DNA from: Candidatus Gastranaerophilales bacterium
GTDB taxonomy: Bacteria > Cyanobacteriota > Vampirovibrionia > Gastranaerophilales > Gastranaerophilaceae
Assembly (NCBI GenBank): GCA_944325945.1
Contig: CALVBW010000025.1
Span: 1-64,000 of the forward strand
Direction: 5' to 3'
DNA length: 64,000 nt
Positions 1 to 64,000 of the stretch are shown piece by piece; position 1 is the first letter of the stretch, and each line of letters begins with the position of its first letter. Made by a program: the position numbers and the translations under genes. Under the pieces are notes generated by a model. It was not told where the DNA came from. It saw only the letters and a list, made by a program, of their open reading frames with translations, and ran no database searches.

Positions 1-182
1 AATACGATCAATCTATTCAGGAAATCAACGCTAAAATCGAAATTATTCAAGCTCAAGATAAAAACTTAGAATTACGTCTTAAACAACTCGATACCGAACA
101 GGATGCTATCCAGACTGAAATGGATGCCGTTCAAAAGGTTATCGAAAAGAACACCGAATCTACTTTCAAAACCTTCGGTTAA
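1..182 (+). CDS. C-terminal end of a coiled-coil protein (5' partial)
   Basis: The window opens inside a gene whose last 59 codons are visible, in the frame starting at base 3 and ending in TAA at 180-182. The residues are almost all E, Q, K, D, I and L in heptad-like order, so the tail is a long amphipathic or coiled-coil helix. It ends in the short sequence ESTFKTFG. I do not recognise the family with certainty. A rho-independent terminator follows about 95 bases later, which supports this being the true gene end. Function is unknown; the visible part could be a structural or secreted helical protein. Confidence 0.7.
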   Translation, partial: YDQSIQEINAKIEIIQAQDKNLELRLKQLDTEQDAIQTEMDAVQKVIEKNTESTFKTFG

Positions 183-276
183 TACCTCTAATTTATTTTT
201 TACTTCTGAGTTTTTCAAAATTTTATATAGATACTTCTTTTTACAAGAAGTTCTATATGTTCCCCTTTTTTCCTTT

Positions 277-302
277 ACGACCTGTTCCGGTCGTTTTTTT
301 TT
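277..302 (+). terminator. Rho-independent terminator
   Basis: A perfect 6-bp stem (ACGACC / GGTCGT) with a TGTTCC loop is followed by a run of about nine T. The T tract is only on the + side, so it ends transcription of the upstream coiled-coil gene. It does not serve the reverse-strand gene that ends at 308. Confidence 0.8.
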
Positions 303-307
303 GGAGA

Positions 308-2182
308 TTATTTCAAAGCTGCATAAAGCCGCGCAAAAAAGCACGCCACATGCTGTATTGAATCCACGCGAACCCATTGGCGCGTTGCCTTAAACCTGAT
401 TGAACCAATAGATTTAGCCGGATTTTTATGGGAATATGAATTAACTTCATTATTATAGAGTAAAAATTGGCATTTAGCAGTCAATTTGCAGGCTGCTAAA
501 AGTTTTTCAGCCAGTTCAGACCAGCCCAGACGCCGGGCAAGATAATAAGAAGCCACCAGACCTTCCGAACGGGCGCCGTCAGGATAGAAATGATCACCCG
601 AATCATAATAATATCCGCCTTCGTAATCTATATACGGTGAGTCATCACGGTTATACGTCAGTTGAATCATAGTTCTTGCATCATTGAATACAAAGGCAAG
701 GTAATTTTCTTTTTCAAAATCTTCATTTTTAGACCATTCCTCAATAGCCTGCATGAGCCACGCATCGGAAGGTAATTTTGTGAACAAATCAGCATAAATC
801 TTTGGACGTTCATCAACAATCCAGTCCAGAGCCTTTTCAGCCATTTTTTTAACTTCCGCAACAAGATTTTCATCAGGAAAATTATTTGCAAAAAGTGCAA
901 GTCCAAGAAGTGCTTCTCCGGGATAATAAAACGAAAAAGTTGCTTTTCGTTCCTCATCGTTCATTTCGATTAAAGGTTCACCGTTGTTGTATGCAGGATG
1001 AATATAATAACCCAAAAATTCGCCGCTCGGACAAATTCTGCTCAATAAATGTCTGGCATAGCCTTTTATATATTCATCATATGACGCATCGCCGGTTGAA
1101 ATTCTGTACTGCATCATAGCAACAAGCAAGACACCTGTTCCGCCGAGTTTTGCCTTTTTATTTAAAAAAGCATAGCAGCCTTTTCCCCATTGAGTGTCAT
1201 GCTCACGTGTAATTGAAACGCTCCAATCAAGAGCTTTTTTTGCCGCAGCAATATATTTTTCGTCGGAAGTCAATTGATATAATCTTACAAGAGATATTAT
1301 TCCCCCGCAGTGACGCAAATCATTGTAATACAGGTTATCTTCGGACCTGTTCGGGTGTTCATGGTCTTTTCTTGTGTCATCGCAGCAGTCGTAATAATAC
1401 AAAAATCTGCCGTCGTCGTACATATTTTTAATAAGCCAGTCAACAGATGTTTTCATCTGGTTAAATAACGTATCAATATCAAATTCATCATACAGAACGT
1501 TTCCGCGGTACAGAGGAATACATTTATCTTTATATGACACAAAAGCCTTGCTTTTAAAAAGATAAAATTCAGCCTTTTTATCCTGTTCTAAAAGTTTTAT
1601 GCGCTCAAAAATTTTATCCGTAATTTTAGCAACCGGTGTTTTTTTAGCAAGTGTATTCAAAGCCTGCGCAAGCCCCATATGGCTCATAGTTACCGCATCC
1701 GTGGGCATATAGTAATACGATGTACCGTCAAACTTTAGCTCTAAACCGTTAATTCCGATTTCAAACCTGTCATCATTGAAATAGAATTGATTTAACTTCT
1801 TCAAATCGGTTTTTCTTCTGTCAGTCATATATTCAAGCATAATGCGGCATTTGTTTTCATCAGCAACGTCAAATTCCGAAAAACGCTTGTGTTTTCTGAG
1901 CATTTCAATAACACGGTTAAGAGTTACAAGAAAATTATTACGCCTGCTGCCGTATCTGATAAATTTAGTACCGGCTTGAAAAAGCGTTATGTAAGTAAGC
2001 GTTTCGGAGGGGTTATATTTTATAAAATTTGCAAGCTCCAAACCTTTTAAGCTTAACGGTTCTCCCGTCGCAAGAGATTTGCGGATTGCGGATAAAAGCT
2101 TTGCGACTTCCGTAAAATCCTGCTTAAAATACTCTCTTTCTTTGTCGTTTTGTGATTTATAATCTTGACTAACCGATTCCAT
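308..2182 (-). CDS. Alpha/alpha-barrel (six-hairpin glycosidase-like) protein
   Basis: This 624-residue protein has no signal peptide. From about residue 225 to the end it shows the repeated helix-hairpin pattern of (alpha/alpha)6 toroids, with aromatic and acidic clusters such as FLYYYDCCDDTRKDHEH, NDLRHCGGIISLVRLY, SFYYPGEALLGL and YYYDSGDHFYPDGARSEG. These patterns resemble glycosidases and sugar epimerases acting on polysaccharides. The first 200 residues form a separate domain; a stretch near residues 145-165 (IGINGLELKFDG) faintly recalls AMMECR1-type proteins, but I am not sure. The gene stands alone and divergently from smc. No ribosome site precedes the ATG; a promoter ending six bases upstream suggests a leaderless mRNA. 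Substrate is unknown, so the enzyme class is inference from fold pattern only. Confidence 0.55.
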   Translation of the reverse strand: MESVSQDYKSQNDKEREYFKQDFTEVAKLLSAIRKSLATGEPLSLKGLELANFIKYNPSETLTYITLFQAGTKFIRYGSRRNNFLVTLNRVIEMLRKHKRFSEFDVADENKCRIMLEYMTDRRKTDLKKLNQFYFNDDRFEIGINGLELKFDGTSYYYMPTDAVTMSHMGLAQALNTLAKKTPVAKITDKIFERIKLLEQDKKAEFYLFKSKAFVSYKDKCIPLYRGNVLYDEFDIDTLFNQMKTSVDWLIKNMYDDGRFLYYYDCCDDTRKDHEHPNRSEDNLYYNDLRHCGGIISLVRLYQLTSDEKYIAAAKKALDWSVSITREHDTQWGKGCYAFLNKKAKLGGTGVLLVAMMQYRISTGDASYDEYIKGYARHLLSRICPSGEFLGYYIHPAYNNGEPLIEMNDEERKATFSFYYPGEALLGLALFANNFPDENLVAEVKKMAEKALDWIVDERPKIYADLFTKLPSDAWLMQAIEEWSKNEDFEKENYLAFVFNDARTMIQLTYNRDDSPYIDYEGGYYYDSGDHFYPDGARSEGLVASYYLARRLGWSELAEKLLAACKLTAKCQFLLYNNEVNSYSHKNPAKSIGSIRFKATRQWVRVDSIQHVACFFARLYAALK

Positions 2183-2188
2183 GAAACT

Positions 2189-2217
2189 ATAATAGCACTT
2201 TAGCAGTCATTAGGCAA
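2189..2217 (-). promoter_or_regulatory. Leaderless-type promoter of the alpha/alpha-barrel gene
   Basis: On the reverse strand the -35 box is TTGCCT (2212-2217). After a 17-base spacer comes the -10 box TATTAT (2189-2194), and then exactly six bases before the ATG at 2182. Transcription would begin at or next to the start codon. No Shine-Dalgarno sequence is present. Confidence 0.55.
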
Positions 2218-2247
2218 ATAAATAAACGTAAAGATTTATTTAATATT

Positions 2248-2276
2248 TTGACATGACAAAAAAGTTATAGTTCAAT
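2248..2276 (+). promoter_or_regulatory. Probable promoter of the smc operon
   Basis: A consensus -35 box TTGACA (2248-2253) is followed after 17 bases by TTCAAT (2271-2276), a weaker -10. It leaves a leader of roughly 30 bases before the smc ATG, with TAGGAA as the likely ribosome site. Confidence 0.45.
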
Positions 2277-2309
2277 AATAATAAGACTTGGTAGGAATTT
2301 TATAAATTT

Positions 2310-5300
2310 ATGTACATAAAACAGCTTGAAATTGATAATTTCAAATCATTTGCCAACAAATCCGAAATACCGTTATTAAAAGGTTTCACAACAATATCTG
2401 GACCGAACGGCTCGGGTAAAAGCAACATAATCGACAGCATTTTATTTGCACTGGGCTTAGCAAATGCCGGAGAGCTCCGTGCTGAAAATTTGTCGCACTT
2501 TATTTCCACCTATACCAAGCGTAATGATGCACTGGTAAAAGTAACTTTCGGCGATATGGAAGGCGGACGTGATTTAAGCATTGCAAGGCGCATAAGAAAG
2601 TCCACTCAGGGCTATGCAAGTACTTATTACCTGAATGACAGCGTTACAACACTTTCCAATATTCATGCTGTGCTTGAAAAATATAACGTAACCCCCAACA
2701 GCTACAACGTAATGATGCAGGGCGACGTCATGGGAATTACAAATTGTTCTCCTAAACAGCGCCGCAAAATTATAGACGAAATAGCAGGCATTGCGGATTT
2801 TGACAGAAGAATAGAACAGGCAACAAATGAATTAACGACGGTTGAACAGCGTGTTGAACGCTCAAGCGTTATTTTGAATGAAGTTGACACCCGCCTTGAC
2901 CAATTAAAAGAAGAACGCGAGGTAGCTCTTAAATACCAGAAATTACGCGAAGAAAAAACTTCTCTAGAAAGCCAGATTAATACCGTCCGCTTTTTTGACA
3001 TAAAAAGAAATCTGGAACAGGCACATGAAAATATCCTTGAATTTACCAAAAAGAAAAAAGAAGAAGAAGTTAAAAGCAAGGATTTGGACGAGCGCCTGAA
3101 TTTGATTAAACAAAAATATCAGGAGATTTCCGACAGATTAAAAGAAGAAGGCGAACAGCAGCAGATTAATTTAAAGAAACAGGAAGAAGGATTAAAAGGC
3201 GAAATTGACAGGAAAAATAACGCATCTATTTATGCTGACAAACAAATCCACGACGGACTCCGTTCAATTGAAAACGCCAAAAACGGCATAGAAACTTTTA
3301 ATCACAAAATCGAAGATTTCAAGTTAAAAATAAACCTTAAAAACGATGAAATTAAGATTATTGAAAAAAATATTGCAGACAAAAATGAAGAATTAAAGAA
3401 AATCTTAGAGGACATGACAGGTCTTAATGCGACCGCAGACCAGCATATTGAGCGCAGAAACACGCTGCGAAAAGAGCTAGAAAACCTTCAAGACAAAGAA
3501 AACAGTTTGATAAAAGAACGTCTGCCGCTTGAAAATGAGCTTAAAAATCTTCAAAAAGAACTTGATGAAGCTAAAGCCAGGCTTGCCGAACTTGAAGATA
3601 TGAAGCGTAACTTCAGCGAAAATCAATCATTAAAAAAAGAACTTGTTGAGCAATTAGAAAAAGAGCTGCAGGATTTTAAAATTATTCAGCAAAACACCCT
3701 GCACGATTTGGATACAACAAAAAATGAGATTAATGACCTGAATTACAATATTCAAATGGCATACAGAAAAATTTCATCAATGGAGGCTAAAAAACAAGCC
3801 TTTGAAGATGCGAATTTCGGACGCGCAATAGATACAATTATGGGCGCGAACCTCAAAGGCGTCCACGCCCCGCTTGTTAAACTCGGCACGGTTGATAAAG
3901 AATATTCAACAGCAATGGAAGTTGCATTCGGCGGCAGAATGGCACATCTGGTCGTTGATGATGAACATGTTGCATCAGTTGCAATTGAACTTTTAAAATC
4001 TTCAAATGCGGGCAGAGCAACGTTTATTCCGCTGAATAAAGTCCAAAAAGCACCAGCAAAACTTCAATTACCAAAAGACAAAGGCGTAATTGATTTTGCA
4101 ATAAATCTTGTAGACTTTGAGGACAAATACCTTAACGCGTTTTTCTACGCAGTTGGCGATACACTTGTTGTCGAGGATATGGAATGTGCCAAAAAGCTTA
4201 TCGGAAGATACCGTATGGTAACTTTACAGGGCGAACTTTTTGAAAAATCAGGTTCAATAACAGGCGGTTCCGTTAGACGTACGGGTTTAAGCTTCAGCCA
4301 GAATGACGATGCAGAACTTGAAACTTTCAAAATCAGGCTGAAAGATATGGAAGATAAATTGTCCGCACTGGAAAAGAAAAAAACAGAACTTGAACAAAAA
4401 CTTGATACTGTCAGAACAAATTATTCCGACTCAATGAGTGAATACAGCAAATCAAAAATCGAACTTGACAGTATGAATAAAAATTATGATCAGAGTGAAA
4501 CAATTCTGGCTGAAAAAACGGATTTTATAAAGCTTACCGCGCCAAAAATCGAAGATTTGAACAAAAAACTGGACAAAATGGAAGAAAATCACGTTCAAAT
4601 CTTAGAAAAAATTTCAACCGCCCAATCTCAGATTGAAGAAGTCGAAAAACTCATTAACGACAAGGATTTAAAAGAACTCAAAGAAAAAACCGAAGGCGTT
4701 GAATTTGAAATAAAACGTTTGCAGACAAACCTCATGAATGCAAATAATGACGTGAATGAGCTTAACCGCCAGATTACTTTCCACGTCAATTTAATTGAAA
4801 CCAAAAACGAAGAAATTGATTCAATAGAAAAAAACAATTTGAAGCTTGAAGAAGATAAAAAGCAATACAAAGCAGATATCGAAGTTTTGAACCAAAAAAT
4901 TGAAGGTTTAAAGGAACAAATTGACGAAATCGAAGAAAAACTCGGCAAATTGCTAAAAGAACGCGACGAGATTAACAATGATTTAATTGAACTTGAGAAA
5001 CAAAAACACATCAAAACAACCGATATTGAACGAATTGCGGAACAGATTGAATCTTTCAAAGCCCGCCGCAGAGAGCTTGAACCGCAAATGGATCAGGCGC
5101 GTGAAGTTCTGGAAAATTCCGGCGTTGAAATTAATAAACTTGAACCGGTTGACATTTCAATAGACGAAATCACATCAAAAATTCAGCGTCTGGAACGCAG
5201 AATGGAAGAATTGGGCGACGTCAACATGCGCGCGCTTGCGGCGTATGAAGAAGTTCTTGCACGTCAGGAAGAATTAAAACTCCAGATTGAAACCCTTTCA

Positions 5301-5810
5301 AAAGAAAGGAAAGAAATCCTTGACAGAATGCACGGCTATGAACAGCTTAAAAAAGAAACATTTATGAAAACTTACAACAACATAAATGAAAACTTTAAAG
5401 ATGTTTTCCACCAGCTCTCAGAAGGTGAAGGCGAATTAAAGCTCGAAAATCCTGATGATCCGCTCTCCGGCGGTCTGACGATTGAAGCTCAGCCAAGAGA
5501 TAAAAAACTTCAAAGGCTTGAAAGTATGTCAGGCGGCGAAAAATCCTTAACCGCTTTAGCATTTGTATTTGCAATTCAACGCTATATGCCGGCACCTTTC
5601 TACGCATTTGACGAGGTTGATGCCAGCCTCGACACAATGAACGTTGAACGTATCGCCCATATGGTGCAGAACCAGTCAAAAGATACGCAATTTATAGTAG
5701 TTAGTCACAGAAAACCTATGATAGAATCAGCTAATAGGACAATCGGTGTTACGCAAAAAGAAAAAGGCATCACAAGAGTTACAGGGATTAAATTAAGAGA
5801 TGATGAATAA
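2310..5810 (+). CDS. smc: Chromosome segregation protein SMC
   Basis: This 1166-residue SMC ATPase forms the ring of the bacterial condensin complex, which compacts and helps separate daughter chromosomes. The Walker A motif GPNGSGKS is at residues 31-38. Long lysine/glutamate-rich coiled coils occupy about 165-500 and 660-1020. A hinge domain lies between at about 500-655 (GRAIDTIMGANLKGVHAP). The signature SGGEKS is near 1072 and Walker B FYAFDEVDASLD near 1098. Length and order match the family. It is the first gene of an overlapping smc-scpA-scpB run, which is a strong functional context. The start was chosen for its conserved N-terminus (MYIKQLEIDNFKSFA) and its upstream TAGGAA. Confidence 0.98.
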   Translation: MYIKQLEIDNFKSFANKSEIPLLKGFTTISGPNGSGKSNIIDSILFALGLANAGELRAENLSHFISTYTKRNDALVKVTFGDMEGGRDLSIARRIRKSTQGYASTYYLNDSVTTLSNIHAVLEKYNVTPNSYNVMMQGDVMGITNCSPKQRRKIIDEIAGIADFDRRIEQATNELTTVEQRVERSSVILNEVDTRLDQLKEEREVALKYQKLREEKTSLESQINTVRFFDIKRNLEQAHENILEFTKKKKEEEVKSKDLDERLNLIKQKYQEISDRLKEEGEQQQINLKKQEEGLKGEIDRKNNASIYADKQIHDGLRSIENAKNGIETFNHKIEDFKLKINLKNDEIKIIEKNIADKNEELKKILEDMTGLNATADQHIERRNTLRKELENLQDKENSLIKERLPLENELKNLQKELDEAKARLAELEDMKRNFSENQSLKKELVEQLEKELQDFKIIQQNTLHDLDTTKNEINDLNYNIQMAYRKISSMEAKKQAFEDANFGRAIDTIMGANLKGVHAPLVKLGTVDKEYSTAMEVAFGGRMAHLVVDDEHVASVAIELLKSSNAGRATFIPLNKVQKAPAKLQLPKDKGVIDFAINLVDFEDKYLNAFFYAVGDTLVVEDMECAKKLIGRYRMVTLQGELFEKSGSITGGSVRRTGLSFSQNDDAELETFKIRLKDMEDKLSALEKKKTELEQKLDTVRTNYSDSMSEYSKSKIELDSMNKNYDQSETILAEKTDFIKLTAPKIEDLNKKLDKMEENHVQILEKISTAQSQIEEVEKLINDKDLKELKEKTEGVEFEIKRLQTNLMNANNDVNELNRQITFHVNLIETKNEEIDSIEKNNLKLEEDKKQYKADIEVLNQKIEGLKEQIDEIEEKLGKLLKERDEINNDLIELEKQKHIKTTDIERIAEQIESFKARRRELEPQMDQAREVLENSGVEINKLEPVDISIDEITSKIQRLERRMEELGDVNMRALAAYEEVLARQEELKLQIETLSKERKEILDRMHGYEQLKKETFMKTYNNINENFKDVFHQLSEGEGELKLENPDDPLSGGLTIEAQPRDKKLQRLESMSGGEKSLTALAFVFAIQRYMPAPFYAFDEVDASLDTMNVERIAHMVQNQSKDTQFIVVSHRKPMIESANRTIGVTQKEKGITRVTGIKLRDDE

Positions 5811-6657
5811 CGAGGCAGCAATACATTACGACATCAACAGTACAACCCTCCCCGAATTAGTTCAAACTAATGAAGATGAAGGCATCGGTATCCTTGTTTC
5901 CATGGCAAAAGCAGGAAAAATTGATCCGTGGAACGTTGATATTATTGATGTTACGGATAAATACCTCGCGCATATCTGCGAGATGAAATCTCAAAACCTG
6001 CGTCTGACTGGCAGAACATTTCTTTTTGCAGCAGTTCTTCTTAAATTAAAATCAAATGTTCTGGAAGGTAATGAAGAAATTTTACAAATCGGCGAACCCG
6101 ATTACACCGAAGGGCTTGAATATGACGATGACGGGTTTATTGTTGAATATCCCCAAGATGAAGAATTCATGCCGACAAGCAATGTTGTATCAATTGACGA
6201 TGTTCTGCAAAGACGCACAAGCGTAAGACTTAACAGAAACCGCGTTGTAACCCTGCGTGATTTAATCAGACAATTACAGTTTTACGAAAAATTAGAGAAA
6301 AAACAGTCGCTGCAGCAGGCGCATGAAAGAGCCAGACGCAGAGTGCAGTCTTATTCAAGGTTTACACCGGATGATATTATAAATCTGGCACACGAAGAAT
6401 ATATTGAAGATTGTGTTTTAAAGCTGAAAGAAAATTTATCACAGATTTTTGAACGCGAAGAAAAAATTGAATTGAATGAACTGACTTTGCTCGGCATGGA
6501 TAAAATAAGCGCATATATAGCACTCTTATTTTTGACGGCCGAAACCGATTATGATTTAAAACAGGACAAATTTTATTCTGATTTGTACGTTGTAAAGGAA
6601 ACACAACAAAAAGCAGAAGAAGGAGCTGAGAATGGAACAGTTAAAATCGCGGATTGA
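5800..6657 (+). CDS. scpA: Segregation and condensation protein A
   Basis: This 285-residue kleisin bridges the SMC heads in bacterial condensin. The N-terminal part (residues about 25-90) has the family pattern IGILVSMAKAGKIDPWNVDI and the following FLFAAVLLKLKS helix that contacts the SMC neck. An acidic, poorly conserved linker follows (LEYDDDGFIVEYPQDEE). The C-terminal winged-helix segment, ending about residue 260, should bind the SMC head. The gene overlaps the end of smc by 11 bases, and two consecutive ATG codons (5800 and 5803) could both serve as start. Its end overlaps scpB. This tight overlap implies translational coupling and a fixed ratio of subunits. Confidence 0.95.
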   Translation: MMNNEAAIHYDINSTTLPELVQTNEDEGIGILVSMAKAGKIDPWNVDIIDVTDKYLAHICEMKSQNLRLTGRTFLFAAVLLKLKSNVLEGNEEILQIGEPDYTEGLEYDDDGFIVEYPQDEEFMPTSNVVSIDDVLQRRTSVRLNRNRVVTLRDLIRQLQFYEKLEKKQSLQQAHERARRRVQSYSRFTPDDIINLAHEEYIEDCVLKLKENLSQIFEREEKIELNELTLLGMDKISAYIALLFLTAETDYDLKQDKFYSDLYVVKETQQKAEEGAENGTVKIAD

Positions 6658-7150
6658 AGCTGTTTTGTTCACGACAGCTAAAGCTTTAACCGCAAAAGAA
6701 ATCGCGGAAATTCTTGAAACTGACACGGAAGCCGTTGAAGAAGCTCTGTTGGATTTGATTATGGATTACTCATCCCGCGACGGCGCGCTGGAAATTGACG
6801 ATGAAAACGGCTATATTCTGCAGGTTAAGGAAGAACACATGGATATCGTTGAAAAGCTTTGTCCTGTTGAGTTAAAACCCGCGGTTTTAAGAACACTTTC
6901 AGTTATAGCGCTAAAAGAACCCATAAGGCAATCCGCACTGAAAGATATGCGCGGATCCAACGCTTATGAACATGTTCAGGAGCTTTTGGAAAAAGGTCTG
7001 ATTTCAAGAACAAAAGATAAAAACGGCAGGAGCTATAACTTAAAAACCACACCCAAATTTGCGGAATACTTTAAGCTGAAAGGCGACACAAAAGCTCTTG
7101 CCAAAATGCTGGATCTGGAAAAAAGGATAGAGGATGAGCCTGAAAACTAG
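6632..7150 (+). CDS. scpB: Segregation and condensation protein B
   Basis: This 172-residue protein has two winged-helix domains. Residues 1-75 begin LKSRIEAVLFTTAKALTAKEIAEIL, the usual ScpB opening. Residues 85-160 hold the second domain, with the typical VIALKEPIRQSALKDMRG stretch. ScpB dimers bind the ScpA linker and complete the SMC-ScpAB complex. A good ribosome site (AGAAGGAG) sits inside the end of scpA and fixes the start at 6632. The protein is near the short end of the family's usual length. Its last codons overlap the next gene by 17 bases, so the metalloprotease downstream is probably made from the same message. Confidence 0.95.
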   Translation: MEQLKSRIEAVLFTTAKALTAKEIAEILETDTEAVEEALLDLIMDYSSRDGALEIDDENGYILQVKEEHMDIVEKLCPVELKPAVLRTLSVIALKEPIRQSALKDMRGSNAYEHVQELLEKGLISRTKDKNGRSYNLKTTPKFAEYFKLKGDTKALAKMLDLEKRIEDEPEN

Positions 7151-8441
7151 GGATATATTTTTAGGAATTATTGTTATTATTGCCGCGTACGGCATTACAA
7201 CAATTATAACGCCGAAAATTTTCTTCTGGAAAGGCATGAATTTATATAATAATAAAAATTATTCTGCTGCAATTGGTTATATTAAAAAAGCATTAATATT
7301 ACGTCCTGATAATACGGATTACAGATTCTATTTTGTAAAGTCGCTTTCCGAATTAAAACCCACATACGAAGTTCAAAAAATAATGTATAAATTTGCTACT
7401 AACAAAAAGGATGACGGTGCGACAATTCTTGCAAATGAAAAAATTGCAGAGTGGAAAAGAAACATCCATGAAAATATCGGTAATAATTATATTGAGCAAA
7501 CCCCTTCCGATAGTCACATAATAAGATGGAACAAAAATTCTTTTCCGCTTAAAGTGTACATAGATACAATGAATTCTGTGCCTGATTATTACAAATCAGC
7601 CATCTCGCGCGCACTAAACCAATGGGATAAATCAGTTGATTTTGTTGCGTTCACATTAGCAGAAAAACAATCTGATGCCCAAATTTCAATTTTATTTGCA
7701 CCTATACCGGAAAATGTCTGTGATAATGACAGCAAAATATGCAAATTCGTTGTGGGATATACTACTCCAAAAACTACAGGCAGAAAATTACAAAAAATGA
7801 CAATTACAATATATGATAAAAATCCAAGAGGCGAATATTTTTCTGATAAAGAAATATACAATACGGTTTTGCATGAGTTAGGTCACGCTCTGGGGATAAT
7901 GGGACACAGTTACAGTTCCAGCGATTTAATGTACCAGCAGACACAAAATAACCGTAGCATTTTTGCACTATATCGGGAAGATTTTCACTACCTTTCAGGC
8001 AATGACGTGAATACTCTTAAACTTCTATACATGCTTGAGCCTACAATTACGGATAAAGTATCTAAAGACAAGGAAGCATTGATATACACCCCTATTCTTC
8101 TGGGCAGCCCTGAAGAAAGGGCTCAACAAAAAGTTAAAGAGGCGCTGGATTATATTAATACTTCCCCCGAAATTGCAGTAGGCTATATAAATCTCGCCGG
8201 AGCATATGCGGATTTAAAACAATATAAAAAAGCACTTGAAGCATTACAATCTGCACTTGATGTAGCTAATACCGATAATGAAAAATTTGTAATTTACTAC
8301 AATTTTGCCTACATTTACCTGAATACTGAAAAATATGACGCAGCACTTGAGTTCGCGGAGCTGGCACAACAAATTCAATCAACACAGGATATTATTGAAC
8401 TCATAAGCGTAATTAAGCACAATCAAAATATATCAAAATAG
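7134..8441 (+). CDS. Membrane-anchored matrixin-like zinc metalloprotease with TPR repeats
   Basis: This 435-residue protein starts with one membrane segment (residues about 8-27, IFLGIIVIIAAYGITTII), then a first TPR-like pair around 33-70. The middle domain carries the zinc-binding motif HELGHALGIMGH near residues 247-258. The nearby SSDLMY forms the Met-turn expected of metzincins. This is the bacterial matrixin variant with one extra residue before the third histidine. The C-terminal 100 residues contain two further TPR units (AIEVAVGYINLAGAYADLKQY-type pattern, seen around 350-430). The catalytic domain should face outside the cytoplasm, anchored by the N-terminal helix. It overlaps scpB by 17 bases, although no role in chromosome segregation is known for such proteases. 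Substrate unknown. Confidence 0.8.
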   Translation: MSLKTRDIFLGIIVIIAAYGITTIITPKIFFWKGMNLYNNKNYSAAIGYIKKALILRPDNTDYRFYFVKSLSELKPTYEVQKIMYKFATNKKDDGATILANEKIAEWKRNIHENIGNNYIEQTPSDSHIIRWNKNSFPLKVYIDTMNSVPDYYKSAISRALNQWDKSVDFVAFTLAEKQSDAQISILFAPIPENVCDNDSKICKFVVGYTTPKTTGRKLQKMTITIYDKNPRGEYFSDKEIYNTVLHELGHALGIMGHSYSSSDLMYQQTQNNRSIFALYREDFHYLSGNDVNTLKLLYMLEPTITDKVSKDKEALIYTPILLGSPEERAQQKVKEALDYINTSPEIAVGYINLAGAYADLKQYKKALEALQSALDVANTDNEKFVIYYNFAYIYLNTEKYDAALEFAELAQQIQSTQDIIELISVIKHNQNISK

Positions 8442-8510
8442 TGTAAAGAAATACTAAGTTTGTAGCAAATTTATATTTTAGCAGTTTTAAAACAGAAAAA
8501 GGTGTTTATT

Positions 8511-9134
8511 ATGCAAATAAACAAAGCTGCAGAAACAAGTTTTACAGGAGTAATCCCCGTCAGAGTTTTACAAGACGGCAAAGAAATTTTAGACAGAAAT
8601 ATTGTGCGAAAAACCTGCCTTGAAGTTATTGACGGGCTGGCAGGACCGCTGAAAGATAAAGTTGAATTCAAACCTGCAGCAGCACAACTAGCTGTAATGG
8701 ATAACGATTACAAATTTATACGTGCATATCATGGACACAAAAAAACTTTTACGGATAGAAAATTCACAGCATCCGACTTTTTTAAAATAATATTTGACAA
8801 AATTGGAAGAGGATATATTGTCACAGGAAAATCAGCGGACAAGCTTGCCGAGCTGGGAAAAGCAATAGGAATTGCAAAACGTGACTGCAAAATATGTAAT
8901 GTTGCATCTTCTCCAAACCTTGAGGCTGCCAAGGCAAATTACTGGAATGCTGTAAAACAAATTGGAAACAACCTTGATTTGCGTATACGAGAGGCTTTTG
9001 CGCCTAATACACTTGAAAAGTTCGGCAAATACCAGCAAATGGACGTTCAAATATCAACTAAAACCAAAAAAATTAAAGGCAAAGAGGATACAAAAGTAAT
9101 TCTTGAGAATATAGCATTTTCTGACAGAAAATAA
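8511..9134 (+). CDS. F-x-G motif protein of unknown function
   Basis: This is a 207-residue soluble-looking protein with no recognised domain. The N-terminus MQINKAAETSFTGVIPVRVL carries the S-F-T-G motif seen in several other unrelated proteins of this window. The body is mixed alpha/beta, with a central stretch IIFDKIGRGYIVTGKSADKL and a basic C-terminal third. The ATG at 8511 is preferred over the in-frame GTG at 8502 because AAAAAGG lies seven bases upstream of it. It sits alone between the smc operon and a FAD dehydrogenase, in the same orientation. No signal peptide or membrane helix is visible. Function unknown. Confidence 0.75.
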   Translation: MQINKAAETSFTGVIPVRVLQDGKEILDRNIVRKTCLEVIDGLAGPLKDKVEFKPAAAQLAVMDNDYKFIRAYHGHKKTFTDRKFTASDFFKIIFDKIGRGYIVTGKSADKLAELGKAIGIAKRDCKICNVASSPNLEAAKANYWNAVKQIGNNLDLRIREAFAPNTLEKFGKYQQMDVQISTKTKKIKGKEDTKVILENIAFSDRK

Positions 9135-9217
9135 GATTAACAAAATCTTCACAAAGTCTTTTAAAATAAATACTTTTAAGTTATATTTATCTGGTTGAGA
9201 CTTAATCGGAGAGAAAG

Positions 9218-10594
9218 ATGTATAACGTAGCAATTATAGGAGCAGGACCGGCAGGAATTTTTGCGGCTCTTGAGATAACAAAATTAAAACCGGATTGGAA
9301 AGTAGTTTTAGTTGAAAAAGGACAAAAAATAGAAAATCGTAAATGTCCATTGAGAGAAGGCTCTCCCAAATGCATAAATTGCAAACGCTGCGGACTTTTG
9401 TGCGGCTGGGGCGGGGCAGGTGCATTTTCTGACGGCAAATTAACCCTGACACCCGATGTGGGCGGAAACCTTGTTGACTATATGACAAGGCAAAAAGCTG
9501 AAGATTTAATTGACTACGCAGATAAGTTATATCTAAAATTCGGTGCTGCTGAAGAGGTTTTCGGAACCGATACCAGAACTTTTCAGGAAATTGAACATCA
9601 GGCAGTGCTTGCTGAATTAAAACTTATATATTCACCTGTCAGACACCTTGGAACCGAAAGAAGTCTTGATGTATTAAAAGCAATGCAGGACTATCTGGAT
9701 GACAGAATAACAATTTTGAATAATGTATCTGCAGAAAGTCTTATTGTTGAACTTGATCAGGTAAAAGGAATCAAATTGAGCAACGGTGACACAATTTGTG
9801 CTCAATATACGATTATAGCACCGGGAAGAGAAGGTGCTGACTGGCTGACAAAAGAATTTGCAGAACACAAAATAGGTATGGTAAATAATGCGGTTGATGT
9901 GGGCGTTCGTGTTGAATTGCCTGCACCTGTATTTGAACCTTTGACATCAAAACTTTATGAATCAAAGCTGATTTACCACTCTCCGACATTCGGTGATGAG
10001 GTCAGAACTTTCTGTATGAATCCGAACGGTGAAGTTGTACAGGAAAATTACAACGGAATTGCAACTGTAAACGGTCACAGTTACGCTAATTATAAGACTC
10101 CGAATACAAACTTTGCCCTTCTCGTAAGTGAAAAATTCACCGAACCGTTCAAAGAGCCAATTCAGTACGGTCAGCATATTGCAAGCCTTGCAAATATGCT
10201 TGGAGGCGGTATTCTTGTACAAAGATTCGGCGATTTGCTGGACGGACGCCGTTCTACGCCGGAAAGAATTAAATCAAGCGTAATTACACCGACTTTAACC
10301 TGTGCAACACCGGGAGATTTGAGTCTTGTAATTCCTTATAGACAGCTGACAAGCATTAAAGAAATGCTTTTTGCACTTGATAAAATCGCTCCGGGCACTG
10401 CATCCCGCTATACATTGCTTTACGGTATTGAAGTTAAATTCTATTCTGCAAGAGTAAAATTGACGGATGAACTTGAAACCGAAGGTGTTAAAAATCTTTT
10501 TGCAATAGGCGACGGCGCAGGGGTTACAAGAGGATTAATCCAAGCCTCAGCTTCAGGAGTTCATGTCGCAAGGACTATTTGCTCACGCGGATAA
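9218..10594 (+). CDS. FAD-dependent dehydrogenase (COG2509-like)
   Basis: This 458-residue flavoprotein opens with a Rossmann dinucleotide-binding motif (VAIIGAGPAG, residues 4-13). A cysteine-rich stretch follows (CPLREGSPKCINCKRC, about residues 46-61). Next comes the glycine-rich CGWGGAGAFSDGKL typical of this uncharacterised dehydrogenase family. A second FAD contact, FAIGDGAGVTRGL, lies near 427-439. The length fits the family. The cysteine cluster might hold a metal or disulfides, but this is not established. Substrate is unknown. A clear ribosome site (GGAGA) precedes the ATG. The promoter of the following sensor kinase gene lies inside its last codons. Confidence 0.88.
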   Translation: MYNVAIIGAGPAGIFAALEITKLKPDWKVVLVEKGQKIENRKCPLREGSPKCINCKRCGLLCGWGGAGAFSDGKLTLTPDVGGNLVDYMTRQKAEDLIDYADKLYLKFGAAEEVFGTDTRTFQEIEHQAVLAELKLIYSPVRHLGTERSLDVLKAMQDYLDDRITILNNVSAESLIVELDQVKGIKLSNGDTICAQYTIIAPGREGADWLTKEFAEHKIGMVNNAVDVGVRVELPAPVFEPLTSKLYESKLIYHSPTFGDEVRTFCMNPNGEVVQENYNGIATVNGHSYANYKTPNTNFALLVSEKFTEPFKEPIQYGQHIASLANMLGGGILVQRFGDLLDGRRSTPERIKSSVITPTLTCATPGDLSLVIPYRQLTSIKEMLFALDKIAPGTASRYTLLYGIEVKFYSARVKLTDELETEGVKNLFAIGDGAGVTRGLIQASASGVHVARTICSRG

Positions 10595-10607
10595 ATAGTG
10601 GTATAAT
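10579..10607 (+). promoter_or_regulatory. Leaderless-type promoter of the sensor kinase gene
   Basis: A -35 box TTGCTC (10579-10584), a 17-base spacer and a perfect -10 TATAAT (10602-10607) are followed by exactly six bases and then the ATG at 10614. No ribosome site exists between promoter and start. The -35 box lies within the end of the preceding coding region. Confidence 0.65.
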
Positions 10608-10613
10608 TTTCAT

Positions 10614-12374
10614 ATGGATAAAAAGGTAAGCTTAACAACTCAAAACCGATTAATCGTATTCGGACTTATTTTAAGTACCTTGCTCATTATGGCAATTGCT
10701 GTTTTTTCTGTTTTAAATATTCAGCAAAAACTCAATGAAGGCTATCACAATTTTGGACAGGTAATTTCAAAAACTCTTGCAATTGAAAGCAATGAACTTA
10801 CCAAAAATTTGCCTGCAAACGAAATTTATAATACACTGAAAGCACATACGGATACAATTTTAAAAAGCCACAATGACATTGTTTTTATTGAATTTACCGA
10901 TAAAAACGGTAAAATAATCTATTCAGGCAAAAATGAATCCCATAAAAGTACTCAAAAACCTAATATAACCGTAAGCTCACCCTTAACTGACATGGCAGAT
11001 AATTCACCTGTCGGTTCAGTAACAATCGGGCTTTCCGGAAATATTATAAGCCAGATTTCATCAACGACAAGAGCCTCTCTGCTGTTTGTTTTTGCGGTTG
11101 CATGGCTTGTTTTTGCCTTTGTAATTTTAATAAACACCTATCTTATCACACGTGAACTCAGAATACTCCATGACGGGGTACATAAAATTTCATCGGGAAA
11201 TTTCGGTTACAAAATTGAAGGTGAAAACGTCAGCAACGAAGTTCAAGAACTTTTCAATTCTTTTAATGACATGTCGGCGCGCCTTCACCTGTATGAAGAA
11301 CAAAATATTGAACAATTAACGCTTGAGCGCAACAAACTTGAAGCTGTTTTGATGAGCATAGCAAACGGTGTAGTTGTATGCGACAATAATGATAATGTAG
11401 TTCTCGTTAATAACCATGCACAAAACCTTCTTGAGGTTGAAGAAAATCAAATGCTCAATACATCTATTCAGAATTACATTGATACAGAAGGCAATTTTTG
11501 TTTTAAAGAAAAAATTGAAGAATTCAAATCAAGCGAAAATAAATACGTAACCTTTAATATAACGGTTGACAAACGCATCATAAAATGTATAATTTCACCG
11601 ATGTATACAAGAAGCAATGAATATGTCGGCTACATAATCGTTCTGATTGACGTAACAAAAGAGACCGAAATGGATTTAATGAAATCTCAATTCATCTCTA
11701 ACGTATCTCACGAGCTCCGCACGCCGGTAACTGTTTTAAGGAGCTATATAGATACACTTTACACAATGGGGAATGAATTTGATTACGAAACCCAGAAAGA
11801 ATTTATCGGCACAATTAATAATGAAATAATCAGATTACAGAATATGGTCAATGACATTCTTGATTTTTCAAGACTTGATTCAGACGCAAAACTTGATAAA
11901 TCATATAATGATATTACGCAGCTTATTGAAAATTGTGTAAATCAGATCAGCATACTTGCTGAAGAAAAACACCTTACGATTGAGGTATCAAAAGAAGATA
12001 ACCTGCCTGAAATTTTATTCAATTATGACAGCATAGAACGCGCCCTGAGGAACCTTTTATCCAATGCAATAAAATATTCACCGGAAGGTAAAAAAATTCT
12101 CGTACGGGCATATAAAGGGTCTGAAAACGATATTGTCGTAACCGTAACAGATGAAGGCTGCGGTATTGCACCGGAGCATCAAAAGAAAATCTTTGACAGA
12201 TTTTACCGCGTAGAAAATAATACCCATACAATCAAAGGTACAGGACTTGGTCTGCATCTTGTAAAAACATCAATTGAAAAACACCACGGAGGAAAAGTTT
12301 TTGTAACATCAAGCGTTGGTGCAGGTTCAACATTCGGATTTACACTTCCAATAGACGTGACAGTTAATGTTTAA
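10614..12374 (+). CDS. Membrane sensor histidine kinase (HAMP-PAS-HisKA-HATPase)
   Basis: This 586-residue two-component sensor has two membrane helices (about residues 13-35 and 152-176) bracketing an extracytoplasmic sensor domain. A HAMP linker follows to about 230, then a PAS domain (240-350) with the pattern NGVVVCDNNDNVVLVN. The phospho-acceptor H-box FISNVSHELRTPVTVL is near 359-374. The ATPase domain shows NLLSNAIKYSPEG, DEGCGIAPEHQKK and GTGLGLHLVK. All catalytic boxes are intact. The architecture resembles WalK and cyanobacterial NblS/Hik33-type kinases that sense envelope stress. No response regulator lies nearby, so it is an orphan here. It converges with the next gene, overlapping by 11 bases. 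Confidence 0.93.
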   Translation: MDKKVSLTTQNRLIVFGLILSTLLIMAIAVFSVLNIQQKLNEGYHNFGQVISKTLAIESNELTKNLPANEIYNTLKAHTDTILKSHNDIVFIEFTDKNGKIIYSGKNESHKSTQKPNITVSSPLTDMADNSPVGSVTIGLSGNIISQISSTTRASLLFVFAVAWLVFAFVILINTYLITRELRILHDGVHKISSGNFGYKIEGENVSNEVQELFNSFNDMSARLHLYEEQNIEQLTLERNKLEAVLMSIANGVVVCDNNDNVVLVNNHAQNLLEVEENQMLNTSIQNYIDTEGNFCFKEKIEEFKSSENKYVTFNITVDKRIIKCIISPMYTRSNEYVGYIIVLIDVTKETEMDLMKSQFISNVSHELRTPVTVLRSYIDTLYTMGNEFDYETQKEFIGTINNEIIRLQNMVNDILDFSRLDSDAKLDKSYNDITQLIENCVNQISILAEEKHLTIEVSKEDNLPEILFNYDSIERALRNLLSNAIKYSPEGKKILVRAYKGSENDIVVTVTDEGCGIAPEHQKKIFDRFYRVENNTHTIKGTGLGLHLVKTSIEKHHGGKVFVTSSVGAGSTFGFTLPIDVTVNV

Positions 12375-12753
12375 TCAAACTTTTAAGCAATTTTTCTGCG
12401 ATTTGATCAATTTTTTTATTTAAAAATCCTGTAAATTCCTTGACTGTATTTTCATAATCAAGCCCTACATATTTATCCATACCTTCCAACTCTTGCATTG
12501 GCGCTCTCATCAAAGATTTGTAACTAAATTTAATGTACAAACTTGAATTTCTGTCAGGTATAGGTTTAAAAAGCTGTTTGCCTGTTTGCATATCAGTTTT
12601 TAAAATAAATGACGGAGTCTGATCATATCTTCTGAATCCTGTATCATACTGAACGCCGTTTTTTATGACCCTTTTAGAAATAAGCCTGCCTTTTTCATCA
12701 AGATTTTTAATCCATATTGTGCCTTTAGGGGTTATACCGCTTACTATCGCCAC
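12364..12753 (-). CDS. 129-aa paralog family protein, copy A
   Basis: This 129-residue protein is of unrecognised family. It is clearly related to its upstream neighbour (12764-13153): both begin M-[AP]-I-x-x-GIT-x-KGT-[IV]-WIK and share LD, KRV, QYDT, and R-[YF]-D-x-x-PS in the same order. Each ends in a helix containing TGF-x-NKK. The start is a GTG preceded by AAAGGAG. That ribosome site overlaps the stop codon of the neighbour, so the two are translationally linked. There is no signal peptide or membrane helix. The gene ends inside the last codons of the sensor kinase on the other strand. Function unknown. Confidence 0.75.
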   Translation of the reverse strand: MAIVSGITPKGTIWIKNLDEKGRLISKRVIKNGVQYDTGFRRYDQTPSFILKTDMQTGKQLFKPIPDRNSSLYIKFSYKSLMRAPMQELEGMDKYVGLDYENTVKEFTGFLNKKIDQIAEKLLKSLIKH

Positions 12754-12763
12754 TTTTTCTCCT

Positions 12764-13153
12764 TTATAATACCATTTGTTCTAATTTTTCGAGATATTCG
12801 GAACACAATTGCTCTGATAATCTATCGAATTTTTTGTTTTTAAAACCAGTAATCCTGCGCAACAAATCATTATACATTCCGGTCAAAGGACTATTATTTG
12901 CTGCATCGGAGAGATCAAGAGTTTTATATTTTTTACCTGCCGAAAAAATTCTTCGGGGGAATATAGCCGCAAATTGTGTCTTATCGCGATGATTTGTAAG
13001 AACAGTTACAGACGGTCTGCCATCAAACCTGTTAAAATATGTATCATATTGAATTCTGTTTTGCAAAACACGCTTTTGCAAAAGTTTGCCCTGACGATCA
13101 AGTTTTTTAATCCACACAGTGCCTTTTTCAGTTATTCCGTTAATTATAGGCAT
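12764..13153 (-). CDS. 129-aa paralog family protein, copy B
   Basis: This is the second 129-residue member of the tandem pair and the upstream gene of the two. It starts MPIINGITEKGTVWIKKLD and shares about half of the first 50 positions with copy A, then diverges strongly in the middle. That pattern fits an old duplication with a conserved N-terminal domain and a variable core. A strong ribosome site (AAAAGGAG) precedes the ATG. The beta-strand-rich start followed by a helical tail suggests a small soluble domain. No known family is recognised and no function is assigned. Confidence 0.75.
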   Translation of the reverse strand: MPIINGITEKGTVWIKKLDRQGKLLQKRVLQNRIQYDTYFNRFDGRPSVTVLTNHRDKTQFAAIFPRRIFSAGKKYKTLDLSDAANNSPLTGMYNDLLRRITGFKNKKFDRLSEQLCSEYLEKLEQMVL

Positions 13154-13222
13154 AGAACCGTCTCCTTTTTTGAGATAAAAACCGCTGAAAAAATAATTTG
13201 CCTGATAATTTACAAATTGTAA

Positions 13223-14809
13223 CTAATCAAATAATCCGTTTATTTTATCAATAATATCCTGCGGATCAATTTCTCCCGTAACCTTATTAATATCCTGCGC
13301 AATCTGATAAAGTTTTGCCGCCTCAATCTTATCACCTGTGAGCGCAATACATCTTGCAAGATTAAAATGAGCAAGCGCATAATTCGGATTGCATTCAACA
13401 GATTTTTTGAATAACTCCATAGCTTTTTGTACTCTGCCCAAATCGTCGAGATAAATTACCCCCAGATTATTATAGGCAATATCATAATTATCATCATAAA
13501 GAATAGCAAGTTCATACTCTTTTATTGCTTCATCAATATCGCCTTTTCCCCAGTATAAAAAGCCAAGGTTACAGTGAATTCTGGCATTTTCAGGCTCAAG
13601 ATCCAACGCATTTCTGTAAACGGCAAGAGCATTATTATAATCTTCTTTATCGTAAAACGCACTGCCAAGGTTTATATAAATATCAATATCTTCAGGGGTT
13701 AAAAGATATGCACTCTGGTAAGAGCTTATAGCAGCGTTCAAATCAGCTTTATTTTCCTGAAAAACATATCCCAGAGTTTGATTAATAACGCTTGTCCACT
13801 GTTTATTCGGATTCAAAGTAACCGCAGTCTGAAAATGTGACACAGCACCGTCAGCATCACCTTTTATGTATAAAATATTTGCCAGATTAGAATGAAATTC
13901 CGGAATATTCGGCATAATTTGAATTAATTTTTCATAAATCTCAACGGCACTGTCATAATCACCGAGTTCTTCATATGCCTGACAGAGATGACGGTAAGCC
14001 GAAATATTCAAACTGTCAAGCCATATTGCCATTTTGTATTCTGTAATTGCATTATCAAACTGCCCGATTGATCTGTAAATATCACCCAGAAGACAGTATA
14101 ACGGAACAAAACCAGGCGCCTTTTCTATTGCACTGACATAAACATCAATTGCATCCTGCAGTCCTCTTGTCTGGACCATATAAAAACCTTTCAGCATCAT
14201 AGGCATGAATTTAAGATAAGAAAGCGTTTTTCCTACATTTTTCAATGCCTGAATATCAAACGGTAATGTAAGCCATGAAAGGAGCAATTCAAAATATGCT
14301 TTCATAGTTGTTTTCAGACACCTGAATGACGAAATTTTGTATAATGAATGCAATAAATAGTGAGCACAAGAATTGCTTAACGGCTTGTATTTAATGGCCT
14401 TTTTCGCGTTTAAAGCAGCCTCTAAAAATCTTGCTTTTTTTGTATAAGTCTGCGCAAGAAGATAATAAGCTTTTGCAAATTTTTCATCTTTAGCGATTGC
14501 CATATCAAGATAATTTATTGCCTTATCTAAATCCCCTTTATAAAATTGAGCCTGCCCGATTTTATAATAAATTTCAGCAGAATCAATATAAGTTTCAAGA
14601 GCTCTCTGGTACTCTGTAATAGCCTCATCTATATACTGGCATGAATTGTAAATATCCAGATGCCATGCTAAAAACAAATCTCCGAGCCTGACGTGCAAAT
14701 CCGCATTTGTGGGGTCATTTTGCAAACCTATCTGGCATAATTCAATTGCTGACTTTACATTTCCGGTTTTAAATTCTTTATTTATCTTTTTTTCTAACAG
14801 CTTATCCAT
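13223..14809 (-). CDS. Long tetratricopeptide-repeat (TPR) protein
   Basis: This 528-residue protein consists of about ten 34-residue TPR units, with signatures such as AIEYQRAL-type helices, YNNLGVIYLDDLG and AHFNLARCIALTGD. One stretch (about residues 180-245) departs from the repeat pattern. TPR arrays mediate protein-protein contacts; the partner is unknown. There is no signal peptide, so it is probably cytoplasmic. The open frame extends upstream to 14851, but the ATG at 14809 is chosen because a promoter (14823-14851) ends only 13 bases before it, leaving a very short leader. It is divergent from the citrate-type synthase gene. Confidence 0.88.
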   Translation of the reverse strand: MDKLLEKKINKEFKTGNVKSAIELCQIGLQNDPTNADLHVRLGDLFLAWHLDIYNSCQYIDEAITEYQRALETYIDSAEIYYKIGQAQFYKGDLDKAINYLDMAIAKDEKFAKAYYLLAQTYTKKARFLEAALNAKKAIKYKPLSNSCAHYLLHSLYKISSFRCLKTTMKAYFELLLSWLTLPFDIQALKNVGKTLSYLKFMPMMLKGFYMVQTRGLQDAIDVYVSAIEKAPGFVPLYCLLGDIYRSIGQFDNAITEYKMAIWLDSLNISAYRHLCQAYEELGDYDSAVEIYEKLIQIMPNIPEFHSNLANILYIKGDADGAVSHFQTAVTLNPNKQWTSVINQTLGYVFQENKADLNAAISSYQSAYLLTPEDIDIYINLGSAFYDKEDYNNALAVYRNALDLEPENARIHCNLGFLYWGKGDIDEAIKEYELAILYDDNYDIAYNNLGVIYLDDLGRVQKAMELFKKSVECNPNYALAHFNLARCIALTGDKIEAAKLYQIAQDINKVTGEIDPQDIIDKINGLFD

Positions 14810-14822
14810 AGTATGTACCAAT

Positions 14823-14851
14823 ATTGTAAATAACTTTTCGTAAAAATGCAA
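14823..14851 (-). promoter_or_regulatory. Promoter of the TPR gene
   Basis: On the reverse strand TTGCAT (14846-14851) and TACAAT (14823-14828) are separated by 17 bases. The -10 ends 13 bases before the ATG, so the leader would be only about six bases and lacks a ribosome site. This placement decides the start codon at 14809. Confidence 0.5.
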
Positions 14852-14868
14852 GTTATTAATATTTCGTG

Positions 14869-14874
14869 TATAAT
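14869..14874 (+). promoter_or_regulatory. -10 box of the synthase/aconitase operon
   Basis: A perfect TATAAT lies 22 bases before the ATG at 14897, ahead of the ribosome site AAAAGGGG. No convincing -35 box is visible at the proper spacing. The site sits back to back with the TPR gene promoter. Confidence 0.4.
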
Positions 14875-14896
14875 AGACCTGAAAAGGGGATTTTTT

Positions 14897-16195
14897 ATGA
14901 GTAAAATATATTTTGTAGATGTTACCAACCGTGACGGGGTACAGACCTCAAGATTAGGGCTTGCGAAACTTCAAAAAACAATCATAAACATCATGCTTGA
15001 TGATATGGGGATAACCCAATCAGAATTCGGATTTCCAACGACAAAACACGAAATCAATTATCTTAACGGGAATCTTGAGCTTGTTGAAAGAGGTGCAATA
15101 AGACGCACAAAACTTTCAGGCTGGATGAGAGCTATAGCAAGCGATGTTGATGACTCATTTAAAAATGTTCCGAAACTTAAATATCTCAATCTGTCACAAT
15201 CCACTTCAAAACAAATGACAATAGGCAAGTATCAGGGCAAAAAAACACTTGATGATATATTAAAAATGACCTGTGAAGCTGTAGAATGCGCAGTATCACA
15301 CGGAGCACAAATTATAGGAGTAAACGCGGAAGACGCGTCAAGAAGCGACCTTGATTTTTTAATCCGTTATGCAAATGAAGCTAAAAAATGCGGAGCACAT
15401 AGATTCAGATACTGTGATACTTTAGGATTTGACGACCCCAAAACAGCCTATGACAGGATATATGAAATTGCTAAAGCCACTCAAATGCCTGTAGAATTGC
15501 ATTTTCATAATGATCTGGGGATGGCGGCAGGGTGTTCCGTCATGGGTGCAAAAGCAGCAATTGACGCCGGAGTTGATGCTTACATAAATACCGCAATAAA
15601 CGGCATGGGCGAGCGTGCCGGCAATGCCGATTTAGTTTCGTGCCTCCTGGCTGTTTTAAAATCAGCAGGCTTCAGAAATAAATACAAAATTGATGAAAAC
15701 ATTGATTTAAGCAAGGCATGGCATCTTGCAAAATATACAGCTTACGCATTCGGTGTGCCTATTCCCAAAAATCAGCCAGCTGTCGGTGATAACGCATTTG
15801 CACATGAATCAGGTATACACGCTGACGGCGCATTGAAAGACCGCAGAAATTACGAACTTTATGATTTTGAAGAATTAGGCCGCGGAGAACCCGAAATTAT
15901 TGAAACGGGCCGCATGATTACTACAGGCGAATACGGCGGTATTAAAGGGTTCAGAAACGTATACAACAATCTTGAAATTGAATTTAAAGATGAACATGAG
16001 GCGAGAAATATTCTTGAGCTTGTGAGATATGCAAACGTACATACTCAACAGCCGCTGACCACTGATGAATTAAAATTTATATATTACTATCCTGATATCG
16101 CGGCTCAAATTATGACTGTGTCGCCGTATTATGAACCGATAGGCGCGATTAAAGAACGTGTTGAATCACAGATAGCCGCAAATATTAAGATTTAG
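14897..16195 (+). CDS. Homocitrate synthase-like / candidate Re-citrate synthase
   Basis: This 432-residue enzyme belongs to the DRE-TIM superfamily that condenses acetyl-CoA with a 2-oxo acid. The opening DVTNRDGVQTS carries the R-D and metal-binding aspartate of the family. The motifs ELHFHNDLGMA (HxH metal ligands) and INGMGERAGNADL follow at about 215-260, with HESGIHADG near 315. Homocitrate synthase, isopropylmalate synthase and Re-citrate synthase cannot be separated by motif alone. The C-terminus is short, without the full LeuA regulatory domain, which argues against leucine synthesis. The next gene is an aconitase-family large subunit and an NAD isocitrate dehydrogenase occurs in the window. 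A role making citrate for 2-oxoglutarate is therefore plausible. The start at 14897 follows AAAAGGGG. Confidence 0.82.
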   Translation: MSKIYFVDVTNRDGVQTSRLGLAKLQKTIINIMLDDMGITQSEFGFPTTKHEINYLNGNLELVERGAIRRTKLSGWMRAIASDVDDSFKNVPKLKYLNLSQSTSKQMTIGKYQGKKTLDDILKMTCEAVECAVSHGAQIIGVNAEDASRSDLDFLIRYANEAKKCGAHRFRYCDTLGFDDPKTAYDRIYEIAKATQMPVELHFHNDLGMAAGCSVMGAKAAIDAGVDAYINTAINGMGERAGNADLVSCLLAVLKSAGFRNKYKIDENIDLSKAWHLAKYTAYAFGVPIPKNQPAVGDNAFAHESGIHADGALKDRRNYELYDFEELGRGEPEIIETGRMITTGEYGGIKGFRNVYNNLEIEFKDEHEARNILELVRYANVHTQQPLTTDELKFIYYYPDIAAQIMTVSPYYEPIGAIKERVESQIAANIKI

Positions 16196-16204
16196 GAGGA
16201 TAAA

Positions 16205-17446
16205 ATGGGACAAACACTTGCAGAAAAAATAATTTCGGAACATGCGGGCAAAAAGGTTAAAGCCGGAGAACTTGTAATATCCAAAGTTGATGTATGTGCA
16301 GTTCAAGACGGTACAGGTCCTTTGACGGTACAGGAATTTAAAAAGCTCGGTAAAGAAAAATTATTTAATCCCGAACGCACAATCCTTTTTATTGATCATG
16401 CATCCCCCAGTCCCAAAAAAGAACTTTCCAATATGCATACAACACTCAGGGAATTTTCACGCGATTACGGCGCCGTACTGTCAGAAGTAGGCTCCGGTGT
16501 ATGCCACCAGAGATTAATTGAAAGTTATGTAAATCCCTGTGAAATCCTTGTAGGTGCTGATTCACATACATGTACATCCGGTGCTCTCGGTGCTTTTGCA
16601 ACCGGTATGGGCTCAACGGATATTGCTGTTGCAATGGCTCTCGGCAAAACTTGGCTGAAAGTTCCGCAGACTTTTAAAATTGTTGTAAACGGGAAATTTA
16701 ATGAAGGCATATGCTCAAAAGACCTTATGCTGCATTTAATAGGTATGATTGGTGCTGACGGAGCTACATATAAAGCTTTAGAATTTACCGGAGAAACAAT
16801 TGACAATATGGAGATGTCCGAACGCTTTACACTTGCAAATATGGCAGTTGAAGCCGGTGCAAAAGCAGGACTTTTTGTTGCGGACGAAAAAACAAAAGCC
16901 TACTTAAAAGAACACGGCAGAGAAGATAAATTTAAAACTCTGAAGCCTGATAATGATGCGGTTTATGAAAGAATAATAGAAATTAACGCTGCGGATATAA
17001 AACATACCGTATCCTGCCCGCATACCGTTGATAACACAAAAACCGTTGACGAACTCGGCAAAATTAAAGTTGATCAGGTCTACATAGGGACATGCACAAA
17101 CGGCAGACTTGAAGATATGAGAACTGCCGCAAAAATTTTAGACGGCAGCAAAGTAAAAGAAGGGGTAAGACTTCTTATTTGTCCGGCGTCAAAAGATATT
17201 TATATGAAATCGCTTGATGAAGGGCTGATAAAAATATTTATGGAAGCAGGCGCAACGATTTTACCACCCGGATGCGGACCGTGCGTCGGCGTGCATGCCG
17301 GAATTCTTGCGGATGATGAAGTTTGCCTTTCTACACAGAACAGGAACTTTCAAGGCAGAATGGGGAACACAAAAGGATATATTTATCTGTCATCACCGTA
17401 TGTTGCGGCTTATAGTGCAATAAGAGGCTATATTGCGGACAAATAG
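16205..17446 (+). CDS. Aconitase-family hydro-lyase large subunit (LeuC/homoaconitase type)
   Basis: This 413-residue iron-sulfur hydro-lyase interconverts hydroxy-tricarboxylates or isopropylmalates. The 4Fe-4S ligands are seen as GTCTNGR (about residue 296) and PPGCGPCVG (about 357-365), with a third conserved cysteine region at ADSHTCTSGALGAFATGMG (about 118-136). It is the isopropylmalate-isomerase/homoaconitase type, which needs a separate small (swivel) subunit. No such gene follows; the next is a sigma factor. It lies nine bases after the synthase stop, with its own AGGAGG, so both enzymes are co-expressed. Isocitrate formation is inferred from this context; isopropylmalate isomerase remains possible. 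Confidence 0.85.
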   Translation: MGQTLAEKIISEHAGKKVKAGELVISKVDVCAVQDGTGPLTVQEFKKLGKEKLFNPERTILFIDHASPSPKKELSNMHTTLREFSRDYGAVLSEVGSGVCHQRLIESYVNPCEILVGADSHTCTSGALGAFATGMGSTDIAVAMALGKTWLKVPQTFKIVVNGKFNEGICSKDLMLHLIGMIGADGATYKALEFTGETIDNMEMSERFTLANMAVEAGAKAGLFVADEKTKAYLKEHGREDKFKTLKPDNDAVYERIIEINAADIKHTVSCPHTVDNTKTVDELGKIKVDQVYIGTCTNGRLEDMRTAAKILDGSKVKEGVRLLICPASKDIYMKSLDEGLIKIFMEAGATILPPGCGPCVGVHAGILADDEVCLSTQNRNFQGRMGNTKGYIYLSSPYVAAYSAIRGYIADK

Positions 17447-17458
17447 TATAATTTTAAT

Positions 17459-17486
17459 TTGAAAAATATAACCGGTCTACTATATA
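17459..17486 (+). promoter_or_regulatory. Possible promoter of the ECF sigma gene
   Basis: TTGAAA (17459-17464) and TATATA (17481-17486) are separated by 16 bases and lie about 58 bases before the sigma-factor start. It looks like a housekeeping promoter. I saw no convincing ECF-type -35/-10 pair. Confidence 0.3.
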
Positions 17487-17544
17487 GCAAAGAATGAGTA
17501 ATTTCCGAATAATTTTCCTTACTATTAAATGTAAGGAGAAATTT

Positions 17545-18129
17545 ATGCCGGGAAATCACTACAAAAAGATGCCGCTCGAGGAACTTGTAGTTCTGTCGCA
17601 AAAAGATGATTTAAAGGCTCTTGAAGAATTGATAAGACGTGAACAAAAAAATGTGTTTGCGGCATTTTCATACCTTAGCAAAAAACGTGAAAATGTTGCG
17701 GATTTAACGCAGGAAGCACTTTTAAAAGTCGCCCGCAATATTCAAAGTCTTAAAAATCCAAAAAATTTTAAAAGCTGGCTCAATCAAATTATCTCAAATC
17801 TTTTTTATGACGAGCTCAGGAAAAAACAGCGCAGGCCTGACGTTATTTCTATAGATGAAGAAACTGAAGAAAATTCCATAAAAACTCAATTACCCGACAA
17901 AAAATGTAAACCTCATGAAAAATGCCTTTCAACAGAACTTGAGGAAATAATTAAAAATGCGATAAGAGATTTGCCCGAACAATTCAGAATAGCAATCATT
18001 TTAAGAGAACTTCAAGGACTGAGTTATGAAGAAATAGCCGAGGTGACAAATTCAAGCGTCGGGACTGTAAAATCAAGAATCGCACGCGCAAGAGGCAAAC
18101 TGCAAAACGGACTCAAATCATATATATAA
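17545..18129 (+). CDS. ECF-type RNA polymerase sigma factor
   Basis: This 194-residue sigma-70 family protein has two conserved regions. Region 2 (about residues 20-95) contains DLTQEALLKVARNI and FKSWLNQIISNLFYDELRKKQRR. Region 4 (about 135-190) has LPEQFRIAIILRELQGLSYEEIAEVTNSSVGTVKSRIARAR. It should direct RNA polymerase to a regulon of stress or envelope genes. The longer frame opens at 17494, but ATG 17545 is preceded by TAAGGAG and matches the family's usual start. The anti-sigma factor follows after ten bases, so the pair is co-transcribed. Confidence 0.92.
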   Translation: MPGNHYKKMPLEELVVLSQKDDLKALEELIRREQKNVFAAFSYLSKKRENVADLTQEALLKVARNIQSLKNPKNFKSWLNQIISNLFYDELRKKQRRPDVISIDEETEENSIKTQLPDKKCKPHEKCLSTELEEIIKNAIRDLPEQFRIAIILRELQGLSYEEIAEVTNSSVGTVKSRIARARGKLQNGLKSYI

Positions 18130-18139
18130 GGAGCACATT

Positions 18140-18679
18140 ATGAATAACGAATTGACATGTAATCAGGTTATAGCACTTTTAAGTTTTTATGTTGAAGATA
18201 AGCTTAACTCAAGATTAAAAGAATATGTTGATGACCACCTCAGACACTGTACAAAATGTCGTGAGATTTATATGCAGTCTAAAAAAATTGCAAAACACGT
18301 TTTGTCGCTTGTCAATTATGATGAAGAAACTGCAAATACATTTTATACAAAACAGTATGAAGATTTTAAAAATAACCTTTCAGCCTATGTTGATAATGAA
18401 CTGAATGAAAACGAAAGTATACGCATCAAAAAAATTGCAATATCAAATCCTCTTGCAAGAAAAGATCTGGAGGATATGTACAATTTCAAAAAATTATTAC
18501 ACAACTCATTTGAAAAAACACGAACCGAATGGAAAAATGATTACTCAAAAATCATTATAAACTCTCTGCAGCAAAAATACGAATACTCCAAAATAGACCC
18601 GTTTTACAAACTTCTCGGCGCATTCACAGCACTTATAACACTCCTTCTAATCGGCTTTTTTGCAACATTATATTTTTAA
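18140..18679 (+). CDS. Zinc-finger anti-sigma factor, membrane-anchored
   Basis: This 179-residue protein has an N-terminal zinc-binding anti-sigma domain with HLRHCTKC (H-x3-C-x2-C) at about residues 33-40 and an earlier cysteine (residue 6) that may complete the site. A middle region repeats a weaker version of the same fold (FKNNLSAYVDNELNENE). One membrane helix ends the protein (about 153-175, LLGAFTALITLLLIGFFATLYF). It should hold the sigma factor encoded just upstream in an inactive state at the membrane and release it on a signal. A ribosome site (AAGGAG) precedes the ATG. Its last bases overlap a convergent gene. Confidence 0.88.
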   Translation: MNNELTCNQVIALLSFYVEDKLNSRLKEYVDDHLRHCTKCREIYMQSKKIAKHVLSLVNYDEETANTFYTKQYEDFKNNLSAYVDNELNENESIRIKKIAISNPLARKDLEDMYNFKKLLHNSFEKTRTEWKNDYSKIIINSLQQKYEYSKIDPFYKLLGAFTALITLLLIGFFATLYF

Positions 18680-19330
18680 AGGAGAACCGGAATACTTCAA
18701 AGCTGCCTGATTTCTGTAAGTATCCATGGAAATACCTCTGGGATACTGCATTCTGTCCATATTCACCTTATTCATTTCTGCAAGAGTTTTTTGCTGGCGT
18801 TTAGCAGCGTATTTATTACGCAAGATAGGAGTAATAATATTGCAGGACAAAATAGAACCTGCAGTCATTGCTATAACATCAATACCGTTTTTAAAGCTAT
18901 TGTATTCATCCTTGATAAGATCAAAATTTGTCATATTTTTGATATCAAATTTAGAAAAATCAAAATTAGGGAGAACCTTCCAGCCTTTTTTAGTCTTGAT
19001 ATTAATACCGGAATCAGTCAAATACTGCCGAATTTTTGGACTCGCCAATTTACCTGAAGACACAAGCCTTGAAGCAAAATTTTTAATTGCGGTTGTCACC
19101 AGGAAAAATGAAACCACATTTATTGCACCATCGCCGATTTCTTGAGGAATAAGGAACATTTTTTGTTCTTTAGGAATCTTATCGTTGACAGCAATTGCAA
19201 CAACCTGAGCCGCAGATGACAGAAACCACCCCAGAACGCCGGTATATATAAGCATTTTAGCAGGATTAGGTCCGTATTTTGTAAGAATGGTATTTTTAAA
19301 ATTTTCAAAAAGCTTACTCGGATTTAACAT
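18668..19330 (-). CDS. Multi-pass membrane protein of unknown function
   Basis: This 220-residue protein has at least three hydrophobic stretches: about 20-43 (MLIYTGVLGWFLSSAAQVVAI), 62-82, and near 158-175 (VIAMTAGSILSCNIITPIL). Its tail, ITPILRNKYAAKRQQ, is basic right after the last hydrophobic segment. A similar pattern ends the two 519-residue proteins at 33-36 kb. The ATG at 19330 is chosen over 19345 because GGAGG lies seven to eight bases before it. It overlaps its upstream neighbour by 17 bases and its convergent neighbour by 12. Function is unknown; it may be a lineage-specific envelope protein. Confidence 0.7.
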   Translation of the reverse strand: MLNPSKLFENFKNTILTKYGPNPAKMLIYTGVLGWFLSSAAQVVAIAVNDKIPKEQKMFLIPQEIGDGAINVVSFFLVTTAIKNFASRLVSSGKLASPKIRQYLTDSGINIKTKKGWKVLPNFDFSKFDIKNMTNFDLIKDEYNSFKNGIDVIAMTAGSILSCNIITPILRNKYAAKRQQKTLAEMNKVNMDRMQYPRGISMDTYRNQAALKYSGSPLKI

Positions 19331-19910
19331 TATGATTACCTCCAAGTTTAGCGAACCAATTTGTCAATGCCTTAGTCAAAGGAGCATCAATCAAAAAGTT
19401 TGTAAATACCATCACACCCAGAGCCAAAATAGTGCCGAGCGTATTTTTATACTGTGATAATTCATCGGCAGTATATTTAAGAGTAGGAGTCAAAAGCGTT
19501 CTCAATTTTTTAAATTTCATATCCGGCTTAATCTCATTAACGGATTTAGTGAAAGCATCAATAGATTTTATACATAATTTACGGATAGTATAGCCGGTTG
19601 CGGTACCTGCAATAATTTTGGCAATAGTTCGACAAATGGAATATCTGCGGGTTTCGGAATCAACATCTTTATTTGAAGCATCAATAAACGGCTGGGATAG
19701 AAGAGCGGAAGCGCCAAGAATCAGTCGATTTTCTGCAGAAGATAATTTTTTACCGATCCAATCAACCGCACCAAGAACTTTCGGGTTAGAAATAGTCGGC
19801 AGTTTCTCTCTGCTTCCGGCAGCATTCAAAGCTGCTCTGGTAAACTTACGAGAGACATTTTCGCAAACCTGCGGTATTGAAAGACTAGTTATAGAATTTA
19901 TTGATGCCAT
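19314..19910 (-). CDS. Membrane protein of unknown function, partner of the next gene
   Basis: This 198-residue protein has a basic N-terminal third, a central hydrophobic pair (SAENRLILGASALLSQPF and RTIAKIIAGTATGYTI, about 65-115) and a C-terminal membrane segment (LGTILALGVMVFTNFLIDAPL, about 163-183). The ATG at 19910 follows TAGGAAT and is preferred over an upstream in-frame start at 19940. It overlaps the following membrane protein gene by 17 bases, so the two are likely made together and may interact. I do not recognise the family. No signal peptide or catalytic motif is visible. Confidence 0.7.
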   Translation of the reverse strand: MASINSITSLSIPQVCENVSRKFTRAALNAAGSREKLPTISNPKVLGAVDWIGKKLSSAENRLILGASALLSQPFIDASNKDVDSETRRYSICRTIAKIIAGTATGYTIRKLCIKSIDAFTKSVNEIKPDMKFKKLRTLLTPTLKYTADELSQYKNTLGTILALGVMVFTNFLIDAPLTKALTNWFAKLGGNHNVKSE

Positions 19911-20035
19911 ATTCCTACCCAAGCATATAAAGATAATCAAGGCAGAGAATTGCCTGAAAAATCTTTTTTATTAATAAATATTAAGCAAAAAATCAGAAAA
20001 ATTTTTTACGATAACAATATAGCACATGAAAACAA

Positions 20036-21271
20036 TTATAAAATAGTTCCCTTGGGCACAACAGTAACCCCACCGGGTGAAACATGGAAACCGCGTTTTA
20101 CATCTTCTTCCCAGTTATAACCTATGCGCGTATTAGGCGGAATTTTAACATTTTTGTCAATAATTGCTTTACGAATTTTTGAATATCTGCCAACGTCAAC
20201 ATTTTCCATCAAAATACTGTCACAAACCATGGAATAACTGTTAATTCTGACTTTGGGCGACAAAACGCAATGAGAGAGCACACCGCCGGAAACTATACAG
20301 CCCTCAGACACCATTGAATTGGTAGCCATACCGACCCTGTCACCGTCCTGCCATATAAATTTTGCAGGAGGATAATTATAATTAAAAGTTCTTATAGGCC
20401 AATCTTTTGAATACAAATCCAATTCCGGAGACGCCTGCAGCAAATCCATATTTGCCTGCCAGTATGCGTCTATACTTCCCACATCACGCCAGTATCCACG
20501 CTCCGCATCTGACATTCCCGGGAAAAAATTATCGTGAAAATTATATATATAAATATTTTTTCCTTCATTTAAAAGCATTGGTATAACATTTTTGCCAAAA
20601 TCATGGCTGGATTCAGCAATTTTGTCATCACGTTCAAGTGCATCAATTAAAATATCCTTGTTAAAAATATAATTACCCATTGATGCCAGACACATATTCG
20701 GATTACCCGGAATTGTTTTCGGGGCTGTTTGAGGTTTTTCAACAAAATTAGTCAGACGCCAGTTTTCGTCGACCTCAATAATACCGAATTCTGATGCTTC
20801 TTCTATCGGGATAGGAATTGCAGAAATTGATAAATCGGCATTTTTAGATTTATGAAAATCAAGCATCTGCGACACATCCATTTTGTAGATATGATCCCCG
20901 CCGAATATACAAACGTACTTGGGATCCTCATCCAGAATATGAAACATATTTTGATAAATAGCATCCGCAGTACCTCTGTACCAGTCATTGCCGGTTCGCA
21001 TCTGCGCCGGTGCAAGATCAATATACTGGTTTAAAAATGGGGATAGCATCCATCCGCGGGTAATATGTTTATTTAAAGAATCGGATTTATATTGTGTCAA
21101 AACTTTTATCTTGAAAAATCCTGAATTAATAAAATTATTAATAACAAAATCAATAATTCTGTATCTGCCGCCAAAAGGTACAGCAGGTTTTGCTCTGTCT
21201 TTTGTCAGAGGATAAAGCCTTTTGCCCTCACCGCCTGCAAGAATCATAACCAACGCATCATCAATAGACAT
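20036..21271 (-). CDS. glgC: Glucose-1-phosphate adenylyltransferase (ADP-glucose pyrophosphorylase)
   Basis: This 411-residue enzyme makes ADP-glucose from glucose-1-phosphate and ATP, the committed step of bacterial glycogen synthesis. The nucleotide-binding start is MILAGGEGKRLYPLTKDRAKPAVPFGG (residues about 8-34, motif GGxGxRLxPLT). FGGDHIYKMD (near 123) and FVEKP (near 180) mark the catalytic core. The C-terminal part is the left-handed beta-helix used for allosteric control (SYSMVCDSILMENVDVG). Full family length. The ATG follows GAGGG. No other glycogen gene is adjacent. It implies carbohydrate storage in this organism. Confidence 0.95.
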   Translation of the reverse strand: MSIDDALVMILAGGEGKRLYPLTKDRAKPAVPFGGRYRIIDFVINNFINSGFFKIKVLTQYKSDSLNKHITRGWMLSPFLNQYIDLAPAQMRTGNDWYRGTADAIYQNMFHILDEDPKYVCIFGGDHIYKMDVSQMLDFHKSKNADLSISAIPIPIEEASEFGIIEVDENWRLTNFVEKPQTAPKTIPGNPNMCLASMGNYIFNKDILIDALERDDKIAESSHDFGKNVIPMLLNEGKNIYIYNFHDNFFPGMSDAERGYWRDVGSIDAYWQANMDLLQASPELDLYSKDWPIRTFNYNYPPAKFIWQDGDRVGMATNSMVSEGCIVSGGVLSHCVLSPKVRINSYSMVCDSILMENVDVGRYSKIRKAIIDKNVKIPPNTRIGYNWEEDVKRGFHVSPGGVTVVPKGTIL

Positions 21272-21315
21272 ATAAATCCCTCATTTAAGTTTATATAAAG
21301 ATTATACACTAAATT

Positions 21316-22395
21316 CTAAAAAATGTTTATATCATTTCTAAAAATTTTATGCTCCATCTGAATTTTTTCAGCATATTCCCTGAGTACGGAAAACGGATTT
21401 TCAGAAACAGCACATATGGAAAGCACCCGCCCTCCGTTTGAATAAATTTTGCCGTTTTCCGATTTTACACCCGCAAAATAAACCTTAACACGTTCATCAT
21501 CAGGAAGAAGAATTTCATCACCTTTCACAGGATCATCAGGATAACCCTCTGCGGCAACTGTCAAACAAGCGGAATATCCATTTTTATATTCCGGTTCTTC
21601 ATTATTTATAAGAACGGATAAAAAATCATTATCCAGAAGGTTTAATATAACCTGACATTCAGGATCTCCGAGCCGCACATTATATTCAAGGACATACCAG
21701 TCACCACGTGACCAGATTAATCCGGAATAAATAAAGCCTTTAAAATCCGCACCTTCATTTAACAAAGCCGTTTGCAGCAGATTAAGATATTTATTTAATT
21801 TTTGTCTTTGAATTTCGGACAAATCTACAGGACAATATGCACCCATACCACCTGTGTTTGGTGATTTGATATCTGATGTCAAACGTTTGAAATCCCGTGC
21901 AGGGCAAAAATTTACGAGCTTTTCACCGTTAAAATATGACATCACAGAAATTTCACTGCCGTCTAAAAATTCTTCAATAAAATAAGGCTTAGGAATTTTT
22001 CTGGTAAATTCGTCTTTTTCCGCCTGATTATACACAACCTTCACGCCTTTTCCCTTACAAAGCCCGTCTGCCTTTACGACCTGCGGAAAAATATTCGATT
22101 CCACAGGCAGAAGTTTAGCACATTTAATACCGTTATTAACCATAAATTTTTTAGCAAAAAGTTTTGAACTTTCAAGCCGCGAGAATTTTTTGTCCACCCC
22201 TATGCACTGAAATCCTTTAGCTTTATAATAATCAACAAACCCGTCGCAAATCGGCTGTTCAGGACCGAAAATTATCAAATCCGCACCATCTTCAGGGGTT
22301 TCTACAATTTTTTCACATAAAACGGAGCGGGAGACTGCGTCTTTTATTGCCTCTTCACGCGCACCAGAACCTATCACACAAACTTTTAATGACAA
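21316..22395 (-). CDS. purD: Phosphoribosylamine-glycine ligase
   Basis: This 359-residue ATP-grasp enzyme joins glycine to phosphoribosylamine in purine synthesis. The N-terminal VCVIGSGAREEAI matches the family's VxGxGxREHA motif, though with E replacing H. The central region shows VVKADGLCKGKGVKV and FIEEFLDGSEISVMSY. The C-terminal part has LEYNVRLGDPECQVIL (metal-binding). It is shorter than typical PurD (about 420) and its N-terminal domain is compressed. The start is judged to be TTG at 22395: GGAGG lies nine bases before it, and the protein then begins MSLKVCVIG. The ATG at 22404 abuts that ribosome site and is unlikely. Confidence 0.9.
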   Translation of the reverse strand: MSLKVCVIGSGAREEAIKDAVSRSVLCEKIVETPEDGADLIIFGPEQPICDGFVDYYKAKGFQCIGVDKKFSRLESSKLFAKKFMVNNGIKCAKLLPVESNIFPQVVKADGLCKGKGVKVVYNQAEKDEFTRKIPKPYFIEEFLDGSEISVMSYFNGEKLVNFCPARDFKRLTSDIKSPNTGGMGAYCPVDLSEIQRQKLNKYLNLLQTALLNEGADFKGFIYSGLIWSRGDWYVLEYNVRLGDPECQVILNLLDNDFLSVLINNEEPEYKNGYSACLTVAAEGYPDDPVKGDEILLPDDERVKVYFAGVKSENGKIYSNGGRVLSICAVSENPFSVLREYAEKIQMEHKIFRNDINIF

Positions 22396-22976
22396 TTCCC
22401 GCATCCTCCGCAGCTGCCGCAGTTGCCAACCAAATCCGAAAAGTCAAAGACCTCATCTTTTAGCAATTTGTCAATAACAATCGGATACATAATATGCTCG
22501 GTCTTATGAATTTCCTGTTCAAATTCATCAAAATGCATAGAATTATCAATTAAGACAGGATACTGTGCAATAATTTTGCCGCCGTCAACTTCATCAGTCA
22601 CCCAGTGAACAGTCACTCCGCTTACTTTTACCCCTGCAAAAAAAGCCCGCTGAATTGCATCTTTTCCTTTAAACGCAGGAAGCAGCGACGGATGAATATT
22701 AACAAAACGCCCAAGATCCAGAACATCAGGAGGCAAAATTCGCATATACCCTGCAAGAACTATCAAATCAAAGCTATTTGCTCCGAAAAATCCTGCTGTT
22801 TCCTCAAATGGCAGATAATGATTTTCTATTCCCAATTTTTTTGCCCTGTCCAGTATATGTGCGTTCAAACAATCCGAAATACAAGTAATTTTTACATCTT
22901 TATCTCTAAAATATCCGGCAATAGCCTGAAAATTTGTTCCTTCACCCGAACCCATTACAGCAATATGTTTCGTCAT
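22386..22976 (-). CDS. purN: Phosphoribosylglycinamide formyltransferase with Cys-rich tail
   Basis: This 196-residue GAR transformylase transfers a formyl group from 10-formyl-THF. VMGSGEGTNFQAI (residues 6-18) binds the phosphate. The catalytic asparagine and histidine lie in FVNIHPSLLPAFKG (about 91-104) and the aspartate in HWVTDEVDGGKII (about 124-136). The end is unusual: after FDFSDLVG comes NCGSCGGCGNCH, four cysteines in 12 residues, absent from standard PurN. That segment also contains the ribosome site of purD. The start overlaps the purM stop (ATGA), and AAGGTGG precedes it. The gene order is purM-purN-purD in one operon. Confidence 0.94.
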   Translation of the reverse strand: MTKHIAVMGSGEGTNFQAIAGYFRDKDVKITCISDCLNAHILDRAKKLGIENHYLPFEETAGFFGANSFDLIVLAGYMRILPPDVLDLGRFVNIHPSLLPAFKGKDAIQRAFFAGVKVSGVTVHWVTDEVDGGKIIAQYPVLIDNSMHFDEFEQEIHKTEHIMYPIVIDKLLKDEVFDFSDLVGNCGSCGGCGNCH

Positions 22977-23887
22977 TTTTCAACCACCTTTCCTAAAATA
23001 AACGGGTCAAAACACTTACAAATATCAAAAATTTTATCTGCATCTGCAGCATCCGCAATTAAACAAAAGCCAGCACCGCAGTTAAAGACTTCATAAATTT
23101 CATCACCGCATAAATTGTATAATTTTTTGTAAATTCCCTGCTGCTGAATGCCGCAAAAATCCAAATCTAAATCCAGATGCTCAGGCACAACACGTATAAT
23201 ATTTGAATAGATTCCACCGCCGGTAATATTTGCGGCAGATTTAATGAGATTATTTTGCCAGAGATTTTGCACAGCATTATAATAAATAAACGTCGGCTTC
23301 AAACACTCTAAAAATTCTTCCTCTGACAATTTTCCATCAGCATACAACTTTCTGATAAGAGAAAACCCGTTCGCATGAATACCGTTAGATTTAAGTGCAA
23401 TAACAATATCGCCGGATTGTATGCCTGAAGGAATAGAATTTTCATCCGCAATTCCTGTTACAAATCCGCAAATATCAATTACACCGTTTTTCAATAAGTC
23501 AGGCATTTCGGATGTTTCTCCGCCAAGCAGCTCACACCCGAAATTACTTAAAACATTTTTTATTTCAAAAATTATTTTACTAATTGATTCGCTGTCCAGT
23601 GAATTAACCGCAATATAATCCAAAAAACCGAGAGCTTTTGCATTTTTAGTAGCCAAATCGTTCAAATTAGCCGCCACAAGGTCAATGGCGATTGTCTTAA
23701 AAAGTTTTTTTTCATAAAGCGGGATTATTTTTGTACCGATACCGTCACAACAATTTACTATTTTTAGCCCGCGACAATTCAACTCTCCTGCAAACGCCTG
23801 AAAATTACCGCCAAATTTCACCAGCTTATTAGCCAGCCTGTTTGCCTCAGATAAATTTACGCCGGATTGTTTATATAACTCACTCAT
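22973..23887 (-). CDS. purM: Phosphoribosylformylglycinamidine cyclo-ligase
   Basis: This 304-residue AIR synthetase closes the imidazole ring of purines. It has CDGIGTKI (about 48-55), DLVAANLNDLATKNAKAL (about 70-87), CELLGGETSEMP (about 117-128) and NITGGGIYSNIIRV (about 222-235). It is shorter than most PurM (about 340), mostly at the N-terminus. It is first in the purM-purN-purD operon and divergent from a small F-x-G gene. No ribosome site precedes the ATG. A TAAAAT box ends six bases before it (23894-23899), matching the leaderless pattern seen elsewhere, but the -35 spacing is poor. Confidence 0.93.
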   Translation of the reverse strand: MSELYKQSGVNLSEANRLANKLVKFGGNFQAFAGELNCRGLKIVNCCDGIGTKIIPLYEKKLFKTIAIDLVAANLNDLATKNAKALGFLDYIAVNSLDSESISKIIFEIKNVLSNFGCELLGGETSEMPDLLKNGVIDICGFVTGIADENSIPSGIQSGDIVIALKSNGIHANGFSLIRKLYADGKLSEEEFLECLKPTFIYYNAVQNLWQNNLIKSAANITGGGIYSNIIRVVPEHLDLDLDFCGIQQQGIYKKLYNLCGDEIYEVFNCGAGFCLIADAADADKIFDICKCFDPFILGKVVEK

Positions 23888-23952
23888 ATTTACATTTTAT
23901 TACAAAAAAAGATATTTCTGGCAAAAAATTATTTTACATGTATTGTATAGAT

Positions 23953-24309
23953 ATGCAAATATCAAAAGTTCAAAACTCAACACCCGCATTCGGTGCAAAA
24001 GTAGATACAATAAGGGTACTGGAAGCTGCCACATTTAAATCAATAACACGAGAAACAGTTTCCGATATGAAACCATTAATAGATGCGCTCTGGCCTAAAA
24101 AGTTAAAAGGTACGGGGAACCGCGGCTACAGATATTACATGAAAGCCATCGGCGACAAAATTGTTGAAAAATACCCGAAAGTCGCGGACGCAGCATTTGA
24201 AATTCTGGAATACACCGATAAACACCCGCAATACACGAAAAAAGATCTGCAGGAATTTGTAAAGCCAATAATAAAAGAACTCGGAGAAACTCTTGATATA
24301 ACAATATAA
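23953..24309 (+). CDS. Small F-x-G motif protein of unknown function
   Basis: This 118-residue protein begins MQISKVQNSTPAFGAKVDTIRVL, with P-A-F-G-A-K as its version of the N-terminal F-x-G motif shared by other unknown proteins here. The rest is helical, with basic and acidic clusters and no membrane segment. The start at 23953 is chosen because similar proteins open M-[QK]-[IV]; the frame remains open upstream to 23842. There is no ribosome site. CTGGCA (23918-23923), a 17-base spacer and TATTGT (23941-23946) end six bases before the ATG. Function unknown. Confidence 0.65.
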   Translation: MQISKVQNSTPAFGAKVDTIRVLEAATFKSITRETVSDMKPLIDALWPKKLKGTGNRGYRYYMKAIGDKIVEKYPKVADAAFEILEYTDKHPQYTKKDLQEFVKPIIKELGETLDITI

Positions 24310-24310
24310 A

Positions 24311-24334
24311 AAAGCTCCCGCATCCGGGAGCTTT
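24311..24334 (-). terminator. Terminator of the birA-oadA-oadB operon
   Basis: A perfect 10-bp stem (AAAGCTCCCG / CGGGAGCTTT) with a CATC loop is followed, on the reverse strand, by six T. It ends transcription after oadB. On the + strand the T tract is short, so it may only weakly end the small gene at 23953. Confidence 0.8.
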
Positions 24335-24344
24335 CAAAATAATA

Positions 24345-25550
24345 TTAGCCGCACAGGGCAAGCAAAATACCTGCGGCGACACCGGAACCTATGACACCTG
24401 CCACATTCGGTCCCATTGCGTGCATTAACAGATAATTCTGGTCATTAGCCTCAAGCCCTACCTTGTTTGAAACTCTCGCTGCCATAGGAACAGCAGAGAC
24501 GCCTGCGGAACCTATCAGAGGATTAACCAAATTAAGCGGTTTTTTGAATACCTTATGCATAAAATATGCACACGCGTTCATAACTTTTGCAAAAATGACC
24601 CCGCCTGCAGTTGCAAGAGCAAATGCTGTGACGCCCAGAACTAAAATAAACAACGTCTGCATGGTCAGGAATTGATCTGCAGATAATTTTGAACCAACAG
24701 ACAAACCCAAGAAAATAGTTACAATATTTATTAAAGCATTCTGCATAGTATCGGAAAGTCTCTCAACAACTCCGCATTCCTTGCATAAATTACCAAAAGT
24801 CAAAGCACCGATTAGAGGGCATGCATCCGGCAAAAATATTATACAAAGTCCGAGAACAACAAGCGAGAATACAATTTTTTCACGTTTAGTAACGTTTCTC
24901 AATTGTGACATCTGAATTTTACGTTCTTCTTCCGTTGTCAAAAGCTTCATAATAGGCGGCTGAATAACAGGCACAAGCGCCATATAAGAATACGCTGCAA
25001 CCGCAATTGCGCCAAGAAGTTCAGGCGCGAGTTTTGAGGTTACGTAAATAGATGTCGGACCGTCCGCACCACCGATAATACCAATCGCAGCGGACTGCGG
25101 AAGAGTAAAGCCGAATACACATAATGCCAGAAGCAGCGCTCCGAATATTCCGAATTGAGCCGCACCGCCCAATAAAGCGGTTTTAGGATTTGCAATCAAC
25201 GGCCCGAAATCCGTCATTGCACCTACACCCATAAAGATAATCAACGGAAACAGCCCTTTATGAATTCCGGCTTCGTATATAATGCCCAAAAAACCGTGTG
25301 GTCCTGCTATATCCGCAACCGGAATATTTGACAGCAAACCGCCAAAGGCAATAGGTACAAGCAATAACGGTTCAAATTGTTTTTTTATACCAAGCCAGAG
25401 TAAGAACAAGCATACTAAAATCATAATCGGCGAACCAAATTGATGTAAAAATTGTTCAAATCCGCTTGTTATATTGGGGTCAACAGGCTGAACAAAATTT
25501 GCAACACCCGTTGAATTCCATAATTTAATTAAACTTTCTGTAATATCCAT
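24345..25550 (-). CDS. oadB: Oxaloacetate decarboxylase beta subunit (sodium pump)
   Basis: This 401-residue membrane protein of the OadB/GcdB/MmdB family decarboxylates the carboxybiotin intermediate and drives sodium ions out of the cell. About ten hydrophobic segments are visible. The family signature [14 protein letters not shown] (about residues 160-173) holds the aspartate known to be essential for sodium transport, and [14 protein letters not shown] (about 348-361) is also conserved. It lies 18 bases after oadA on the same message. The small gamma subunit that usually joins alpha and beta is not next to them in this window. The ATG is preceded by AAGGA. Confidence 0.94.
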
Positions 25551-25568
25551 TTTTTATTTTCCTTATTA

Positions 25569-27350
25569 TTATACTACGGTAACCAGAATTTGACCTGTTT
25601 GAACATGGTTGCCAACTTCAATTTCAACAGACTGAACAGTCCCGCCGACAGGAGATTTAATTTCTGTTTCCATTTTCATAGCTTCTACAACAGCTAACAC
25701 ATCTCCTTCTTCAATACTGTCACCTTCCTCTACAAGTACTTTCAAAACAGTTCCGGGAAGTGCAGCTTTTACAGGAGTACCCTCACCGCCAACAGACTGT
25801 TTCGCTTCAATACCTGCTTTTACAGTAAAGTCATAAAGTTTACCGTTCACTGTAGCTTTTTCGCCTTCAAGTGCAACAGCATATTTTTTACCGTTTATTG
25901 TTACTGTGTAACCGTTTGTTGATGAATCCGTACTTTCAGGTTTTTGTTCATTTTTTCTGACACCTATAGTACCTTTACCCTGGAGGAATAAAATACCTTT
26001 TTCTTTGCATGCAGCAGCAATAAAGATATTTTCTTCAGTTTCTTCAAGCCCTGCATCTTTAAGCATTTTGCGTGCAGCCTCAATACCTTTATTCGGGTCT
26101 TTGTCGTTAATATCAACAACGCATTCGGTTGTCGGCTGAAGTTTCAACTGTTCAGACGCAAGTTTAACAACTTCACCGTCAGGCTCACACGGAGTTTTGC
26201 CGAAATAACCGAGAACCATTTTTCCGTAACCTTCTGCAATTTTTTTCCATTTGCCGAACATAACGTTATTAAATGCCTGCTGGAAATAGAATTGTGAAAC
26301 AGGAGTAACCGATGTTCCAAATCCGCCTTTTTCAACAACTTCTTTCATTGCAGAAACGATTTCAGGGTATTTGTCCATAATTCCGTTATCTCTAAGCATC
26401 TGTGTGTTAGCTGTCAATGCACCGCCCGGCAAAGGTGACTGGATAATCATAGGATTAACAGCCAAAGCCTCCGGCGGCAGGAAGTAATCTTTCATGCAGT
26501 CTTTGAAAACTTCTTCGGTTTCAAGAATTTTTTCAATATCAATTCCGAGATCATATTCCGTACCTTTAAGAGCATGCCACATAGAAACAATGTCAGGTTG
26601 GGCAGTTCCGCCGGAAACAGGCTTCATAGATAAGTCAATACCGTCCGCGCCGCCGTCAAGTGCCGCCAAATACGCAGCCAATCCCGTACCTGCGGTTTCA
26701 TGCGAATGGAATCTTATATGAGCATCATTTCCGAGAATTTCTCTTGTACGTTTAATAGTTTCATAAACTTTTCTCGGTGCGGAAGTACCTGATGCATCCT
26801 TAAATGCGAGAGAATCAAACGGAATTCCGGCATCAAGAATATTTCTCAAAACCTTTTCATAAAAATCAACGTCATGAGCGCCTGTGCAACCGATAGGAAG
26901 TTCCATCATAGTAATGGTAATTTCATGCTTCAAACCGTTATCTTTTATGCACTGACCGGAATAAATAAGATTATTAACATCATTCAACGCATCAAAGTTA
27001 CGAACCGTTGTCACGCCGTGCTTTTTGAACATTTTGGCATGAAGATTGATAATATCTCTTGGCTGAGAATCAAGCCCTACAACATTCACACCGCGTGCTA
27101 AAGATTGAAGATTAACATCAGGTCCGACAGCCGCTCTGATTTTATCCATAGTTTCAAACGCATTTTCATTGCAATAAAAAATCGGCGACTGAAATCTTGC
27201 ACCGCCTGCAACTTCAAAATGATTAATTCCTGCCGCAACAGCTGACTGCAATGCAGGAATAAAATCATCCACAAACACTCTTGCGCCGTAAACGGACTGA
27301 AAACCGTCCCTGAACGAAGTATCCATAACTTTGATAAGTTTTTTTGTCAT
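25569..27350 (-). CDS. oadA: Oxaloacetate decarboxylase alpha subunit / pyruvate carboxylase subunit B
   Basis: This 593-residue biotin enzyme has a carboxyltransferase domain in residues 1-450 (MDTSFRDGFQS, AFKDASGTSAP, RFHSHETAGTG). The biotin carrier domain is at the end, with VEAMKMETE near residue 560; its lysine takes the biotin. The segment between carries a short beta-rich linker (about 475-520). With OadB downstream it most likely moves the carboxyl group from oxaloacetate to biotin for the sodium pump. The same domain layout also occurs in two-subunit pyruvate carboxylases. Biotin ligase precedes it by 18 bases, so enzyme and modifier are co-expressed. AAAGGGA precedes the ATG. Confidence 0.93.
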   Translation of the reverse strand: MTKKLIKVMDTSFRDGFQSVYGARVFVDDFIPALQSAVAAGINHFEVAGGARFQSPIFYCNENAFETMDKIRAAVGPDVNLQSLARGVNVVGLDSQPRDIINLHAKMFKKHGVTTVRNFDALNDVNNLIYSGQCIKDNGLKHEITITMMELPIGCTGAHDVDFYEKVLRNILDAGIPFDSLAFKDASGTSAPRKVYETIKRTREILGNDAHIRFHSHETAGTGLAAYLAALDGGADGIDLSMKPVSGGTAQPDIVSMWHALKGTEYDLGIDIEKILETEEVFKDCMKDYFLPPEALAVNPMIIQSPLPGGALTANTQMLRDNGIMDKYPEIVSAMKEVVEKGGFGTSVTPVSQFYFQQAFNNVMFGKWKKIAEGYGKMVLGYFGKTPCEPDGEVVKLASEQLKLQPTTECVVDINDKDPNKGIEAARKMLKDAGLEETEENIFIAAACKEKGILFLQGKGTIGVRKNEQKPESTDSSTNGYTVTINGKKYAVALEGEKATVNGKLYDFTVKAGIEAKQSVGGEGTPVKAALPGTVLKVLVEEGDSIEEGDVLAVVEAMKMETEIKSPVGGTVQSVEIEVGNHVQTGQILVTVV

Positions 27351-27368
27351 ATTTTATATTCCCTTTCG

Positions 27369-28088
27369 TTATAATATATCACCTATAGTGAGAGAAAATT
27401 CTTTTCCGTCATCTTCCAAAACAAGCTCGCCTGAATCATTTACGGATTTTGCAATCCCGTGTTTTGTTTCGTTAATAAGCTGTACGCACACTTCCTTATC
27501 AAGAAAGCAGGCTCTTTTTATGTAATCTGATTTGATAAATTCAAACCCGTTATCCAAAAATTCATCGTAATTAGAGAAAAATTTATCAAGAAGCTTATTT
27601 AAAAATTCATCCGCATCAATTTTTCTTGAAAGTTCAAGGCTGAGCGCCGTAACGACTTTATCCGGAACGCTTTTGACATCCTTAATTTCAGCATTAAGGT
27701 TAATTCCAATACCGAGGATAAGACCTTTAAAATTAGCCCCCTGCATAACTGTTTCCGAAAGAATTCCGGCGATTTTTTTACCGTCAATTAAGACGTCATT
27801 CGGCCATTTGATTTGCGGAGCCAAACCGTATTCATCCAACAATTCACAAAGCACAACAGACATATACTGGGTAAGATTTGCATAAATATCACAAAATTTG
27901 TCTGAAGGTTTTAAAACTATTGAGAAAAACAAATTTCCCTCGCCTAAATCAACCCAGCTGCGGTTTAATCTGCCTTTACCCGCCGTTTGTCTCAATGCGC
28001 GCAAAACAGTTCTGTCTGAAAAAAATTCCAGATTATTCTTAACATAATTATTTGTTGATTCAACCTCTTTAAGGGTAATAAGCTCCAT
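27369..28088 (-). CDS. birA: Biotin--protein ligase
   Basis: This 239-residue ligase activates biotin as biotinyl-AMP and attaches it to the carrier lysine. The motif AGKGRLNRSW (about residues 37-46) matches the biotin-binding GRGRxGRxW loop, and IKWPNDVLIDGKKIAGIL (about 92-109) is the catalytic lysine region. There is no N-terminal helix-turn-helix, so it is the non-repressor class. The open frame continues to 28106, but GAGGG is five bases from ATG 28088. It heads the birA-oadA-oadB operon; its natural target is the oadA product just downstream. Confidence 0.93.
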   Translation of the reverse strand: MELITLKEVESTNNYVKNNLEFFSDRTVLRALRQTAGKGRLNRSWVDLGEGNLFFSIVLKPSDKFCDIYANLTQYMSVVLCELLDEYGLAPQIKWPNDVLIDGKKIAGILSETVMQGANFKGLILGIGINLNAEIKDVKSVPDKVVTALSLELSRKIDADEFLNKLLDKFFSNYDEFLDNGFEFIKSDYIKRACFLDKEVCVQLINETKHGIAKSVNDSGELVLEDDGKEFSLTIGDIL

Positions 28089-28138
28089 TTCGCCCTCATA
28101 TAACATTCAAGAATTATTTTATTATAAACAAAAAATAT

Positions 28139-28167
28139 TTGCTAATTTTTTTTCACCGAGTTAAAAT
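28139..28167 (+). promoter_or_regulatory. Promoter of the ATP synthase operon
   Basis: TTGCTA (28139-28144), a 17-base spacer and TAAAAT (28162-28167) lie just upstream of the ribosome site AAGGAGAG and the atpB ATG at 28190. The -35 box is identical to that found before rpsU. Confidence 0.6.
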
Positions 28168-28189
28168 AAGTTCATAAGGAGAGAGAAAA

Positions 28190-28888
28190 ATGAGTGAAAC
28201 CGGACATTGGGTCTATAATACAGTAATTAACGGGCATGGTTTTTCATTCAATCTGGACACCATATTTACCATGTGGTTTGCAATGGCTGTTGTACTGATT
28301 TTTGCATTCATTGCAACAAGAAATCTCTCCATAATTCCGGGAAAACTTCAGGCAATATCGGAAAGCTTAATGCGATTTTTCTGGGGGGTATTAGACACCA
28401 TGATACCTTCGGATAACAGAAAGCATGTTCCGCTCGTTGCATCGCTGTTTTTATTTATATTAATAGCAAATCTTATGGGGCAGCTGCCTTTAAGAATTAT
28501 ACATTTAAAAAGCGGTGAATTAGCTTCTCCGACAAACGATTTAAACCTGACCGCCGCAATGGCGATTATTGTTTTAATCTATTATGTAGGCATGGGTTTG
28601 AAGAAAAAAGGATTCAAATTTTTCCTGCACGAATTCAGTTTTACAGGGATAATAATGGGACTTGTGGAGCTTTTGGAAATGATTACAAGACCTTTAAGCC
28701 TTGCAATCCGACTTTTTGCGAACATTTTTGCGGGAGAAATTCTTGTAACGGTAGCACTGGGAGTATTTGCATATTTACTGCCGCTGCCGATTATGTTATT
28801 TGAAATTCTGGTTGCATTTATTCAGGCAACAGTATTTATGATGTTGACAATAGCATATGTATCATCAGCCACAGGCGATGAGCATTAA
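28190..28888 (+). CDS. atpB: ATP synthase F0 subunit a
   Basis: This 232-residue membrane subunit forms the ion half-channels against the c ring. Five or six hydrophobic segments are visible. The essential arginine lies in TRPLSLAIRLFANIFAGE (about residues 166-183). The C-terminal helix FIQATVFMMLTIAYVSSA is typical. No atpI-like gene precedes it. It is the first of seven ATP synthase genes in one operon in cyanobacterial order. The start has AAGGAGAG eight bases upstream. Confidence 0.96.
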   Translation: MSETGHWVYNTVINGHGFSFNLDTIFTMWFAMAVVLIFAFIATRNLSIIPGKLQAISESLMRFFWGVLDTMIPSDNRKHVPLVASLFLFILIANLMGQLPLRIIHLKSGELASPTNDLNLTAAMAIIVLIYYVGMGLKKKGFKFFLHEFSFTGIIMGLVELLEMITRPLSLAIRLFANIFAGEILVTVALGVFAYLLPLPIMLFEILVAFIQATVFMMLTIAYVSSATGDEH

Positions 28889-28904
28889 TTTAAAGGAGAT
28901 AAAA

Positions 28905-29147
28905 ATGGAAGAATTAAAAACAATTTCTGACTTGGCACAATTAGGCGGCGGTGTCGCAATCGGCTTTGGTGCAATCGGTGCCGGACTCGGTATCGGGTTT
29001 GCGACAAAAGGTTTGATGGATGCAATTTCAAGACAGCCTGAAGTTTCCGGTAAAGCATTCGGTTTCTTCCTTCTTGGTGCTGCATTATCAGAAGCCTGCG
29101 CATTGTACGCATTCGTTATCGCAGCTAAATTAGTAGGCTTGATGTAA
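28905..29147 (+). CDS. atpE: ATP synthase F0 subunit c
   Basis: This 80-residue hairpin proteolipid forms the rotor ring. Two glycine-rich helices flank the polar loop SRQPEVSG. The ion-binding glutamate is in LGAALSEACALYAF. Residues next to it are A and C where sodium-binding rings carry S and T. The helix-1 glutamine of sodium types is replaced by F (GIGFATKG). This favours proton coupling. The open frame starts at 28857, but ATG 28905 follows AAAGGAG and gives the standard length. Confidence 0.96.
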   Translation: MEELKTISDLAQLGGGVAIGFGAIGAGLGIGFATKGLMDAISRQPEVSGKAFGFFLLGAALSEACALYAFVIAAKLVGLM

Positions 29148-29159
29148 TAAGAGGCAAAT

Positions 29160-29573
29160 ATGGAATTTAACGCAACATTTTTAGTATCAGCAATAAGTTT
29201 TCTCGTGTTCGTATTCATTATGAACAAGATTTTCTATGCGCCTTTGACTGACATTATTGAAAAACGTGAAAAACTTGTTGATGATACTTTAAATGAGGCG
29301 AAAAATTCACGCGACAAAGCCTCCGGCATCTTGACCGAACGCGAAAACAAATTAACCAGAGCACGCGATGACAGCAAAAAAATAATTTCATCAAGCGTTG
29401 AAAAGGCAAACGCAGATTCAAAAGAAATGATTTTGAAAGCCAAAGACGACTCAACAAATGAAATTAACTCTAAAAAAGCGGATTTGGCAGCTCAAAATTC
29501 CGATGTTCAATCAAGACTCAGCGACACGGTAAACGAGCTTGCAAATGTAATTACAACAAAAATATTAGGATAA
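29160..29573 (+). CDS. atpF': ATP synthase F0 subunit b' (second b-type stalk)
   Basis: This 137-residue protein has one N-terminal membrane helix (about 7-25, LVSAISFLVFVFIMNKIFYAP). A long charged helix then follows (IIEKREKLVDDTLNEAKNSRDKASGI). It forms half of the heterodimeric peripheral stalk. Two different b subunits are characteristic of cyanobacteria, chloroplasts and some phototrophic proteobacteria. It lies between c and b, 12 bases after c, as in cyanobacteria. Confidence 0.92.
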   Translation: MEFNATFLVSAISFLVFVFIMNKIFYAPLTDIIEKREKLVDDTLNEAKNSRDKASGILTERENKLTRARDDSKKIISSSVEKANADSKEMILKAKDDSTNEINSKKADLAAQNSDVQSRLSDTVNELANVITTKILG

Positions 29574-29576
29574 AAC

Positions 29577-30077
29577 ATGGCTGAATTTTGGAACCTGATA
29601 GTACAATCAAATACATTTAACTTTGCGATTCTCGTAATAATTATTGCGGTCGTATTTGCAAAAATAGATTTGCCCGGCATTATCGAAAAAATTAAAAATG
29701 ATGTTGCCAGTGCTATTGAAAACGCAAAACAGGAAAAAGAAAATGCAGAAAACGAATTGAAAACCGCAAAGAAAACAGCCGCAAACACAGATAATGAAGT
29801 TGCTGAACAGCTAAAAACAGCAGAAAATAATGCTCAAAATTTATCACAGGGCATTATGAAAAATACCGAACTTCAGGTTGAAAACATAAAATCCAATATT
29901 TTAAAAGTTATTAAGGCGGAAGAAAAATCTTTATCCGCAAAATTAACTCAAGACACCGTGAATAATTCAATTGAGCTTGCAAAACAAAATATTATAAACA
30001 AACTCAATGAAAATCCGGACTTGCACAACAAATTTATTGACGACAGTATCAACGAAATAGACAGGGTACAATTATGA
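29577..30077 (+). CDS. atpF: ATP synthase F0 subunit b
   Basis: This 166-residue protein has an N-terminal membrane helix (about 12-30, TFNFAILVIIIAVVFAKI). An A/K/E/N-rich stalk helix fills the rest. Only three bases separate it from b' and its stop overlaps the delta start (ATGA), so translation is coupled. With b' it joins the membrane a subunit to the alpha-delta head. The sequence is divergent, but position and topology are clear. Confidence 0.92.
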   Translation: MAEFWNLIVQSNTFNFAILVIIIAVVFAKIDLPGIIEKIKNDVASAIENAKQEKENAENELKTAKKTAANTDNEVAEQLKTAENNAQNLSQGIMKNTELQVENIKSNILKVIKAEEKSLSAKLTQDTVNNSIELAKQNIINKLNENPDLHNKFIDDSINEIDRVQL

Positions 30078-30622
30078 AAATATCTCAAACTGCAAAAATA
30101 TATGCGGACGCACTGACTAAAATGAGTCAGGACGGTTCTGTAACTTACGATGATATTTTGAAAGACCTTGAAACAGTCAGCACTATTTTAAAAAGCTCTG
30201 CTGACTTGAAAAATGTTCTTATTACCCCTGCAGTTCCGACCGAACAAAAGCAGAAAATCATAACGGATGTGTTTACGAACCAAATAAGCCCGAATATGGT
30301 CAATTTCTTAAAAATTCTTGCCGAAAAAAAACGTTTCGGCGAATTTGAAGAAATCACGGAAGCTTATAAAGAAGAATTGGACGAAATTAACGGTATCAAA
30401 CGCATTGCAGTTATATCAGCCGTTGACTTAACGGAAGATTACAAACAAAAAATAATTAACAAATTGCAGGAAAAATTACACAAAACAATTTATGCGACCT
30501 GGCAAAAAGACGAAACCGTCATCGGCGGTCTTGTAATCCGCATCGACGATAACGTAATTGACACAAGCATAAAAAATAAACTCGAAAATTTAAGTAAAAA
30601 TATTATAAAGGGGAACTTATGA
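30074..30622 (+). CDS. atpH: ATP synthase F1 subunit delta
   Basis: This 182-residue subunit caps the F1 head and holds the stalk. The N-terminal helical bundle begins [14 protein letters not shown]. The C-terminal region [21 protein letters not shown] and [20 protein letters not shown] (final 70 residues) is diagnostic of the family. The start overlaps the b stop by four bases and the stop overlaps the alpha start by four. The gene lies in the expected cyanobacterial position. Confidence 0.95.
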
Positions 30623-32130
30623 CACTAATACAACCTGATGAAATCAGTTCTATTATTAAGAACCGGATTGAGAATTACGAAATACAAACAGAAGTTGCAA
30701 ATACCGGCAGTGTATTGGAAGTCGGCGACGGTATTGCACGTGTTTACGGTTTGAGAAACGTAATGGCAAGCGAACTTGTTATGTTTGAAGACGACAGAGG
30801 CACTCTCGGAATTGCAATGAACCTTGACGAAGACAACGTCGGTGTCGTAATTTTGGGTGAATATGCCCAGATAAAAGAAGGCATGACGGTTAAAACAACC
30901 GGCAGAATTGCCTCAGTTCCGGTAGGAGATAACTTAATCGGAAGAATTATAGACCCGACAGGCAAACCAATCGACGGCAAAGGCGAAATTGAATACACAA
31001 AAACCCGTCCGATTGAACGTGTTGCACCGGGTATTGTTGCAAGAAGATCCGTTCACCAGCCGCTTCAAACAGGTCTGACCGCAATCGACGGTCTGACACC
31101 TATCGGCAGAGGTCAGCGTGAACTTATTATCGGCGACAGACAAACAGGTAAAACCGCTATTGCAATAGATACAATAATTAACCAGAAAGATACGGACGTA
31201 ATTTGTATATACGTTGCAATCGGTCAAAAAGCGTCCACAGTTGCACAATTGGCAAAAACACTGGAAAATCACGGCGCAATGGATTATTCAATAATCGTTT
31301 CAGCAACCGCTGACGAATCAGCACCGCTTCAATATATCGCACCGTTTGCCGGTGTTGCTATTGCTGAAGAATTTATGGAGCAGGGCAAATCAGTTTTGAT
31401 AGTTTACGACGACCTTTCAAAACACGCTCAAGCCTATCGTGCAATGAGTTTGCTTCTTAAAAGACCGCCGGGACGTGAAGCTTATCCGGGTGACGTATTC
31501 TACCTTCACTCAAGACTTCTTGAACGTGCGGTAAAATTGAATGACGAACTCGGCGGCGGAAGTATTACGGCATTGCCGATTATTGAAACTCAAGCAGGCG
31601 ACGTTTCCGCATACATTCCGACAAACGTAATTTCAATCACAGACGGTCAGATATTCTTAGAATCAGGCTTGTTTAACGCAGGTGTAAGACCGGCGATTAA
31701 TGCGGGTATTTCAGTATCCCGTGTCGGCGGTGCCGCTCAAACAAAAGCAATCAAACAGGTTGCAGGTCAATTAAGACTTGATTTGGCGCAGTTCAGAGAA
31801 CTTGAAGCATTCGCTCAATTTGCATCTGACCTTGATCAGGCAACAAAAAATCAGCTTCTCAGAGGTGAAAAATTGACGGAAGTTTTGAAACAGCCTCAAT
31901 ACAATCCGCTGAGCGTTGCTGAACAGGTAAGCATTTTATTTGCCGCAAACGAAGGGCTTCTTGATGACGTCAAAACCTCTGATATCGGCAGATTCAAAAA
32001 AGAATGGTTTGTTCACCTGTCATCAAACCTCAAAGAGCTATCCGACAGATTAAACGGCGGCAGCGCACTGTCTGACGACGACAAAAAAGAACTTAAAGAG
32101 GCAATTGAAAACTTTAAAAAGACATTCTAA
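30619..32130 (+). CDS. atpA: ATP synthase F1 subunit alpha
   Basis: This 503-residue non-catalytic nucleotide-binding subunit is the best conserved of the operon. The P-loop [11 protein letters not shown] is at about residues 170-180. [29 protein letters not shown] is split across 316-344, and the arginine of VSRVGGAAQ (about 370) reaches the catalytic site of beta. Full length. The ribosome site AAAGGGG precedes the ATG. The matching beta gene is not in this window, so it must be elsewhere, as in cyanobacteria. Confidence 0.98.
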
Positions 32131-32142
32131 AAAGGTAACATA

Positions 32143-33054
32143 ATGGCTAATTTAAAAGACATAAAAAACAGAATACAAAGTGTTGAAAGCACAAAAAAGA
32201 TAACGCGTGCAATGAAAATGGTTGCGGCTGCAAAAGTTAAACGCGCTGAAAATGCCGTCAAAGCCTCAAGACCATACACGGCGGAATTAAATGCAATGTT
32301 TTCAAAACTTCTGAATTCCGTCGGTAATATCAATGACTGCAAAGTTAATTCAAAAAATGCCGTCGATAATTACCCGTGTCTTTTGCAAACAAGACCCGTA
32401 AAAACGGCAGGTATTCTTGTTATAACTTCCAATAAAGGTCTTGCAGGCGCCTATAATGCCAATGTTATCAGAAAAACAGTAAAACTCATTGAGGATTACG
32501 CCTCTCAAGGCATAAAATGCAAATTGTTTATTGTAGGTCAAAAAGGTATTTCCGTTTTACACAAAAGATGTAAAAATCTTGGTTGCGAAATTGCAGGTGA
32601 ATATTTAAGCGTTGCAAATGACCCGACACCGGCCGGAACAAACATAATTACGGAAGATATTGCAAAATATTTTGTTGAAGAAAAAATCGACAGAATTGAA
32701 ATTGTAACAACTCGTTTTAAAAATATGATGAGTTATTTTACTGAGGACTGGGTCGTTCTTCCCGTACAAAAGCCGGAAGAAGACCATCATATTGACCCGC
32801 TGATGGAATTTGAACCAAATAAAGAAAGCATTTTGCAAAAAGTTGTACCGCTTTATATTACAAACATTATCTATCAGGCATTACTTGAAGCTCAGGCATC
32901 AGAACTTGCCTCAAGAATGACTGCAATGTCTGCGGCAACTTCAAATGCCGAAAAAATGCTCAACGAATTATCAATTCAATACAACAAAACAAGACAATTT
33001 GCTATCACGCAGGAAATTATTGAAGTTGTTTCCGGCGCAAACGCTCAAGGGTAA
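32143..33054 (+). CDS. atpG: ATP synthase F1 subunit gamma
   Basis: This 303-residue central shaft rotates within the alpha/beta ring. The N-terminal helix ANLKDIKNRIQSVESTKKI and the C-terminal helix ASRMTAMSAATSNAEKML / YNKTRQFAITQEIIEVVSGA pair as an antiparallel coiled coil. I see no convincing regulatory cysteine insertion of the chloroplast type. It is the last gene of the operon and is followed by a strong hairpin. Beta and epsilon are absent downstream. Confidence 0.96.
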   Translation: MANLKDIKNRIQSVESTKKITRAMKMVAAAKVKRAENAVKASRPYTAELNAMFSKLLNSVGNINDCKVNSKNAVDNYPCLLQTRPVKTAGILVITSNKGLAGAYNANVIRKTVKLIEDYASQGIKCKLFIVGQKGISVLHKRCKNLGCEIAGEYLSVANDPTPAGTNIITEDIAKYFVEEKIDRIEIVTTRFKNMMSYFTEDWVVLPVQKPEEDHHIDPLMEFEPNKESILQKVVPLYITNIIYQALLEAQASELASRMTAMSAATSNAEKMLNELSIQYNKTRQFAITQEIIEVVSGANAQG

Positions 33055-33064
33055 GAATTCAAAT

Positions 33065-33090
33065 AGAGCCGCCGCATTTGCGGCGGCTCT
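33065..33090. terminator. Hairpin between convergent genes
   Basis: A perfect 11-bp GC-rich stem (AGAGCCGCCGC / GCGGCGGCTCT) has an ATTT loop. T tracts are short on both sides. It sits between the end of the ATP synthase operon and the end of the reverse-strand 519-aa gene, so it probably ends both transcripts. Confidence 0.65.
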
Positions 33091-33109
33091 ATAAATTTCA
33101 GGGTTGTTA

Positions 33110-34669
33110 CTAATTTCCTTTCAAAATTTTATTTGATGTGAAATTCATCTGATTACTTAAAAACGCCATGTTTTCAGGCTTATACATGATATTTTGCTGG
33201 GAAGCAATTGTTCTTTTCATCGCACGTTTCTGCTCGCTTTTATTAGTCATATAAATATTTAAACGCGGAATACCAAAACCGAGTACAATACCTGAGAATG
33301 CATAACCCGCAAGCTGTGCAATATTCAAATAACGCAGACTCTTTCTTGCTGCCTTATCAGTTTTCGGCAAGAGTTTCAAAAGTTCTTTGAACGGTAAAGC
33401 CTTGCCGTCTTTTACGGTAGAAATTCCGGCTTTTTTCAAAGCAGCATAAAGAACTTCATCTCTTGTTTTGCCTACAAGATTTTTATCAAGAGCTTTTAAG
33501 GTGCCTTTAGCAACAAAGTTACCGAATACAAGCCAGCTCAAATAACCTAATGTATCTTTGACGGTTGCCTCACGTAATTCATCCTTATCACGTGCTACCA
33601 AGAATCTTGACATAATGGTTAAGCCGTAAACAAGTTTGAATTGATTTAATGTCGGAGTAATACCTTTGTACTGGATATTCGGCAAGAAGTTTTTAGGATT
33701 GAATTTTGTAATCAAACCGTAAACCATAGTACCGAATGCTGCCGCAACACCTGCTTTCAAAGCTTTGAAACCTGCTGAATTATCCTTTTCACGGCCCTCA
33801 ACGCCTACGAATCCGTCACTGCCTGTTTTCTTTTTAGTCAAATAAATATTAAACGGTTGAATACAACAGCCGATTGCAGATGCAATTCCAAGCCCAAGAA
33901 TTGAACGACGCAAACCAAAGTTTTTCATAGCTTTGACGAAATTTACATCCTCGAATTTTGCAGCTTTTTGGAAAGATTCTACGACTTTGTCTTTGAATAA
34001 AGCTTTTGACATAGAGGTAATATTTTCTACAATATCGCCAAGAGAAGTTTTTACTTCTTTTCCGCCTGATTTCAGGAGAACATTAGCTTCTTCACCCAGA
34101 TCAGACAAAACAATATTTTTCAACATTGCTTTGTTTTCTTTATTCGGTTTTTTAATTTCTTTAGCAAGAGTTTTAGCAAACTCTTCTTTTGCCGCATCAG
34201 ACAAGAAGCGTTTACCGTCTTTTGTAGAAATACCTGCTGCAACACGTCTTGAATAATCAACAAGATTATCTTTGCTGTCGGATTTCAGGACATCATATCT
34301 TAATCTACTCAAAATATCCACAGCATCAGAATCAGCATAAATATGTTGAGCTTTAATACCGTATTTATTATTCAAAGCCACAGCCATGAGCATACCGGCA
34401 AGTGGTCCGTATACAAGCCCGACAAAAGCGTGGTTTACAGTGCCGCTGCCTTCACGACGCAAAGTTTCCACACCTGCAAGAGGTCCGCGGGTAAAATCAG
34501 TCATGGTTCTCGGCGCAACCATACAAGAAAAGTCAACAGCCGTCGCACCCCATGCCTGGTTGGTGTCCAAAAATCTTAATAATTGTACGCCCGTATCTGC
34601 AAGTCCGGTAAAGTTGGGGTTGTTATTTCTTTGATTATTTTGTTGTTGAGTAATTTGTTGTACTTTCAT
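33110..34669 (-). CDS. 519-aa membrane paralog, copy A (F-x-G motif)
   Basis: This 519-residue protein has no recognised family. The N-terminus is glutamine/asparagine rich and ends in the motif N-P-N-F-T-G-L (about residues 18-24). A shared block follows: D-[FL]-S, PRT, AG-x-E, LRREGSG (about 45-80). Several hydrophobic stretches (near 85-105, 255-280, 310-330, 445-465) suggest a multi-pass membrane protein. Its neighbour at 34679-36238 has the same length and the same ordered motifs, so the two are duplicates. The last hydrophobic segment is followed by MTNKSEQKRAM, a basic tail. AGGAAT precedes the ATG. Function unknown. Confidence 0.78.
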   Translation of the reverse strand: MKVQQITQQQNNQRNNNPNFTGLADTGVQLLRFLDTNQAWGATAVDFSCMVAPRTMTDFTRGPLAGVETLRREGSGTVNHAFVGLVYGPLAGMLMAVALNNKYGIKAQHIYADSDAVDILSRLRYDVLKSDSKDNLVDYSRRVAAGISTKDGKRFLSDAAKEEFAKTLAKEIKKPNKENKAMLKNIVLSDLGEEANVLLKSGGKEVKTSLGDIVENITSMSKALFKDKVVESFQKAAKFEDVNFVKAMKNFGLRRSILGLGIASAIGCCIQPFNIYLTKKKTGSDGFVGVEGREKDNSAGFKALKAGVAAAFGTMVYGLITKFNPKNFLPNIQYKGITPTLNQFKLVYGLTIMSRFLVARDKDELREATVKDTLGYLSWLVFGNFVAKGTLKALDKNLVGKTRDEVLYAALKKAGISTVKDGKALPFKELLKLLPKTDKAARKSLRYLNIAQLAGYAFSGIVLGFGIPRLNIYMTNKSEQKRAMKRTIASQQNIMYKPENMAFLSNQMNFTSNKILKGN

Positions 34670-34678
34670 GATTTATTC

Positions 34679-36238
34679 CTATTGTAAACTAAAAAAAGAT
34701 TTAAAGGTAGGTGAGCTGTCTTTGATTTGATCTTTCAAAAAGCCGTTGGTCGAATTAACCGATTCCGCGAGCTTTTTCAGTTCAGCTTCACGCTTTTTGT
34801 TAGTTTGCGTTCGGGTATAAAGCGGGATAAATATACCTAATGCTAACAAAGAGAATGCAAGATTGCCTAACTGGCATACTGATCTTAAATTTTTGGCTGT
34901 TTTGCCAACCACTTCATCAGAGGATTTTAGACTTACGTCTTTAACCCAGTGCCAGAATTTTTTCATTGCATTCGCGTCTTTCGGGGTTTCTTTTAATCTG
35001 TTAAGTAATTTCACATCCGGTTTGACTTTTTCAATAAAAGTTGCTACACCTTTTGCTGCATAATCACCCAGGAAATAAAGACTTGAGAAAGTAGCAATAT
35101 CACGAATTGTTGCTTCTCTTAACTCATTTTTATCTTCAGATGCCATCATGCGGCTTGCAAAAGTAGCGGTGGATATAAATCTTGCCTGATCCATTGTCGG
35201 GAATATTTCTTTAAATTGAAGCATCTGCTTGCTCGGCAATTTAAAGCCCATAGACATAAACATAACGCCCAACATAGAGCCGACTGATATAAATTTCTGT
35301 TTTAATAATGCTCTTTTTTCTGCCGGTGAAAGTTCCTGCTGCTCTTTATTCTGGGCAAAATCTTTATAAATAGGTGCGCCTTTTACACCTGAATGACGCT
35401 GTGTAAGCCATCTGTTTAAGGGCTGCATTGAAATTGCAAGAGGCAATATAACTCCAAGACCTGCAAAACTCTTCCAATTAACAAGTTTAATAGACTTTTC
35501 AATAAACTTAGAAAATTCTTCTGCTGATTTAATTCCGTTTTTCTTTACTGCATTATGGACATTAACAAAATCTTCCATATAACCTTTAAGATTTTTAGAT
35601 AAAACCTTACCATCCAATTCCAGATGTTCTGTCATATGCGTTTTGTTAGCAATGTCGAGGTAACCTTTATTGAAAAGTTTCTTACCTTTTTTGAGAAGTG
35701 TAGATTTTGCAGCAGCCTTAATACCGGATGATAAGTCAAAATCCTTAAATGCTTTTTTCGTATTGCCGTCAATACCTGTCAAATCATTCATAAATGCATT
35801 CATAGCATTTTCAAGTTTTTCAGAACCTTTACCTTTAGCATTTTGAAGATATTTCTGAACAATTTTCAAAGATTCTTCATTTGCCCAGACATTAGACATA
35901 CCTTTAAGACCCTTGAACATACCGGTCTTTTGCAAAAGCCCTGCCATACCCATTACAATAAAGCTCGGCAACAAACAGTTCACAATCAGCCCGGATGATT
36001 CACGGCGGAAAGCCTCCATACCGGCATATGCATTTGATTCTTTAGTTTCAATAATTGTTCGAGGAATAATGGCAGTTGACAAATCCAGCACTGAAACATT
36101 CAGCATCGGCACTTCTTCACAAAGCTGAATACCGCGCAAAAAAGCATCACCAAGCCCTTTGAATGAAGGCTGCTGATTTTTTGCATCCCAATACGGGGTA
36201 TTTTTTCTATTGTCTACACTACTAATCTTACTAATCAT
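34679..36238 (-). CDS. 519-aa membrane paralog, copy B (F-x-G motif)
   Basis: This 519-residue protein is paralogous to copy A and nine bases upstream of it. The motif Q-P-S-F-K-G-L is at about residues 23-29. The shared block reads VLDLSTAIIPRT (about 48-59) and AFRRESSG (about 74-81), with hydrophobic segments near 85-105, 250-270, 315-335 and 470-490. DKNELREATIRD near 375 matches DKDELREATVKD in copy A. The C-terminus is basic (TQTNKKREAELKKLAE). No catalytic motif is visible. The ATG has no good ribosome site; TATAAT lies 26 bases upstream without a clear -35. Function unknown. Confidence 0.78.
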   Translation of the reverse strand: MISKISSVDNRKNTPYWDAKNQQPSFKGLGDAFLRGIQLCEEVPMLNVSVLDLSTAIIPRTIIETKESNAYAGMEAFRRESSGLIVNCLLPSFIVMGMAGLLQKTGMFKGLKGMSNVWANEESLKIVQKYLQNAKGKGSEKLENAMNAFMNDLTGIDGNTKKAFKDFDLSSGIKAAAKSTLLKKGKKLFNKGYLDIANKTHMTEHLELDGKVLSKNLKGYMEDFVNVHNAVKKNGIKSAEEFSKFIEKSIKLVNWKSFAGLGVILPLAISMQPLNRWLTQRHSGVKGAPIYKDFAQNKEQQELSPAEKRALLKQKFISVGSMLGVMFMSMGFKLPSKQMLQFKEIFPTMDQARFISTATFASRMMASEDKNELREATIRDIATFSSLYFLGDYAAKGVATFIEKVKPDVKLLNRLKETPKDANAMKKFWHWVKDVSLKSSDEVVGKTAKNLRSVCQLGNLAFSLLALGIFIPLYTRTQTNKKREAELKKLAESVNSTNGFLKDQIKDSSPTFKSFFSLQ

Positions 36239-36499
36239 AAATTTGTCTGGATCTTTACACTGCTATTATAGCAACAGGATATTCAAATTAAAAGCAGTGA
36301 ATTTTCAAAATTGCCTCATATAACCCAAATGTTAAGTTTATGTAAAGAGCACTTTTGGAATATTTTTATAAAAATAGAGTTTTTTAAAATATTTTTTTTG
36401 AAATTTGATACAAATTTTGATAAAAAATTAATAAAAAACGTAAAAAATACAATTTTTAAAGTCAAAAAAAATTGTAAATTTTTGTAAATTTTTATAGCC
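36239..36499. other. AT-rich intergenic region
   Basis: These 261 bases separate the 519-aa gene from the CCA-adding enzyme gene, both on the reverse strand. The part at 36355-36495 is very AT-rich, with A and T runs and a short direct repeat TGTAAATTTT near 36473-36493. I see no open reading frame or clear RNA gene. A TATAAT on the reverse strand (36265-36270) may serve the 519-aa gene. Confidence 0.6.
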
Positions 36500-37909
36500 T
36501 TAATCTATCTTGAGCCTGTAATTTTTGACAAAATCGACGGCATCAGCTTTTGTCATGACAATTCCGTCGGATTGTGCATCATGGAGAGCACTCATAATTT
36601 CACCGAGCAAAGGCGAAGGTTTTATTTTAAGAATTTTCATAACCTGATTGCCGTCTAACAATTTTGGCAAAGGTTTAAGCGTATTTCTAACAGACAAATA
36701 GAAATCCGCAAGCTTTTTCAGCGATGAAATATTATTTTCAACAATATCGTCAGTAATTTCCGGTCCTCTTGCCGAAAGTCTGTCCGCCATTGCAAGAACT
36801 ATATTATCAATAGAATTGTCGCCCATTTTTCTGACAAAACGCAGCATAATTTTGTCGGTCACAATAGGACTGCACATAACATGAGACGGATAAATATGAT
36901 TTTTTATCATTAAGGAAATATAATCTGACTGTTTATTTGAAAAATGCATATCCTTTAAAATTTTCAAAGCCATTTTAGCACCGGTGTCATCGTGCTTAAT
37001 AAATCTGTGGCGGCCTGTATCTGGTTCTATAGTCCAGGTAGAAAACTTTCCGATATCGTGTAAAAATCCTGCGAGTTTCAAATGCGCAATTCTGGGGAAA
37101 CCGCCAAATGCAATTTCTTCAAGATGTTCCTTAACCTCAATCGGAGCCGAATGATAAATTTCATTTATCTGCCTGACTGTTTCAACTGAATGATGGAACA
37201 AGTCAAGATGATGATGAGAATTAGGCGGGACTTTTTTAACGTCAGACATAACAGGAAAAATTTCTTCCAAAAAACCTGCATCGTCCATTGCTAACAGCGC
37301 CTGATGTGCATAATTTCCGCCGAAAAGTTTTACAATTTCATAAATTACACGTTCAAATGCTGGTTTATGAATAAGCTTTTTGTGTTTTTCGACAATTTCA
37401 GTTAATTCAGGCACCACCTCAAAACCCAAAGTTGCCTGAAACCTGTAAATTCTCAAAAGCCGCAATGGATCATCAATAAAATTTTGTTCAGAAATATAAT
37501 TAATTTTCTTGTTTTTTATATCATTCAAACCGCCCGTCAAATCAACAATTTCACCGGTCTTGATATTTACGGCGACCGCATTAATCGTCAAATCGCGTCG
37601 CTTAATATCCGCTTCAAGCGAATTTCCAACGGGGTTTGTTATATCAAGATAATTCAATTTATCCTTAAACACGAGACGGTAAATCTTGTTGACTTCGTCA
37701 AGCGGAACAAAGGTTGCGTTGAATTTTTCTGCCAACTTTTGCGAAAACGTGCGGGCATCTTCATTGCACACGATTAAATCACGATCATATGTAATTTTAC
37801 CAAGCAAAAAATCCCTGACAGCACCGCCCACCAGATATATTTCAGCATCAAATTCAGCTGCAATAGTATTTAAAATTTCATCATTTTTAATTTTTTCCGC
37901 TAAATTCAT
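36500..37909 (-). CDS. cca: tRNA nucleotidyltransferase / poly(A) polymerase family with HD domain
   Basis: This 469-residue enzyme adds CCA, or only part of it, to tRNA 3' ends. The nucleotidyltransferase core is IYLVGGAVRDFLLG (about 25-38) followed by YDRDLIV with the metal-binding D-x-D. RRDLTINAVAV and DPLRLLRIYRFQATL follow (about 108-162). An HD phosphohydrolase domain is present near 278-290 (FLHDIGKFSTW) with HDDTGA. In deep-branching bacteria CCA- and A-adding roles can be split between two such enzymes; this cannot be decided here. It overlaps the end of rsmE by 23 bases. Confidence 0.9.
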   Translation of the reverse strand: MNLAEKIKNDEILNTIAAEFDAEIYLVGGAVRDFLLGKITYDRDLIVCNEDARTFSQKLAEKFNATFVPLDEVNKIYRLVFKDKLNYLDITNPVGNSLEADIKRRDLTINAVAVNIKTGEIVDLTGGLNDIKNKKINYISEQNFIDDPLRLLRIYRFQATLGFEVVPELTEIVEKHKKLIHKPAFERVIYEIVKLFGGNYAHQALLAMDDAGFLEEIFPVMSDVKKVPPNSHHHLDLFHHSVETVRQINEIYHSAPIEVKEHLEEIAFGGFPRIAHLKLAGFLHDIGKFSTWTIEPDTGRHRFIKHDDTGAKMALKILKDMHFSNKQSDYISLMIKNHIYPSHVMCSPIVTDKIMLRFVRKMGDNSIDNIVLAMADRLSARGPEITDDIVENNISSLKKLADFYLSVRNTLKPLPKLLDGNQVMKILKIKPSPLLGEIMSALHDAQSDGIVMTKADAVDFVKNYRLKID

Positions 37910-38612
37910 AAATTATATTCCCGAGTGCAACGGTAACAGCCGTTTCTGCTTTCAAAATAAGGTTACCTAACGTAAGCATATCACATTTTTTATCTTCAAA
38001 AAGCTTGAATTCTCTGTCGGAAAATCCACCCTCAGGACCGATTATTACAAGGACGTCGTCCCCTTTTTTAACAGGCTGAATATCACGAAGAGTTTTTGTT
38101 GCAATCCGCTCGCAAAAAACGATTACTCTTGAAAATTTTCCAATCAGATTTACAAGTGTTTCCGGCTCAAAACATGACGGAATATCAGCTCTTTCACATT
38201 GTTTTGAAGCCTGATACATAATTTTTTGCCACTTGTCTATTTTCTTTTTAATAACCTCATCGCTAAGAGCGCAATTGTCAGTCCTAACCGGATAAATTCC
38301 TTTGACCCCGAGTTCTGTAGCTTTTTCAACGACAAAGGACTGCGCGTCACTTCTGAGCGGACTCTGCGCCAGATATAATCCAAAATCCAGGCTTCTAAAA
38401 GACTTGTAACTATTTTCAATTTTAACTGTAACCTCACTTGATGTAACTTTTTCAACAACAGTTTCGTATTGAATTTGTTTTTCGTCAATTAAAAGCAGTT
38501 TTTCGCCTTTTCTGATACGCAAAGACTTAGCGATATGATTGTAATTTTCCTTATCGTTTATGACGATGTAATCATTGTGAACATTATTTGAAGATATAAA
38601 AAAGTGTGGCAT
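37887..38612 (-). CDS. rsmE: 16S rRNA m3U1498 methyltransferase
   Basis: This 241-residue SPOUT-fold methyltransferase methylates U1498 of 16S rRNA using SAM. The N-terminal PUA-like part is HIAKSLRIRKGEKLLLID. The knot region shows VIIGPEGGFSDREFKLFE (about 180-197) and LGNLILKAETAVTVALG (about 206-222), both diagnostic. ATG 38612 (MPHFFI) is chosen; the frame continues to a TTG at 38630. There is no ribosome site. TATTAT (38619-38624) ends six bases before the ATG, again fitting a leaderless start, but no good -35 is seen. Confidence 0.93.
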   Translation of the reverse strand: MPHFFISSNNVHNDYIVINDKENYNHIAKSLRIRKGEKLLLIDEKQIQYETVVEKVTSSEVTVKIENSYKSFRSLDFGLYLAQSPLRSDAQSFVVEKATELGVKGIYPVRTDNCALSDEVIKKKIDKWQKIMYQASKQCERADIPSCFEPETLVNLIGKFSRVIVFCERIATKTLRDIQPVKKGDDVLVIIGPEGGFSDREFKLFEDKKCDMLTLGNLILKAETAVTVALGNIIYEFSGKN

Positions 38613-38713
38613 ACAAAAATAATACAACAAAATTGTTAAATTTTATATTATAATATGGTAAATATTTTTGTGTTGTAGTATTATATAAGTAGTAGAAAAA
38701 TGGGATATGAAAA

Positions 38714-39778
38714 ATGGATAATGAAAAAGTAATCGGAATACCCAGAGCAATGTCATTTTATAACAATTACCCTTTTTATTACGGATTTTTCACTGATTTG
38801 GGTATCAAAATAGTTTTATCGGATGTGACCACAAAACAAACCATGTCAAGCGGTTCAGCACTTGTTGTAACTGAAACATGCCTTCCGATTAAAATATATA
38901 TAGGACACATATTGAATTTGATTGATAAAGGTATTGATAAAATTTTCGTACCGTCAATCCAATCAATTGCGCCGAAAATTTATAACTGTTCAAAAATCAG
39001 AGGTCTGCCGGACTTGGTCAGAAATGTGGTAAAACGCGATTTTACAATGGTTGAGGCAACTCTTGACAAATCAGAAAAAGGACACGGACTTTATGAATTT
39101 CTGGCAGAAATGGCAAAATCCTTCGGGATTACTGACGAAAAAATTATTAAAAAAGCCTCAAAAGCCGGATGGCGCTGCTATAATAACTTTCACATCATGT
39201 CAAAATCAGGTATGAGCTATAAAAAAGCATTAAATTATGCACTTCAAGGAAAAGTTTTCATTGAAAACCAGACAAAAGAGTATCCTATATCAATTGCACT
39301 TGTTTCACACGGTTACAACATTTATGATGACAGAGCCTGTATGAAAATATTTGATAAACTTGAGGCAATGGATGTAAAAGTTTACACATCACTTCAATTA
39401 TCGAACGAGCAATTGGATGACGGTATTGCATCACTCGGAAACGAGCAGTACTGGGCAAATGAATATGATATGACAGGTAGCGCAGGACATTACCTGAAAG
39501 ACAATAAAATCGACGGTATAATAACGCTTACCGCATTCGGCTGCGGACCTGATTCTTTAATGGTTGAAAGGATTACAAGAAAGGCTAAAAGATTCAATAA
39601 ACCTTTATTAAACCTTACAATTGACGAACATACAGGTGAAGCCGGCTTTATAACACGTCTGGAAGCATTTGTTGATATGTTATTCCGTAAAAAACGTGCA
39701 CATATAATTAATAAAATTGAACTTTCAGACGAAAAATCGGAATATATTCCTAACACAAACTTTATTGAAACAAAATAA
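38714..39778 (+). CDS. DUF2229 / COG3580 protein (acyl-CoA dehydratase activase-related)
   Basis: This 354-residue protein opens VIGIPRAMSFYNNYPFYY, with TETCLPIKIYIGHILNL following (about 53-69). This is the pattern of the DUF2229 domain found in large activase-like proteins related to 2-hydroxyacyl-CoA dehydratase activators. It keeps conserved cysteines (C55, and C-G-P in FGCGPDSLMVERI near 276). Those proteins are thought to handle iron-sulfur clusters and ATP-driven electron transfer. Here the domain stands alone, without the ATPase activase part. Function unknown. A terminator follows 25 bases after the stop. Confidence 0.8.
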   Translation: MDNEKVIGIPRAMSFYNNYPFYYGFFTDLGIKIVLSDVTTKQTMSSGSALVVTETCLPIKIYIGHILNLIDKGIDKIFVPSIQSIAPKIYNCSKIRGLPDLVRNVVKRDFTMVEATLDKSEKGHGLYEFLAEMAKSFGITDEKIIKKASKAGWRCYNNFHIMSKSGMSYKKALNYALQGKVFIENQTKEYPISIALVSHGYNIYDDRACMKIFDKLEAMDVKVYTSLQLSNEQLDDGIASLGNEQYWANEYDMTGSAGHYLKDNKIDGIITLTAFGCGPDSLMVERITRKAKRFNKPLLNLTIDEHTGEAGFITRLEAFVDMLFRKKRAHIINKIELSDEKSEYIPNTNFIETK

Positions 39779-39802
39779 GTTTAATAATACTGAGATACAA
39801 AA

Positions 39803-39823
39803 AAGAGTCCTTAAAGGACTCTT
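39803..39823. terminator. Bidirectional terminator
   Basis: The stem AAGAGTCCTT / AAGGACTCTT is flanked by A and T runs of six or more on both sides. It separates the DUF2229 gene (+) from rpsU (-) and can serve both. Confidence 0.85.
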
Positions 39824-39829
39824 TTTTTG

Positions 39830-40003
39830 CTATACTTTTCTTTTTCTAGCGGCTTCTGATTTGCGTTTTCTTTTAACGCTCGGTTTTTCATATCTTTCAC
39901 GTTTTTTAACTTCTGAAAGAATGCCGGCTTTTTGGATTTTTTTCTTAAAACGTCTCAATGCGCTTTCAATTGATTCGTTTTCTCCGACTTTAACTTCTGC
40001 CAT
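39830..40003 (-). CDS. rpsU: 30S ribosomal protein S21
   Basis: This 57-residue basic protein begins [19 protein letters not shown] and continues [20 protein letters not shown], ending in a run of K and R ([14 protein letters not shown]). This is ribosomal protein S21, which helps small-subunit assembly and mRNA start selection. The version is of cyanobacterial type (V[14 protein letters not shown]). It is a single gene with its own promoter (40048-40076) and the ribosome site AAGGTGGTGA. A terminator lies immediately downstream. Easy to miss because of its size. Confidence 0.95.
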
Positions 40004-40047
40004 TTATATTTTCACCACCTTTATAAATCTTGTTGGGTACGAAAAAA

Positions 40048-40076
40048 ATTGTATCACAAAAGAATAAAAATAGCAA
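40048..40076 (-). promoter_or_regulatory. Promoter of rpsU
   Basis: On the reverse strand TTGCTA (40071-40076), 17 bases and TACAAT (40048-40053) precede rpsU by 44 bases. It is adjacent to, and divergent from, the pilin-gene promoter. Confidence 0.6.
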
Positions 40077-40104
40077 ATACTATAAAAACCGGACAAAAAA
40101 TTTC

Positions 40105-40133
40105 TTGACAAAAAGCCAAAAATCATATTTAAT
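40105..40133 (+). promoter_or_regulatory. Promoter of the phase-variable pilin gene
   Basis: A consensus -35 TTGACA (40105-40110), a 17-base spacer and TTTAAT (40128-40133) are followed by AAGGAG and an ATG at 40156. These signals sit upstream of the poly-C tract, not next to the pilin reading frame. Confidence 0.6.
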
Positions 40134-40155
40134 AAAAGAAAAAAGGAGAATTGAT

Positions 40156-40212
40156 ATGTTGAAAAAGGTTGTACAAAAAGCGGTTCAGATAGTCGCCCCC
40201 CCCCGAAATTAG
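40156..40212 (+). CDS. Truncated leader ORF that stops after the poly-C tract
   Basis: The ATG at 40156 has an excellent ribosome site (AAAAGGAG) and promoter. As read here it encodes only MLKKVVQKAVQIVAPPRN, ending at TAG 40210-40212, just after nine C (40196-40204). If one C were gained or two lost, the frame would continue without a stop into the pilin ORF to 41210, giving a 351-residue product. The short peptide is therefore best read as the off state of a longer gene, or as the result of a base-count error in the tract. Confidence 0.65.
   Translation: MLKKVVQKAVQIVAPPRN
40196..40204 (+). repeat. Homopolymeric C tract (9 C)
   Basis: Nine consecutive C lie within a coding start, in a low-GC genome where such a run is rare. 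Changing the tract by one base switches the downstream reading frame. Slipped-strand mispairing at such tracts is a known cause of phase variation of surface structures; sequencing or assembly error is the alternative. Confidence 0.85.
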
Positions 40213-40248
40213 CTCAGGACTTAAATTTTAAGGATTTTAACTTTACAG

Positions 40249-40316
40249 GTCATCCTGAAATGTTAGCCGAAGGATCTCAAAAAATTAATGAGATGCTGAA
40301 ACAAGTTCAGCATGAC
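40249..40316 (+). repeat. Inverted-repeat element inside the pilin leader region
   Basis: GTCATCCTGAA (40249-40259) is matched by its near-perfect inverse TTCAGCATGAC (40306-40316). An inner stem TGCTGAA/TTCAGCA lies at 40294-40312. The 18-base core AAACAAGTTCAG[CG]ATGAC recurs at 59707-59724. It is translated as part of the leader here (MLKQVQHDK). It looks like a dispersed small palindromic repeat. Confidence 0.6.
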
Positions 40317-41210
40317 AAAAATTTTGGTTCGCTTTGTAAAGTTCTGAATGACAGTAATACCTTCTCTCGCCCCTTGGAAAGAGGGATAAAGGGAGAGGGG
40401 CAAGGCTGTAACAAAACCGTGAGCGAAGCTCACAGAAAATTCTTAGTGCCTTACTGCCTTAGTAACTTAGTATCTTCTAAAAAACCCGCATTCACACTCG
40501 CTGAAGTCTTGATAACCCTCGGCATTATCGGCATAGTGGCTGCTATGACAATCCCGACGTTGATTTCAAATTACAAAGAAAAAGAACTTGTTACAAAAGC
40601 CAAAAAAGCGTTGTCGCAGATTAACAATGCTGTTGATATGGCACGTGCAGAAAATAGTTACGGGGATAATTCAATTTTGTTTAATTCCAATAGTTCAACA
40701 GACGAAGTTATGAAAGCTTTTGCTAAATATTTTAAAGTTCAGGAAATATGCGTAGCAAGCGACAGTGGCTGCGGTGGATATTATTCAATCAAAGCAGCAA
40801 AACCATTCTCAGGTGATGGAGAGACATATAGCTCTGCAGCAACAACTTCATGGAGACCACGATTTTTAACTATGGATGGGGTTTTAATATGTGTTCAAAA
40901 ACTTATTGATGGCTGCGAACAGATCACGACTAATACAAAATTTGATGAAAACGGAATGCCTGAAAAAGATGAACAAGGTAATACTGTAACGTATGACCAA
41001 TTAGTACGAGCCTGTGCAAGCATACTTGTCGATACTAACGGCAAAAGTGAACCTAATCAGCTGGGCAGAGATGCATTTACACTGGTTATTGACAGGGACA
41101 ATATACGTTCGGACAAAACACAATGGGGCGGTGATATGCATGGTGTAGTCAGAACCGGAAAGTTATATGATACAGTTGACTATACTATTGGCGGTGCCGT
41201 TGAAGATTAA
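40260..41210 (+). CDS. Type IV pilin-like protein (prepilin N-terminal motif)
   Basis: The frame shows a prepilin motif KKPA|FTLAEVLITL at 40479-40520: F+1 and E+5 are present, followed by the hydrophobic helix LGIIGIVAAMTIPTLI. The mature part is about 240 residues, with paired cysteines (CVASDSGCGG, CVQKLIDGCEQ, CASI). It would be cut by prepilin peptidase and assembled into a pilus or pseudopilus. The start is uncertain. The first ATG in frame is 40260, without a ribosome site. A GTG at 40446 would give a normal 15-residue leader. The real promoter and ribosome site serve the ATG at 40156, one frame off because of the C tract. No other pilus gene is nearby. Confidence 0.75.
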   Translation: MLAEGSQKINEMLKQVQHDKNFGSLCKVLNDSNTFSRPLERGIKGEGQGCNKTVSEAHRKFLVPYCLSNLVSSKKPAFTLAEVLITLGIIGIVAAMTIPTLISNYKEKELVTKAKKALSQINNAVDMARAENSYGDNSILFNSNSSTDEVMKAFAKYFKVQEICVASDSGCGGYYSIKAAKPFSGDGETYSSAATTSWRPRFLTMDGVLICVQKLIDGCEQITTNTKFDENGMPEKDEQGNTVTYDQLVRACASILVDTNGKSEPNQLGRDAFTLVIDRDNIRSDKTQWGGDMHGVVRTGKLYDTVDYTIGGAVED

Positions 41211-41225
41211 TTTACTAACAGATCG

Positions 41226-41251
41226 TATGTCGGCATTACTATGCCGACATA
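41226..41251 (+). terminator. Hairpin after the pilin gene
   Basis: An 11-bp stem TATGTCGGCAT / ATGCCGACATA has a TACT loop but no T tract. A second imperfect hairpin follows (41254-41275, GGCT AAA AGCC core). It could end transcription, stabilise the mRNA, or be a repeat element. The next gene is convergent. Confidence 0.5.
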
Positions 41252-41302
41252 TTGTAGGTTGGCTAAAAGCCCTACCCGCATAAAACCAAAAATATTCAGC
41301 CA

Positions 41303-44266
41303 CTATGCCGAAAGCGTAAAGATATTGTAAATTTCCTCGTCCGAAAGCTCTGTAATAATCTTTTCGCCTTCGTAAACAGCTAAATCGGCAAGCTCTTTTT
41401 TAGATTTCAGCATTTCGTCGATTTTTTCTTCAAAAGTTCCGAGCGTAATCATCCTGTGTACAAGAACATTCTTATCCTGTCCGATACGATAGGTTCTGTC
41501 AGTTGCCTGATCTTCAACCGCGGGGTTCCACCACAGGTCATAATGAATTACATTCGTCGCGCTTGTCAGGTTAAGCCCTGTACCTCCCGCCTTCAACGAT
41601 AGGATCATAAGCTTTGTATCATCATCATTCTGGAATTTGTCAATCAACTGTTCCCGTTGCGGAACTGTTAATGAACCGTGGAAGAAAAGAGGTTCAGTAT
41701 TGCATTCCTGCGCAAGAACTTTTGTCAGGATATCGCCCATTTCCTTATACTGGGTAAAAATAAGCGTTTTTTCATTATTCTCGAGAATTGTTTGGACAGT
41801 TGATACGCATTTTTCCATTTTGCCGGAAAGTTCTTTACCCATTTCACCTGATTTTAGGAATTGATAAGGGTGGTTACAGATTTGTTTAAGTGCGGTAATA
41901 AGTTTGAAAATATTACCGCGTCTGTTAATACCCGTAAACCCGCTTATCTTATCCATCATTTCATTAAGAGTTTTTTCATACAGAACAGCCTGCGGTTTTG
42001 TGAGATAGCAGTATTCATTGAGTACCATTTTTTCAGGTAAATCTGTAATTACGTGCTTATCTGTTTTCAATCTTCTCAAAACAAACGGCGATACTGACAT
42101 CTTTAATTTTGCAGCGCGGGAAGTTTCTTTAAATCTTTCAATAGGTATTGCATAACTTTTCTGGAAATCTTTCAAAGAGCCCAAATATCCCTTATTGATG
42201 AAGTCAAATATACTCCACAATTCAGTTAATCTGTTTTCGACAGGTGTACCTGTCATAGCGATTTTGATATCGGATTTAAGCATTTTGATAGCGAGAGTCT
42301 GCGCCGTATCAGGGTTTTTAATATTCTGGGCTTCATCCACAATAATCATACCCCAGCTTTGTTTTTTCAACTCCTCAACATCAATTCTCATAATCGCGTA
42401 AGTTGTCAAAATCACATCATGCTTAACGTCAAGCTTTCTCTCTGCTCCGTGATACACAACAGCATCTAAAGTCGGAGCAAACATCTGGAGTTCCTTCATC
42501 CAGTTACCCATCAGGGTCGTCGGACAAATTACAAGAACAGGCTTTGTAAGCGATTTTTCTTCTTTTAATTTCAAAATAAGACTTATAACCTGAATAGTTT
42601 TACCAAGCCCCATATCGTCTGCCATACATGCGCCAAATCCCTTTGAAACATTGGTCCAGAGCCATTTCAAACCGACCTGTTGATAAGGTCTTAATTCTCC
42701 GTTCAAAGTTTTCGGCACAGTAACTTCGACAGGCTTTGTAAAATCTTTTATAACACGGGCAAACGCATCGTCGTAATCAAAATCATATTCGTCAATCTGT
42801 CCTGACATTGCGGCGTGGATTAACTCCATACGGGACATTGATTTGAGGTTAGCCTTTGCAACCTGCTCAAAAATCTTTTTGCTTTCTTCCTTATCCACAA
42901 GCACGTATTTATTTTTGTATTTGATAAGTCCCGTGCTGTTTTCAACCATTTTATTGAATTCTTCAAGCGAAATTTTATCGTTACCGATTGCAATTTCGTA
43001 AGAAAAGTCTAAAATATCGTCGAGTGAAATTTTACCCGAATTATTGCTGTTAAATATATCCGCAAGATCTGCAGAACGTGATGCCTTAACCTTAGCATTA
43101 ATTGAAGCCCTCGGCACAACAACATTAACCAGCTCATCAGGCAAAACAACATCAATCTGAGCTTTTTGAAGATAATAAGCAGTCTGGGTAATAATTTTAT
43201 AAACCTCGTTAAGGTTTAAATCGAGCGCAAGTTTTTCCTCATCTTCAAACAACTCCTCAAGTTCCGGCATATAACGGAGCGCATAGTTTAATTGTTTTTC
43301 CACAATTCTTGAAATATCCGATGAATTTGCACCGAAAACTTCCTCATCAGTATAAAGCTTATCAATCAAAACACTCTCATCAGTTTTGCGGTTTTTGATA
43401 TAAACTTTAAGTCTGAAAAGTTCATCTTCAATTTTTTCAATCTTGAAGAACGGAATTACGTCGTATTTACCGAGGTAAAGCTCGTCAAACCACTGCGCAA
43501 AATTCTCCGCCAAATCCTGACCTTTCATCACAGAACGCTGTTCAAGGTCTTTTATCATATAAGTGCCGGATTTAACATCTTTGAATCTGTATGCTTTTAT
43601 GCCCAAGAATTTATATAATACATAATTGAGATAATTATATATAAATTCATAGACAAAATTTTTGGGTTTTTCACCTTTTATAAAAAGATTTTCCGGCATA
43701 TTTTCTTCAAACTGGTTGACAATTCTTGCAAGCTGCTGGTTGGAAATTATAGGCTCATAAACAATCCTGAACATTTGACCGTGACGCTTAACCGTCGGGA
43801 TGAAATACAATTTTTCAATCAATTTCATCACAAAATAGGTCAATTTGTTCATATAGACAAAAGTCGGCGTCAAAGATTCAATGTCAACAATATTCCCGAA
43901 ACCGCCGAAATAATCCAATACGACATCCAGAGCTAACGCATATCCGACATCCTTGCCCAGTACCTGAGAATTAAAGCGGAATAACGAACCTTTTGATTTC
44001 AAATAATACTGAAAATTATTTGTCGGAGTTACGAAAAATGAAAGCTTATCATTTTCATTAACCAGAAAGAAATTTGTATTTCTTGCGGGAGTATACGGAC
44101 TCAAAAATACACCGGCAAATTCATCTTCAACAATCTGATAAATCATACTCAAGGTATAACGGAAATCCTTGTTCTTAAACCCTTCGGGGTTTTCGCTAAG
44201 GTTAAAGAACAATTCATCCACGTTATTCTTTTTAAATGAAAAATCAATATCCCAGTTGTCTGCCAT
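41303..44266 (-). CDS. SNF2-family DNA-dependent ATPase / helicase
   Basis: This 987-residue protein has a C-terminal SNF2 engine. The Walker A box ADDMGLGKTIQVISL lies near residue 552, DEAQ-type motif II VDEAQNIKNP near 645, and TGTPVENRLTELWSIFDF near 680. The second RecA half shows SLKAGGTGLNLTSATNV and DQATDRTYRIGQ. The first 490 residues are a lineage-variable region without a recognised zinc finger. Bacterial SNF2 proteins of this type remodel DNA-protein complexes or recycle RNA polymerase; the exact target is unknown. It lies seven bases downstream of gpmI. AGGAAA precedes the ATG. Confidence 0.9.
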   Translation of the reverse strand: MADNWDIDFSFKKNNVDELFFNLSENPEGFKNKDFRYTLSMIYQIVEDEFAGVFLSPYTPARNTNFFLVNENDKLSFFVTPTNNFQYYLKSKGSLFRFNSQVLGKDVGYALALDVVLDYFGGFGNIVDIESLTPTFVYMNKLTYFVMKLIEKLYFIPTVKRHGQMFRIVYEPIISNQQLARIVNQFEENMPENLFIKGEKPKNFVYEFIYNYLNYVLYKFLGIKAYRFKDVKSGTYMIKDLEQRSVMKGQDLAENFAQWFDELYLGKYDVIPFFKIEKIEDELFRLKVYIKNRKTDESVLIDKLYTDEEVFGANSSDISRIVEKQLNYALRYMPELEELFEDEEKLALDLNLNEVYKIITQTAYYLQKAQIDVVLPDELVNVVVPRASINAKVKASRSADLADIFNSNNSGKISLDDILDFSYEIAIGNDKISLEEFNKMVENSTGLIKYKNKYVLVDKEESKKIFEQVAKANLKSMSRMELIHAAMSGQIDEYDFDYDDAFARVIKDFTKPVEVTVPKTLNGELRPYQQVGLKWLWTNVSKGFGACMADDMGLGKTIQVISLILKLKEEKSLTKPVLVICPTTLMGNWMKELQMFAPTLDAVVYHGAERKLDVKHDVILTTYAIMRIDVEELKKQSWGMIIVDEAQNIKNPDTAQTLAIKMLKSDIKIAMTGTPVENRLTELWSIFDFINKGYLGSLKDFQKSYAIPIERFKETSRAAKLKMSVSPFVLRRLKTDKHVITDLPEKMVLNEYCYLTKPQAVLYEKTLNEMMDKISGFTGINRRGNIFKLITALKQICNHPYQFLKSGEMGKELSGKMEKCVSTVQTILENNEKTLIFTQYKEMGDILTKVLAQECNTEPLFFHGSLTVPQREQLIDKFQNDDDTKLMILSLKAGGTGLNLTSATNVIHYDLWWNPAVEDQATDRTYRIGQDKNVLVHRMITLGTFEEKIDEMLKSKKELADLAVYEGEKIITELSDEEIYNIFTLSA

Positions 44267-44273
44267 AAATTTC

Positions 44274-45806
44274 CTATTTTAATAATGAGTCAGCTGTCAT
44301 TTCTTTTGGTTTGTCAATACCCAAAAGTTCCAGAACAGTAGGTGCAATATTGCATAAAGCACCATCACCTGTATGTTTTAATTCAACACCATCAGGCGCA
44401 TTAATCAAAACAAAAGGAACTTCATTTGTAGTATGAGCTGTTTGAGGCTTACCTGTTTCCGGATTAACCATAACCTCTGAATTTCCGTGGTCAGCGGTCA
44501 AAAGCATAATAACACCGTGCTTTTTGCAAGCTTCTGCAATTTTTCCGACACATTCATCTACTGTATGGCAAGCCTTAACAGCCGCTTCAATTACACCTGT
44601 ATGCCCTACCATATCAGGGTTTGCAAAGTTTACTAAGATAAATCCGTATTCGGGATTGTCAATAGCTTTCAAAACATTTTCGCAAACCTCCGGCGCACTC
44701 ATTTCAGGCTGCATATCATAAGTCGCAACTTTCGGCGACGGAACAAGCACACGGGTTTCATGAGGCTGCGGCTCATCAATTCCGCCGTTAAAGAAAAATG
44801 TAACGTGCGCATATTTTTCTGTTTCGGCAGTTCTGAACTGTTTTATTCCGTTTGCCTCCAGAACATCGCCGAGAATATTTACGAGATGTTCTTTCGGAAA
44901 AGCTACAGGGTATGTAAAATCCTCGTTATAGCTTGTCATAGTGATATAACAAATATTTTTAAGGATTTTTTTGCGATCAAAGCCGTCAAAATCCGCAAAA
45001 TTAATTGCTTTAGTAATTTCTCTTGCCCTGTCAGGTCTGAAATTAAAGAAAATAATTGCGTCATTATCGTGAATTCTTGATTCTTCACCGCCAATAACCG
45101 TCGGAAGAACGAATTCATCGTTATCGCCTTTTGCATAAGACTGTTTAACAGCTTCACATGCAGATGGGGCGTGTTCACCTTCACCTAACAAAAGCGCATT
45201 ATAGCCTTTTTCAACTCTGTCCCAGCGGTTATCTCTGTCCATAATGTAATAACGACCTATAACCGTTGCAATCGGAGGCAGATTGTATTTTTTAAGCTCA
45301 TCTTCAATGGGCTGCAAGAATGTGCAGGCGCTTTGCGGAGGGGTATCACGACCGTCCAAAAACGCGTGTACGTAAACTTTTTTCAACCCGTTATCAGCAG
45401 CAAGCTTAATCAAAGCCATAACATGCTCCAAGGATGAATGCACGCCGCCGGTTGAAACAAGCCCATAGATATGAAGTGCGGAATCATTTTTCTTAACGTG
45501 ATTTACAGCCATCATAAATCTTTCGTTAGTAAAAAATGAACCGTCTTTTATCGCATTATTTATTCTGGACAAATCCTGATAAACAATTCTGCCGGCGCCC
45601 AAATTCAGGTGACCCACTTCACTGTTACCCATTTGCCCTGCTGGCAGCCCGACGTATTCACCGTCTGCGTGAAGTCTTATAAATTGTTCTTCTTTTTCCA
45701 ATTTATCAACGTGAACGGGATGAGCAAGTTTTGTTGCATCAAATTCGGGGTGATTTTTGCTTATTCCCCAGCCGTCCATAATACATAATAATACTCTTTT
45801 AGACAT
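44274..45806 (-). CDS. gpmI: 2,3-bisphosphoglycerate-independent phosphoglycerate mutase
   Basis: This 510-residue manganese enzyme of glycolysis interconverts 3- and 2-phosphoglycerate. Metal ligands open the protein (CIMDGWGISKN). The catalytic serine lies in GQMGNSEVGHLNLGAG (about 57-72). HAFLDGRDTPP (about 123-133) and ITADHGNSEVM-type LLTADHGNSEVM (about 440-451) are diagnostic. Full length. The ATG follows AAGAGGGG. Together with pyruvate kinase it shows a working lower glycolysis. Confidence 0.97.
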   Translation of the reverse strand: MSKRVLLCIMDGWGISKNHPEFDATKLAHPVHVDKLEKEEQFIRLHADGEYVGLPAGQMGNSEVGHLNLGAGRIVYQDLSRINNAIKDGSFFTNERFMMAVNHVKKNDSALHIYGLVSTGGVHSSLEHVMALIKLAADNGLKKVYVHAFLDGRDTPPQSACTFLQPIEDELKKYNLPPIATVIGRYYIMDRDNRWDRVEKGYNALLLGEGEHAPSACEAVKQSYAKGDNDEFVLPTVIGGEESRIHDNDAIIFFNFRPDRAREITKAINFADFDGFDRKKILKNICYITMTSYNEDFTYPVAFPKEHLVNILGDVLEANGIKQFRTAETEKYAHVTFFFNGGIDEPQPHETRVLVPSPKVATYDMQPEMSAPEVCENVLKAIDNPEYGFILVNFANPDMVGHTGVIEAAVKACHTVDECVGKIAEACKKHGVIMLLTADHGNSEVMVNPETGKPQTAHTTNEVPFVLINAPDGVELKHTGDGALCNIAPTVLELLGIDKPKEMTADSLLK

Positions 45807-45879
45807 TAATATATCCCCTCTTATATTTCGTACTATAGAAAAATTTTAACAGGAACACGACGTAATTACAAGGGGAAAA

Positions 45880-48168
45880 TTAATCAACGTCGACGGGTTC
45901 TCTCAGTATTTTTTCAATAGCTTCGCGTGCTGTGAATACAAGGCTTTCCGGTATATTATCAATTGTAGTAAACTGTCTTAACACATCAACCGTACGTTTG
46001 AAAGCTCTTACAATATCACCTTCACCCATGTCAATTTGTTCTGTTATGGTTTCCCACTCTGCACCTTCTACCCATAATTCAATCAAAGAACTGAAATAAG
46101 GATTGATATACATAGGAGAATCAACAAGATGACGGTTTTGGACTTTTTCAATTTTGCGTCTTATATTTCTTATAAGATTAAGCGTTTTTCTGACCGTCTG
46201 TGAAAATGGCAGATATGGAATATCAATTCTCAAATCTTCTGTTGTAACAGCACAAATAACGGCAGCCAGCTGAGAAGGAGTGAGTCCGTCCAGAACATCA
46301 GAAAAAATAATTTCTGCAATATACAATTCGTTTTCGGATCTGATTTGTGAAGTTGTAACACCCCGTGGCGTGGGATAATCATCTTTTAAATATCCGAAGT
46401 CCTCCAATACACTCCTGTGAGCTAAAAATTTGTTCCAATAAATATCTCTCTGACGCTCCATTTCTTTTTCTAATCTTGCCTGACGTGCCTCAATTCTTCC
46501 CAGAACTTCAATATTTTTTGCATGTTTTTTATACCTGTTGCAGGTGTCACATGGAGAAGCATGCAATTGTTCAAGTAAAAGTTTGTTACTGTTTCTGAAT
46601 GCGATGACTTCATCCGATAAAGGTCTTTTTTTAGACTGCTCCTGCTTGCATATTCGTTTATAGGTAAGCCTGTTTTGCACGTACAAATGACGTAATTTAT
46701 CATACTTTAAAAAATCCTCGTCGGAAATTTTATGCGGACAGACAAAAGTTCTCTCAGCTCTTTCTTTTTCATTTATTTCATATTGCTTTAATAAAGGCTG
46801 CATACGTGAGCCGGCGGAATAATACCCGAAGCTTTTTAAAATAAGCTCTTTTGATTCATCAAGGCTGAACCTTTGCAGCAAATTCAATACCATTGAATAA
46901 CTTGGAGAAAAACGGCTTTCCAGCGGGTTAGCATCACTCAGGACAAGTTCCGCCACCTCTTCGGGAGATTGAAAAGGTGTACCGACAATTGTAACATAAC
47001 CGATTTCATCCATTCCGCGGCGTCCTGCACGTCCTGACATTTGCAAAAATTCACTGGCTGTCAACATTCTGTGCCCACTATCCGTTCTTTTGCTGGTTGA
47101 ACTTATTACAGTAGACCGCGCTGGCATATTAATACCCGCAGCAAGCGTTTCGGTTGCAAAAACAACCTTTATCAAACCTTTTTGAAACAATTTTTCCACA
47201 AGATTTTTCCATGCAGGAAGCAGCCCTGCATGGTGCGATGCAACACCTTGCAACAGATATTCAATATGTTTATTACCGTATAAATGCGGATTTTCAGCAA
47301 TATAATCGTCTACGAACTGCCTGATTTGTGCCTGTTCACCGGGAGTAACAAGCCCGAATGACGCGCATTTTTCCATCTGCTCATCACATTTTTTGCGTGA
47401 AAACGTAAAATAAATCGCCGGCAGCATATCCTGTTCCGCCAAATTTCTTATAACATCTTTTACCGGAGATTTTTGTTTATTTTTGCCGTGTTTTCCCCAT
47501 GCACGCTTTTCAGGTTTGATTTTTTTATTTAGCTGACCGCTTGGCGTAAAAAGCGGAAGCAATCTGTTAGGCTGAGAACTGTCAAAATAATAAAATCTTA
47601 AAGGCACCGGCCTAAAATCAGTATCAACCAGCTCGGTTTTTGAATGAACCGTGTTAATCCAATTTGTCAACTCATCAGCGTTGGCAACCGTTGCTGAAAG
47701 TGCTATAATCTGTACATTTGTCGGACAATATATAATACTTTCTTCCCAAACAGTTCCGCGCTGCTCGTCGTTCATATAATGAACCTCGTCAAGTACAACG
47801 TATTTAACATCTTTCAAATTATCGGCAACAGCACCGAAATTAGTGCCATAAAGCATGTTTCGGAAAACTTCGGTTGTCATCACAACAATCTGACCGTTTC
47901 TGTTAATTGATGTATCACCTGTCAAAAGTCCTACTTTTTCCTGACCGTATTTTTCACCGAAATCATAATATTTTTGATTTGAAAGAGCTTTTAACGGAGT
48001 TGTGTAAAATATTCTTTTACCGTTTTCCATAGCACGATGAATAGCGTGTTCTGCTATAACAGTCTTACCTGCACCTGTCGGCGCGCAGACTACAACACTT
48101 TCACCTGCGTCAATAAATTCACAGGCTTCTTTTTGAAAATCATCCAGTTCAAACGGAAATTCATACAT
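45880..48168 (-). CDS. Ski2/Mtr4-like DEAD-box RNA helicase
   Basis: This 762-residue superfamily 2 helicase has Walker A APTGAGKT (about 29-36), motif II LDEVHYM (about 125-131), SATVAN (about 157-162), and motif VI QMSGRAGRRGMD (about 380-391). A helical ratchet region with a CDTCNRYKKH cysteine pair (about 535-545) and a C-terminal DSHCT-like domain follow. Such Ski2/Mtr4 relatives are typical of eukaryotes and archaea but also occur in cyanobacteria, where they act on RNA. It lies between gpmI and serS. AAGGA precedes the ATG. RNA turnover is inference from the family. Confidence 0.9.
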   Translation of the reverse strand: MYEFPFELDDFQKEACEFIDAGESVVVCAPTGAGKTVIAEHAIHRAMENGKRIFYTTPLKALSNQKYYDFGEKYGQEKVGLLTGDTSINRNGQIVVMTTEVFRNMLYGTNFGAVADNLKDVKYVVLDEVHYMNDEQRGTVWEESIIYCPTNVQIIALSATVANADELTNWINTVHSKTELVDTDFRPVPLRFYYFDSSQPNRLLPLFTPSGQLNKKIKPEKRAWGKHGKNKQKSPVKDVIRNLAEQDMLPAIYFTFSRKKCDEQMEKCASFGLVTPGEQAQIRQFVDDYIAENPHLYGNKHIEYLLQGVASHHAGLLPAWKNLVEKLFQKGLIKVVFATETLAAGINMPARSTVISSTSKRTDSGHRMLTASEFLQMSGRAGRRGMDEIGYVTIVGTPFQSPEEVAELVLSDANPLESRFSPSYSMVLNLLQRFSLDESKELILKSFGYYSAGSRMQPLLKQYEINEKERAERTFVCPHKISDEDFLKYDKLRHLYVQNRLTYKRICKQEQSKKRPLSDEVIAFRNSNKLLLEQLHASPCDTCNRYKKHAKNIEVLGRIEARQARLEKEMERQRDIYWNKFLAHRSVLEDFGYLKDDYPTPRGVTTSQIRSENELYIAEIIFSDVLDGLTPSQLAAVICAVTTEDLRIDIPYLPFSQTVRKTLNLIRNIRRKIEKVQNRHLVDSPMYINPYFSSLIELWVEGAEWETITEQIDMGEGDIVRAFKRTVDVLRQFTTIDNIPESLVFTAREAIEKILREPVDVD

Positions 48169-48222
48169 AACAAACTATCCTTACAGTTTATTATGCCACA
48201 AAACCTTATGTTTGTAAAATTA

Positions 48223-49491
<1,269 letters not shown>

Positions 49492-49518
49492 CTAAAACCT
49501 CTTTCTTACTACAGGATT

Positions 49519-49547
49519 ATTCTAATTTAAAGAAAAGTTATAATCAA
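49519..49547 (-). promoter_or_regulatory. Promoter of serS
   Basis: On the reverse strand TTGATT (49542-49547), 17 bases and TAGAAT (49519-49524) precede the serS ATG by 27 bases. The leader would be about 20 bases, carrying AAAGAGG. Confidence 0.55.
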
Positions 49548-49632
49548 GAGAAAAATATCACAAAACTCAATCTAAAGATTGATAGACATTTACAAAAAAA
49601 TACTCATAATATAACATGAAGGGATATGTTTT

Positions 49633-49956
49633 ATGTTTAAAAAACTTGCACAAAGATTGAAAGATTATAATAACAGAACAAATACCGCACCTGTTACCTT
49701 ACCGTTTGGAGATTCATTTGCGACATCAAAAAACGAATATTTAAAAAACATGTCTAAAAAAGCTGTAGAGCTTTACGAAAAACAAACTGACATACATAAT
49801 TTTTCAAAACTGGTGCTTTCAAATCCTGAAAACAAGACACATAATGATATGGTTAAAAAACTTTTTGAAGACGGGGTTGCTGACCCGTTTGTCGATGAAA
49901 AACTTGCAGATCTCGCGAACAACCGGAAATTCCTGCGTGACCTGGGCTTACTTTAG
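49633..49956 (+). CDS. Small protein of unknown function
   Basis: This 107-residue basic protein has no recognised family. It opens MFKKLAQRLKDYNNRTN, contains P-F-G-D-S-F near residues 27-32, a loose form of the F-x-G motif, and then becomes helical and charged (MSKKAVELYEKQTDIHNF). There is no signal peptide. AAGGGA lies 11 bases before the ATG. It converges with the isocitrate dehydrogenase gene and overlaps its end by nine bases. Function unknown. Confidence 0.65.
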   Translation: MFKKLAQRLKDYNNRTNTAPVTLPFGDSFATSKNEYLKNMSKKAVELYEKQTDIHNFSKLVLSNPENKTHNDMVKKLFEDGVADPFVDEKLADLANNRKFLRDLGLL

Positions 49957-50943
49957 ATTTTCAATAATTTTTCCGGTAAATTCACTTGTTGAAGCACTTC
50001 CGCCCAAATCAACAGTTTTGATGTTTTGAGAAAGTGTTTTAAATAAAGCTTTTTCGATTTTTTCGGCATGGAAATTTTCGCCAATATATCTAAGCATTTC
50101 AACAGCCGATAGCAAAAGGGCCGTCGGATTTGCCTTATTTTGTCCTTTAATATCAGGAGCCGAGCCATGAACCGGTTCAAATACAGCGCAATTTTCGCCG
50201 ATATTTGCCCCCTGAGCAACCCCCAAACCGCCGATTAAACCTGCAGTCAAATCTGATACTATATCACCGTATAAATTAGGAAGTACCAGAACATCAAATT
50301 TCGTCGGATCCTGCACAAGCTGCATACAAAGATTGTCAACTAATATTTCACGCTTTTGAATTTGCGGATAATTTTCGGCAATTTTTCTGTAACTTTCCAA
50401 AAACAGCCCGTCTGACATTTTCATTATATTGGCTTTGGTAACAACACAAACTTCATTCCTGCCATTTTTAACCGCATAATCAAATGCAAATTTACAAATT
50501 CTCTCAGATGCATTACGCGTAATAATCTTGATACTTTCAGCAGTATCACAATCCGCCATACGCTCAATTCCGGCATATAAATCCTCGGTATTTTCACGAA
50601 CTACTACTAAATCAACATTTTCAAAACGGGTTTTAACATTGGGTAAATTTTTACACGGTCTTAAATTAGCATACAAATCCAAATCTTTTCTCAGCTGAAC
50701 ATTAACAGATCTGAAACCTTTGCCGATAGGAGTTGTAACCGGAGCTTTAAGTGCAATTTTATTTTTCTTTACTGAATCAATTACTCTTTTCGGAAGAGGA
50801 GTTCCTTCTTTTTCAATAACATCAGCACCCGCAGTTTGAATTTCCCAATCAATTTTCAAACCGCTTGCATCAATAATTTTTACAACCGCATCCGATATTT
50901 CAGGTCCTATTCCGTCACCGTTAATCAATGTAATAGTACGCAT
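49948..50943 (-). CDS. NAD-type isocitrate dehydrogenase (isocitrate/isopropylmalate family)
   Basis: This 331-residue decarboxylating dehydrogenase has NGDGIGPEI (about 8-16), the substrate-binding run SVNVQLRKDLDLYANLRP (about 84-101), VVVRENTEDLYAGIE (about 114-128) and PNLYGDIVSDLTAGLIGG (about 223-240). The S-x-N-x-x-L-R pattern and ENTEDLYAG favour isocitrate over isopropylmalate; homoisocitrate dehydrogenase remains possible. The short length and start are typical of the NAD-dependent type. It would make 2-oxoglutarate for glutamate synthesis. AAGGAGG precedes the ATG. It is monocistronic. Confidence 0.9.
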   Translation of the reverse strand: MRTITLINGDGIGPEISDAVVKIIDASGLKIDWEIQTAGADVIEKEGTPLPKRVIDSVKKNKIALKAPVTTPIGKGFRSVNVQLRKDLDLYANLRPCKNLPNVKTRFENVDLVVVRENTEDLYAGIERMADCDTAESIKIITRNASERICKFAFDYAVKNGRNEVCVVTKANIMKMSDGLFLESYRKIAENYPQIQKREILVDNLCMQLVQDPTKFDVLVLPNLYGDIVSDLTAGLIGGLGVAQGANIGENCAVFEPVHGSAPDIKGQNKANPTALLLSAVEMLRYIGENFHAEKIEKALFKTLSQNIKTVDLGGSASTSEFTGKIIENLK

Positions 50944-51085
50944 TCAAAGCCTCCTTAAAAAATATTTTAGCACAAATATTTAACTGTAAAATATTACGAA
51001 ATATTAAGAAAAAATTACAAGCTGAGCAATTCAACCTGTCAAATTTTTTTTATAAATATAAGGTAGAAAAAGGTAGGTTAGAATT

Positions 51086-51856
51086 ATGGGTATTGCTAGT
51101 ATTGCAAAAACCGGCTTGAATTATGCCGGAAGGCTAATTTTTGATGACAGATTTGCATCAAAAGTTGCAAGCCGTATTAAGGCACATGGAAAAATGTACA
51201 AAAAAGCTGGTAAAAACCGCTTTCACGATTTTCATAAACAAATAGGTGATGCCTTTCAAAGAGCCGATCAAATAACAGGCAAAATAGATCCTGTTACAAA
51301 AAAGCCAAAAATTGGCATATTCGGTAATATAAGAAAGTCTTTTGAGCAATACGGAGGAGATGTTGCAGCACTCTGGAAGAACAAAGACAAAAGTTTTTTC
51401 TCAAAAATCGGCGGAACAATAAAAGGCTTAGGGAAAAGAGCACCGCTTATAGGTACAGCGCTAATGGTTGCATTTGAATTGCCAAACATATTCAAAGCAA
51501 CAAAAGACGGCGGGCTTATTGCAGGTGCGGCAGAAGCAGGAAAAAGCGGAGTGAGAATCGCAGCAGGTGTAGCATGCGGTGCCATAGGCGCAGCCATCTT
51601 AGGACCTGTTGGAAGTATCGCAGGTTTCTTGATAGGAGATATGCTGGGTAAGCTTGTAGTAGGAAAAAGCTACTCTGAGAAAAAAGCAGCTGAAGAAGCA
51701 GAAAAAAACTTACCAAATGCTCAGCAGACTCAAAATATGCAGACAACACTGACGCCTGAACAGCTGATGATGATGCAACAAATGCTCTATAATGATAATA
51801 ATAATGATTTTATGTATGACGCAACAAATCCATTCAAATTAAATGTCACAGCATAA
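51086..51856 (+). CDS. Glycine-zipper protein A (unknown function)
   Basis: This 256-residue protein has a basic N-terminal half rich in K, G and F. A hydrophobic helix precedes FELPNIFKA (about 130-138). GKSGVRIAAG (about 152-161) follows, with a glycine zipper (ACGAIGAAILGPVGSIAGF, about 163-181) and LGKLVVGKSY. The charged helix KKAAEEAEK and a Q/M/N-rich tail ending ATNPFKLNVTA complete it. The next gene encodes a protein with the same ordered elements, so these are paralogs. There is no signal peptide; the zipper could insert into or span a membrane. Function unknown. A terminator follows. Confidence 0.75.
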   Translation: MGIASIAKTGLNYAGRLIFDDRFASKVASRIKAHGKMYKKAGKNRFHDFHKQIGDAFQRADQITGKIDPVTKKPKIGIFGNIRKSFEQYGGDVAALWKNKDKSFFSKIGGTIKGLGKRAPLIGTALMVAFELPNIFKATKDGGLIAGAAEAGKSGVRIAAGVACGAIGAAILGPVGSIAGFLIGDMLGKLVVGKSYSEKKAAEEAEKNLPNAQQTQNMQTTLTPEQLMMMQQMLYNDNNNDFMYDATNPFKLNVTA

Positions 51857-51862
51857 CAAATT

Positions 51863-51886
51863 AAAGCCCGGAAAATTTCGGGCTTT
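51863..51886 (+). terminator. Terminator after glycine-zipper gene A
   Basis: An 8-bp stem AAAGCCCG / CGGGCTTT with an eight-base loop begins seven bases after the stop codon. The T tract is short, so termination may be partial and allow read-through to the second glycine-zipper gene. Confidence 0.6.
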
Positions 51887-51964
51887 ACATTTGTTTACAA
51901 AAAAGCAATTTAGAAAAACAAAAAAACTTTATATAAATAACGGGGAATCCTAAAGGGGATATAA

Positions 51965-53491
51965 ATGAGTTACTACAATTACAACGTAGGCGTTACATCA
52001 CGCGATTTATATATATTAAGTGCCGCAGCAACCGGTGCAGCAATTAACCGTGCAAGCACAGCTGAAGAACTTAAAAATTATATGTTATTCGGCGGTGCAG
52101 CTATGGCTCTTCCGGCAGGTATTAAAGCTGGAAAAACAATTGTCTGGGATATTCCGAAATGGGGATACCAGAACTGGGGAAATTATGGCAATGCTTTTAA
52201 AGATTTATATCAAAACAGCATAGGAAAAACAACTATATTTCCTGCAAACAGAGCGCCTTTAAAAGGCAAATTCTGGGATACAGTGAACAATAACTATTTA
52301 CAAAATAAACTCAAACAAACAGAACTTCCAGCATTTGATTTAACAACCGTTCAGGGCGCAAAAAAAGCTGAAATTTATAAAGAAGTTACGAGATTAACCG
52401 AAGAAGCAAAGGGCTTGAAAGGTAAAGAACTTGCAGCAAAATTAAAAGAAATAGAAATAGCAAAAACACAGGCTAAAATAGCCGAAAATAATGCAAAAGC
52501 AGCAGGGGAACTTGTAAAAGACAGCAAAATCGGCAGAGCCGCTTCATGGGTAAAAACCAAATCCGGCGTAAGAGCAGTCGAAACAAAAGTTCTTGAAGGT
52601 ACTATTAGCAGCAATAAAGCTGTAAAAATACTTTCAAAAGGCGCAAAAGCCGGCGGCGCAATGGCTGCAATTTCAGCGGCACTTGAAGTTCCGACTGTTG
52701 TTAAAACATATAAAGAACTCGGCGCAGCCAAAGGAACAAAACAATTAGGTAAATCAGCAGTTAAAGTTGCAGCGGACACAGCAGGTTTTGCAATCGGTGC
52801 AAAACTCGGAGGTATCGCAGGAGCTAAAATCGGCGCTACAATAGGTACATGTATTGGAGGTCCGATAGGTACAGCAATCGGCGGTGCCGTAGGTGCAATA
52901 ATCGGTATTGCAGGCGGACTTTTAGGCAGCTGGCTTGCAGGTAAAGCAGCAAAAGCAGTTGTTGGTAAAGATGAACTTGAAATTGCTCAGGAAGAAGAAA
53001 CCAAAAAACTTGCCGAAGCTGCAAAATATGACCCTGAACTTCAAGCACAACTTGCAGTTCAAGCAAGTGAAAATTTACAAAACGGCAACGTAGCATCTGC
53101 ACAAGATGCAAAGGACATTGCACAAAGTTATGAAAATGTAGTAACAACACTCACAGAAGGTGCAGCAGCAGGTGATTTGCTTACGCAAAATCCTGAAACA
53201 GGTTATGATAACACAACTCTGACAACACCTGCCAGCGCTGCAGAAACAACTACAACACCTGCAACAAGTACACAAACCGCAACTCTGACTACAGATTCAG
53301 GTTTAAATGCATTATTCGCTCTTGCAGAAGGCAATGTTTATACTCCTATGAATAATTCATTTATGATGCCGTTCGGGCAAACATCAACATTCAACCCGTT
53401 TATGACGGGATACAACAACACAACATTTAATCCGTTTATGAATAACTATTTCAACCCGTTTTCAATGGGATATGGCAACCTCGCAGCATAA
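51965..53491 (+). CDS. Glycine-zipper protein B with NPF repeats (unknown function)
   Basis: This 508-residue paralog of the preceding protein has an aromatic N-terminus (SYYNYNVGVTSRDLY). A Lys/Glu/Ala coiled-coil region lies at about 130-185. The block ALEVPTVVKTYK (about 240-251) and GKSAVKVAAD follow, then a long glycine zipper (about 272-320: GAKLGGIAGAKIGATIG and GGPIGTAIGGAVGAIIG). KAVVGKDE, a helical acidic stretch, a threonine-rich linker, and three N-P-F units (FNPFMTGYNNTTFNPFM, FNPFSMGYG) at the end follow. The T-rich linker and NPF tail look like an exposed extension. No signal peptide. A possible export or membrane-insertion role is inference only. Confidence 0.78.
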   Translation: MSYYNYNVGVTSRDLYILSAAATGAAINRASTAEELKNYMLFGGAAMALPAGIKAGKTIVWDIPKWGYQNWGNYGNAFKDLYQNSIGKTTIFPANRAPLKGKFWDTVNNNYLQNKLKQTELPAFDLTTVQGAKKAEIYKEVTRLTEEAKGLKGKELAAKLKEIEIAKTQAKIAENNAKAAGELVKDSKIGRAASWVKTKSGVRAVETKVLEGTISSNKAVKILSKGAKAGGAMAAISAALEVPTVVKTYKELGAAKGTKQLGKSAVKVAADTAGFAIGAKLGGIAGAKIGATIGTCIGGPIGTAIGGAVGAIIGIAGGLLGSWLAGKAAKAVVGKDELEIAQEEETKKLAEAAKYDPELQAQLAVQASENLQNGNVASAQDAKDIAQSYENVVTTLTEGAAAGDLLTQNPETGYDNTTLTTPASAAETTTTPATSTQTATLTTDSGLNALFALAEGNVYTPMNNSFMMPFGQTSTFNPFMTGYNNTTFNPFMNNYFNPFSMGYGNLAA

Positions 53492-53494
53492 AAT

Positions 53495-53520
53495 AAAAGA
53501 CCGGCTTGTACCGGTCTTTT
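53495..53520. terminator. Bidirectional terminator
   Basis: A perfect 10-bp stem AAAAGACCGG / CCGGTCTTTT with a CTTGTA loop is flanked by A and T rich sequence on both sides. It serves the end of glycine-zipper gene B and of the convergent small gene. Confidence 0.85.
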
Positions 53521-53524
53521 TATT

Positions 53525-53698
53525 TTATAAAGATGTTACGTTATAATCACGTTCCGCAAGGGATGACGAAGTATCAAAAATTTTAGTAAAAAATCTTTCT
53601 ATTGCCGCTTCCATACCCTTGATTTCTTTTGTCAAAGAATCATATGCGCCTTTTTTAGCATCAGTAATTGCATTTGAAAAAATTTCTTCTTGATACAT
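53525..53698 (-). CDS. Small acidic helical protein, unknown
   Basis: This 57-residue protein starts MYQEEIFSNAITDAKKG and ends SLAERDYNVTSL. It is helical and hydrophilic, with no membrane segment. ATG 53698 is preferred over the longer frame (53740) because GGAG lies eight bases upstream. It has a convergent terminator. No family is recognised. Its place between the glycine-zipper gene and a kinase does not reveal a function. Confidence 0.6.
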   Translation of the reverse strand: MYQEEIFSNAITDAKKGAYDSLTKEIKGMEAAIERFFTKIFDTSSSLAERDYNVTSL

Positions 53699-53848
53699 TA
53701 TTATACTCCTATCTATCTTCACATAGATATATACGTACATTTATGCCGCAAACTTTAATTTTTTAAACATTATTGTTACAAAATTTAGTATTACGGGAAA
53801 ATTTTACAACTTTAAAGTAAAATAATTATTGAGTAAGAGGAAGTTGTA

Positions 53849-54682
53849 ATGAAAGATTTTCAATTAACCAGTTATGATTATTATTCAAGCCGGCGCGATA
53901 TGGAAGTAATTTCGCAGATTGTAGAGGCTTTAAAAAAAGTTTTGGAGGAAGATAAACACGCTGTTCAGCCTTTATTTTTGAAAACATCCGAAAATCTCAT
54001 ATTGAATATTGCCAGAAAAGTAGTTCAAGAAAAAAAGAAAACTTTTTTAATCGGTATTACCGGTGAAAGTGCATCAGGCAAAACTGTTTTTGTTGACAAC
54101 ACAATAAAGGCATGCGTAAAAGACCGCAAAGAGGGAATTTATACTGTTATCCGCTGTGATGATTACTATAAAGATACATCAAAAGAATTGCAGGAAGCAG
54201 GAAGCTATGAAGAACTATTCAAAACAGGCTTCAGTTTTGATACTCCCAAAGCAATAGACCTGGATTTAATGAAAGAACATCTGCTGGAATTAAAAGCAGG
54301 CAGAAGCGTTACCTCTCCGAGGTATGATTTTGTAACATGTGTATCAGATCCGGACGGAGACTTTAAAAAGCCGGCAAAGGTTGTTTTAACAGAAGGGCTT
54401 TATGTTTTAAATAACGGACTTGCGGATATAATGGACGTAAAAGTCTACGTATTCACACCGCTTGAAGTTATCAAAGAACGCTGGTATAAAAGAGCCGCTC
54501 TAAGAGGGAAAACAGGAACAGCTGCCGATATGCAATTTCAGGACGTAAACAGAACGGCACAGGAATATATAAGACCGAATTACCAGATAGCGGATGCCGT
54601 AATTAACGGTATGGTAAGTCAGGAATATATTCAGCAGATTACAGATAAAATATTTAAAGTTTTACACGATATTGATTATTAA
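53849..54682 (+). CDS. Uridine kinase / phosphoribulokinase-family kinase
   Basis: This 277-residue P-loop kinase has a 65-residue helical N-terminal extension. FLIGITGESASGKT (about 66-79) is the Walker A loop. VIRCDDYYKDTS (about 101-112) matches the DDFY region of uridine kinases, and TSPRYDFVTC (about 152-161) the substrate loop. VVLTEGLYVL (about 178-187) is the Walker B-like strand. It should phosphorylate uridine or a related nucleoside or sugar; the exact substrate cannot be fixed. AGAGGAAG precedes the ATG. Strong terminator downstream. Confidence 0.87.
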   Translation: MKDFQLTSYDYYSSRRDMEVISQIVEALKKVLEEDKHAVQPLFLKTSENLILNIARKVVQEKKKTFLIGITGESASGKTVFVDNTIKACVKDRKEGIYTVIRCDDYYKDTSKELQEAGSYEELFKTGFSFDTPKAIDLDLMKEHLLELKAGRSVTSPRYDFVTCVSDPDGDFKKPAKVVLTEGLYVLNNGLADIMDVKVYVFTPLEVIKERWYKRAALRGKTGTAADMQFQDVNRTAQEYIRPNYQIADAVINGMVSQEYIQQITDKIFKVLHDIDY

Positions 54683-54709
54683 AAAAAAGGCGCTTGAAGC
54701 GCCTTTTTT
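54683..54709. terminator. Bidirectional terminator
   Basis: The stem AAAAAAGGCGCT / AGCGCCTTTTTT has a short TGA loop and six T on either strand. It serves the kinase gene and the convergent cysteine-rich peptide gene, whose stop codon lies inside it. Confidence 0.85.
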
Positions 54710-54977
54710 AGTAACTCATCCTCTGGCAAGGGCAAGTTTCTTCAGTGTTGAAGGCTTTTGTACATCTGTCACAATTCGGTACAATTTTAACCTTTTGACA
54801 AGGGTCGCATTTAGCTTTTTTAACCTTGTGGCATTTTACTTTTTCACACTTATTGCAGTTTCTGAACCCTGTAAACGGATTCAAACTGCCTATACCGTCA
54901 TAAGTCCATGCAAAAGCACCCTGAGCGGGCAGGAAGAAAAATGCGAATAAAGCAAGTGATGCAAGTGTTTTTTTCAT
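54708..54977 (-). CDS. Exported cysteine-rich small protein
   Basis: This 89-residue protein has a clear signal peptide (MKKTLASLALFAFFFLPAQGAFA, cut before W24). The mature 66 residues begin WTYDGIGSLNPFTGFRNC and carry ten cysteines in short pairs: NCNKC, KC, KC, CDPC, NCDRC, CPC. Lysines alternate with them. Such spacing suits disulfides or metal binding in the periplasm or outside. The ribosome site AAAGGAG precedes the ATG. I know of no named family. Its N-P-F-T-G-F segment recalls the F-x-G motif but follows a signal peptide. Confidence 0.8.
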   Translation of the reverse strand: MKKTLASLALFAFFFLPAQGAFAWTYDGIGSLNPFTGFRNCNKCEKVKCHKVKKAKCDPCQKVKIVPNCDRCTKAFNTEETCPCQRMSY

Positions 54978-55105
54978 AATTTACTCCTTTTTTAAAATAG
55001 CCGAACTATATCAGCCACATTACCATTTTAAATCTGCAGATAGATATTTCCACATCAAAACAGGTAATACAATCTAAACAAAAGGAGTTGATAAAAAGTG
55101 CAATA

Positions 55106-55139
55106 AAAAAGCGAACTTCTGATGAGAAGTCCGCTTTTT
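55106..55139. terminator. Terminator of the SLH gene
   Basis: The stem AAAAAGCG-ACTTCT / AGAAGT-CGCTTTTT has one mismatched pair and a GATG loop. On the reverse strand it is followed by six T. It ends the SLH-domain gene. Confidence 0.8.
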
Positions 55140-55158
55140 CAAATTTTAATCAAGCAAA

Positions 55159-56442
55159 TTATTTAACAATGCTTGCGTCATCGCAGAGGATAACATAAAT
55201 TTGTTCGCCTGATTTAGCGTGGTATTTAAGACCCGGAGTTACAAGCCCTAATACCAGACCAACACCTGCGCCGATAGGAGCACCGATTGCGATACCTTTA
55301 CCGATTTCAGCAGGGTTCGGAATGAAGGCGAAACCAACACCGGCACCTGTACCAACAGCACCAAGACCAACAGTCCACAATGCAACTTTACCTGCAGTCA
55401 TCCAAGGGCCTTCTTTCAAAGCATAATCTCTGTAGAAAGGTTTCGCATTCAAATCAACAGTTTTACCGCTTGGCAAGCAAACTTCGTTCAATTGAATATA
55501 AACGCGAGCATTTCTGTTGAACCATTTTTGAGGAACAACTTCAAGTACTTTACCTGTGAATACAGAATTTGCAGGGAACAATACAGTACCTTCTTCAGTG
55601 CAAATATCTTGCGGAGCAATGAATTTAACAGTTTCACCTGCAGATGCAACTTCTGATCTGAATTTATCAGTGAATGCAACGGCAAGAACGTTACCGCTCA
55701 AAACAATGCTTCTTTTGTTTGTAATTTTAACTGAATGATTCGGTGCATTTTTCTTCATATTCAAATGCTCAATAGCAACAACTTTTTCCAAATCAGGACC
55801 AACGTATTCTTCTTTAACAAGACCGATTTTATCTTTTAATCTTGCAAGAAGAACAGCAGCTTCAGCTCTTGTTAAATCATCATTCGGACGCAATTCATTA
55901 GCGTTCGGATAATTTACATAGATACCATAAGCAAGTGATTTAGCATAAGGTCTTTTTGCCCATTGAGCAACCTGATCTGCATCAGAAAAATTATTCAAAA
56001 TAGCGACATCAGCTGCACCGTCTTTTGTAATGTGGCTGATAACTGATTGAACTTCTGATCTTGTCATAACTTTTTGAGGTTTGAAAGTTCTATCAGGATA
56101 ACCGTAAACCAAACCTAATTGTTGAGAACGCAAAATATCAGCGTAATCAGGATTTGAAGATGAAACATCAGTAAAGATATTTTTGATGTTTACATTCAAA
56201 TTGTCATTAGATAAAAGCTTCAATAAAGCTTTAACAAATTCAACTCTCTGAACAGTATCTTCCGGATAGAAGTTACCATCATCAAGAGTCATGATGTTGT
56301 CAGATACAACTTCAACAATTTCAGGTCTTGCCCAGTAATCTTTGCTGACATCCAAAATTTTAACGGATTCAGACGCGAGAACCGGAAGTACATTCCAAGC
56401 CATCAAACTGACAGCCATCAACCCAGCTAAAAGTTTTTTCAT
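55159..56442 (-). CDS. SLH-domain envelope protein with C-terminal glycine-rich segment
   Basis: This 427-residue exported protein has the signal peptide MKKLLAGLMAVSLMAWNVLPVLAS. Three S-layer homology units follow at about 30-195: DVSKDYWARPEIVEVV, FTDVSSSNPDYADILRSQQLGLVYGYPDRTF, and WAKRPYAKSLAYGIYVNYP in sequence with spacing between. SLH domains tie proteins to peptidoglycan-linked polymers. The C-terminal 200 residues hold a beta domain and a glycine-zipper-like hydrophobic stretch (GLGAVGTGAGVGFAF, IGAPIGAGVGLVLGLV). ATG 56442 is preferred for its AAGGA site and signal peptide. In cyanobacteria SLH domains are found on outer-membrane porins; a barrel is not evident here. Confidence 0.88.
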   Translation of the reverse strand: MKKLLAGLMAVSLMAWNVLPVLASESVKILDVSKDYWARPEIVEVVSDNIMTLDDGNFYPEDTVQRVEFVKALLKLLSNDNLNVNIKNIFTDVSSSNPDYADILRSQQLGLVYGYPDRTFKPQKVMTRSEVQSVISHITKDGAADVAILNNFSDADQVAQWAKRPYAKSLAYGIYVNYPNANELRPNDDLTRAEAAVLLARLKDKIGLVKEEYVGPDLEKVVAIEHLNMKKNAPNHSVKITNKRSIVLSGNVLAVAFTDKFRSEVASAGETVKFIAPQDICTEEGTVLFPANSVFTGKVLEVVPQKWFNRNARVYIQLNEVCLPSGKTVDLNAKPFYRDYALKEGPWMTAGKVALWTVGLGAVGTGAGVGFAFIPNPAEIGKGIAIGAPIGAGVGLVLGLVTPGLKYHAKSGEQIYVILCDDASIVK

Positions 56443-56486
56443 AATAATATTCCTTCTCTTACCACTAGTAAACAATTTTTTTTTAT

Positions 56487-56515
56487 AGTATAACGTAATT
56501 ATCATGATTTGTAAA
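56487..56515 (-). promoter_or_regulatory. Promoter of the SLH gene
   Basis: On the reverse strand TTTACA (56510-56515), 17 bases and TATACT (56487-56492) lie 44 bases before the ATG. The leader of about 37 bases includes AAGGA. Confidence 0.6.
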
Positions 56516-56549
56516 GTACCAATTATAAATATACATAAGAGGAGAAAAA

Positions 56550-57986
56550 ATGGAAGATTACGCTATGACGAAAATTGTTGCTACATTAGGTCCTGCCAGC
56601 AACACAAAAGAAAAAATCCGTGAACTTTTTAAAGCCGGAGTTACAATGTTCCGAATAAACTCATCACATGAAACCCCTGAAGTTCACCAAAAAACACTGA
56701 ATTTAATAAGAGAAATTGAAAAAGAAGAAAAACAGCTTATTCCTGTTTTATTAGACCTTCAAGGCCCCAAAATCAGACTTGGAACTCTGGAAGCCCCGAT
56801 AGAAATAAAAAAGAATGACATTTTAAAATTCCGTCATCAGGACAAACAAACCGAAGATATTATTCCGGTTGACTACGCAGGCATAGCAAAAGACGTAAAA
56901 AAAGGTGAAAAAATTCTTATTGACGACGGTAAAATACAGCTCGAAGTTGAAAAAGTCGAACAGGACATTATTTATGCAAAAGTTTTAACCGACGGACTGC
57001 TAAAGCAAAGAAAAGGTATTAATATCCCAGGCTCTACAGGCAGTATTGACGTATTAACCGAACGCGACAGAATTTTTATTGATTTTGCAGTAAAAAATAA
57101 TATTGACTATATCGGTTTATCTTTTGTGAGAACACCTGATGACGTTGCCAAATTAAGAGAAATCTTACATTCAAAAAACAGTGATATAAGAATAATTTCC
57201 AAAATTGAAAAACCTCAAGCCGTTGACAATATTGACGAAATTATTGAACTTTCCGACGGAATTATGGTAGCAAGAGGTGATTTGGGAATTGAAATTTCAA
57301 CGGAAAAAGTCCCGATAGTACAAAAAACAATAATTAAAAAAGCAAATTTCAAAAGCAAAGCGGTAATTGTTGCAACCCAGATGCTTGAAAGTATGATTGA
57401 AAACCCGATTCCAACCCGTGCGGAAGCCTCAGACGTTGCAAACGCAATTTTGGACGGCACCGATGCAATTATGCTCTCAGGCGAAACCGCTGCAGGCAAA
57501 TATCCGGTAGAGGCAGTCAAAATGATGAAATTAATTGCGGAAAATGCCGAAAATAGTCTGTTTTTACACCACAACTGTTTCCCGAAAAGAATGATTGACC
57601 AGAACAATACTCAGGCAATGGCAATAGGCATGGCACTTTCAGATATGATTAAAAAAGTTCCGAATATTAAAGCCATTGTAGCACTTACGGGAAGCGGATT
57701 TACACCTGTATTTTTATCAGAAAGCAAACCGTCCGTTCCTATTCTCGCCTGCTGTCCTGATTTAAAAATCTGCAGAGCAATTAAATTATACAGAGCGGTT
57801 TTCCCGATTACATTCAAATTTGAAAGAAAAATTGACCGTTCTTCTCTCGACAGAATGGATAAATTCTTAATGAAAAAGCTCAATTTTAATTCACACGACA
57901 CTGTAATCATTACAGGCTCCGTTCCAAATGTTCTTGTAGGCGGAACAAACTTTATTAAAATCCACAAAATCGAAGAAACAGCATAA
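56550..57986 (+). CDS. pyk: Pyruvate kinase
   Basis: This 478-residue enzyme turns phosphoenolpyruvate and ADP into pyruvate and ATP, the last glycolytic step. TKIVATLGPAS (about 7-17), MFRINSSHE (about 34-42), VLLDLQGPKIRLG (about 67-79), and IISKIEKPQAVDNIDEII (about 212-229) mark the active site. VARGDLGIEI (about 239-248) and DAIMLSGETAAGKYP (about 305-319) follow. The C-terminal allosteric domain is present. GAGGAG precedes the ATG. A terminator follows immediately. This is a monocistronic gene. Confidence 0.97.
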   Translation: MEDYAMTKIVATLGPASNTKEKIRELFKAGVTMFRINSSHETPEVHQKTLNLIREIEKEEKQLIPVLLDLQGPKIRLGTLEAPIEIKKNDILKFRHQDKQTEDIIPVDYAGIAKDVKKGEKILIDDGKIQLEVEKVEQDIIYAKVLTDGLLKQRKGINIPGSTGSIDVLTERDRIFIDFAVKNNIDYIGLSFVRTPDDVAKLREILHSKNSDIRIISKIEKPQAVDNIDEIIELSDGIMVARGDLGIEISTEKVPIVQKTIIKKANFKSKAVIVATQMLESMIENPIPTRAEASDVANAILDGTDAIMLSGETAAGKYPVEAVKMMKLIAENAENSLFLHHNCFPKRMIDQNNTQAMAIGMALSDMIKKVPNIKAIVALTGSGFTPVFLSESKPSVPILACCPDLKICRAIKLYRAVFPITFKFERKIDRSSLDRMDKFLMKKLNFNSHDTVIITGSVPNVLVGGTNFIKIHKIEETA

Positions 57987-57990
57987 AAAA

Positions 57991-58011
57991 AAGCCCCTTT
58001 TAAAGGGGCTT
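57991..58011 (+). terminator. Terminator of pyk
   Basis: A 9-bp stem AAGCCCCTT / AAGGGGCTT with a TTA loop starts about four bases after the stop codon, preceded by a run of A. The following tract is TAAATTTTCTTT, only partly T. Confidence 0.75.
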
Positions 58012-58185
58012 AAATTTTCTTTAGGAAATAGGAATAGGAAGTTTTTCTCTCTTTTACTTAAACGGAAATAATCTCTCTTCTTAACATCTCTCGTGTTAAT
58101 CTAATGTTCTTATATATATAAAGTATATACTTTTTATTTAAATTCAGAAAGCAAATATTTTGTTACAAAAGTTAATATTAATAAT

Positions 58186-58214
58186 TTGCCAAATAAAAAA
58201 ATTTATACTAAAAT
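58186..58214 (+). promoter_or_regulatory. Promoter of the 66-aa gene
   Basis: TTGCCA (58186-58191), a 17-base spacer and TAAAAT (58209-58214) lie 35 bases before the ATG at 58250. This supports the small downstream ORF being expressed. Confidence 0.55.
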
Positions 58215-58249
58215 AAATATGTAGTTAAGAATAATTTTGGGGTTAAGAG

Positions 58250-58450
58250 ATGCTGGTATCATCCATCGCGAAACTAACCGCCGTTAAACCGGTAAACAAC
58301 AATTATCTGGTAAAAAACACATTTAACGGCGACAAGATGTCCGTTCAAAATGCTCAACAGCAAAATACAATTTCTAACGGCATCAACACTAATATTTCAA
58401 ATACGCTAAACGACACTTCTTGCGGTACGAATTTTAATGTATTAGCTTAA
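58250..58450 (+). CDS. Small asparagine-rich protein, unknown
   Basis: This 66-residue protein is rich in N, T and S, starting MLVSSIAKLTAVKPVNNNYL and containing N-T-F-N-G (about 23-27), a loose version of the F-x-G motif. It has one cysteine and no membrane helix or signal peptide. A good promoter and GGGG nine bases before the ATG support it. It converges with and overlaps the transporter gene by nine bases. The 260-base region before it (from 58012) holds no other gene. Confidence 0.55.
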   Translation: MLVSSIAKLTAVKPVNNNYLVKNTFNGDKMSVQNAQQQNTISNGINTNISNTLNDTSCGTNFNVLA

Positions 58451-59608
58451 TTGTTCGTCAAATAAATATTTAACAAATACAGAAAACATTGCGGGTATAA
58501 CAGAAACACCTAAAAGCACGTTTGTAATGCCGAATTTTTGGGCTACATATCCGTTCAAAGACATAATAAGTGCAACAATTCCCCAGGAAAATCCGTTAAT
58601 AAATCCGCCGATAATGCTTTTGTACTCAGGAATAATGCTCTGAGCCATATTCATAGTGACTGGTACCGCAAGCATAGTAACAAACCCCATAACAAAATAA
58701 ACAGCAAACGAAAATGCCGGAATAGTTTTATAAGTCAACACAAACAAAATCATTAAAGGTAAAGTTGAAATCATGGAAAAATAAAATACATTACGCGTCC
58801 CTACGAGCTTTTCAAATTTATTACTCAGCATTGAACCTATGCCGCCTACAAAAATAAAAATAAATAGTGCCGTGCCGATAAAAAACGGAGAATACCCCAT
58901 ATCTTTCCATAAAAAAGGCAGCAAAATAAAACAAGATGTTGAAATTAACGATTTTAACATGGAAATAACATTCAAAATATTCAATTTACGATTTCCAAGA
59001 ATAGATTTAAATGCTGATTTTAACTCGTAATGAGGTTTTACAATTTTTAAATTGGAAATTTTTGGGACAAATCTAAACATAATACATGCCCAGATAAATC
59101 CTATAATAGAAAGCACCGGCATTTTATTGAGCCCCCAGAACTGTGCCACATACGCAGATAACAGCGGTCCCACAGAATAGCCCAGTGTTCCCATTCCTAG
59201 GAAAATTCCCATATACTTTACGCGGTCGGCGCCCGCATATTTATTTGCAAGCCCAAGAGCTTGAGGGTGAAAAAGACTTGAGCCGAGACTTCCCAGAATT
59301 ATAAAAACAATCATAACCGGCAAAGTTTCAGATGCCGGCGCAAACGGTATAAAACAAGATGTAAAAAGCAACCCCCAGAAAATAAAGGCACGCTTGAGCA
59401 TGTTATCTGCAAAAAAACCGAAAATCGGCTGCAAAAGCGACGAAAAAATATGCGACATACTTAAAACAACAGTCGCAACCGCCATAGAAATCCCGATTTT
59501 AACGGCAATAAACGGCATAATAGGGTTAAGAAACCCTGTGTAAATATCATTTACGAAATGTCCGCCCGCAAGCCAGATCCGCGACAATTTTCCTGATTTT
59601 TTATTCAT
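58442..59608 (-). CDS. Major facilitator superfamily transporter
   Basis: This 388-residue inner-membrane protein has about twelve hydrophobic segments in two halves. The loop between helices 2 and 3 reads FGFFADNMLKRAFIFWG, the family's G-x-x-x-D-x-x-x-R/K pattern. The cytoplasmic centre is basic (SNLKIVKPHYELKSAF). It resembles fosmidomycin-resistance type MFS exporters (GGHFVNDIYTGFLNPIMPF at the start), but substrate is unknown. There is no ribosome site; its promoter ends six bases before the ATG. Confidence 0.87.
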   Translation of the reverse strand: MNKKSGKLSRIWLAGGHFVNDIYTGFLNPIMPFIAVKIGISMAVATVVLSMSHIFSSLLQPIFGFFADNMLKRAFIFWGLLFTSCFIPFAPASETLPVMIVFIILGSLGSSLFHPQALGLANKYAGADRVKYMGIFLGMGTLGYSVGPLLSAYVAQFWGLNKMPVLSIIGFIWACIMFRFVPKISNLKIVKPHYELKSAFKSILGNRKLNILNVISMLKSLISTSCFILLPFLWKDMGYSPFFIGTALFIFIFVGGIGSMLSNKFEKLVGTRNVFYFSMISTLPLMILFVLTYKTIPAFSFAVYFVMGFVTMLAVPVTMNMAQSIIPEYKSIIGGFINGFSWGIVALIMSLNGYVAQKFGITNVLLGVSVIPAMFSVFVKYLFDEQLS

Positions 59609-59614
59609 AAAATT

Positions 59615-59643
59615 ATTATTTTCAAAACATAATTAAAAATCAA
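59615..59643 (-). promoter_or_regulatory. Leaderless-type promoter of the MFS gene
   Basis: On the reverse strand TTGATT (59638-59643), 17 bases and AATAAT (59615-59620) are followed by exactly six bases and the ATG at 59608. No ribosome site is present. Confidence 0.55.
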
Positions 59644-59701
59644 TTGTATTATCTTGACAAAATATGCAAAATTTTCACAAAATCGAAGATTTTGGAAAAA
59701 G

Positions 59702-59766
59702 TAGTCAAACAAGTTCAGGATGACAGAGTAGTGTACTGCCTCAGGCAGTGCGGGATGACGTACTAC
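59702..59766. repeat. Palindromic repeat element next to lgt
   Basis: The core AAACAAGTTCAGGATGAC (59707-59724) matches 17 of 18 bases of the element at 40299-40316. A hairpin ACTGCC-TCA-GGCAGT (59735-59749) and a second GGGATGAC (59752-59759) follow, all inside an outer GTAGT/ACTAC pair (59728-59766). The element covers the lgt stop codon and may form its terminator. Confidence 0.6.
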
Positions 59767-60548
59767 TCATTTACATTACAATTAACCGCCCTTAACCCGA
59801 TGATGCCGGCGATAATTATCAATACAGAAACCACCTGCGCTATCGGGAATCCGCCGATATTTAAAACACTGTCAATTCTGAAATATTCCACGAAAATTCT
59901 AACAAGAGAATACAAAATTAAATACCAGAAAAAAGTACAACCGGCACGCTCACGAGTTTTTTTCAAGATGAAAACAAGTACCATAAACACGACTAAATCC
60001 AAAAAGGATTCATACAAAAACGCAGGATGGAAAAGCTCATAATTCAAAAATTCAACAGGTCTTTGAGAAACAGGGATATAAACTCCCCAATTACCGCCTG
60101 TCGGATACCCGAAGGCTTCCGAATTAAAGAAATTTCCCCATCGACCTACAGACTGAGCAAATATAACGGAACATGCCAGTACATCCAAAAGCTTCAAAAA
60201 ATTAATATGATTTTTTTTAGCGATAAAATAAACAGTAAAAATTCCTGCAATAATCATGCCGTGAATCGACAAACCGCCCTGACGAATATCAAAAATTTCC
60301 AAAGGGTTATGCATATAGTATGGATAATTTACAAGGCAATAGTAAAGCCTTGCGCCAACGATTCCTGTAATAATTACAATCGGAGAATTATCAATAAAAA
60401 AATTTTGAGGAATATCAGAATATTTTTTTGCAAGGATTTCAGATAAACAAACTCCGCAAAAAACCGCAAATGCAAGGATAATTCCATAACAGTAAACTGT
60501 CAAATTTCCAATACAAAATGCAACATCACCCGGAGACTGAATAATCAT
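59763..60548 (-). CDS. lgt: Prolipoprotein diacylglyceryl transferase
   Basis: This 261-residue membrane enzyme attaches diacylglycerol to the lipobox cysteine of lipoproteins. Seven hydrophobic segments are visible. The signature GRWGNFFNSEAFGYPTGG (about 133-150) holds the essential residues. GGLSIHGMIIAG (about 92-103) carries the conserved histidine. It is translationally coupled to the TPR lipoprotein gene before it (TAATG overlap), so the enzyme is co-expressed with a likely substrate. The ATG is 60548. Confidence 0.95.
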   Translation of the reverse strand: MIIQSPGDVAFCIGNLTVYCYGIILAFAVFCGVCLSEILAKKYSDIPQNFFIDNSPIVIITGIVGARLYYCLVNYPYYMHNPLEIFDIRQGGLSIHGMIIAGIFTVYFIAKKNHINFLKLLDVLACSVIFAQSVGRWGNFFNSEAFGYPTGGNWGVYIPVSQRPVEFLNYELFHPAFLYESFLDLVVFMVLVFILKKTRERAGCTFFWYLILYSLVRIFVEYFRIDSVLNIGGFPIAQVVSVLIIIAGIIGLRAVNCNVNE

Positions 60549-61126
60549 TACTCATCAACCATAGCCGGCGCAGAAGAGGCGCTTAGCACTTCAATTTTTT
60601 GTTTAACTTCTGCAGCATCCGCAGATTCAGGAGCTTTTTCAAGATAAGTCTGATAGTTTTTCAATGCGTCATCTTTCAGTGAATTAATTTTTTCCAGAAC
60701 CGCATCTGAAGGTTCATATTTTTCAACTTCATCCGTCAAATCATCCGGTGTATAAATTTCCCCGTCTTCATTAATCCGTACTGTACCGCTTTTCAAATCA
60801 ACTGTCAAATTTTCTTCTGCAACAGCTAAAGAATAATAAGAATCCGGCATGTCAGGTTCCAGATTAATTGCCTCTTTATATGCCGCAATAGCGTTAGCAT
60901 AATCCTCAGCCTGAGTATACGCAACAGCAAGATTATAATGCGTTTCAAAAATTGTATCATCAAGATCAATACTTGATTTCAAACGTTCAATAGCGGCTTT
61001 ATAATCGCCTTCTTCCATATAAATTTTTGCTTTGGAATTCAATTCCTGTACAGCAAAATTGTTAATACAGGCAGTTGACATTACGGATACAAATAATATA
61101 CTTGCCAGTAATAAAGCTTTTTTCAT
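60548..61126 (-). CDS. TPR lipoprotein
   Basis: This 192-residue protein has a signal sequence ending SVMSTAC (residues 14-20), a lipobox with a non-ideal -3 residue. C20 would be lipidated. Two to three TPR units follow (LNSKAKIYMEEGDYKAAIERL, THYNLAVAYTQAEDYANAI, SYYSLAVAEENLTV). An acidic linker and a helical tail rich in A, S and P complete it. It lies directly upstream of lgt, whose product should process it. Ribosome site GAGGGG. TPR lipoproteins often scaffold envelope complexes; the partner is unknown. Confidence 0.87.
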   Translation of the reverse strand: MKKALLLASILFVSVMSTACINNFAVQELNSKAKIYMEEGDYKAAIERLKSSIDLDDTIFETHYNLAVAYTQAEDYANAIAAYKEAINLEPDMPDSYYSLAVAEENLTVDLKSGTVRINEDGEIYTPDDLTDEVEKYEPSDAVLEKINSLKDDALKNYQTYLEKAPESADAAEVKQKIEVLSASSAPAMVDE

Positions 61127-61156
61127 TCAATCCCCTCTTTAAACATCTGTAAAGTA

Positions 61157-61185
61157 ATTATAAGTGAAAAATAAAAATATGGCAA
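61157..61185 (-). promoter_or_regulatory. Promoter of the TPR lipoprotein-lgt operon
   Basis: On the reverse strand TTGCCA (61180-61185), a 17-base spacer and a perfect TATAAT (61157-61162) precede the ATG by 30 bases. Confidence 0.7.
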
Positions 61186-61227
61186 ATTTTATTAATTTAA
61201 GTTACAATTAAAACAAAAGGAGAATAT

Positions 61228-61239
61228 ATGCATGGCTAA
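61228..61239 (+). promoter_or_regulatory. Three-codon upstream ORF overlapping the zinc-finger start
   Basis: ATG CAT GGC TAA at 61228-61239 is five bases from AAAGGAG, the best spacing. It overlaps the real start (61232) in another frame. Ribosomes might start here, stop at once and re-start, which would lower output. Confidence 0.35.
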
Positions 61240-61486
61240 AGTCGTAAAATTAGGGGCAAAAAAAGAACATCCTGAAAAAGAGCACAATGAAGATAATGAC
61301 CTTGTCTATTGCAGTTTCTGCGGCAGACCGAACACACAGGTATTAAAAATGGTACAGGGACCCGGTGTAAATATCTGTTCCGAATGCGCAATGATAGCAG
61401 TTCAATATCTTATACTTAACGACAGAATGCCGTCTGCGGAAGCACAGCAGATTTTGGACGCTTTTTGGGGGAAAGCCAGAAAATAA
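61232..61486 (+). CDS. Stand-alone ClpX-type zinc-binding domain protein
   Basis: This 84-residue protein has the C4 zinc finger of the ClpX N-terminus: YCSFCGRPNTQV (about 26-37) and NICSECAMIAV (about 49-59). A basic leader and a short helical tail flank it. No AAA+ ATPase part follows. In ClpX this domain dimerises and binds substrates and adaptors, so a free copy might act as an adaptor or inhibitor. AAAGGAG is nine bases before the ATG, but an out-of-frame ATG at 61228 is closer. The gene leads a cluster that ends in a Clp ATPase. Confidence 0.87.
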   Translation: MAKVVKLGAKKEHPEKEHNEDNDLVYCSFCGRPNTQVLKMVQGPGVNICSECAMIAVQYLILNDRMPSAEAQQILDAFWGKARK

Positions 61487-63072
61487 TGCCGAACGATACT
61501 GTAAAACAACTTAATCCGTTTGAGATAAAAGCTGAAATAATCAACCTTATTTCAAAATTTAAAGATGTCAATGATATTTCAAACTACATTGACTGTATAA
61601 AACTTCTTGATGCACAGAATGACAAAAAAACCATCTCCAAAATTCTTTTCAAAGAGCTTTACAACTTAAAAACCGATGACGGAACAATTATCTGTTTTTT
61701 ACTTGAAAGATATGCGGATAAAGACGAATTAAGTAAAAAGCTCTGGGAATTACTAAAAAATCCGGTTGTTCCTAATAACGTAAAAATAGTTACGGTAAAT
61801 TTTTTACGCGGACTAGACACAAATTGGGAGCTTGATACGGGTGATGAACTTTTGAATGCGGAAATTCTGGATGCAGATACAAAAAAACTTCTGGATAATG
61901 CGATTGTGAACCCTGAAGTGCAAATCGATTTTCTGGATTTTCTAACCTCTTTAAGCAATAATGACAAAATTACACTGATAAATTCACTTGCGTCCGACTA
62001 TACGGAAGACGCCCTGAGTAATATGCTTATCCCTGTATTTTTGTCACAGCCGGACAGCGACGCGGGGCTTGAAGCACTTAAACTTCTCGGGGAATCCAAA
62101 TCACAGCTGGCATTTCATGCCTTGAACAACGCTTTTGAAACCGCACCCGATAATATAAAACCACTTATCAAAAAAAGTCTTTCGACACTCAAAATTGCAG
62201 GTATCAGAGAAGATAACACACACGAATTTTACAAAAAAATTCTTTCTGAATCCAAGCCGTATAAATTCTGCACAACCTACCCTGACGGGCATGGAAATCA
62301 GGCGCTGATTTTTACGAGGGAAACAAAAGAGGGCAAAATAAGATTTGTTGCGATTGTAATTGATGATTACCACGGAATCAGGGACTGCTTCGGCTTCAAC
62401 GAAATTTCAAAATTTGAATGCGATAAAATAATTGAAAGGTTTTATAAAGACGAAAACGAAGTCTATATAACGCCTGAAAATCTTAAAACAATACTAATAA
62501 ATGCAGAAAAAATTTCACAGAAAAACGCAAATAACTGGCTTTTGCCGTATGAATACATATGCTGGAAAAACCTTTTAAATGATATTGACGGGGACAACAG
62601 ATCATATAGAGAAATTCTTGCGGAAAAATTAACACTTATTCCGCTGACGCAGGAAGATTTTGAAAAAATAACAGACATGGAATTTATTGCCAGATGGTTT
62701 TTAGATGCGGACTACAGCGACGAATTTCAGGATTTGACCCGGAATGTGCCGGAAGATTTTAACCTGTTGGTTGAAAATAACGTTGACAAAGTATTTTATA
62801 AGGAGGAAAATTTTATCTGGACAGAGAGACTTTTGTCCTCAGCGTATTTAAAACTTTGCGAAAATAAATCTGATGAGGCTCAATTATTATACAGCCTTTA
62901 TTATGACGAAAATTTCAAACGGGAGTTTTTCAAATATATTCTTAAAAAAAGTATTTACGAATATTACGTGAGCCTAAAATTCAACACCGAATTAAATAAC
63001 GGCAGATATACGCTTGATGAACTGGATAAAATCATCAAAAAAATTGAGGATTTATGGGTATGTACAAAATAA
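61486..63072 (+). CDS. Helical-repeat protein of unknown function
   Basis: This 528-residue cytoplasmic-looking protein is not recognised. Residues 1-235 are a run of paired helices like HEAT or armadillo repeats (FKELYNLKTDDGTIICFLLE, LEALKLLGESKSQLAFHAL). Residues 255-330 form a distinct alpha/beta stretch with ALIFTRETKEGKIRFVAIVI and DDYHGIRDCFGFNE, and the rest is helical with many aromatic residues. The start is ATG 61486, overlapping the zinc-finger stop (TAATG), so the two are coupled. The end overlaps ruvX by 19 bases. Confidence 0.75.
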   Translation: MPNDTVKQLNPFEIKAEIINLISKFKDVNDISNYIDCIKLLDAQNDKKTISKILFKELYNLKTDDGTIICFLLERYADKDELSKKLWELLKNPVVPNNVKIVTVNFLRGLDTNWELDTGDELLNAEILDADTKKLLDNAIVNPEVQIDFLDFLTSLSNNDKITLINSLASDYTEDALSNMLIPVFLSQPDSDAGLEALKLLGESKSQLAFHALNNAFETAPDNIKPLIKKSLSTLKIAGIREDNTHEFYKKILSESKPYKFCTTYPDGHGNQALIFTRETKEGKIRFVAIVIDDYHGIRDCFGFNEISKFECDKIIERFYKDENEVYITPENLKTILINAEKISQKNANNWLLPYEYICWKNLLNDIDGDNRSYREILAEKLTLIPLTQEDFEKITDMEFIARWFLDADYSDEFQDLTRNVPEDFNLLVENNVDKVFYKEENFIWTERLLSSAYLKLCENKSDEAQLLYSLYYDENFKREFFKYILKKSIYEYYVSLKFNTELNNGRYTLDELDKIIKKIEDLWVCTK

Positions 63073-63470
63073 TGGCGCTTGATATAGGTACTAAAAGAAT
63101 AGGCATCGCACTTAGCGATTATCTTCTTATGCTTGCCTCAGGTCATTCTTATATTGACAGGCAGCCGGAAAACAAAGCGCTTGAAGCAATCCGTAAAATA
63201 GCCAAAGAAAACAATGTTAAAAAAATAGTAATCGGTTTACCCTTGAATATGGACAATTCAGAAGGTTCTCAAGCAAAAGACTGCCGCGAATTTGCCCGAA
63301 AAATTGAGGGTTATGAAATAATATTTGAAGATGAAAGGCTTACGTCAGATACCGCAGAAGAAAATTTACGCAATAAAAAAATAAATTTCAGAAAAGATAA
63401 AGGTCTGGTTGATATTGAGAGTGCTTGTATTATACTGGAACAATATCTTGCAAGAAGAAAGGAAAATTAA
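63054..63470 (+). CDS. ruvX: Putative pre-16S rRNA nuclease / Holliday junction resolvase-like (YqgF)
   Basis: This 138-residue RNase H-fold protein has ALDIGTKRIGIALSD (about 7-21), IVIGLPLNMDNSEG (about 60-73), FEDERLTSDTAE (about 94-105) and a final acidic helix DIESACIILEQYL (about 118-130). These give the usual acidic active site. The family matures the 16S rRNA 5' end in E. coli and was earlier proposed as a resolvase. GAGG lies six bases before ATG 63054; ATG 63060 is an alternative. Confidence 0.93.
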   Translation: MGMYKIMALDIGTKRIGIALSDYLLMLASGHSYIDRQPENKALEAIRKIAKENNVKKIVIGLPLNMDNSEGSQAKDCREFARKIEGYEIIFEDERLTSDTAEENLRNKKINFRKDKGLVDIESACIILEQYLARRKEN

Positions 63471-63472
63471 TT

Positions 63473-63730
63473 ATGGAAGAAAAACAGTTAATCGAAACAA
63501 TGGATGAAAACGGAAATGTCATTAATTTTGAATTATATGATATAGTAGAAGTGGAAGGACAGGAATACGCACTTTTAATTCCTGCTGATTCTGATGACAA
63601 AGAGGAAGAAGAAGTTGTATTGATGAGACTTTCACAGGAAGGCGACGACTATATTTTTGAAAGTATAGATGACGACGCAGAATTTGACAAAGTAGCTGAA
63701 TACATAGAAAGTATGGACGAGGAAGAATAA
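63473..63730 (+). CDS. DUF1292 family acidic protein
   Basis: This 85-residue, very acidic protein matches the DUF1292 (YrzB-like) pattern: ENGNVINFELYDIVEVEGQEYALLIP, then D/E-rich VVLMRLSQEGDDYIFESI. In many Firmicutes and cyanobacteria relatives it follows ruvX, as here. The function is unknown. AAGGAAA precedes ATG 63473, which is preferred over an upstream in-frame start. Confidence 0.85.
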   Translation: MEEKQLIETMDENGNVINFELYDIVEVEGQEYALLIPADSDDKEEEEVVLMRLSQEGDDYIFESIDDDAEFDKVAEYIESMDEEE

Positions 63731-63731
63731 T

Positions 63732-64000
63732 TTGTTTGAAAAATTTACCGAAAAAGCAATAAATGTAGTAACAGAGGCACAAAACATCGCAAAAGATGAA
63801 CATTCGACATGCGTTATGCCGGAACATCTTCTACTGGCGCTTGTAAAAGAGGCAAGAGGGATTTCCCTAAAGATTTTCAAATCTTACAATATAGATTTTA
63901 AAGATTTGGAAACAGAACTTTTAAAAGATGCCAAACTTGAAACGACTGATTTGAATTTGCCGACACTTGCATTCAGTGATTCAATGAAGGTTATGTTGAG
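63732..64000 (+). CDS. Clp protease ATPase subunit, N-terminal part (ClpA/ClpC type, 3' partial)
   Basis: The first 89 codons of a Clp Hsp100 ATPase: FEKFTEKAINVVTEAQNIA (residues 2-20) and MPEHLLLALVKE (about 30-41) are the Clp N-repeat that binds substrates and adaptors. The gene runs off the window. The start is TTG at 63732 with GAGGAAG six bases upstream, inside the end of the DUF1292 gene. ClpC and ClpA unfold proteins for ClpP. ClpB is less likely given the spacing, but cannot be excluded. Confidence 0.85.
   Translation, partial: MFEKFTEKAINVVTEAQNIAKDEHSTCVMPEHLLLALVKEARGISLKIFKSYNIDFKDLETELLKDAKLETTDLNLPTLAFSDSMKVML

Follow-up and report, generated by a model that had tools for sequence, protein, structure and literature searches.

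A type IV pilin-like gene in a Gastranaerophilales bacterium is probably one of at least 52 loci switched by slippage of G or C tracts

The best-known slippage switches are those of pathogens, Neisseria and Campylobacter among them, and of a few pilus loci in gut commensals. Members of the Gastranaerophilales are uncultured gut bacteria and non-photosynthetic relatives of the cyanobacteria. In Neisseria, translational phase variation has been described for pilC, which carries a poly-G tract, and for the opa family, which carries CTTCT repeats (PMC5320596). For the sortase-dependent pili of Bifidobacterium breve, mixtures of G tract lengths and pilus expression were both demonstrated, and the same paper warns that assembled homopolymer lengths can differ from those in the population (PMC9187656). 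The poly-G phasome of Campylobacter comprises many loci per small genome, spread over many gene classes, with a median of 20 tracts per genome in C. jejuni and with lengths 9 and 10 commonest, 9 first (PMC6321876).

The window analysed here is a stretch of 64,000 nucleotides from a Candidatus Gastranaerophilales bacterium. Its locus at 40105-41210 on the plus strand is predicted, with a probability of roughly 87%, to encode a type IV pilin-like protein whose translation is phase-variable through slipped-strand changes in the length of a C tract; the genome has at least 52 loci of this design, this one included. As in Neisseria pilC and opa, the repeat lies in the 5' coding region and one of three frames gives the full product, and as in opa the genes are paralogues, each with a repeat of its own. 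Unlike in Neisseria, the pilin subunits themselves appear to be switched, there are more than 50 copies per genome, the repeats are mononucleotide G or C, the tract is followed by a mosaic leader, and switching is inferred from sequence. The split of a pilin precursor into two ORFs by a G tract, with the two joined at one length, is shared with B. breve, as is life as a gut commensal; however, that system concerns two studied loci of LPXTG sortase-dependent pili, whereas here dozens of loci for type IV-like prepilins are known from assemblies. Many poly-G/C loci in a small genome, with tract lengths within the range of proven poly-G switches, recall Campylobacter (PMC6321876), but nearly all tracts here fall in one protein class.

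The promoter consists of TTGACA (40105-40110) and TTTAAT (40128-40133) separated by a 17-nt spacer, and the pair is kept at the syntenic locus in four sister species (G009, G012, G002 and G001); it was missing from the promoter scan because the filter of that scan requires A at position 2 of the -10 box. The Shine-Dalgarno sequence AAAAGGAG (40141-40148) precedes ATG 40156, which opens a head ORF of 18 codons plus stop (40156-40212; peptide MLKKVVQKAVQIVAPPRN, stop at 40210-40212), the presumed off-state product. Nine C (40196-40204), beginning 40 nt downstream of the ATG, form the proposed slippage switch, for which lengths of 7, 10 and 13 are in frame. The leader from the tract to F+1 (40205-40490) is a mosaic of short repeats with no stop in the pilin frame and 9 and 13 stops in the other two, and the palindromic repeat GAGATGCTGAAACAAGTTCAGCATGAC (40290-40316), whose core recurs in other leaders of this genome, is an in-frame insertion in it. 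The predicted mature pilin of 239 residues from F+1, with its stop, occupies 40491-41210, as delimited by the prepilin motif and a structure model. All these features lie on the plus strand. From the tract to 41210 the pilin frame has no stop, and ten C would make a frame of 351 codons. An earlier note, made from the letters of this DNA, had given the promoter, the Shine-Dalgarno sequence, ATG 40156, the C9 tract and the 18-codon ORF with coordinates accurate to the base; its intact prepilin in another frame, reaching 351 codons with one added C, was confirmed by the motif and the open frame. It had also described the pilin frame as having no comparable start signals, which agrees with the in-frame GTG at 40446-40448, its candidate alternative start, having no Shine-Dalgarno sequence. 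Within the window alone a run of eight or more C is mildly unusual, as many matches being found in 7 of 100 shuffles. Elsewhere in the window, on the minus strand at 33110-36238, two adjoining ORFs of 519 aa each look alike by eye and are possibly a tandem pair.

The hallmarks of the type IV pilin superfamily are present in the window pilin, namely a prepilin cleavage motif with F+1 at 40491 and E+5 (SSKKPA|FTLAE; SSKKPA|FTLAEVLITLGIIG) and a hydrophobic N-terminal helix. The protein matches Pfam N_methyl and NCBIfam TIGR02532 above their cut-offs and scores below the GspG equivalog cut-off, and the pilin profile matches solved pilins across the N-terminal helix. In the model of the mature pilin (mean pLDDT 89), an N-terminal helix at residues 3-54 is followed by a beta domain, for whose globular part a fold search of the PDB gave no significant match. 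A short leader, as expected of type IV pilins, was not found: in the in-frame form about 112 residues precede F+1, compared with 4-13 in most tract-free paralogues, and the label "type IV pilin-like" is used for this reason. Since the genome encodes a prepilin peptidase and T2SSE-type ATPases, the pilins could be processed and assembled.

The genome containing the window is a 1.63 Mb draft of 32 contigs, in which 83 pilin matches were obtained with the window pilin in its 351-codon, ten-C frame as query. The tract architecture was scanned at the fetched pilin loci, and the resulting count of 52 is a lower bound. At least 52 loci share the same order of Shine-Dalgarno sequence, ATG, 7-13 codons, a tract of G8-11 or C8-9, leader and prepilin motif, with the tract 21-40 nt from the ATG, a leader of 22-587 nt, and AGGAG or GGAGG within 20 nt of the ATG in 51 of the 52. 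Three families of heads recur, MxNKEFKNV-GGG (G tract), MLKKVVQKAVQIVA-PPP (C tract, the type of the window) and MGANTHHDYFSL-GGG (G tract). Genome-wide, 142 overlapping C8/G8 windows were counted against about 8 expected when scaled from the shuffles of the window, which is far beyond chance, and nearly all lie inside the heads of pilin genes: 134 are explained by tract loci, contig-end heads and decayed loci, 6 were not located, and the fetched G8 tracts L067 and L087 lack a head of this kind. Most tract-free pilins of this genome begin at an ATG 4-13 codons upstream of F+1, and many of them have a good Shine-Dalgarno sequence, so the tract genes form a distinct class. Taken together, these loci probably give the bacterium a very large repertoire of surface fibres, each switchable on its own.

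Five further heads of the same kind reach contig ends (L088 and L248-L251), the contig ending 115-327 nt beyond a G9 head; shared leaders probably break the assembly there, and more switchable pilins may be hidden in assembly gaps. Three loci look decayed, one through loss of the start codon (L022) and two through stops in the leader (L039 and L063). At two loci in two species (L031 in the genome of the window and L132 in G002), the tract reads GGGGGGGGA, nine bases of which the last one is changed; both are off and the pilin is intact.

Across the 52 loci, no stop was found between tract and F+1 in 4,567 codons of the pilin frame, compared with 416 and 476 in the other frames; the zero is partly by construction, since the count was limited to loci with the prepilin motif in a frame that is open from the tract onwards. 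Two observations are independent of this rule: the other frames are full of stops, and almost all tracts followed by a pilin pass, L039 and L063 being the failures seen. The leaders thus appear to be translated in the pilin frame. Leaders in this genome, for example those of the window and of L018, L023, L024 and L038, are mosaics of short repeats, some palindromic, inserted such that the pilin frame is kept open, and these repeats resemble in-frame palindromic elements of other bacteria. Three loci (L161, L083 and L026) carry an extra FTLAE in the leader upstream of the real one with a repeat in between, which suggests duplication of the prepilin motif by repeat insertion. The shortest tract loci suggest an original leader of near 25 residues, lengthened later by in-frame repeat insertions. 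Leaders of more than 100 residues are unusual for prepilins, and this counts against the main reading.

Three features of translational phase variation by simple-sequence repeats were found at these loci: a repeat of mutable length lies in the 5' coding region behind a proper start, one length class in three gives the full protein while the others stop early, and on and off lengths are both present among related genomes. Under the proposed mechanism, transcription would run from the conserved promoter and ribosomes would begin at ATG 40156, while replication slippage would alter the tract by one base. With nine C, translation would end after 18 codons (off), and at the other loci out-of-frame translation would usually end a few codons past the tract; with a length congruent to 10 modulo 3, translation would continue through the repeat-filled leader into the prepilin (on), from which prepilin peptidase would cleave the leader ahead of F+1. 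Each cell would then have many pilin genes that can be switched independently, most of them in the off position. Four parts of this picture are ones that we infer: that slippage causes the length changes, that switching is reversible within a population, that surface filaments form, and that so long a leader is cleaved.

Of the 52 loci in the genome of the window, 4 have head and pilin in frame, 36 fall short by one base and the other 12 show the third frame relation. The in-frame share is far below one third (p about 1e-5, a value for loci that are related, so that the trials are not fully independent). Selection against making many pilins at once, a relative stability of length 9, or consensus assembly of mixed populations are each possible reasons for so few in-frame loci.

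To compare tract length and frame in relatives, the syntenic site was located through the neighbouring gene at 38714-39778 of the window. Behind the same promoter and head, C9 out of frame was found in G009, G002 and G001, and C7 in frame in G012, where one unbroken protein runs from the ATG through FTLAE. C9 is therefore kept at this locus in four species including that of the window, which is more constant than free slippage predicts. In G002, of the same genus as the window, heads with G9 are off and five with G10 are on; in G024, of another genus, nearly identical heads are on with G12 and off with G11 and G13; elsewhere in the family, tract lengths of 9-14 cover all three frame relations. 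Related pilin bodies also differ in state, namely L050 (G9, off) and L125 (G10, on), L222 (C9, off) and L234 (C6, on), and L224 (C10, on) and L225 (C8, off). Heads with tracts reduced to 7 bases or fewer read in frame (L159, L221, L234, L016 and L238); the first three were picked regardless of frame, while L016 and L238 were noticed as being in frame and weigh less. Pilin bodies show dN/dS of about 0.04-0.3, indicating purifying selection although most sampled copies are off, and the bodies are therefore used at least some of the time. A search of viral contigs for strain variants of the locus found no copy, and no Rfam family scored above the gathering score when an RNA element was sought in the leader. 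At the syntenic site of G012 (L159/L252), promoter, head and C tract are kept, and the pilin body differs from that at 40105-41210 of the window, as if bodies had been swapped behind a fixed switch.

The slipped-strand reading of the earlier note is supported by the dependence of frame on length and by the in-frame and out-of-frame alleles at the syntenic locus, among paralogues and in relatives. The count of C in relatives, which that note had set beforehand as a test, gave C9, C9, C9 and C7 and no fixed C10, so its route to refutation through an assembly error failed, as did the other, a pilin start at GTG 40446, where there is no ribosome-binding site. Its design of the switch holds up; what its single switched gene missed was the scale, this being one of at least 52 such loci.

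Improbable, yet the strongest of the competing explanations, is that programmed ribosomal frameshifting or RNA-polymerase slippage makes pilin from G9 or C9, so that "off" would mean a low level of "on". Long G runs can be slippery, 36 of the 52 loci of this genome share one offset, one base short, and C9 is kept at the syntenic locus in several species, all of which would fit. However, the offset varies, with 0, 1 and 2 all occurring in the genome and its relatives, and it follows tract length behind similar heads, while C7 and C6 alleles read in frame without any shift. Obligatory frameshifting is rejected on this non-constant offset between frames; a minor leak is possible.

The tract would be irrelevant if ribosomes reached the pilin by starting inside the leader, for instance at GTG 40446, or by reinitiating past the stop of the head ORF. 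The in-frame GTG does lie 15 codons before F+1, a position that recurs at other loci, but this start lacks a Shine-Dalgarno sequence, whereas most tract-free pilins have an ATG 4-13 codons ahead of F+1, and a good Shine-Dalgarno sequence precedes many of these. An internal start would also not require stop-free leaders, yet at all 52 loci no stop interrupts the pilin frame between tract and F+1; on these two grounds, the missing Shine-Dalgarno sequence and the open leaders, an internal start was rejected as very improbable. Just as little weight is given to an assembly error with a true count of ten C, or to a decayed gene or pseudogene. The assembly is indeed a 32-contig draft with several contigs ending just beyond a tract, and the missing start codon of L022 and the leader stops of L039 and L063 point to some decay, but the identical C9 at the same site in three other species led to rejection of an assembly error, and the 52 loci with the pattern and open leaders, together with the purifying selection on pilin bodies, speak against this reading as a whole.

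With slippage of the tract as the preferred reading, the switch principle is known, as in Neisseria and Bifidobacterium, and the scale, the protein class and the clade are new. In a literature search that covered sources other than subscription papers and preprints, no earlier description of such phase variation in the Gastranaerophilales clade was found, and the Melainabacteria literature mentions basic type IV pilus genes only. If real, this may be one of the largest single-family collections of contingency loci so far known and would matter for strain-resolved metagenomics, and slippage-switched pilins would account for the splitting of these genes in annotation and for the assembly breaks at them. 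Pilins appear to take up much of the 1.5-2.2 Mb genomes of the family, and in the genome of the window about two thirds of the pilins would be switchable. Tentatively, and with somewhat less than even odds, a combinatorial pilin code can be proposed in which each genome has 50 or more pilin genes that slip independently and are strongly biased towards off, so that any one cell makes few of the possible fibres, and in which bodies are also exchanged behind fixed promoter-tract heads via the shared repeat-filled leaders; if true, the choice of fibres and their composition could both change.

The distribution of the tracts follows the family. C8/G8 windows number from 12 to about 600 in 34 of the 35 other sampled family genomes and from 0 to 22 in the order's other families, apart from G051, which has 44. 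Of the 38 family genomes sampled, 33 have the head-plus-tract pattern, often in tens of copies; among 79 other genomes of the class it was found as a single match in 5. Eight tract-rich genomes gave 50-122 pilin matches each, compared with 0-25 in tract-free or outgroup genomes, a rough comparison given the shorter query used for the latter. Another Candidatus Gastranaerophilales MAG, reached through a distant pilin hit, has the same layout with G10 (L115). A protein search for named relatives gave three hits, all distant, and the other proteins of the window found no counterpart at those loci, so the hits by themselves point to the Gastranaerophilales only tentatively. The 44 C8 windows of G051, which belongs to family f6 of the same order, all lie on one strand, unlike in other non-family genomes.
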